DNA of 26,561 bases from a virus, in IMG/VR virus record IMGVR_UViG_3300021961_000537, positions 1 through 26,561 of that record; one strand, given 5' to 3'. This document shows positions 1 to 26,561 of this stretch, one piece after another; within the stretch, counting starts at the first letter, position 1; each line of letters begins with the position of its first letter. Made by a program: the position numbers and the translations under genes. The notes beneath the pieces were generated by a model, which made no database searches, had not been told where the DNA came from, and saw only the letters and a list, made by a program, of their open reading frames with translations.

Positions 1-3000
1 ACCAACACCGTAGTTGTAGAATACTTACTAACATTTCTTACAATGCGCCCTCTATTCAATGTAGCAGTTACTTCAGCGTCAATACCATCTCCTTCAATTG
101 TAACTGTAGGAGCACTAGTATATCCTGAACCTGGGTTAGTCAATGTAATGCCGGTGATTGCTTCACCTACAATAGTAGCAGTTGCTGTTGCCTGCACACC
201 ACCAAGAGGAGGTGCATCTATAGTGACTGTAGCACTGCTATATCCAGATCCGCCATCAACGATAGTAAAGTCAAATCCATTAATATAGTTGCCCATTGTA
301 AATCCAGTACCGGTACTGAAACCTGTAAAGTCCATCCAATCGTGATTTTCGTTCTTAGCGGTGATTGTATAATCTCTATTTGTTCTAAACACACAGCGAT
401 TAATTCTAAACATCAAATCTTCTGACTGGTGTGCAGTCCAAGTTCTGTTGTTTGCAGAAGTAAACAGAATACCTGAAGCTGCCTGCTTACTAATTACTCT
501 GCTTGTGCCGACATTGTTCTGTCCTAATTCAGCAATCCAAACTTTGTAATTGGGATCATCTGCATCTGGAATAGGAACAATACAATATTCTTTATCTGCT
601 TCTAAAAATACTGGTGTTGGGAATCTAAATGTAGTTGCTTTAAAAGAAACCTCACCGTTAGATGCTGTTGTAGAAATATTACAGTCGCTTCTAGTTTTAT
701 GTACAGACCCGCCAGGTATTACTGTAGGTCCTGGATATCCGTTAATTACTTCTCTGAGTTCTAATGTGATGCCATGGTTATCGCTTTCTTTTGAAATTGA
801 TTTGAAGAAAAGATCTACAGAAGAAACATACATACCGCCAACCATACCTTCTACTGTAAATGTCTGAGCCATTGGGTCACCGTAGCCACAGAATCCACCG
901 TACATACCAGCATCATAATAATAATACTTCATCATCAGCTCTGCTTCAGCAATTTGAACCTCAATATCAAGATCGGTGTAAATTGGCTCGAATGTAATTG
1001 CAGTATCGGTACTAATATCAAAGTTGTTACTTTGTGATAACACAGCTCCCTGAGATGTAGTACCATATGATAATGCAGTATTGTTTAAAGTATCAATGAC
1101 TTCTTGTGTAGACCAACCAGCAGCTGCAGCAGAAGCAATAGCTGTATCTGTAACTATAGATATACCGGGATTGTTAGATACCACATTAGGAGTTGAATTG
1201 TAATAACCGTAACCATATGGATTGTACGTACTAATATAATCTACTCTAACGTCTTCCACTGTCCAGCTTCTTTTTTCTACAGGGTCGCCTATAATCTGTA
1301 CAGGGTCTTTAACAACAATAGGACCTTCTACTTGTTTCTTAGCAGGTTGTGGCGCTTTAATTCTGTCATACTCTACTCTTTTACTCACAACAGTGTCGCC
1401 GCCATAGAAAGTAGCACTCGCAGTTGAAGAACTAGAGTAAGAATTTGTTCCAGATACCATAATACTTACAGGGCCTGCATTAAACTCACCCTCATTAATA
1501 TTGAGAGATCCTTGACAGTTTCCGTTGCTGTCAGTAGTAACACTTCCCTTAGAAATACCACCCGCTGTGACAGAGTGAATTGCATTAGGAGCTAATCCTG
1601 AACACACAAAATTAATAGTTACAGGTCTAATCTTAGCGACAATAGTTGTATTAACTGTCTTTTCGCCCACTGTAACAATGATATCCTCAGGTAAATTACC
1701 GGCATATGTTGAATACCCTGTTTCATATCCTGTTTCTATCTTATTAGAAGTAGTTTGTTCATAAGCTGTCCAGGTAGTAAACGTAGTATATATGTTAGCT
1801 ACTTCATAATAGTCATACCCATTTTCACCCCACCCGGCATTGCCGTATTCAGTTCCGGCAAATGTCTCGCTATAGCCTGTTTGATCTTCCCATGACTTGG
1901 TAGATTCTTGTATATCGAGGTTGACTTGTGTCCAGCCATCCCAAGTTACGTTCCAAGCATCATCGTAATTGAATTGATCGTAATTACCTGTTTTGTTGTT
2001 GTATGTTGGCTCTACATATGTAGTGTCATGCCATCTATCTTCTTCAGGATCAATATTCATATTGCCCGAATAGTGAACAACAGGAGGACTTACTCTTTCA
2101 CAGGCTTGTGCCGAAGCTGACCACGCATAACCGCCTGGACAAGCAGGAGGAACACAATTCGCTTGATCAGAATCTAGAACATAAGGAGAAATACAAGTAG
2201 GCGTAGGATCCGGGTCAGGTGATGCTACTGGTGTTGTGCTAGTATCATTGATAGTAATGCTAGTAGATGCCCCTGCTGAAAAACCTAAACTATCTGTGCT
2301 ATCTAATGTTAGAACTAAAGTTTCAGTGCCTTCAGTATAAGCATCATTTGCTATTTGAAAACTAGCAGTAAGATTATCTGGCACAGTGAACGTACCTGAT
2401 AAAGAACCACTATCTAAATCAGAAGTAGATATTCCTGTAACCGTCCAGCCCACTGTTGTTTCAGGATCAGAGCCGATTGCTTCTAGTATGACACTGACGG
2501 TTCCGCCTTCGTCTACAGCAGAGTCGCTTCTTATCAAACGATAAACAGGCGGTGGTGGCGTTGGCGGCACCCAATCTTCTTCTTCTGGGTTTGGAGTAGG
2601 TTCAGGATCCGGTTGAGGAGGAATAGGTACGGGTACGGGTTCTGGATCTACAATGATTTCTGGCTCGACCTCAACTTCTTCCCCGGTGTCATCTATAACA
2701 ACCGGAGGATCTTCTTCTTTGATAACTTCAATCGGTTTAGCAGGATCAGGAGTATTGTCGTATAATAATTCAATTACAATAGAATTCGCTTTACTGGCCT
2801 GTAACTGTTCAGCATATACCAGTTCCTGGAAAGGAATATGAAACACTCCTTTTGATTGAGCGCCTTCTTGGTCATCTCCTGTGTATATCACTTTGAAATC
2901 TAGCGTATCATCAGTAAAATAAGATCTAAGTTCTTGTTTGCCTACATCAATGGCCGCTCTAAAGTCTGGATTATTTACAGCAGCTACACTGTGCCCTCTG

Positions 3001-5912
3001 AAAGCATCTACTAGTAGACCATTTTTAAATCTTTCGGTAATACCATCGTCTGCAAAGAATTTAGCATCTTTCGCTTCTCTTTCTAACATGGAAAGAGAGG
3101 TATAATATTCTAAGTTTTTGATTCTCTTTTCAAGAGCGCTAATATCCCTCATTGTATATCTAGGATTCTCTACCTGAGAAACTTTAATACCCATGTCAGG
3201 TCTATTGTAAATTTTAGCAGCGTTAGATGCCAATGAAGGATAAGGAGGCATAATGAAAGTAGCAAGTGTCATCATTTGAACACTTTCTACAGCAGGTATT
3301 TTTACACTTTCAGACTGTGGTCCAGTGATTACACGGAACTCGCCTTTTGCATCTAGAACAACCCTTGCACCCTGTGCTAAGTAAGAATCCATATCTGTTT
3401 GGAATTGTTCGACCGGAACAGGGTTAGTTAAACCTGCGCCTTTGTCAATTATAGCTATAGAGCCTGGGTTAACAGTAGCAGCCGCAATAGCAGTTGTGAT
3501 TTCTCCTGCTGTGGGTTCTTCACTGGGGTTGCCCGCCGCAGCTATAGCAGCAGTGTTAGAAACATAAGGTCTAAAGTCAATAGCGTTTCTTAGATCATAC
3601 ACACCGTTTTTCTGAGAAGAATATACCGGAACTTCTTCTGTCTTGATTCCTGCGAGTCCTGTGTCATCTACAGGATAGGAATCAATACAAGCAAAAGTAG
3701 GACCGGACACTGTTCTGCTAAAGTAATCTAGATTAATTAACAAGTAAGAATAAGTAGATAAATCTAATGTACTACTTGCTTTTTTCTTAATGCTAGCAAA
3801 ACCGTAATAGTTATCTCGTTGACCATTGTCTATTCTAAATTGATTAGTAACATCAATTGCACCTGTTGTGTAATCAGAATTAGAAGATGCTGTAATACTT
3901 CTTATTTTAAATACATCTGAAACGCCTAAATTATATTCACCGGAAGTTCCGGATAAGTTAGTATTGGTGTCAATCTTTACATATTGATTTGTTATACAAG
4001 TTTTTGCTATAGGAGCAGTATTAGATACTATCGTTGTTAAGTAAGCTCTAAGGTTTAATCCTCCAGATGCAGCGCCGCCCAAGTTTATAGTAACTGTAGA
4101 AGAAGTAGTAGAAACTGTAGCTGATGTTAAATCAATGTGCTCGCCAGCTGATATATTATTAGTACCAACAACAATATCATCCTTTGAAACTAATACCATA
4201 CCTGCAGTTATTTCTGTAGGGGAAGGAGATGAGCTGAATGGGAAACTTTCATTACCTGAAACCGAAAGTGTTACTATACCATTAGATCCCAATTGTACGT
4301 CAAACTCTTTTGTGTAACTAAAAGAATAATCGTATGAAGGTGAGCTTCCTGTTTTTAAAGACTTAACAAAAGTCTTGGGAAGTTTCCATAAAAATCTATT
4401 AAAGTTGGACTCGTATACAAAAGCATTGCCGTCATCATTAAGAACTATGTCAGCAAATCCGTCAGCGTCAGTTTGATCGTAATAAACACTTCTTACGTTT
4501 TTGAATTCTCCGGACTCCATTTTAATATCATATAGATACATTCTATATTTAGCAGAAGCAGTACCTGCAGTTCCGGATTCAAGAACAATATGTCTAACTT
4601 TGGCTGTACCCACTCTGCTTCCAGTAACCGCATAAGTACCAGTGTCACTGTATTTTCCACCACTTACTCTGTCTTGTGCAGCAGAATATAATGTTACTGG
4701 ATTGCCGCCGTCTACGTCCCAAACACCACAAAATTCATCTACTTCTATATAGTTTCCATATGAAGTGGTAACAGTAGCATCAACACTTGTTATTGTATCT
4801 GTAGGTTTATCTACAGCTATTAACTGAGCAGCTTTTAATTCTCTCAAGTAACCTGCAACATTTGCTTTACCTGGTTCTACGAATACTGCCAGTTTAGTAG
4901 CATCGCCGCCGTTAGCTGCTGAAAACACGCCGCCATTTTCACCATCATTTAAGTGTTCTTTTAATGAAACAAGTAATCCATTTACAATGTAATTACCATT
5001 AGCTTCGTATGCTCTCTTAGCTATTTGATCGCTTAGTTGTCCTAAAGAATCTATTTTAGTTCTAGTCCTAATAATGTTACCGTACTGGAATTCAGCATAT
5101 GTAAAGAAATTATCAGGGATAGATACATTAAAAGCATAAGAAGCTAAGCTTGCTGTTACTTTATATCTGTCTGCACCGGGAGCATTAAAGTTATAAGTTC
5201 CTCTAGCAGGATCTAAAAGAGTATTGTCATCATTAGACTGTACAATAGATTCTGCAATAACAAACCCTATTTTTGCTCTGATTGCTGCACTGTAAGGATG
5301 TACATAAGTAGATATTTTTTCAGTTCTTAAAAACTGACCCTTAGCATATATGATGCCAGGAGAAAGCTGTATTTTAGTTGTAGATCCAAAATACCTATCA
5401 CCTATGGTAGAGCCTTCTCTTGCATTAACTTGAAAGGTTTTTCCTCGGTAATTGCCATTGCTAGTAACAGTTAAAATTTCGTCCGCTTGGAAATTTCTAG
5501 TAGCGCTATTTCCAAAAGAGGTGTATGCGAGATACAAAGTTTTCATGTTAGGAGCAGATGTGGTTAGACCAGATCTGACATCTACAATAGTAGCTACAAG
5601 TCCAGACTCTCCGGTTACTTCTTCTCCAATAAAGTTTACTAGCTGATTGTTATTAAGGGTAACGCCGTCATCATCTACGTCCTCAATTTTAACATAGTCT
5701 ACAAGAGAAATGCTTTCCTCACAGCCAGATATAATTGCACCTTCTTTTAATGTGAAGCTTCCAAGGTTCGATAACTGATCTTGCAAAGTGGTTTGCAGCT
5801 GGGTAAGCTCTCTGGCTTGTACTGCCACACCTGGTTTGAACAAGATCCTGTTATAGTTCTTTTCAGGATCAAAGTTATCAAAATACGGATCAATGTTTAA
5901 ATTAAGCGACAT
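1..5912 (-). CDS. Giant DUF4815-like virion/tail-fibre protein (3' end beyond window)
   Basis: The frame is open from an ATG at 5912 (good AGGAA Shine-Dalgarno, 11 bases after the gp8 stop) to the window edge, giving about 1970 residues with no stop. The N-terminus (NIDPYFDNFDPEKNYNRILF, then KPGVAVQARELTQLQT) matches the DUF4815-type start of large cyanophage structural proteins. In order I see: the DUF4815-like region (about 1-560); further structural sequence; a Pro/Glu-rich hinge (about 1085-1117); a Calx-beta-like domain (about 1118-1217, with DEGGTVSV and EGTETLVLTL motifs); a short Cys/Pro stretch; a Tyr/Thr/Trp-rich low-complexity region (about 1290-1390); a YYYYDAGMYGG segment leading to a conserved 'DPMAQTFTV' jelly-roll-like domain (about 1660-1840); and C-terminal GxGY repeats (about 1870-1960). 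It lies directly after gp8, where T4 has gp9/gp10, so it probably forms peripheral baseplate or fibre structure. The exact role is inferred. The length is a minimum. Confidence 0.85.
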   Translation of the reverse strand, partial: MSLNLNIDPYFDNFDPEKNYNRILFKPGVAVQARELTQLQTTLQDQLSNLGSFTLKEGAIISGCEESISLVDYVKIEDVDDDGVTLNNNQLVNFIGEEVTGESGLVATIVDVRSGLTTSAPNMKTLYLAYTSFGNSATRNFQADEILTVTSNGNYRGKTFQVNAREGSTIGDRYFGSTTKIQLSPGIIYAKGQFLRTEKISTYVHPYSAAIRAKIGFVIAESIVQSNDDNTLLDPARGTYNFNAPGADRYKVTASLASYAFNVSIPDNFFTYAEFQYGNIIRTRTKIDSLGQLSDQIAKRAYEANGNYIVNGLLVSLKEHLNDGENGGVFSAANGGDATKLAVFVEPGKANVAGYLRELKAAQLIAVDKPTDTITSVDATVTTSYGNYIEVDEFCGVWDVDGGNPVTLYSAAQDRVSGGKYSDTGTYAVTGSRVGTAKVRHIVLESGTAGTASAKYRMYLYDIKMESGEFKNVRSVYYDQTDADGFADIVLNDDGNAFVYESNFNRFLWKLPKTFVKSLKTGSSPSYDYSFSYTKEFDVQLGSNGIVTLSVSGNESFPFSSSPSPTEITAGMVLVSKDDIVVGTNNISAGEHIDLTSATVSTTSSTVTINLGGAASGGLNLRAYLTTIVSNTAPIAKTCITNQYVKIDTNTNLSGTSGEYNLGVSDVFKIRSITASSNSDYTTGAIDVTNQFRIDNGQRDNYYGFASIKKKASSTLDLSTYSYLLINLDYFSRTVSGPTFACIDSYPVDDTGLAGIKTEEVPVYSSQKNGVYDLRNAIDFRPYVSNTAAIAAAGNPSEEPTAGEITTAIAAATVNPGSIAIIDKGAGLTNPVPVEQFQTDMDSYLAQGARVVLDAKGEFRVITGPQSESVKIPAVESVQMMTLATFIMPPYPSLASNAAKIYNRPDMGIKVSQVENPRYTMRDISALEKRIKNLEYYTSLSMLEREAKDAKFFADDGITERFKNGLLVDAFRGHSVAAVNNPDFRAAIDVGKQELRSYFTDDTLDFKVIYTGDDQEGAQSKGVFHIPFQELVYAEQLQASKANSIVIELLYDNTPDPAKPIEVIKEEDPPVVIDDTGEEVEVEPEIIVDPEPVPVPIPPQPDPEPTPNPEEEDWVPPTPPPPVYRLIRSDSAVDEGGTVSVILEAIGSDPETTVGWTVTGISTSDLDSGSLSGTFTVPDNLTASFQIANDAYTEGTETLVLTLDSTDSLGFSAGASTSITINDTSTTPVASPDPDPTPTCISPYVLDSDQANCVPPACPGGYAWSASAQACERVSPPVVHYSGNMNIDPEEDRWHDTTYVEPTYNNKTGNYDQFNYDDAWNVTWDGWTQVNLDIQESTKSWEDQTGYSETFAGTEYGNAGWGENGYDYYEVANIYTTFTTWTAYEQTTSNKIETGYETGYSTYAGNLPEDIIVTVGEKTVNTTIVAKIRPVTINFVCSGLAPNAIHSVTAGGISKGSVTTDSNGNCQGSLNINEGEFNAGPVSIMVSGTNSYSSSSTASATFYGGDTVVSKRVEYDRIKAPQPAKKQVEGPIVVKDPVQIIGDPVEKRSWTVEDVRVDYISTYNPYGYGYYNSTPNVVSNNPGISIVTDTAIASAAAAGWSTQEVIDTLNNTALSYGTTSQGAVLSQSNNFDISTDTAITFEPIYTDLDIEVQIAEAELMMKYYYYDAGMYGGFCGYGDPMAQTFTVEGMVGGMYVSSVDLFFKSISKESDNHGITLELREVINGYPGPTVIPGGSVHKTRSDCNISTTASNGEVSFKATTFRFPTPVFLEADKEYCIVPIPDADDPNYKVWIAELGQNNVGTSRVISKQAASGILFTSANNRTWTAHQSEDLMFRINRCVFRTNRDYTITAKNENHDWMDFTGFSTGTGFTMGNYINGFDFTIVDGGSGYSSATVTIDAPPLGGVQATATATIVGEAITGITLTNPGSGYTSAPTVTIEGDGIDAEVTATLNRGRIVRNVSKYSTTTVL

Positions 5913-5923
5913 TTATTTTATTC

Positions 5924-7579
5924 CTAGAAGTTTACAATTACCTTAATAGTTTCAGCCTGATCTACTGACCTAGTTACCGGCGCACGGTTTTCAATGTATA
6001 TAACTTCTCCTGTTGCAATACTTACTTCAGGATTAGCGATACTATTTATATTAGCTACTACAACACTATTGCCTGTAGATGTATTTGTCCAGTTTCCATT
6101 GTCCAATGAAATTAGAGGAACGATGGGTAACAAATAAACTTGATAGGCAGCTGTTCCAGTATCATCAATTCTTATTTGTGATACAATAAACTCTCCGCCG
6201 TCTGGTGTGGTGATTATACTGTCGTACCCATTATCTGTGTTTAAGAAATCTGAAGTATCATCAGTATAAACTACAAATGCTGCAGTGGCAGTTCTACCAG
6301 TCCATATACCTGTTCCACCATACCGGCGAAAATTCTTCGCTAAACCTATCTGTCTAAAATCATTATCTAAAACTAAATCTTCGTTGTCCTTGTCATATAT
6401 TGTAGTTACAATACCCACAGTAGAAGAATAAAATCCTCTTACAACATTAGCACCGTGTCCTTCCACCGGAGAAACAATAGCTCTAGCTGCAAAATCTGTG
6501 CCTGTTCCTCCGACTTGTGTTATAGAAACATTAGCATATGTATACCCTGACCCAGCATTTGTAATATCTATAGAAGTTACTATACCGCCGACTACTACTG
6601 CATCAGCTGTAGCTCCAGTACCGTCGCCAGTAATTACAACGCTAACGTCATTTTGAGCGTACCCAGAACCTGGAGTAGTTATTACAACCCTGTCAAGCGT
6701 GCCTGGGATAGCGGCCGCTTCTACTGCTGCTTGTAAAGCTGGAAGTGAATCCGGTTCTCCTAGTGTAACAGTAGCCTCAGCCCCTGTACCGTCACCGACG
6801 AATTCTACAATAGCAAAAGAATATCCAGACCCCTGAGATGTAATGGTAATACTGTCTACTTCACCGCTACTATTAATAGTACAAGTAGCACCAGCATCAA
6901 CACCATCACCGTTAATAATAACTTCAGGTGCTGAAGTGTAACTACCACCAGCAGTAATAGTAAGACCGTCTACAACACCATTAACATCAAATTGCGGATT
7001 GCCTGTAAGTTTTCTAACAGGCATCCAGTTATCATCTAAAAATTTAGTTTGATCTGCTGCTGATATCTCACACATAAATTTCCATTTATAACCGTCTTGA
7101 TTGTCAGCGTCGTGTTCAAAAGGAATTGGTCCAGTGCCTTCAGGTTTGGTAGTGCTCAGTGAATTATTGTTATTATCTAAACAGAGGTATACACGCATAT
7201 CACTAGTAAGGACATAGAAGTTTGCATCTGCAAGATTTGTAGCTTCTGAATGAGCAGGATTATCAGAAGAATAAGCATCGTCATAAGGATCATATACAGT
7301 TTCCTGACTTACATCCCAGTCTATTCTTCTAATTAAATGACAAGTATCAGCAGAAGTCAGTCTTTGCATAAAAAGAATATTTCTTCGATATTGATTAATA
7401 TATGCGTTAGAATCTATACCAACTTCCGGCGAACTCTCATCAGCTAAACCGGTTTCTGGATTAATCCAAGAATCGGTTTTTCCGATAGTGTAGTAATAGT
7501 AGTCGTTGGCATTTTGAATATCCCTATGAAAGGATCTAGCCAGCTCTACTCTTCCTGATCTTGTCAATAAAAGTGACAT
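5924..7579 (-). CDS. 8: gp8 baseplate wedge protein, enlarged by GxGY repeats
   Basis: This 551-residue protein is recognised as T4 gp8. The N-terminal part carries the gp8 signatures YYTIGKTDSW (about 28-37), RRIDWDV (about 84-90) and DGYKWKFMCEI (about 162-172). The C-terminus GEVIYIENRAPVTRSVDQ closely parallels the end of T4 gp8 as I remember it (GEMIYMENRPPIIMAMDQ). T4 gp8 is about 334 residues; the extra length here is mainly residues about 204-375, a run of GxGY/GDGTGA beta repeats placed between the conserved halves. In T4, gp8 is a wedge subunit that binds gp7 and gp10. The start is ATG at 7579 with a TAAGGTA Shine-Dalgarno. It lies between a small structural gene and the giant protein in the same leftward operon. 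Confidence 0.87.
   Translation of the reverse strand: MSLLLTRSGRVELARSFHRDIQNANDYYYYTIGKTDSWINPETGLADESSPEVGIDSNAYINQYRRNILFMQRLTSADTCHLIRRIDWDVSQETVYDPYDDAYSSDNPAHSEATNLADANFYVLTSDMRVYLCLDNNNNSLSTTKPEGTGPIPFEHDADNQDGYKWKFMCEISAADQTKFLDDNWMPVRKLTGNPQFDVNGVVDGLTITAGGSYTSAPEVIINGDGVDAGATCTINSSGEVDSITITSQGSGYSFAIVEFVGDGTGAEATVTLGEPDSLPALQAAVEAAAIPGTLDRVVITTPGSGYAQNDVSVVITGDGTGATADAVVVGGIVTSIDITNAGSGYTYANVSITQVGGTGTDFAARAIVSPVEGHGANVVRGFYSSTVGIVTTIYDKDNEDLVLDNDFRQIGLAKNFRRYGGTGIWTGRTATAAFVVYTDDTSDFLNTDNGYDSIITTPDGGEFIVSQIRIDDTGTAAYQVYLLPIVPLISLDNGNWTNTSTGNSVVVANINSIANPEVSIATGEVIYIENRAPVTRSVDQAETIKVIVNF
6043..6050 (-). promoter_or_regulatory. Possible internal late promoter (TATAAATA) inside gp8
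   Basis: An exact TATAAATA box reads leftward within the last 130 bases of gp8, about 130 bases before the start of the giant gene. T4-type late promoters need little beyond this box, so it could give extra transcripts of the giant gene. In AT-rich coding sequence it could equally be chance. Confidence 0.3.
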
Positions 7580-7588
7580 CTACTTACC

Positions 7589-8029
7589 TTAAGAAATAGT
7601 AATAGTCCAAGTAATAGTCATTGTGTCTGCAGCACCCTTGTTAATTACAGAGTAAGTTACACGACAAAGCATATCACCGGCAGAAGAAGCATTAAAGATA
7701 CCTGCTTCTGTTAAAGATGCTGTACCTACCCCTGCACCAAAAGTAGCAACGTATGCTACACTGTTATCAGTTGCGGTTGTAGAATCAAGAACAACACGAG
7801 CTGATTCACTACCCAATCCTGTATTAGCAGCTACAGGTGCAGTTGCACCGGTTCCAATTGCCATGTGTGACATTACTGAAGAAGCTGTGCCTGCCATGCG
7901 AGACGCAATAAAGTCTAGGCCAGTATCAACGACTAGATTAGATATGTGACGCTCATCTTTAATGTTGCCGTCTGTATCATAAACTACTACGTCTACTTTA
8001 CCGGTCACATTTAATTTTTTATTAAACAT
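7589..8029 (-). CDS. Small conserved phage structural protein
   Basis: This is a 146-residue protein between gp7 and gp8, with a GGAGAT Shine-Dalgarno 8 bases before the ATG. Visible patterns are 'SNLVVDTGLDFIASRMAG' (about 26-43), 'MSHMAIGTGATAPVAANTGL' (about 52-71), 'LTEAGIFNASSAGDMLCR' and a C-terminal 'NKGAADTMTITWTITI'. I know this layout (a loss-of-symmetry 'IGTG' loop, an 'EAGIF' strand and a Trp-containing last strand) from small structural proteins common in marine and enterobacterial phage tail regions. It is probably an all-beta virion protein. Its location between two wedge genes suggests a baseplate or fibre-attachment part, but I cannot name a T4 counterpart. Confidence 0.75.
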   Translation of the reverse strand: MFNKKLNVTGKVDVVVYDTDGNIKDERHISNLVVDTGLDFIASRMAGTASSVMSHMAIGTGATAPVAANTGLGSESARVVLDSTTATDNSVAYVATFGAGVGTASLTEAGIFNASSAGDMLCRVTYSVINKGAADTMTITWTITIS

Positions 8030-8046
8030 TTAAAATATCTCCAAAT

Positions 8047-10488
8047 TTAAAATGAACCATAATTATATCCTGACATAAAATCTTCTAAGAAATAATCTTC
8101 GCTGATATAATCTTGAGGTCCTGTTATTGTTCCGCTGTCTGAGACAGTCGGTGTTTCATTGAAAGTTCTACTCCAAGATACTTGTTTTGTGAATTCATCA
8201 TTAGCACTTGGAATTGAGTTAAACCCAATAGGGTCATATACTTGTTTAGTTATATTTATGCCTAAAGTATCAGTGGTAGTAGCAGAATCTGAAATATTCT
8301 TTCCTACACCTAACACTGTTATTACAGAAGCACTTACTGTATCACTAAGCGATCTTGGGAATCCTAATCCTGCTAAAAATGTTTCAGTAACAGAAACAGT
8401 TTCCGTCGGTAGTGATTTGCTGTAAACAACACTTAACAATTGAGAGGTGTTTACAGTAGTTTCTAAATCCAAATTATAACCGACAACCCTTTCAAATGAA
8501 TCAGTTGAAACAACAGATTCTGAAAGATTTTTGCCGAAGTTCATAATTATGCCGCCGGTGCCCACGTATTGACATTCAACATAGGTGTCATCTACATAAT
8601 CCTGTACACAGACATCATTAGCTAATACTGAATCCGCATAATAAGGCTCAATGGATATAACGAAAATATCATCGTCAACAGTAAAGGAATCTTCATAATC
8701 TCTATAGTAGTGTACTGCGATAAGAATTTCATCAGATGCTGTCAATACCGATTCAGTTATAAACTCATTCAATTCAATACCATCGACTGTGAAAGAAATG
8801 TCAAGGGAGATGTCATTTACAATAATTAGATCTCCAAAAACTTCTTTACCAGCAGGGTGCATATGTTGTCTAAAGACATCATTCCAAATATATTGAGGCA
8901 ATGAGGATTTTATTATATAAGAATAACTTTGATACTTGTAATTGTCTTGAATTAAATTTACATCTGATAACTTACCTTTATCGTCCTTGAATTTACCGGG
9001 ATAAGAAAAAAGGTAAGATGTAGTTAATGTGAGTGTTAATGATACATTTGTGTCAGAAGTAATAACTTGCGTCAAAGAAGCTGAAGTATATCCAGAACCG
9101 GGCGCAATAATCTCGTAAGCAGTTGGCACATTAGTAGTGCCTACTGCTGTTACTCTTATATAAGAAAGGTCGTTATCGTTCTCTGAGAAAGAAAACACAT
9201 CGCCTATTTTAAAACCTGCATTAGATCCGCTATAACTACCGGAAGTTACTCCTGTTAAAACTCTACAAAGATATCCTTTTGAGTTTTCAGGAATAGCATC
9301 TTCGCCGTTCAAAACTGCAAAAGAAGTATAGTCTGAGGTATCTAATGTCAGAGTCGGCGATACATATCCAGTACCACCGTTGTTTACTCTAATCTCCGTT
9401 ACTTTCCCATTAGAAACAGTAGCTACTAAATCTGCCCCTGTTCCTGTAGAATCTGTTACAACAATGTCCGGAGCTGAATAGTATCCGGTACCTTGTGAAG
9501 TTATAGATACAGATGTAATTATACCACCCATCACGGTAGCAGTCGCAGCCGCGCCTGCACCTTCTCCTATAATGCTAGTAACAGAAGCAGGAAGGTCCAA
9601 GAATAATTCATATTTAAAGGGAAAAGTATACGCACTTTTGTTTGCTCTTACTGCCGATGCAGTTAAGGTTCTAGGAAGTGTATTTGGTCTACGATATCCT
9701 GTACCTTCTTCTGTGTAATAGTTAGGAGTCTCGTAGTAAACAATATCAATTAGTTTGCCATACAAACTAGAAGGTTTGTAATTGTTTTCTCCCAATAATA
9801 CTTTTATTGATTTTTCTTGTTGCCAAATACCGTCAGAGGCTTTTAAAATATACTTACTAGGATAAAAGACTTCTACGCTTTCATTAAAAAGAATTTTAAA
9901 AAATGCTTTAATAGATCTTTCTGAACCTTTAGATTCATATATAGACTTTATATTTTTATATAAAGTTTTTTTATCAATCTGCAATATTTGTGGAAAGTCT
10001 TTTGCAAGCTCTAGTGCTTTTTTATAAAGTTCAGTGTCCTCAAATTCTTCTAGGTCATAAAAATGTTTGTTAAGAAGTACGTTGGCAGGATTACCATCGC
10101 TGTCCATAAACTCATAATATTTTTCTAGGAAGGTAACAAAGTCTGGGTAGTCTTCTCTAATAAATTCAGGAAGCGTATACTTAATACCTAAACTTGATTT
10201 TTCTAAATATTCCTGTACGCCGGTATTAGCATAATCTAAGATTGCTGTTAATGAAGCACCGGTCCCGTCACCCGTGACAGTTATCGTTGGAGATGCAGTA
10301 TAACCACTTCCGACATTTGTTATTTCTACGCCGACAATACTACCGTTATAAACTGAAGCTGTTGCAGCCGCACCTGAGCCTCCACCGCCACTAAATGTTA
10401 AGGTAGGGGGACTGGTGTAACCACTACCACCGCTGGCAATGTCTACTTCAGAAACAAATCTTGTAGATTCACTAATTTGATGTGCCAT
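8047..10488 (-). CDS. 7: gp7 baseplate wedge initiator (short form)
   Basis: This 813-residue protein sits between gp6 and gp8, the gp7 position. Residues about 110-210 (EDYPDFVTFLEKYYEFMD, a helical stretch, then SKGSERSIKAFFKILFNESV) match the C-terminal core of T4 gp7 (…YLSDGYG…STKGIEASYKFLFKVLYNEEV). Residues about 525-560 (YIIKSSLPQYIWNDVFRQHMHPAG) match T4's later 'KSNLPSSRW…FVHPVG' block. T4 gp7 has 1032 residues and a long N-terminal part that is absent here; instead residues 18-85 are two GxGY repeats, with more at about 310-390 and 465-480. The C-terminus (about 640-813) is a run of 'S-x-S-D-T/V-T' beta repeats. The gp6 stop overlaps the start (TAATG) with an AAAGGA Shine-Dalgarno, so translation is coupled. 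In T4, gp7 initiates wedge assembly. Confidence 0.82.
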   Translation of the reverse strand: MAHQISESTRFVSEVDIASGGSGYTSPPTLTFSGGGGSGAAATASVYNGSIVGVEITNVGSGYTASPTITVTGDGTGASLTAILDYANTGVQEYLEKSSLGIKYTLPEFIREDYPDFVTFLEKYYEFMDSDGNPANVLLNKHFYDLEEFEDTELYKKALELAKDFPQILQIDKKTLYKNIKSIYESKGSERSIKAFFKILFNESVEVFYPSKYILKASDGIWQQEKSIKVLLGENNYKPSSLYGKLIDIVYYETPNYYTEEGTGYRRPNTLPRTLTASAVRANKSAYTFPFKYELFLDLPASVTSIIGEGAGAAATATVMGGIITSVSITSQGTGYYSAPDIVVTDSTGTGADLVATVSNGKVTEIRVNNGGTGYVSPTLTLDTSDYTSFAVLNGEDAIPENSKGYLCRVLTGVTSGSYSGSNAGFKIGDVFSFSENDNDLSYIRVTAVGTTNVPTAYEIIAPGSGYTSASLTQVITSDTNVSLTLTLTTSYLFSYPGKFKDDKGKLSDVNLIQDNYKYQSYSYIIKSSLPQYIWNDVFRQHMHPAGKEVFGDLIIVNDISLDISFTVDGIELNEFITESVLTASDEILIAVHYYRDYEDSFTVDDDIFVISIEPYYADSVLANDVCVQDYVDDTYVECQYVGTGGIIMNFGKNLSESVVSTDSFERVVGYNLDLETTVNTSQLLSVVYSKSLPTETVSVTETFLAGLGFPRSLSDTVSASVITVLGVGKNISDSATTTDTLGINITKQVYDPIGFNSIPSANDEFTKQVSWSRTFNETPTVSDSGTITGPQDYISEDYFLEDFMSGYNYGSF

Positions 10489-12386
10489 TAGTATCCTTTA
10501 GCTGTTACACTTATATCTAAACCTTTCCTAGACCCTGTAATGGCGCTCAAAATACTATTATCTAAAGTTAAGACAGTATTTTTTGAAGGTTTTGCAACAA
10601 CAGCTGATGTTGAAGTAGCTGAAGTTCTAGTCAACACACTTGTAAGTATGTCTTTAGATTCATCGTGCGGTCTAGTGTTTATACGTATGGCTACTTCTGA
10701 ACCATATAGATTTTTAACATTCAATGCTGATAATTGTATTTTACCTGTAGAATAGTCTACAGTTCCTACCGTTCCTACATTAGTACCTGTTTGAGTTTGT
10801 AAATATATTATTCCGTTTCCGTTGTATGCAGGAGGCGCAACATTTGAATTTGGTAAATCTTGTAGTTTTACTTTGTAAGTTGTTTCATTAAGAATTGCAT
10901 CGAACCACGTAGAGTGTAATTCTCTTGGTTGAATCCTAGAATTAAAACTAAATGTATATGTAGAAGCAGTGTTCAATATTGGACTTAATCTTTTTTGTAT
11001 AATAGGAATAATATTAACCGAAATAATAGATGTAGAAGATTCTTTGACTATATTATGCAGCCTAGAATAATACAAACTTGTATTTAACACATTTAGATCT
11101 GTAGCAAAGTAGTCTCTGATTGCACTACTTACAGATGCTTGTATTTGTCCTGCTGATAAAGCAGTGATATTAGGATCGTACACTACTCCCACTTTAAGAG
11201 CAATATAAGTGTATTCCGGATCTATATATTCCGGTAAAATAGAAACTGATCCTTTAGGTATAATAACACCTGTTGTTATATTTTCTTTATCTTGTTCTGT
11301 TATTACCTGTCCGGGCATAGGATCTAAAGATATAAAAACCTTACCGTATATAGGAGGATCGTTTTCTTCGCCTCCCCAAACTGCACAAGATCTAATATTA
11401 GAATTACTTGCAAGAATAAGACTCTTATAGTCAGCTGAGGTTACTCCTCTTTCTCTCGCACTGTTGTATCTAGGAGCGTTTAATTTAATACTATCTATGC
11501 TTTCTTTCTTTTGTCCACCGGAAGCTTTATTTACTAAAGTAGTGGTAAAAATTTCTGTTGCCCCTGTTAATACTCTCGCACAAGAAAATGATCTAGCACC
11601 GTTTGCCTCATCACCATTTGTATTGATGTAATCAACTAGCACTACATTACCAGGCACTAATTTTTTGCCCAATACGTCATCACCAAATCTTATAGAGTAG
11701 GTACCGTCAATAGTTTCTTCTAAAAAGTATACTTTACTTGTGTTGGTTATATCTAATAAACCGACATGAGAGTTATAAGAAGTTACAGTAAAATCAGACC
11801 CAGATGTTTGTACTCTTACTCTAAGTGTAGAAGTATCAATATTTTTGTTAGGTATAACTAATGATTTTGTTTCATTACCACTAGAAATTAAAAACTTATT
11901 TGATACTCTTTTACCTTCTTTCAATAACATATTATTGAATATAAATCTAGGTGTTCCAGCATCATCTTCTAATGTAGTTTGTAATGTCTCTGAAGGATAA
12001 AAAGTGTATGAAGTTCCTTCTACGGCCGCTTCAAAAACGGTATCTCTAGACAGTGTATACACTGATTCAGAATAACCATCAGGTGGTTGTATTTTAAATG
12101 TTACAGTAGCAGTAGCACATCTTCTAGATCTAGGAGTGTATCCTATAGCTTTAGCAAGAGAAACAATAGAGCTTCTTTTAATAGCAGAATCTAAAAATGA
12201 TTCATTGGCAATTAGATGAGCTAACATTGCATTATAATGGGTATTATATGCAAGGGTATCAATCAATATGGAAAGCGCTGATCCTTCAAAATCATAGTCA
12301 GATAACTCGCTCTGTGAAGATAAAAAGTTCTTCAGATTTTGTTTGATAAGATCAAAGTCTAGTTCTGTTACATTTATTTGAGGCAT
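10488..12386 (-). CDS. 6: gp6 baseplate wedge subunit
   Basis: This is a 632-residue protein (T4 gp6 is 660). The N-terminus 'VTELDFDLIKQNLKNFLSSQ' followed by 'FEGSALSILIDTLAYNTHYN' and 'IKRSSIVSLAKAIGYTPRSR' is the standard gp6/J-like wedge signature in T4-like phages. The C-terminal part includes 'GVTSADYKSLILA' (about 313-325), a conserved element of the gp6/gpJ family. In T4, gp6 dimers join neighbouring wedges into the inner baseplate ring together with gp25 and gp53. The start at 12386 has an AAGGTAA Shine-Dalgarno overlapping the end of gp25, with a 4-base gap; the end overlaps the gp7 start by one base. Confidence 0.95.
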   Translation of the reverse strand: MPQINVTELDFDLIKQNLKNFLSSQSELSDYDFEGSALSILIDTLAYNTHYNAMLAHLIANESFLDSAIKRSSIVSLAKAIGYTPRSRRCATATVTFKIQPPDGYSESVYTLSRDTVFEAAVEGTSYTFYPSETLQTTLEDDAGTPRFIFNNMLLKEGKRVSNKFLISSGNETKSLVIPNKNIDTSTLRVRVQTSGSDFTVTSYNSHVGLLDITNTSKVYFLEETIDGTYSIRFGDDVLGKKLVPGNVVLVDYINTNGDEANGARSFSCARVLTGATEIFTTTLVNKASGGQKKESIDSIKLNAPRYNSARERGVTSADYKSLILASNSNIRSCAVWGGEENDPPIYGKVFISLDPMPGQVITEQDKENITTGVIIPKGSVSILPEYIDPEYTYIALKVGVVYDPNITALSAGQIQASVSSAIRDYFATDLNVLNTSLYYSRLHNIVKESSTSIISVNIIPIIQKRLSPILNTASTYTFSFNSRIQPRELHSTWFDAILNETTYKVKLQDLPNSNVAPPAYNGNGIIYLQTQTGTNVGTVGTVDYSTGKIQLSALNVKNLYGSEVAIRINTRPHDESKDILTSVLTRTSATSTSAVVAKPSKNTVLTLDNSILSAITGSRKGLDISVTAKGY

Positions 12387-12390
12387 TTTC

Positions 12391-12792
12391 TTACCTTAGT
12401 CTCTCTAATGTGGTATTAAGAGTTTGAGGCTGTGGGAAACCCACAACATAATAATATATGCTAATCTCATATGCGTTGTTATCTATGTTAGCTCTAACCA
12501 CCACATCCTCTAATTTTGCTCTAGGTTCGTATGTGTTTACTAAATTTTCTATTACTTTCTGCATTGCGTTTGCTGCTAAAGGTGTTATATTTTCAAATAA
12601 CATACCTCGCAAGTTTGCTCCTTTTTCAGGGGCAAAAGGTCTTTCGTAATAATTGGTAAGGATTAAAGTTCTAAGACTTTGTTTAACAGCATTTACATCT
12701 AATTTCTTAGACAAATCACCCGTAGTAGGGTTGACCGCAAAACTCAAGTCAAAGTCTTTATATATTCTTGTTGTACTTTTTTCTCGTTCCAT
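12391..12792 (-). CDS. 25: gp25 baseplate wedge / sheath-platform protein
   Basis: This 133-residue protein is almost the length of T4 gp25 (132) and belongs to the GPW/gp25 family. The visible family signs are 'DFDLSFAVNPTTGDLSKKLD' near the N-terminus, 'QSLRTLILTNYYERPFAPEKG' (about 38-58, the characteristic E-R-P-F loop) and 'NPYEP/YEPRAKLEDVVV'-type strands near residue 90-100. In T4 and in contractile systems generally, gp25 templates the sheath handshake at the baseplate. There is no close Shine-Dalgarno before the ATG; instead an exact TATAAATA late box ends 5 bases upstream. Confidence 0.94.
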   Translation of the reverse strand: MEREKSTTRIYKDFDLSFAVNPTTGDLSKKLDVNAVKQSLRTLILTNYYERPFAPEKGANLRGMLFENITPLAANAMQKVIENLVNTYEPRAKLEDVVVRANIDNNAYEISIYYYVVGFPQPQTLNTTLERLR

Positions 12793-12797
12793 AGTTG

Positions 12798-12805
12798 TAT
12801 TTATA
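12798..12805 (-). promoter_or_regulatory. Late promoter box overlapping the upstream stop, 5 nt before gp25
   Basis: Exact TATAAATA on the minus strand. Its TAA is the stop codon of the preceding 202-residue gene, and 5 bases separate the box from the gp25 ATG. With T4 late spacing (box at roughly -13 to -6) the first transcribed base would be the A of the ATG. Activity is inferred; the box itself is seen. Confidence 0.5.
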
Positions 12806-13409
12806 TCCCAATACCATATAACTTAGGAACTTTTACATTTAAAAATCTTCCGGCGGCTTCAGATTGTCTTCTACTAACATCTATAGTAGGTGTAGGTTTT
12901 GTAATTGTGGGCATTCTTCCGGTTTTTAAAATACCGGCCGCATCTACGCTTGGGAACGATACAGGTATACCACGAACTACTACATCCACCCCATCTTTTT
13001 CTAGATTCGGTATTTTTTTACATAAACTTTCTAAATCTAACGCGCCTGTTCTGAGTTTATTTGGTAGATTATCAATATCACCAAGGTCTCCTAGATCTAC
13101 ATCGCCCCAATCTCTTTTCAATTGTTTTAATGAGTCTGCAATACCCGGAGCTGCTAGACCTATAAGCGCTGCTTTTTTAGCAAGGTCTGCAACCTGTGAC
13201 TGTAAACTAGTAGGATTCTTTGGTATGCTAATTTCAGGTATGGCGTCTTTCAATGCACCCTTTACATTATCTGCTGCACCTTGAATAACTGATTGTATTC
13301 CTCCTATAGCACCGTTAGCTATAGAATTAATTTTATTAGTTACCGCGAGATTCCCAGCTTGTATCTTATCTGCCATTTTCAGCAATTCTTTTGATGGACC
13401 ACAACTCAT
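12801..13409 (-). CDS. Unassigned structural protein between gp5 and gp25
   Basis: This 202-residue protein has a strong AAAGGAGA Shine-Dalgarno before the ATG. The N-terminal half (about 1-100) is predicted helical, Ala/Ile/Lys-rich and amphipathic ('NKINSIANGAIGGIQSVIQG', 'AADNVKGALKDAIPEISIP'). The middle has a short acidic 'GDVDLGDLGDIDNLP' segment and the C-terminus is Pro/Val-rich with 'VSFPSVDAAGILKTGRMPT'. I do not recognise a family with a known function. Marine T4-like phages carry a virion structural protein in this place; the setting between the hub spike gene and the wedge gene gp25 suggests a baseplate part. There is no PAAR motif, so it is not an obvious spike tip. Confidence 0.75.
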   Translation of the reverse strand: MSCGPSKELLKMADKIQAGNLAVTNKINSIANGAIGGIQSVIQGAADNVKGALKDAIPEISIPKNPTSLQSQVADLAKKAALIGLAAPGIADSLKQLKRDWGDVDLGDLGDIDNLPNKLRTGALDLESLCKKIPNLEKDGVDVVVRGIPVSFPSVDAAGILKTGRMPTITKPTPTIDVSRRQSEAAGRFLNVKVPKLYGIGI

Positions 13410-13420
13410 TTTAGTCTCCT

Positions 13421-14707
13421 TTAGTTCATATTAATTGTAGAGGCAGTTTCTGTGATATTGCCCGAAGCTGTTTCATTTCTATTGCCACCGGCTGATGTGC
13501 TAACATCACCGTCTGCACTTTCTACAATGTTACCACCGGCTGCTATACCTGTATTACCACCTGAGACCATATTATAATCAGTTGCAACAACCGTTGTCAT
13601 TTTATCTAAATGAGTTTCACTTACTTCCCCAGACACTGTAGTGGTTTTTGTTTTGCCGACGGTATGTGTTTGAGCGCCGACAATAGTTTCACTATCATCT
13701 TTAGCAACACGATAACCTCTATTGCCGTTGACCTGTGTATTAGAATCAGACAATACTTCCATAACATCATTGCCACCTATTTTAGTAACTCGATCTCCGC
13801 GGACCGTGTTAAATTGATTCCCGTCAACCTCTGTGTACATATCACCTTTGACATAAAGTTTTGCATTGCCTGCAATAGTAACATCACAGTTTCCGCTAAT
13901 AGAAACTTTGCGATCCCCTACTGTAATTTCGTATTCATCTGATACTATTTTTGTTATTCTAGTACCATCATGCTGTATTTCATAAAAAGTGCCTGAGTTA
14001 TGATACTCATGTATTCTTCCGTTTCCGGGAGTGTCATCCACTTCAAACACATGGCCCGATTCTGTTTCTACTACTCTATTATATGGGTAAACAGAGGTGA
14101 GTCCGTTGTCAAATGTAGGAACTGTACCAGCTTCTGAATACTTACCATCTTTTGTAGTCCCAAATCTAGGATGCGGTTCACTCCAAGTTTCTCTTTCGTA
14201 TGTCGCACCAGATTTATCTTCAGCAACAGAAACAACACTAGAAGCTACAGCTCTAGGAACTTCTTCGACTTTGTTTACTCTTTTAGAAATAAGACTTGCA
14301 TGAGTTTCAGCATCTTTGCCTCTAGCCAATCTAGATATGTCAGGTTCACCTAGTTTGTTATAACCAGGATCTTCTCCGTTTCTAGGATATAGCTGATTGG
14401 GGTCGTAAAATCCTATATTAGGATTAGACTCTCTGTGTAAAGGCAAACCGGGAAGTGAACCTATTATAACAGGTATTTGGTCGTCTTCGTCACTAAAAAA
14501 TCCTACTACTGTTGATCCCTCAACAAGAGAGGGGGTATCCATAATACCCGACACACTAGCAGAAGTAACAGGCATAACAGGAACTGACCAGGGCAAATCA
14601 ACAGTCGGCAGTATCTGTTTGTTAGCAGTGTGGTACCCCAATATCCTTACACGATATCTACCTAAAAATTCTGGGTCGGCCCTGTCTTCTACAACACCTA
14701 GCCACAT
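13421..14707 (-). CDS. 5: gp5-like baseplate hub spike, lysozyme domain absent
   Basis: Residues 1-90 form the gp5 OB-fold: 'MWLGVVEDRADPEFLGRYRV' corresponds to T4 'WFVGVVEDRMDPLKLGRVRV', followed by 'LPWSVPVMPVTSASVSGI' and 'GDEDDQIPVIIGSLPG'-type strands. The C-terminal part begins with 'VVETESGHVFEVDDTPG' (T4: 'METESGHIQEFDDTPG') and continues as the V-x-G-x(5) octad beta-helix of the needle. The T4 lysozyme domain between these parts is missing, leaving a linker of about 90-100 residues without a glycosidase motif. I chose ATG 14707 (428 residues): earlier ATGs at 14794 and 14758 lie inside the hub gene, lack Shine-Dalgarno sites, and would add residues not found in T4. The stop is followed at 11 bases by the next gene. 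Confidence 0.9.
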   Translation of the reverse strand: MWLGVVEDRADPEFLGRYRVRILGYHTANKQILPTVDLPWSVPVMPVTSASVSGIMDTPSLVEGSTVVGFFSDEDDQIPVIIGSLPGLPLHRESNPNIGFYDPNQLYPRNGEDPGYNKLGEPDISRLARGKDAETHASLISKRVNKVEEVPRAVASSVVSVAEDKSGATYERETWSEPHPRFGTTKDGKYSEAGTVPTFDNGLTSVYPYNRVVETESGHVFEVDDTPGNGRIHEYHNSGTFYEIQHDGTRITKIVSDEYEITVGDRKVSISGNCDVTIAGNAKLYVKGDMYTEVDGNQFNTVRGDRVTKIGGNDVMEVLSDSNTQVNGNRGYRVAKDDSETIVGAQTHTVGKTKTTTVSGEVSETHLDKMTTVVATDYNMVSGGNTGIAAGGNIVESADGDVSTSAGGNRNETASGNITETASTINMN

Positions 14708-14720
14708 TTTAAAATTTGGT

Positions 14721-16103
14721 CTAATCACTCTTTTCTCCCATGCTTGCTTTAAGTCCATTTTTAACGACTTCAGCAATAATACTATGCTCACCATACAAAA
14801 ACTTATGTTTAATAGCTGTAATCAAATACGTTCCTGTTAGATATTGATCGAACACAAGATCTGGAGAATTTTCCTCTTGGACTATAGAACGAGCTGAGGG
14901 ATACAATATGTTAATTAAAGCTCCTACTTCTATATCAGTTCTACCAGGTATCTGAATTTCAAATTTAAAATTATTAAAAGAATTTATATATGATTGTCTA
15001 TAATGAACCCTATCAGTCATATATTGTGCAGGATGGCCTTCGGGCAAATCTAAGTGGTCTGTCACCCCGTAGTCATCAAATAAACTAGTATTGTAAGATA
15101 CAAATTTAGAATGAACAAAGGGGTTTCTAATGATATCCGGAATAGGAATACCTGCATCTGTTTGAACAAACCCCTCAATTTCTTCTCGGTAATCGAAAGT
15201 AGATTCAGTCATTCTTTTTGTAGTTAGATCATATCCACGAATAGAATTTGCATGATACCCCTTTATAGTGCCTTCTAATATATCTACAGTATTGGGCATT
15301 TTCATGTTTTCTATTCTAGTTGCCTCGGGTGGTAACTGATTACCATAGAATGTATATCCAGATTGTCTTCTAGGAATTAAATTTCTCTGTAGCTCTATAA
15401 CATACTCATCAAACAATCCAGAGGACAATTGTTGGTTTATCAATGATTCTAAACTGATATAATAAAACCCTTTATTACTTTCAAAGAAGAAATAATCCGC
15501 ACCGTTAAGGGTTGCTCCTTTTGTTCTTTTACCTAAAAAAGACATATTTTTAAAAGGAGACCAATAATTAGAAACATATCTAATCTTACTAATATGAGGA
15601 GTATCACCTATTACTAGACTTGATTTTTTATCTGCACCTATTTTTCTAGGCAGAGAGAGATAATCTTTGAATATTTTACCTGCTATTTTGTCTGTAGTGT
15701 CAGTAAAAGATTTTGTGACTGTAGATACTTGATCGACAAATCCCTCTGAGGAAATGAAGGCAATCGTATAAAAAGTTTCTCTATCATTATTCAATGTACG
15801 ATTTTCTATTGAATACACTTGAAAACTTTTTTCAATTACATTTCCTGGAATGTCATCTAGTGTGGGAGTTCTATATTTTATAGTAAGCCATTCTACCCCC
15901 ACTATTGGTAACTCTCCTATTAAGTTGGAAGAATCAGCAATAACGGCACTGCCTGTGAGGCAAGGAGAAAAGATATCCTCGTATAAGTTCAATTCTACTA
16001 CAAAATTTATTAAATCTACATCGGTCCCGTCACCTAATGTTAAAAATAACTCTTCGGTAAGAACGGAACCTGCTGTTTGTAGTATTTCATCACTTGCAGA
16101 CAT
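14721..16103 (-). CDS. gp27-like baseplate hub protein (VrlC-like in some annotations)
   Basis: This is a 460-residue protein directly before gp5 and after gp53. The N-terminus 'VVELNLYEDIFSPCLTGSAV' followed by 'GVEWLTIKYRTPTL' and 'FQVYSIENRTLNNDRE' is typical of tail-hub proteins that start with a jelly-roll/barrel, and the C-terminus 'YLITAIKHKFLYGEHSIIAE' plus 'VVKNGL' is a hub-type last strand. T4 gp27 (391 residues) forms the trimeric hub that holds gp5; the gene order supports that role here. Overall identity to T4 gp27 is not obvious by eye, and some cyanophage annotations call this place VrlC. The start ATG is one base after the gp53 stop without a clear Shine-Dalgarno, suggesting coupled translation. 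Confidence 0.75.
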   Translation of the reverse strand: MSASDEILQTAGSVLTEELFLTLGDGTDVDLINFVVELNLYEDIFSPCLTGSAVIADSSNLIGELPIVGVEWLTIKYRTPTLDDIPGNVIEKSFQVYSIENRTLNNDRETFYTIAFISSEGFVDQVSTVTKSFTDTTDKIAGKIFKDYLSLPRKIGADKKSSLVIGDTPHISKIRYVSNYWSPFKNMSFLGKRTKGATLNGADYFFFESNKGFYYISLESLINQQLSSGLFDEYVIELQRNLIPRRQSGYTFYGNQLPPEATRIENMKMPNTVDILEGTIKGYHANSIRGYDLTTKRMTESTFDYREEIEGFVQTDAGIPIPDIIRNPFVHSKFVSYNTSLFDDYGVTDHLDLPEGHPAQYMTDRVHYRQSYINSFNNFKFEIQIPGRTDIEVGALINILYPSARSIVQEENSPDLVFDQYLTGTYLITAIKHKFLYGEHSIIAEVVKNGLKASMGEKSD

Positions 16104-16104
16104 A

Positions 16105-16602
16105 TTATATAGCCATTAATTTTTTATAGGAAGAAACAAACTCTTTAACAAATTCGGGTTTCAGTAACCAAATACGTCTTTTTAAATCGTTTTCAGCTAT
16201 CTCATGGTCAAGATTAGTAATAGGTAGAATATCCAATTCGGTAGAATAATCTACAATAATAGAGGTGTCTTCTTCTAATACATAGTGGTGTACCTTTAAA
16301 GCATTCCCTACCCCATATTTATCTTCAGTATAGGCAAACATTGCGTTAGAATTTCTAGGCCATTCTTCATATGGATTTACAATATCATTGACTACTAAAA
16401 TTATCCAATGATAGTACACGTTGTTATAAAATTTCTTAGCGAGAATTTCAGGGGTGTCACCTTCTTGTATATAATAAGAATCTAACGCTAGCTTACCCAC
16501 AGCAGGTCTTTTTAAACCTACTCTTTTAAAAATATCTTTAACTAGTGCAGTATTGTTGCTTCCTAACTTATAAGCAATGTTTGATATTGATTTAAAAAAC
16601 AT
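16105..16602 (-). CDS. 53: gp53 baseplate wedge subunit
   Basis: This is a 165-residue protein (T4 gp53 is 196). The region 'YYIQEGDTPEILAKKFYNN' followed by 'YYHWIILVVNDIVNPYEEWP' is the classic gp53 signature, which has a LysM-like look, and is followed by 'FAYTEDKYG'. In T4, gp53 joins wedges and binds gp25/gp6. I chose ATG 16602 rather than 16620 because it forms a TAATG overlap with the gp48 stop and has a GGAGAAGG Shine-Dalgarno 7 bases upstream, whereas the earlier ATG lies inside gp48. It is translated in a coupled way between gp48 and the hub gene. Confidence 0.9.
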   Translation of the reverse strand: MFFKSISNIAYKLGSNNTALVKDIFKRVGLKRPAVGKLALDSYYIQEGDTPEILAKKFYNNVYYHWIILVVNDIVNPYEEWPRNSNAMFAYTEDKYGVGNALKVHHYVLEEDTSIIVDYSTELDILPITNLDHEIAENDLKRRIWLLKPEFVKEFVSSYKKLMAI

Positions 16603-17786
16603 TAGTAGCCTTCTCCCCATTGCTCTCCAATTCTGTCGTTTGTGAGAGTTTCCAGTTCTGAGAAGGATAAACTCACATTGATTTCAGAAGGACCGCCTTT
16701 AGTGCCTTTAAAAGTTGTAAAGTCTGTGGCACCATACGTAACTGACATATCAGTAAGAGCACAAGTAGATATTTTACTTACGTAGGTGTTTCTTTCACCT
16801 TTGTATCTATATTCAATATTGAATTCAGAAGGATAAATCAAAAATAGTCTACTAGGATCTAGCTCAGGGTGCATATGATATTTGAACATCTGAATTATCT
16901 CCATAACACTTTGTAATTCAGCGTCACTTCTAGGGGCAAACTTATATTGGAATCCAAACTTTCTAAATCCCATATTTTTAAATAGTTGTTCTTTATATGG
17001 GTTGGCTACTTTTTTACTAGTGGCTTCGATCAACCCAGAGAGATCTCCTGATAACCCAAACTCTCTAGCAGGTTTAGCTGCATTTTGTATTACACCCCTA
17101 ACCAATAAAGCACCAAAGCCCTGACCCGAATCTAACATTCCTTGAAAATCTACATCTCCGTTTTCTTTTCTAGCAATCAGATCTCCGCCTGAAGCAAGTG
17201 CTCCACCGAGAGCCCCCATCTCAGCATTCTCCCATTCTGCACTATACGATGCGCTAGGTGGTGCAGATACATATAATTCTATAGCAGACAGCAATCTAAT
17301 AGTAGAGCTTGTGCTTGCCATTGTCAATGGAGCACCAGCAGCGGCCGCAACGAGACCTGTTTCCATTATTTTACCGCCAGGAGATCCTCCCTCAACAGTT
17401 GTTTTTAATGTAGCATATGCAGCTGTTCCCGCTGCAACCGCTCCTACTCCTGCTAAAGCACCATCAGCAGCTTCAGAATTTACTCTATTTTCGCTTGCGT
17501 ATTGTTCGGTCAATTTTTCCTGAGCGGCAAGCCATTCTGTAGAACCGGAATCAACCAGAGACTGGGCAGCGTTTCCTACTCTAGTATTATTTCTTACATT
17601 GATATAAAAAATAACACTGTGTACAAACTCAGTATTTTCCTGCAGGTTTGCTGGGTAGGATAAAGTCTTAGGAGACGATAGGTCTTTTGCTGGTAAACTT
17701 GCTTGTTTGTTTCTAGCAATATTTATAGCACTAGATCTAGTGGATTCTATGTTTGTTAAACTATATGGATTTTCTTCGCCGGCCAT
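16602..17786 (-). CDS. 48: gp48 baseplate tail-tube cap protein
   Basis: This is a 394-residue protein (T4 gp48 is 364). The C-terminal 130 residues hold the recognisable gp48/gp54-type core: 'FGFQYKFAPRSDAELQSVME' and 'IIQMFKYHMHPEL' parallel T4 'FTWDLTPRSTEDLMAIINIY', then 'LFLIYPSEFNIEY' and 'CALTDMSVTYGATDFTTFKG' and 'SEINVSLSFSELETL' resemble the tube-fold strands. The middle (about 108-190) is Ala/Gly-rich. In T4, gp48 caps the hub and gives the base on which gp54 and the tube polymerise. It opens the baseplate run and has its own late promoter 30 bases upstream, with an inverted repeat between promoter and ATG. Confidence 0.86.
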   Translation of the reverse strand: MAGEENPYSLTNIESTRSSAINIARNKQASLPAKDLSSPKTLSYPANLQENTEFVHSVIFYINVRNNTRVGNAAQSLVDSGSTEWLAAQEKLTEQYASENRVNSEAADGALAGVGAVAAGTAAYATLKTTVEGGSPGGKIMETGLVAAAAGAPLTMASTSSTIRLLSAIELYVSAPPSASYSAEWENAEMGALGGALASGGDLIARKENGDVDFQGMLDSGQGFGALLVRGVIQNAAKPAREFGLSGDLSGLIEATSKKVANPYKEQLFKNMGFRKFGFQYKFAPRSDAELQSVMEIIQMFKYHMHPELDPSRLFLIYPSEFNIEYRYKGERNTYVSKISTCALTDMSVTYGATDFTTFKGTKGGPSEINVSLSFSELETLTNDRIGEQWGEGY

Positions 17787-17818
17787 TAAGGTAAACCTTT
17801 GTTTGTTTGTTTACCTTA
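17787..17818. repeat. Perfect 10-bp inverted repeat before gp48
   Basis: TAAGGTAAAC (17787-17796) pairs perfectly with GTTTACCTTA (17809-17818) around a 12-base loop made of TTTG-type repeats. On the gp48 strand the loop-side AAAGG is the likely Shine-Dalgarno for the ATG at 17786. The outer arm touches the late promoter box, so a transcript starting at the expected position would contain only part of the stem; it may act in DNA, or in transcripts read through from upstream. Confidence 0.7.
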
Positions 17819-17824
17819 TTTATA
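17817..17824 (-). promoter_or_regulatory. Late promoter for the gp48 baseplate operon
   Basis: Exact TATAAATA on the minus strand in the 47-base gap between the zinc-ribbon gene and gp48, ending 30 bases before the gp48 ATG. The position in one of the few real gaps, at the head of the baseplate genes, makes this a convincing T4-type late promoter. Confidence 0.75.
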
Positions 17825-17833
17825 ACGATAAAA

Positions 17834-18025
17834 TTACTTTTCGGTTGATTCTTCAGTAACTTCTTTTGTTTCTATTTTGCCCCATTTACCAATTGGACAT
17901 GATGCCCATTTTAGTCTAACTTTTGCTGGCATAAAGCATCCACACTTTTTACAAATACTGAGAGTTTTGTTTAGATGTTCACAAGAATTACAGGTGGTCG
18001 CTCGTTCTCTCATTTCAGGACTCAT
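17834..18025 (-). CDS. Small zinc-ribbon-like protein
   Basis: This is a 63-residue protein with a Cys pattern 'CNSCEHLNKTLSICKKCGCF' plus a further Cys in 'WASCPIGKWG', giving two CxxC knuckles able to bind one zinc. Small proteins with this 'RATTCNSC…CKKCGCFMPAK' pattern are common in T4-like marine phages, function unknown. I chose ATG 18025, which has an AGGAG Shine-Dalgarno and overlaps the upstream gene's stop by 11 bases, over an earlier in-frame start at 18067 inside that gene. It is the last gene before the gp48 promoter. Confidence 0.75.
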   Translation of the reverse strand: MSPEMRERATTCNSCEHLNKTLSICKKCGCFMPAKVRLKWASCPIGKWGKIETKEVTEESTEK

Positions 18026-19037
18026 TTTTAGCTTTCTCCTTTTTCTTATCAATGATACCACGACCACATGAAAGAGGTCTATACAATTCTCTAAGCTCTA
18101 ATGCTTTATCGTAATATTGTTTTAAACGATCTTGATAGTCATCCATAAACTCAAAAACAATACCCGACCAAGGACAGGCTAGAATATTGGCGATTGCTTT
18201 TTTCGCCGCTTCTTTACCTTCACGTTTTTGTAAATAAGTAATGATTCTGTGAATGGGTTGATAGACTCCAGCACCTGCGCTATCCCATCTAGAAATATCA
18301 TACACTGTTTTACCTAAACAAGCTCCAGTGATAATCATTTCAGAAGCAGTCGTACTATAAACAGTTTCACAATTTTCTAGTAACTTAGCCCCAGACGCAT
18401 TTCTAGGAAGTACCTTATGCCACCCACATCTAGAGGAAACCATCCTAATAGCATCTGTATTGGTGAGAGGGTGTGGCTTAACAACAATGTCTTGTTCTAC
18501 TGATAACAACCTTTCTAATTCTGTGGTGTCTATTAAATCTAAAAGATTGTGTCCAGGCAAAAACACAATATGTTTTTTGTCTTGATGTTCTTCTGGCAAT
18601 TCTTCTAACACATATTTGTCACTAAATGATGCAACAAATTTATCAAAAAGCTCTTCACCTTTTTTACCAGAGTCTATTTTTGAAGCAAAATCTATTAAAC
18701 GACAATTGACTTCTCTGGACTGTGTAGTTACCCATATACCACCACCTGCAAATTCAGTGTAGGTGAATTCACAAAAATCCGTTGGTTGTAATGAGCTAAC
18801 ATCATAGGTGATTGGCCAAGGACATAGGTTTCTTACTACCTCCTCGTTTTCTACTGCCCAATCATTTCTTATTGATCTTGTGGCGTAAGGTCCAATTTTC
18901 ATCCTTTCATTGGACCTATCCGACATTCTATTTGATGCCCACCTAGGTTCTGCTTTGCCCCCTTCCTTGTCGGGCTCTTTTTTTAAATCTTTAGGTATTG
19001 GCTGTAATTGGTCATACGCGGTGTTGATAAATTTCAT
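18015..19037 (-). CDS. KPHP-motif protein resembling GT-B polysaccharide enzymes
   Basis: This is a 340-residue protein with no signal peptide or membrane segment. Residues 156-161 'HIVFLPGHN' begin a Rossmann-like half; 'DIVVKPHPLTN' (183-193) has the KPHP motif, and 'LLENCETVYSTTASEMIITG' (219-238) followed by 'CLGKTVYDIS' matches the 'ad.v.s..S.....a...gkpV' pattern. These features occur in the C-terminal lobe of capsule-polysaccharide (KpsC/KpsS-like) and CDP-glycerol glycerophosphotransferase-type enzymes. The N-terminal 90 residues are unlike them. A glycan-transferring role is therefore an inference from motifs only. I chose ATG 19037 (GGAT-type Shine-Dalgarno, 28 bases after the previous stop) over a start at 19166 that overlaps the preceding gene. 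It lies between fibre-type genes and gp48. Confidence 0.65.
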   Translation of the reverse strand: MKFINTAYDQLQPIPKDLKKEPDKEGGKAEPRWASNRMSDRSNERMKIGPYATRSIRNDWAVENEEVVRNLCPWPITYDVSSLQPTDFCEFTYTEFAGGGIWVTTQSREVNCRLIDFASKIDSGKKGEELFDKFVASFSDKYVLEELPEEHQDKKHIVFLPGHNLLDLIDTTELERLLSVEQDIVVKPHPLTNTDAIRMVSSRCGWHKVLPRNASGAKLLENCETVYSTTASEMIITGACLGKTVYDISRWDSAGAGVYQPIHRIITYLQKREGKEAAKKAIANILACPWSGIVFEFMDDYQDRLKQYYDKALELRELYRPLSCGRGIIDKKKEKAKNES

Positions 19038-19065
19038 GTTATATCCATTATAAAAAATATATGTA

Positions 19066-19569
19066 TTATATAGTAAAGAAAGTAAACTCGTCAATATCCC
19101 AAATATTTTGTGAAGTGAAGTCTCTCCAAGCCTGTGCTTTAGCATCAAGTTCTGCAAGATCAGCACTGGGAGTCAATCCCAATCTAATCTGACTTTGTAC
19201 CTGCATTATCTTTGCATCTAATTCTGCAAATGCGTCTTTTCTTCTTTTTCTTAAAGTCTTTAAACGATTTTCATTTCTAGCAGGACGATTGCCTATAGGA
19301 ACTTCTACTAACTCATATTCCCTCATAAATTTTTCAAAATTGGGCATATAAACTGCACTTGTAGGAGCAATGCTATGAGTTTCAGTATTTCTCAAGTTAA
19401 TAGTGCCTAGAGGAGGGGCTTCAACACAAACATAGTTTGTTCCTGCTAAATGAAAGTCCGTAATAACATCCGGCAATACAGTATTAGATAAACGATCTCT
19501 GAGAGTAACCTCAAAGATAGGAAATTCTAATACTTCATTAGTTTCCTGATTAATTCTAGCGTATAACAT
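19066..19569 (-). CDS. Putative tail-fibre-associated/assembly protein
   Basis: This is a 167-residue protein with a GGAGAC Shine-Dalgarno. The N-terminal half looks beta-rich ('MLYARINQETNEVLEFPIFE'); the C-terminal third is a charged helix 'RKRRKDAFAELDAKIMQVQS' followed by 'ADLAELDAKAQAWRDF'. A beta N-terminus plus a C-terminal helical arm ending in W-containing repeats is the general shape of tail-fibre assembly (XkdW/Gp38-type) proteins, but I see no diagnostic motif. Its place just after the Thr/Asn/Cys-rich fibre-like protein supports a chaperone or attachment role. This is inferred. Confidence 0.6.
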   Translation of the reverse strand: MLYARINQETNEVLEFPIFEVTLRDRLSNTVLPDVITDFHLAGTNYVCVEAPPLGTINLRNTETHSIAPTSAVYMPNFEKFMREYELVEVPIGNRPARNENRLKTLRKRRKDAFAELDAKIMQVQSQIRLGLTPSADLAELDAKAQAWRDFTSQNIWDIDEFTFFTI

Positions 19570-19582
19570 TATTGTGTCTCCA

Positions 19583-20968
19583 TTATTCGGTTATCCAGCT
19601 AGTCGTTCTGCTGGTAGTAGTGTTAGTTATTTGTGATGTATTCGTCAACCAAGTTGTGGTATCCGAAGTATTCCATTCAGTGCTTGTATTTCTAGACTGA
19701 GTATTTACAGTATTAAAGGTACTTGTAGTATTCCAATATGTAGTATAAGTTCCACCCCATGTTGTCGTAGTATTTCTACTAGCTGACCCAGTAATCGCAT
19801 AGGTATTATACGTAGTTATAATCCACTGTGTAGTTGTGTTGTAACAGCTAGTTACCGGTGTTGTTCCGCCGGCTACCGGAGTTCCGGGTACACTCCAATT
19901 AGTTGTCCACTCAGTAGTATAATTATATGAAATAAAACTTGTAACATATGTAGAAGTTTGATGGCAAGTATTCCGTGAACCGTAACTAGCAATATAATCC
20001 TGACAAGTGTTTCTGGATAGTGTGCAGGCATATGATGAAGTAGTGAACGTGGTATTATACGAGTATGTTGTATTATTTCCCTGACACAATTCTATACAAT
20101 CATAACACTCAGTTTCTGGTTTCGAGGTGTACCATGTAGTATTTGTCGTATTATAGGCATAAATTACACAACAACCGTTGGTAGAACATTTTGGATCAAC
20201 ACTGTTATAACCGTAGTCTGAACATTGTAATGCCCAGGTCTCAGCATCTACACAATAGACCCCGTAATAATAACCATATTCCTCACACGTAGTGTTTACT
20301 ACACTTTGAGTCACAGGACAGCTTATATATGTGTAACTAGGTGCACCACACGACTGCAAAGAACATCCAGGTGATGCACTATCTTCATCGTAAAGACCGC
20401 TACAGTTATAATATCTACATCCAGAAACAGGTTGGGTATAACTGTAAGGAGTAATTGTTGTGTTTGTACTAACAGAGCTAGATACTGTACTACAGGTTGT
20501 ATTATAGTTAGTGGCATAGCAAGTCTGGGCCCAATTAGTTACGGTTGTGTTGTAACAAGTATCAAAGTAAGTTCTACTTATACTATCAGGAACAGGACCG
20601 GAGCTGGTTGTTCGTGAGGTCGTTCTAGATGTATTGACAGATGGTGTAGTATAAGAGGTTACATTATTTACAACACATTCTACTGTATTTCTACTGTAAG
20701 CAGGATATGAAGTTGCAACTCCCCATGTGGTAATTGGCCAAGTAGTTGTAGTGTTTCTAGTAGCAGTACCGTCTGTTGTTCGACTAGTCTGAAATGTTGT
20801 AGACGTATTTGCATTTACCCCCCAAACTGTAGAGGTTAATCTATTTGTTAACCAAGAAGTTATCTGGGAAGTATTGGTGTTAAAATTTGTCGTGGTGTTG
20901 GTTGCAAAACTAGTATTTCTATTAGTTACTTGCCCACCTTGTAAAAATAATTTTCTAGTCCAACTCAT
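19583..20968 (-). CDS. Thr/Asn/Ser-rich, Cys-core fibre-like protein of unusual composition
   Basis: This 461-residue protein has an AAGGG Shine-Dalgarno 7 bases before the ATG. Roughly half of the residues are Thr, Asn or Ser. Short words recur: 'SRNTTTTW' near residues 69 and 394, 'SRNT' elsewhere, 'NTSQIT' near both ends, and 'TTSW' at the C-terminus. The two ends are nearly Cys-free, while residues about 96-375 hold 22 cysteines, many next to Tyr and Gly. Such composition suggests a repetitive beta structure, possibly a trimeric fibre or adhesin with a disulfide-rich or metal-binding core. I recognise no family. The start 'MSWTRKLFLQGG' and position between a coiled-coil fibre gene and a possible fibre-assembly gene point to a virion surface role. 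Confidence 0.75.
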   Translation of the reverse strand: MSWTRKLFLQGGQVTNRNTSFATNTTTNFNTNTSQITSWLTNRLTSTVWGVNANTSTTFQTSRTTDGTATRNTTTTWPITTWGVATSYPAYSRNTVECVVNNVTSYTTPSVNTSRTTSRTTSSGPVPDSISRTYFDTCYNTTVTNWAQTCYATNYNTTCSTVSSSVSTNTTITPYSYTQPVSGCRYYNCSGLYDEDSASPGCSLQSCGAPSYTYISCPVTQSVVNTTCEEYGYYYGVYCVDAETWALQCSDYGYNSVDPKCSTNGCCVIYAYNTTNTTWYTSKPETECYDCIELCQGNNTTYSYNTTFTTSSYACTLSRNTCQDYIASYGSRNTCHQTSTYVTSFISYNYTTEWTTNWSVPGTPVAGGTTPVTSCYNTTTQWIITTYNTYAITGSASRNTTTTWGGTYTTYWNTTSTFNTVNTQSRNTSTEWNTSDTTTWLTNTSQITNTTTSRTTSWITE

Positions 20969-20977
20969 TATATGCCC

Positions 20978-21649
20978 TTATGAATAACTACGCCAAGACT
21001 GAACACCCATCCAAGTTGAACCGTTATCTACTGAGTCTAAAATAATAAGAGTTTTGCCTGTACCGGTAATAATAGAACCACCTCTATTAAAGGTAGTGGT
21101 TGTCGGGAAAGTAATAGTACCTGCAGATGAGTTTTCTATTACAAGATATACTGTATTTACGGAACCACTTACAAGTCCTGAAACTGTAAAAGTAGTATTT
21201 CCTGTAAGCCTACAAGTAACTGTGTCACCACTATTTAAATCAATATTATTTGTACCTGTAATATTACCTAAAGCCTGTACTTTTCCTCTGATAATAGTAT
21301 CGACAAGATTTGCCCCCTGTAAATCAGCAGTAGTAGTAATGTCATCTGTAGCAGATATAATTTCTGCACTTAACGTACCGGTAGCATTTCCATCGGCAGC
21401 ATCTAACTTTCCGGATACATCTGTTTGTAAAGTGCCAATGTCTGTTTGTAAAGTGCCAATGTCACCTTCATTTGTAGTAACCCTACCTTCTAAGGTAGAA
21501 ATATCTCCCTCATTTGTAGTAACTCTACCTTCTAAGGTAGTAATATCCGTAGCAGCAGAGTCTACTCTGCTGTCTAGATCGGTAAAATTACCATCTAATT
21601 CTGTTATTGTTAAAGCTCTAGGTAAAGAACTTCTTAATGTGATCGCCAT
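20978..21649 (-). CDS. Coiled-coil tail-fibre-like protein
   Basis: This is a 223-residue protein. Residues about 25-85 are a coiled coil of exact repeats: a 14-residue unit ('DITTLEGRVTTNEG', then 'DISTLEGRVTTNEG') followed by a 7-residue unit ('DIGTLQT' twice). The C-terminal 130 residues are beta-rich with a 'LNSGDTVTCRLTGNTTFTVSG' region and a conserved end 'GSTWMGVQSW', typical of phage fibre tips. I chose ATG 21649; the reading frame extends 11 codons further to a TTG but the conserved start 'MAITLRSSLPRALTITELDG' begins here. It is the first gene of the leftward block, 42 bases after a late promoter. Confidence 0.82.
   Translation of the reverse strand: MAITLRSSLPRALTITELDGNFTDLDSRVDSAATDITTLEGRVTTNEGDISTLEGRVTTNEGDIGTLQTDIGTLQTDVSGKLDAADGNATGTLSAEIISATDDITTTADLQGANLVDTIIRGKVQALGNITGTNNIDLNSGDTVTCRLTGNTTFTVSGLVSGSVNTVYLVIENSSAGTITFPTTTTFNRGGSIITGTGKTLIILDSVDNGSTWMGVQSWRSYS
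21420..21461. repeat. 21-bp perfect tandem duplication in the fibre gene
   Basis: Two identical 21-base units (21420-21440 and 21441-21461) encode the two DIGTLQT heptads. Just beside them a 42-base imperfect repeat (about 21469-21552) encodes the 14-residue unit, again a multiple of seven codons. This is consistent with coiled-coil lengthening by in-frame slippage. Confidence 0.85.
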
Positions 21650-21667
21650 TTGTCTATTAATCCCGTT

Positions 21668-21679
21668 AATAAATAAATA
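21668..21679 (+). promoter_or_regulatory. Possible weak late promoter for the gp4 operon
   Basis: Two overlapping AATAAATA boxes (21668-21675 and 21672-21679), one mismatch from TATAAATA, lie about 25-30 bases before the gp4 ATG. This is the only late-like sequence I see for the rightward genes here. The gap also holds the exact box for the opposite strand. Confidence 0.3.
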
Positions 21680-21690
21680 CAAGTTTATTC

Positions 21691-21698
21691 TATTTATA
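21691..21698 (-). promoter_or_regulatory. Late promoter for the leftward fibre genes
   Basis: Exact TATAAATA on the minus strand, in the 55-base divergent gap between gp4 and the fibre gene, ending 41 bases before the fibre ATG. The location between divergent operons makes function likely. Confidence 0.72.
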
Positions 21699-21704
21699 AC
21701 ACCT

Positions 21705-22151
21705 ATGACATATACAAAAGAATTATATCAAGGAAGGTTCGTTCCCAATAATCCATCTAAGTATAAAGGGAATGTTACCAACATTATTTATCGCTCTGGG
21801 TATGAGTTAAAATTTATGAATTGGTGTGATAAAAATCCAGATGTACTAGAATGGGGGTCTGAAGAAGTTGTTATACCTTATCGTTCTCCTTTAGACAATA
21901 GAATACATAGGTATTTTGTAGATTTTTATGTGAAAGTTATAAGTAATAATAAGATTAAACGATATTTGGTTGAAGTCAAACCATATCGTTTCACACAAGA
22001 ACCAAAGAGACCGAAACGCAAAACTAAAAGGTTTATAAATGAAGTTATGCAATGGGGTGTAAATTTAGCAAAATGGGAAGCCGCAAAATCTTTTTGTGAT
22101 GCAAGAGAATGGGAATTTAAATTGATAACCGAAAAAGAATTAGGTATATGA
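21705..22151 (+). CDS. 4: gp4 head completion protein
   Basis: This is a 148-residue protein (T4 gp4 about 150). The family signature is plain: 'YQGRFVPNNPSKYKGNVTNI' then 'IYRSGYELKFMNWCDKNPDV', 'LEWGSEEVVIPY', 'RYFVDFYVK', and the basic 'KPKRPKRKTKRFINEV' helix, ending 'WEFKLITEKELG'. In T4 it acts on filled heads before tail joining and looks nuclease-like, with a PD-(D/E)XK-type core. I chose ATG 21705 because homology starts there; the same frame is open much further upstream only as antisense of the fibre gene. The stop overlaps the next start (ATGA), and there is no clear Shine-Dalgarno before gp4 itself. Confidence 0.93.
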   Translation: MTYTKELYQGRFVPNNPSKYKGNVTNIIYRSGYELKFMNWCDKNPDVLEWGSEEVVIPYRSPLDNRIHRYFVDFYVKVISNNKIKRYLVEVKPYRFTQEPKRPKRKTKRFINEVMQWGVNLAKWEAAKSFCDAREWEFKLITEKELGI

Positions 22152-23116
22152 ATCTTGAAAGAGCTGTAATTGAAGTAGCCGGCGGGTGTAATTACTCCTG
22201 CGCTATGTGTCCTCATTCAGATCCCGGCCGTGGAAAAGACTGGACTCGTATCATGCCATTAGATATGTTTGAGAATATACTTGACCAAATAACTCCCAAG
22301 TACGGAACACCGATTATCAATCTTGAGGGTAGCGGTGAGCCTACTATGAACAAACGACTGCCTGAGTATGTAGAGGCAGTGACAAGACGTGGTCTCAAAT
22401 CCTATATGTACTCCAATGGAAGTTTTCTACGTGGCGACTTTATGAAAGATGTTGTAGATGCTGGATTGGGATTTATGCGTTTTAGTTTCATTGGGTATGA
22501 TAGAAGAACCTACAAAGAATGGATGAGCATGGATAACTTTGACTTAGTAATGGATAATGCTATTAAGTTAAAACAATACATTGCAGAATCAGGTAGCGAG
22601 TGTGAAGTAAGTTCCTATCATCTCATTCTTAACAAAAATCAAATTGATTTTGAAGTTGAGGAATACAGGCGCAATGTCATTAATAAAATAGGAACCATTG
22701 GCTACATATGGAAAATGCACAATTGGAGCGGCAATTATAAACCTTCGTATGGTAGAGAAGCTCCTGTAAAACGTAGCTGCGGCAGGCCTTTCGCTCCTGA
22801 AATAACCATACGGGCGGGTGGTAATAACGGGCAAACAGGCGCAGTAACTCCTTGTTGTCAAACATTAGGACCCCCTAATGAAGCCAAAAGTGTATTAGGA
22901 CACTTTTCAGAACAAACACTAGAAGAAATATATTTCGGTGAAAAGTATGAGGAGCTTCGTAAATTACACAAAGAAGGTCGGTTTGATGAAATAGACTATT
23001 GTAAGAACTGTGACTTCTTATATGAAAACCCGGAAGTTCTTGTGTGGAGCAATGCAGCAAATGCATCTATAGACCACATGATAGGCACTAAATTTTCTTT
23101 AAAGGACTATAAATGA
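22148..23116 (+). CDS. Radical SAM enzyme with SPASM-type C-terminus
   Basis: This is a 322-residue protein. Residues 14-21 'CNYSCAMC' are the CxxxCxxC motif that holds the radical-SAM [4Fe-4S] cluster. 'GSGEPTM' (about 60-67) corresponds to the GGE-type SAM-binding strand. The C-terminal part has Cys at about 211 ('SCGRPF'), 236/237 ('VTPCCQT'), 285 and 288 ('CKNC') with the 'LGHFSEQTLEEIY' spacer, a SPASM-like arrangement for auxiliary clusters. SPASM enzymes commonly modify peptides or proteins, but others act on small molecules, so the substrate is unknown. It begins with an ATGA overlap on gp4 and ends with an ATGA overlap on the next gene, so it is expressed with late structural genes. 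Confidence 0.9.
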   Translation: MNLERAVIEVAGGCNYSCAMCPHSDPGRGKDWTRIMPLDMFENILDQITPKYGTPIINLEGSGEPTMNKRLPEYVEAVTRRGLKSYMYSNGSFLRGDFMKDVVDAGLGFMRFSFIGYDRRTYKEWMSMDNFDLVMDNAIKLKQYIAESGSECEVSSYHLILNKNQIDFEVEEYRRNVINKIGTIGYIWKMHNWSGNYKPSYGREAPVKRSCGRPFAPEITIRAGGNNGQTGAVTPCCQTLGPPNEAKSVLGHFSEQTLEEIYFGEKYEELRKLHKEGRFDEIDYCKNCDFLYENPEVLVWSNAANASIDHMIGTKFSLKDYK

Positions 23117-23838
23117 GTTGGGTGGAAATCGAACACACTGATATTATATCGGGAGTCACTTCAGCATCCGATCAGAACTACTTGTTATTTGATATAGCAG
23201 TTAAAGACTTCAAAGAAATTTTCAAAGTTGATTTCAAAAAAAACTTTAAAAAATGGCATACAAGATACACAGGTGATACTAAAAAACTAACCACTAAAAA
23301 AAAGATATATTACGAGTATCCTCCAGAGTATATAGTATTAAATGATAAAGATCTATTAAGAGCTCACATATATGACTGGAGTAAGTATCATTATTTTGCC
23401 CACGCCGGACTTAAAACATATAGAGTACCTCTTAATATTTTGACGTATTCGAGCGGTTTTCATAGCATACACCCAGGAAATGCTAGATTGAATTGTATGT
23501 CTTGGTGGAAAGATGACTATAGAATAAAAGTAACAATAACTGACAATGCTACTACAGATCTAACTTCCAAACTGAAAGAAAAGTCTAAATATTGCTATAA
23601 CTTTCACAATAAAAATGATTGGCCTAAAATTATAGATGAGTTAGATTTAAACAATTGGAAAAATACTTTTGTAAAATACTCTACAATGGGATATGAAATT
23701 GGCGAACATCATAGCAAATTAGATGAATTTTATCAGCCTTACAATATAGAGTACACTGAAAACTTGGTAATTGTGAATGACAAAGTTATATTATACACCA
23801 ATGAATTAGGTGAACCGTGTCTAAACCATTATAAATAA
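23113..23838 (+). CDS. Unrecognised 241-residue protein coupled to the radical SAM gene
   Basis: This gene starts inside the radical SAM stop (ATGA) with AAAGGA as Shine-Dalgarno. It has no signal peptide, membrane segment or repeat. Features seen are a Lys-rich N-terminal third ('KDFKEIFKVDFKKNFKKWHT'), a central 'SSGFHSIHPGNARLNCMSWW' stretch (about 113-132) with a HPGxxR pattern, and an aromatic C-terminus ending 'GEPCLNHYK'. I recognise no family and assign no reaction. The tight coupling suggests it works with the radical SAM protein, as partner, substrate or independent enzyme. The stop codon lies inside a late promoter box for the next gene. Confidence 0.8.
   Translation: MSWVEIEHTDIISGVTSASDQNYLLFDIAVKDFKEIFKVDFKKNFKKWHTRYTGDTKKLTTKKKIYYEYPPEYIVLNDKDLLRAHIYDWSKYHYFAHAGLKTYRVPLNILTYSSGFHSIHPGNARLNCMSWWKDDYRIKVTITDNATTDLTSKLKEKSKYCYNFHNKNDWPKIIDELDLNNWKNTFVKYSTMGYEIGEHHSKLDEFYQPYNIEYTENLVIVNDKVILYTNELGEPCLNHYK
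23830..23837 (+). promoter_or_regulatory. Late promoter box overlapping the upstream stop, 5 nt before ATG
   Basis: Exact TATAAATA on the plus strand. It sits inside a perfect 7-bp inverted repeat (CCATTAT-AA-ATAATGG, 23826-23841), contains part of the previous gene's TAA stop, and is followed after exactly 5 bases by the ATG of the 190-residue gene. No Shine-Dalgarno is present. Confidence 0.6.
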
Positions 23839-23842
23839 TGGT

Positions 23843-24415
23843 ATGGCTAATCCATTTGAAAACATAAGAGCACAAGCAGGCGACCAGGACAGATCGTTTA
23901 ACTGGTATATGCGTGCCGTCAAAAAAATGGGCAGTGACCTAAAAACCTATAATGCTGTTAGTAGAACTGATATAGGTGAGTTTGAAAGTACCATCGAACC
24001 TGGCAATATGTATATGTTTGTATACGATCCGAAGTTAAAAGACTCACTGCCTTATTACGATACTTTTCCTTTGGTTATGCCTTTCAATACTACTAATAAT
24101 GGTTTTATAGGACTTAACTTACATTATCTAGCTCCTTTAGCTAGAGCGGCCTTATTAGGAAAACTGTTAGACTATACCGACAGTGATATTACGTCAACAA
24201 GTAAATTTCAAATTAGTTGGAGTGTATTAAATAATTTCTCTAGGTTTCCTCAGGTTAAACCTTCTGTTAAAAAATATATAACATCTAATGTGAATTCTAG
24301 ATTATTAAAAATAGACCCCGAACATTGGAAGGCGGCAATATTTTTGCCGACTCAGAATTTTGTTGGTGCTAGTACAAGAACAGTCCACGAAACCAGTAAT
24401 AGGATGATGCGTTAA
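23843..24415 (+). CDS. Conserved T4-like phage structural protein, unassigned
   Basis: This is a 190-residue protein: 'RSFNWYMRAVKKMGSDLKTY' near the start, 'EPGNMYMFVYDPKLKDSLPY' (about 52-71), then 'FPLVMPF' and 'GFIGLNLHYLAPLARAALLG' (about 87-106). The 'MYMF.YDPK…LPYYD.FPLV…GFLGLNLHYL' pattern is familiar from structural proteins of T4-like and jumbo myoviruses, but I cannot tie it to a T4 gene with confidence. The position before a tube-like gene and gp26 suggests a tail or baseplate part. Its stop overlaps the next start (TAATG). Confidence 0.75.
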   Translation: MANPFENIRAQAGDQDRSFNWYMRAVKKMGSDLKTYNAVSRTDIGEFESTIEPGNMYMFVYDPKLKDSLPYYDTFPLVMPFNTTNNGFIGLNLHYLAPLARAALLGKLLDYTDSDITSTSKFQISWSVLNNFSRFPQVKPSVKKYITSNVNSRLLKIDPEHWKAAIFLPTQNFVGASTRTVHETSNRMMR

Positions 24416-24948
24416 TGGCAGAATCATACAACAAGTTTGAGAATTTTTTATCCACAGTCAGGACACAATTTCTACCTAGAAGTGAACGGTTTGAAGTTGC
24501 TTTTTTTGGACCTGAAGGTGTAGATAAAGTATTTGAAAAAAGTCTTTCACTATATTGTGAAGAAGCACAAATCCCAGGGTTAGCGGCTACTAATGTTCCT
24601 ATAAAAATAGGACCATGGACTGAACACAGAACACAAAACGTAGAATTCATAACAACAGACATGACCTTTAGTTTTATTGTAGATCAGAACTGGAAAGGTA
24701 GGCAGTATTTTGATACCTGGATAGGATTGACCGCAGACTTTACATCTAAAGAAGTAGGATTCTATGATTTAACAAAAGGTAAAATAGAAATCAAGTCCTT
24801 AGACTTAAATGACCAAGTTTTGGCAGAATGGACTTTACATGACGTTCTGCCCAAAGTAATAAATTTAGTACCAGTTGCTTGGGGAAACATAGGCGTGATG
24901 AGAATGAATGTCACGGTGTCTGCAAGACGATGGGAAAAAACAATATAA
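24415..24948 (+). CDS. Tail-tube-fold protein, likely gp54-like tube initiator
   Basis: This is a 177-residue protein of the gp19-like tube fold: 'RSERFEVAFFGPEGVDKVFE' (about 22-41), 'LYCEEAQIPG' (about 46-55), 'TTDMTFSFIVDQNWKGRQYF' and 'FDTWIG' are the standard strand-loop-helix elements, followed by 'KGKIEIKSLD' and 'GNIGVMRMNVTVSARRW'. The main tube protein gp19 normally lies beside the sheath gene gp18, so this tube-like copy beside gp26 is more likely gp54, the initiator at the baseplate, although it is shorter than T4 gp54 (320). gp19 itself remains possible. The start overlaps the previous stop (TAATG). Confidence 0.75.
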   Translation: MAESYNKFENFLSTVRTQFLPRSERFEVAFFGPEGVDKVFEKSLSLYCEEAQIPGLAATNVPIKIGPWTEHRTQNVEFITTDMTFSFIVDQNWKGRQYFDTWIGLTADFTSKEVGFYDLTKGKIEIKSLDLNDQVLAEWTLHDVLPKVINLVPVAWGNIGVMRMNVTVSARRWEKTI

Positions 24949-24961
24949 TTAGGAGATTGTT

Positions 24962-25654
24962 ATGGCGTTACCGAAAATTGATGTGCCTACATTTATGGTA
25001 GAAGTTCCTGGAATGAAAGGATCCGTAAAGTGTAGACCCTTCTTAGTTAAAGAAGAAAAGTTATTGTTACTTGCAAATGAATCAGATGTATTTAAAGACA
25101 AAATAAATGCCTGCATACAAGTTTTACAGAACTGTGTATATGACAAAATTGATATTGATGAATTACCGATGTATCAATTACAGTGGTTGTTTTTAAAAAT
25201 AAAAGCAAAGTCAGTGGGCAATGTTATTAATTTTAATTTAACCTGTGGTGAGTGTGAGGGCAAGCGTCCTTACGACATGGCATTAGATGATTTTGAAATT
25301 ATAGGTGAGGTAAATTCTCCCACAAAATTATTTAAAGTTAATGATGAAGTTAGTATTAGATTTAAATATCCTTCTGCTAAGGTTCAATCTTACGCAGACG
25401 AATTATCAGATGTTGAAATGTTAATCAATAGTATTGATAAGGTATATTCGGGTGAAGAGGCATTAGATCCTTCACAAGAAACCATTGAAGAAATGACACA
25501 GTTTGTAGAGAGTTTACCCTTAACTACTGTGGAAGAAGTAGAGGAATACTTGTTATCCATGCCTTATTTGGTACACAAGTATGAATATGATTGTAAAAAA
25601 TGTAATAAACATAACTTTGTAGCTATTAGCGGGTACGAAAGTTTTTTCGACTAA
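24962..25654 (+). CDS. 26: gp26 baseplate/tail assembly protein (0-frame product)
   Basis: This is a 230-residue protein with an AGGAG Shine-Dalgarno. It has the T4_baseplate (gp26) pattern: 'GSVKCRPFLVKEEKLLLLA' (about 20-38), 'NACIQVLQNCVYDKIDIDEL' (about 48-67), 'YQLQWLFLKIKAKSVG', then 'LTCGEC' and near the C-terminus 'YDCKKCN', giving a CxxC pair that could bind a metal. In T4, gp26 acts in hub assembly. The gene ends 'GYESFFD' with a T TTT TTC heptamer two codons before the stop, and a -1 frame ORF continues; so this may be the upstream half of a G/GT-type chaperone pair. It lies between a tube-like gene and a tape-measure-position gene. Confidence 0.85.
   Translation: MALPKIDVPTFMVEVPGMKGSVKCRPFLVKEEKLLLLANESDVFKDKINACIQVLQNCVYDKIDIDELPMYQLQWLFLKIKAKSVGNVINFNLTCGECEGKRPYDMALDDFEIIGEVNSPTKLFKVNDEVSIRFKYPSAKVQSYADELSDVEMLINSIDKVYSGEEALDPSQETIEEMTQFVESLPLTTVEEVEEYLLSMPYLVHKYEYDCKKCNKHNFVAISGYESFFD
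25642..25648 (+). promoter_or_regulatory. Putative -1 ribosomal frameshift site, T TTT TTC
   Basis: In the gp26 frame the codons read AGT TTT TTC GAC TAA. The heptamer T TTT TTC matches X XXY YYZ with X=Y=T, Z=C. A -1 slip continues at CGA (25648) into a 58-codon open frame. A weak hairpin (TTCTC 25659-25663 with GAGAA 25675-25679) lies about 10 bases downstream. Confidence 0.6.
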
Positions 25655-25824
25655 CTCTTTCTCAGGATACATTAGAGAATTTTTATAGAACAAATTTTCT
25701 AATGATGCAAGAACATCATTATAGTTTGACAGAATTGGAAAACATGATACCTTGGGAAAGAGAAGTTTATATAGGAATGCTTGTAACTCATTTAAAGAAA
25801 AAGGCCGAGAATAAGAAAAAATGA
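25648..25824 (+). CDS. -1 frame extension of gp26 (gp51-position/gpT-like domain)
   Basis: This is a 58-codon frame, read after a -1 slip, beginning 'RLTLSQDTLENFYRTNFLMM' and ending 'THLKKKAENKKK'. The core 'HHYSLTELENMIPWEREVYI' resembles the short downstream domain of tail assembly chaperones and matches small marine T4-like proteins. Fusion to gp26 would give about 287 residues. An independent start is poor: the first ATG (25702) leaves only 40 residues and has no Shine-Dalgarno, while the open frame runs back into gp26. The stop TGA overlaps the ATG of the next gene. If not made by frameshift, a non-ATG start would be needed. Confidence 0.65.
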   Translation, partial: RLTLSQDTLENFYRTNFLMMQEHHYSLTELENMIPWEREVYIGMLVTHLKKKAENKKK

Positions 25825-26561
25825 TTAGAGTAGAAGGCAGAAACATATCGGATCCAAATTTCAGTGGGTCTAATGTTAGAGACATGGGTACTGGAAGGCT
25901 TAGTAGCGAAATTGCTGAAAAGTTATCTAAAAGCCTAAGAGCTAGCATGGAACAATCATCTAGTAGAGATTTCAAGACTACTAGAATTTCTGCCGCCACC
26001 GCATCTTTCGGTAAAGGTTTGGGCGAGAATACTCTAGAACTTCAGAAACTAATTTCAAATCAAACGGAAGAGTTTACTAAAAACTTTAACGAATTAATAG
26101 ACTCCTTTAAGAAAAACGATCCAACAACAGTTCTAAAAAGTATTGAAAAAACTTTAAAGACATTAGACGAAGATACTGCCAAACAGCTTGAAGAAAAATT
26201 AAATTTAAAAGAAATAAAAAAGAGTTTAGTTGGCGGCGCTACTATTAAAGAAAAATTTAATAAGTTCATGGGTGCAGATTCTGATAAAGGCCCCATAGAA
26301 GGAATCAAACAAGTATTCGCTGAACCAGAAAGATTGTTTGGTGCCAAGAGAGGAGTCTTAGGAACAGGGTTGTTTTCAGGCGGTGAAGAAGGCATAGACA
26401 GACAAGCTGCTCGTCTAATGGGCGCAGACAATGTAAAAGATCAAGCCAGCAATTTATCTGAAATAAGTCTAAGTGAAAACAATAAAGATTCTAAAAAAGA
26501 AAAAGGCAAAAAAGAAAAAGGCAAAAAAGATTCTAGCCCTAACTCAGGCATTGACAGAAAT
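25821..26561 (+). CDS. Start of tape-measure/gp29-position protein (partial)
   Basis: The gene starts with an ATGA overlap on the frameshift frame and is open to the window edge (247 residues). The sequence is helical, charged and repetitive: 'EFTKNFNELIDSFKKNDPTT' (about 78-97), 'LKTLDEDTAKQLEEKLNLKE' and a Lys-rich 'KKEKGKKEKGKKD' near the end, with an Ala/Gly patch between. It follows a chaperone-like pair, as tape measure genes do in tailed phages. T4 has gp29 as tape measure near gp26/gp51, but I see no sequence match to it by eye, so the name is inferred from position. Confidence 0.6.
   Translation, partial: MIRVEGRNISDPNFSGSNVRDMGTGRLSSEIAEKLSKSLRASMEQSSSRDFKTTRISAATASFGKGLGENTLELQKLISNQTEEFTKNFNELIDSFKKNDPTTVLKSIEKTLKTLDEDTAKQLEEKLNLKEIKKSLVGGATIKEKFNKFMGADSDKGPIEGIKQVFAEPERLFGAKRGVLGTGLFSGGEEGIDRQAARLMGADNVKDQASNLSEISLSENNKDSKKEKGKKEKGKKDSSPNSGIDRN

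Follow-up and report, generated by a model that had tools for sequence, protein, structure and literature searches.

The closest described relatives of the locus analyzed here are tail assembly chaperones with a short and a long form. In phage lambda, gpG is the short form, and a -1 shift of frame shortly before its gene ends adds a minor long form, gpGT; T4 has long been listed as an exception to chaperone frameshifting (PMC5009743). The tail assembly chaperone genes of T4-like phages were identified by Vladimirov, Gautam & Davidson (2022; Virology 566:9), and papers citing that study describe poly-T -1 slippery sequences within their TAC-N genes (PMC12846349, from 2025) as well as some T4-like phages carrying a short gene plus a longer fusion gene with no frameshift (PRFect; PMC10885494). 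IS elements employ the motif U_UUU_UUC, which ranks among the more efficient ones in Escherichia coli (PMC4066793). An earlier note on this DNA proposed a programmed -1 frameshift at a T4-type gp26 and regarded such frameshifting as undescribed. The 2022 study and PMC12846349 contradict the latter point; the proposed gp26-gp51 frameshift is very probably right but not new in kind.

We analyzed a viral DNA stretch of 26,561 nucleotides (IMG/VR record IMGVR_UViG_3300021961_000537; hereafter the window). Gene 26 (24962-25654, + strand) encodes a 230-aa gp26 that matched the Pfam family T4_baseplate (E 2.9e-49) and PHROG 150, "baseplate hub" (E 2.6e-52). The -1 frame at its end (25648-25824, +) encodes a 58-aa peptide, RLTLSQ...ENKKK, that matched PHROG 634, "baseplate hub assembly catalyst" (gp51; E 1.2e-23), and was also recovered by tblastn. 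By these profiles, the window holds both a T4_baseplate-family gp26 and, after it, a gp51 domain, here read as a putative short chaperone form (TAC-N, G-like) and its candidate extension (TAC-C, T-like). A weaker match linked the -1 peptide to PHROG 150 as well, in its C-terminal part (E 1.8e-6), which indicates that some members of the family carry the two domains fused in a single chain. In G/GT-type loci the chaperone lies between tail tube and tape-measure genes; here a tail tube-like protein is encoded upstream (24415-24948, +; PHROG 45, E 1e-17). The downstream gene (25821-26561, +) runs off the window; its position makes it a candidate for a tape-measure or other tail gene. Its truncated sequence had no confident family match among Pfam and PHROG profiles, and in some relatives the genes downstream of the chaperone matched tape-measure profiles weakly.

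Other genes of the window were also inspected. A radical SAM protein with a SPASM domain (22148-23116, +; Pfam E 2e-12 and 2e-9) lies among the structural genes. The adjacent gene (21600-22148, +) carries a TnsA-like endonuclease N-terminal domain (E 3e-22), as found in T4-type head completion nucleases and ordinary for this group. On the opposite strand, a 461-aa ORF without a Pfam match (19583-20968) is very rich in Asn/Thr/Ser/Trp repeats such as RNTTTTW and TSWLTN and is possibly a fibre or adhesin, and a 383-aa ORF (18015-19166) that Pfam did not match at E 0.01 is one of the genes lying between the tail and baseplate clusters.

The earlier note placed a slippery heptamer, T_TTT_TTC, at 25642-25648 in the gp26 frame, and codon phase bears this out. 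The terminal codons of gp26 are AGT (25640), TTT (25643), TTC (25646), GAC (25649), and TAA (25652-25654). The heptamer therefore lies close to the stop, as claimed, but the stated distance of two codons is slightly imprecise, as a single sense codon (GAC) intervenes. The note's reading of the -1 frame stands: it is open for 58 codons from 25648 to TGA (25822-25824), a stop that shares ATGA with the following ORF's ATG at 25821, and it lacks a good start of its own. The nearest upstream stop in this frame is six codons ahead of the junction, and from that stop across the junction no ATG, GTG, or TTG occurs before codon +18/+19. This first start codon falls inside the gp51 domain and has no Shine-Dalgarno (SD) sequence. 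The listed coding sequences of the window were also examined for X XXY YYZ heptamers in frame and no more than 11 codons from a stop; apart from the gp26 site, the radical SAM gene alone had one, T TTA AAG.

To survey relatives, each half was queried separately by tblastn against annotated phages, giving 597 records for gp26 and 562 for gp51. Where both halves were listed in a record, the gp26 match ended and the gp51 match began at the same base, that is, in -1 phase (e.g. P-TIM68 at 6612, S-CAM3 at 5196, Bellamy at 6663, and S-RIM44 at 5994). Nine annotated phages with this adjacent layout carried T TTT TTC, and the heptamer ranged from phages of Synechococcus to those of Pelagibacter, Stenotrophomonas, Aeromonas, Acidovorax, and Vibrio, and to Rhizobium phage LG08. 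Rhizobium phage I1_18 has TTT TTA, followed by a stop nine codons later. A single-sequence gp26 scan of IMG/VR returned no confirmed relatives; a scan of the same collection with an alignment of the gp51 peptide alone, which takes no account of the heptamer, returned 80 viral loci.

T TTT TTN stood exactly at the junction in 90 of 90 cases: these 80 loci, the nine annotated phages, and the window itself. The alignment across T4-like phages suggested in the earlier note thus found heptamer and -1 frame conserved in codon sense, and the lambda-type G/GT layout it described, with an in-phase heptamer just before the short-gene stop followed by an open -1 frame, recurred at every locus. The second codon was TTC in 71, TTT in nine, TTA in eight, and TTG in two. 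As the A and G variants turn the second residue into Leu while keeping the slippery bases, the bases are conserved where the amino acid is not. Given codon usage in 81 representatives of less than 80% mutual identity, and disregarding shared ancestry, the probability that the codon ahead of TTT always ends in T was log10 P = -18.5, and that the first Phe codon is always TTT, log10 P = -14.3. Chance occurrence of the heptamer was rejected: among 18,946 codon pairs at other positions in the homologues' upstream frame, only 13 had in-frame T TTT TTN.

T4-type phages provided a natural control. A scan with T4 gp26 retrieved close T4 relatives only, after which ten annotated phages with separate genes 26 and 51 (T4 and nine others) were chosen. 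In all ten, gene 26 ends without T TTT TTN, and several retained Phe-Phe coded as TTC TTT or TTC TTC. Rhizobium phage LG08, in which the layout is adjacent, reads GAT TTT TTC and has a gp51-like -1 frame. As the heptamer accompanies the adjacent layout and is absent where the genes are separate, it tracks the need for a -1 product. T4 gp51 (249 aa) matched T4_baseplate over residues 1-201, PHROG 150 over 3-248, and PHROG 634 over 147-246. It is thus an in-frame long form in one chain, and T4 gp26 is the short form. Both T4 proteins are homologous to those of the window and T4 gp51 equals the long form, but T4 encodes them in two separate, divergently oriented genes without the heptamer. The study that identified the T4-like chaperone genes reportedly found frameshifting retained in several T4-like groups, with T4 using genes 26 and 51. 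Within Straboviridae we observed both states: the frameshift arrangement is kept in Aeromonas phage 65 and Vibrio phage ValKK3, and separate genes occur in T4 and in members of Krischvirus, Twarogvirinae, Gualtarvirus, and Tulanevirus.

The surroundings of the slip site carry selection beyond coding in the family, both as an SD-like element and as downstream folding. Affinity for the 16S anti-SD sequence peaked one to two codons upstream (z -7.6 and -7.9 against synonymous resampling) and fell to background beyond about three codons. Perfect GAGGG occurred in 20 representatives and GGAGG in 13 (overlapping sets), ending 9-10 nt ahead of the heptamer. Downstream, 45-nt windows near the slip site showed a folding excess (z about -6 against synonymous shuffles) that was absent at codons 10 and 15. 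A downstream RNA structure shared across the family was sought and not found, the structures varying by lineage. In the window, the site of the relatives' GGAGGG element holds a weak SD-like stretch, GCGGGT (25629-25634, +), about 8 nt upstream of the heptamer, with a duplex energy of -4.6 kcal/mol versus -3.0 under synonymous resampling. A possible stimulatory stem-loop in the minimum free energy fold (25670-25704, +) has a 13-bp stem (25670-25682 with 25692-25704) and a 9-nt loop, and starts 21 nt after the heptamer, farther than usual. With so weak an SD-like match and so distant a stem, the window's own stimulators are uncertain. The family arrangement resembles E. coli dnaX-type signals, in that many homologues pair an SD-like element about 10 nt upstream with downstream folding, but it differs in having a poly-T heptamer rather than A_AAA_AAG, no shared structure, and, in the window, a weak SD.

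An AlphaFold2 model of gp26 from a 64-sequence alignment reached a pLDDT of 94, and no solved structure for gp26 was found by sequence. Comparison by VIA-align placed the HK97 tail assembly chaperone (2ob9) at the top of the solved structures (Z 7.7, 83 of 107 residues), with the runner-up at Z 3.1; a Foldseek search of the PDB by itself found no significant match and placed 2ob9 only at rank 17. Falling under Z 8, the 2ob9 match is moderate evidence for a chaperone fold in the model. Its usefulness comes from the gap to the next structure and from its agreement with the genetics. The match covers gp26 residues 1-85, the N-terminal third of the protein only, at 11% identity.

The same observations bear on other readings of the junction. 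Were gp51 a separate small protein, translated by re-initiation or coupling from an internal start codon of the -1 frame, the fusion would not be made; public records do annotate it as its own gene (in S-PM2 from an ATG three codons past the junction, in Mosig from an internal start), and an ATG stands at codon +19 in many homologues. However, initiation at +19 would remove the conserved first third of the domain. The earlier note had considered homologues with their own ATG and SD as the case that would speak for separate proteins, and no consistent start of this kind occurs near the junction. Separate translation also leaves unexplained both the invariant heptamer and its loss in T4-type phages with a one-chain long form, and we consider it very unlikely.

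Every homologue carries six or seven T, from which RNA polymerase slippage could give a mixed mRNA population and hence the fusion. Runs of six T are short for such slippage, and the fixed positions of the SD-like element and of the downstream folding, together with the codon phase, point to the ribosome, making polymerase slippage extremely unlikely. Another idea sees the heptamer as a side effect, with Phe-Phe conserved in the protein and the genome rich in A+T. It draws on the conservation of this motif and on TTT being the common Phe codon (622 of 843). Yet TTT preceded by T was found in 81 of 81 representatives, and the TT persists where the second codon becomes Leu. Phages of Stenotrophomonas (DLP6) and Acidovorax (ACP17) keep the heptamer though their nearby codons mostly end in G or C. 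The T4-type phages that retain Phe-Phe in other codons, without the heptamer, contradict this idea, which was rejected with next to no probability left to it.

The frameshift signal in gp26 is, on comparative grounds, almost certainly real. The comparison extends to its conservation, to the homology of both domains, and to the in-frame long form of T4-type phages. Taken as a whole, the model in which gp26 and the -1 gp51 domain form a tail assembly chaperone pair made by programmed -1 frameshifting is very probably correct; the fusion to a chaperone-like domain proposed in the earlier note gains support from this comparative evidence and from the HK97-like fold. The conserved junction heptamer, the T4-type control, and the HK97 chaperone fold of the model together argue that gp26/gp26-51 is the predicted equivalent of lambda G/GT. 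Lambda has a -1 frameshift close to the end of the short gene and a minor long form, and the sequence of the window predicts the same. The two differ in that no sequence similarity between them has been established and that gp26, at 230 aa, is the longer protein and continues past its HK97-like N-terminal 85 residues. Similarly, the window shares with the chaperones of Vladimirov et al. the short/long architecture and poly-T -1 signals, as described in papers citing that work, but represents a divergent marine member that is new.

We infer both the occurrence and efficiency of frameshifting and the chaperone mechanism. Most ribosomes would stop at the TAA at 25652 and release the 230-aa short form. 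A minority would slip back one base on T_TTT_TTC, where tRNA-Phe would re-pair from TTT TTC to TTT TTT, and would read 58 more codons to give the long form, gp26 fused to gp51, of about 287 aa. If lambda gpG/gpGT is a guide, numerous short copies and a few long ones may then coat the tape-measure protein, with the C-terminal domain of the long form recruiting tube subunits. In the predicted fusion, the junction reads FF-R; trypsin cleaves at this arginine, and the corresponding Glu-C peptide is SFFRLTLSQDTLE.

The gp51 domain is missed in the public records of DSL-LC03 and S-WAM2, and in those of Mosig and S-PM2 it starts at arbitrary internal codons. The mis-annotated record spans, as listed, are 776-1676 (L005), 794-1686 (L006), 1558-1692 (L003), and 1510-1683 (L002). 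For the gp51 domain in public phage records, a joined frameshift CDS is the correct annotation.

The stimulator pattern is the least explored part of the finding: a literature search, with the full text of Vladimirov et al. (2022) outside its scope, found no report of SD-like or downstream stimulators. We see roughly even chances that the T4-like chaperone frameshift is tuned by a dnaX-like stimulator pair, GGAGGG 9-10 nt upstream and lineage-specific stems downstream, and that the T4 lineage lost the heptamer when it swapped recoding for two genes, 26 and 51. The part of this reading that concerns the two genes is already published in outline. More broadly, a large marine T4-like group would display the lambda-style recoding of tail chaperones, and the T4 exception is explained by two separate genes that supply the two chaperone forms.
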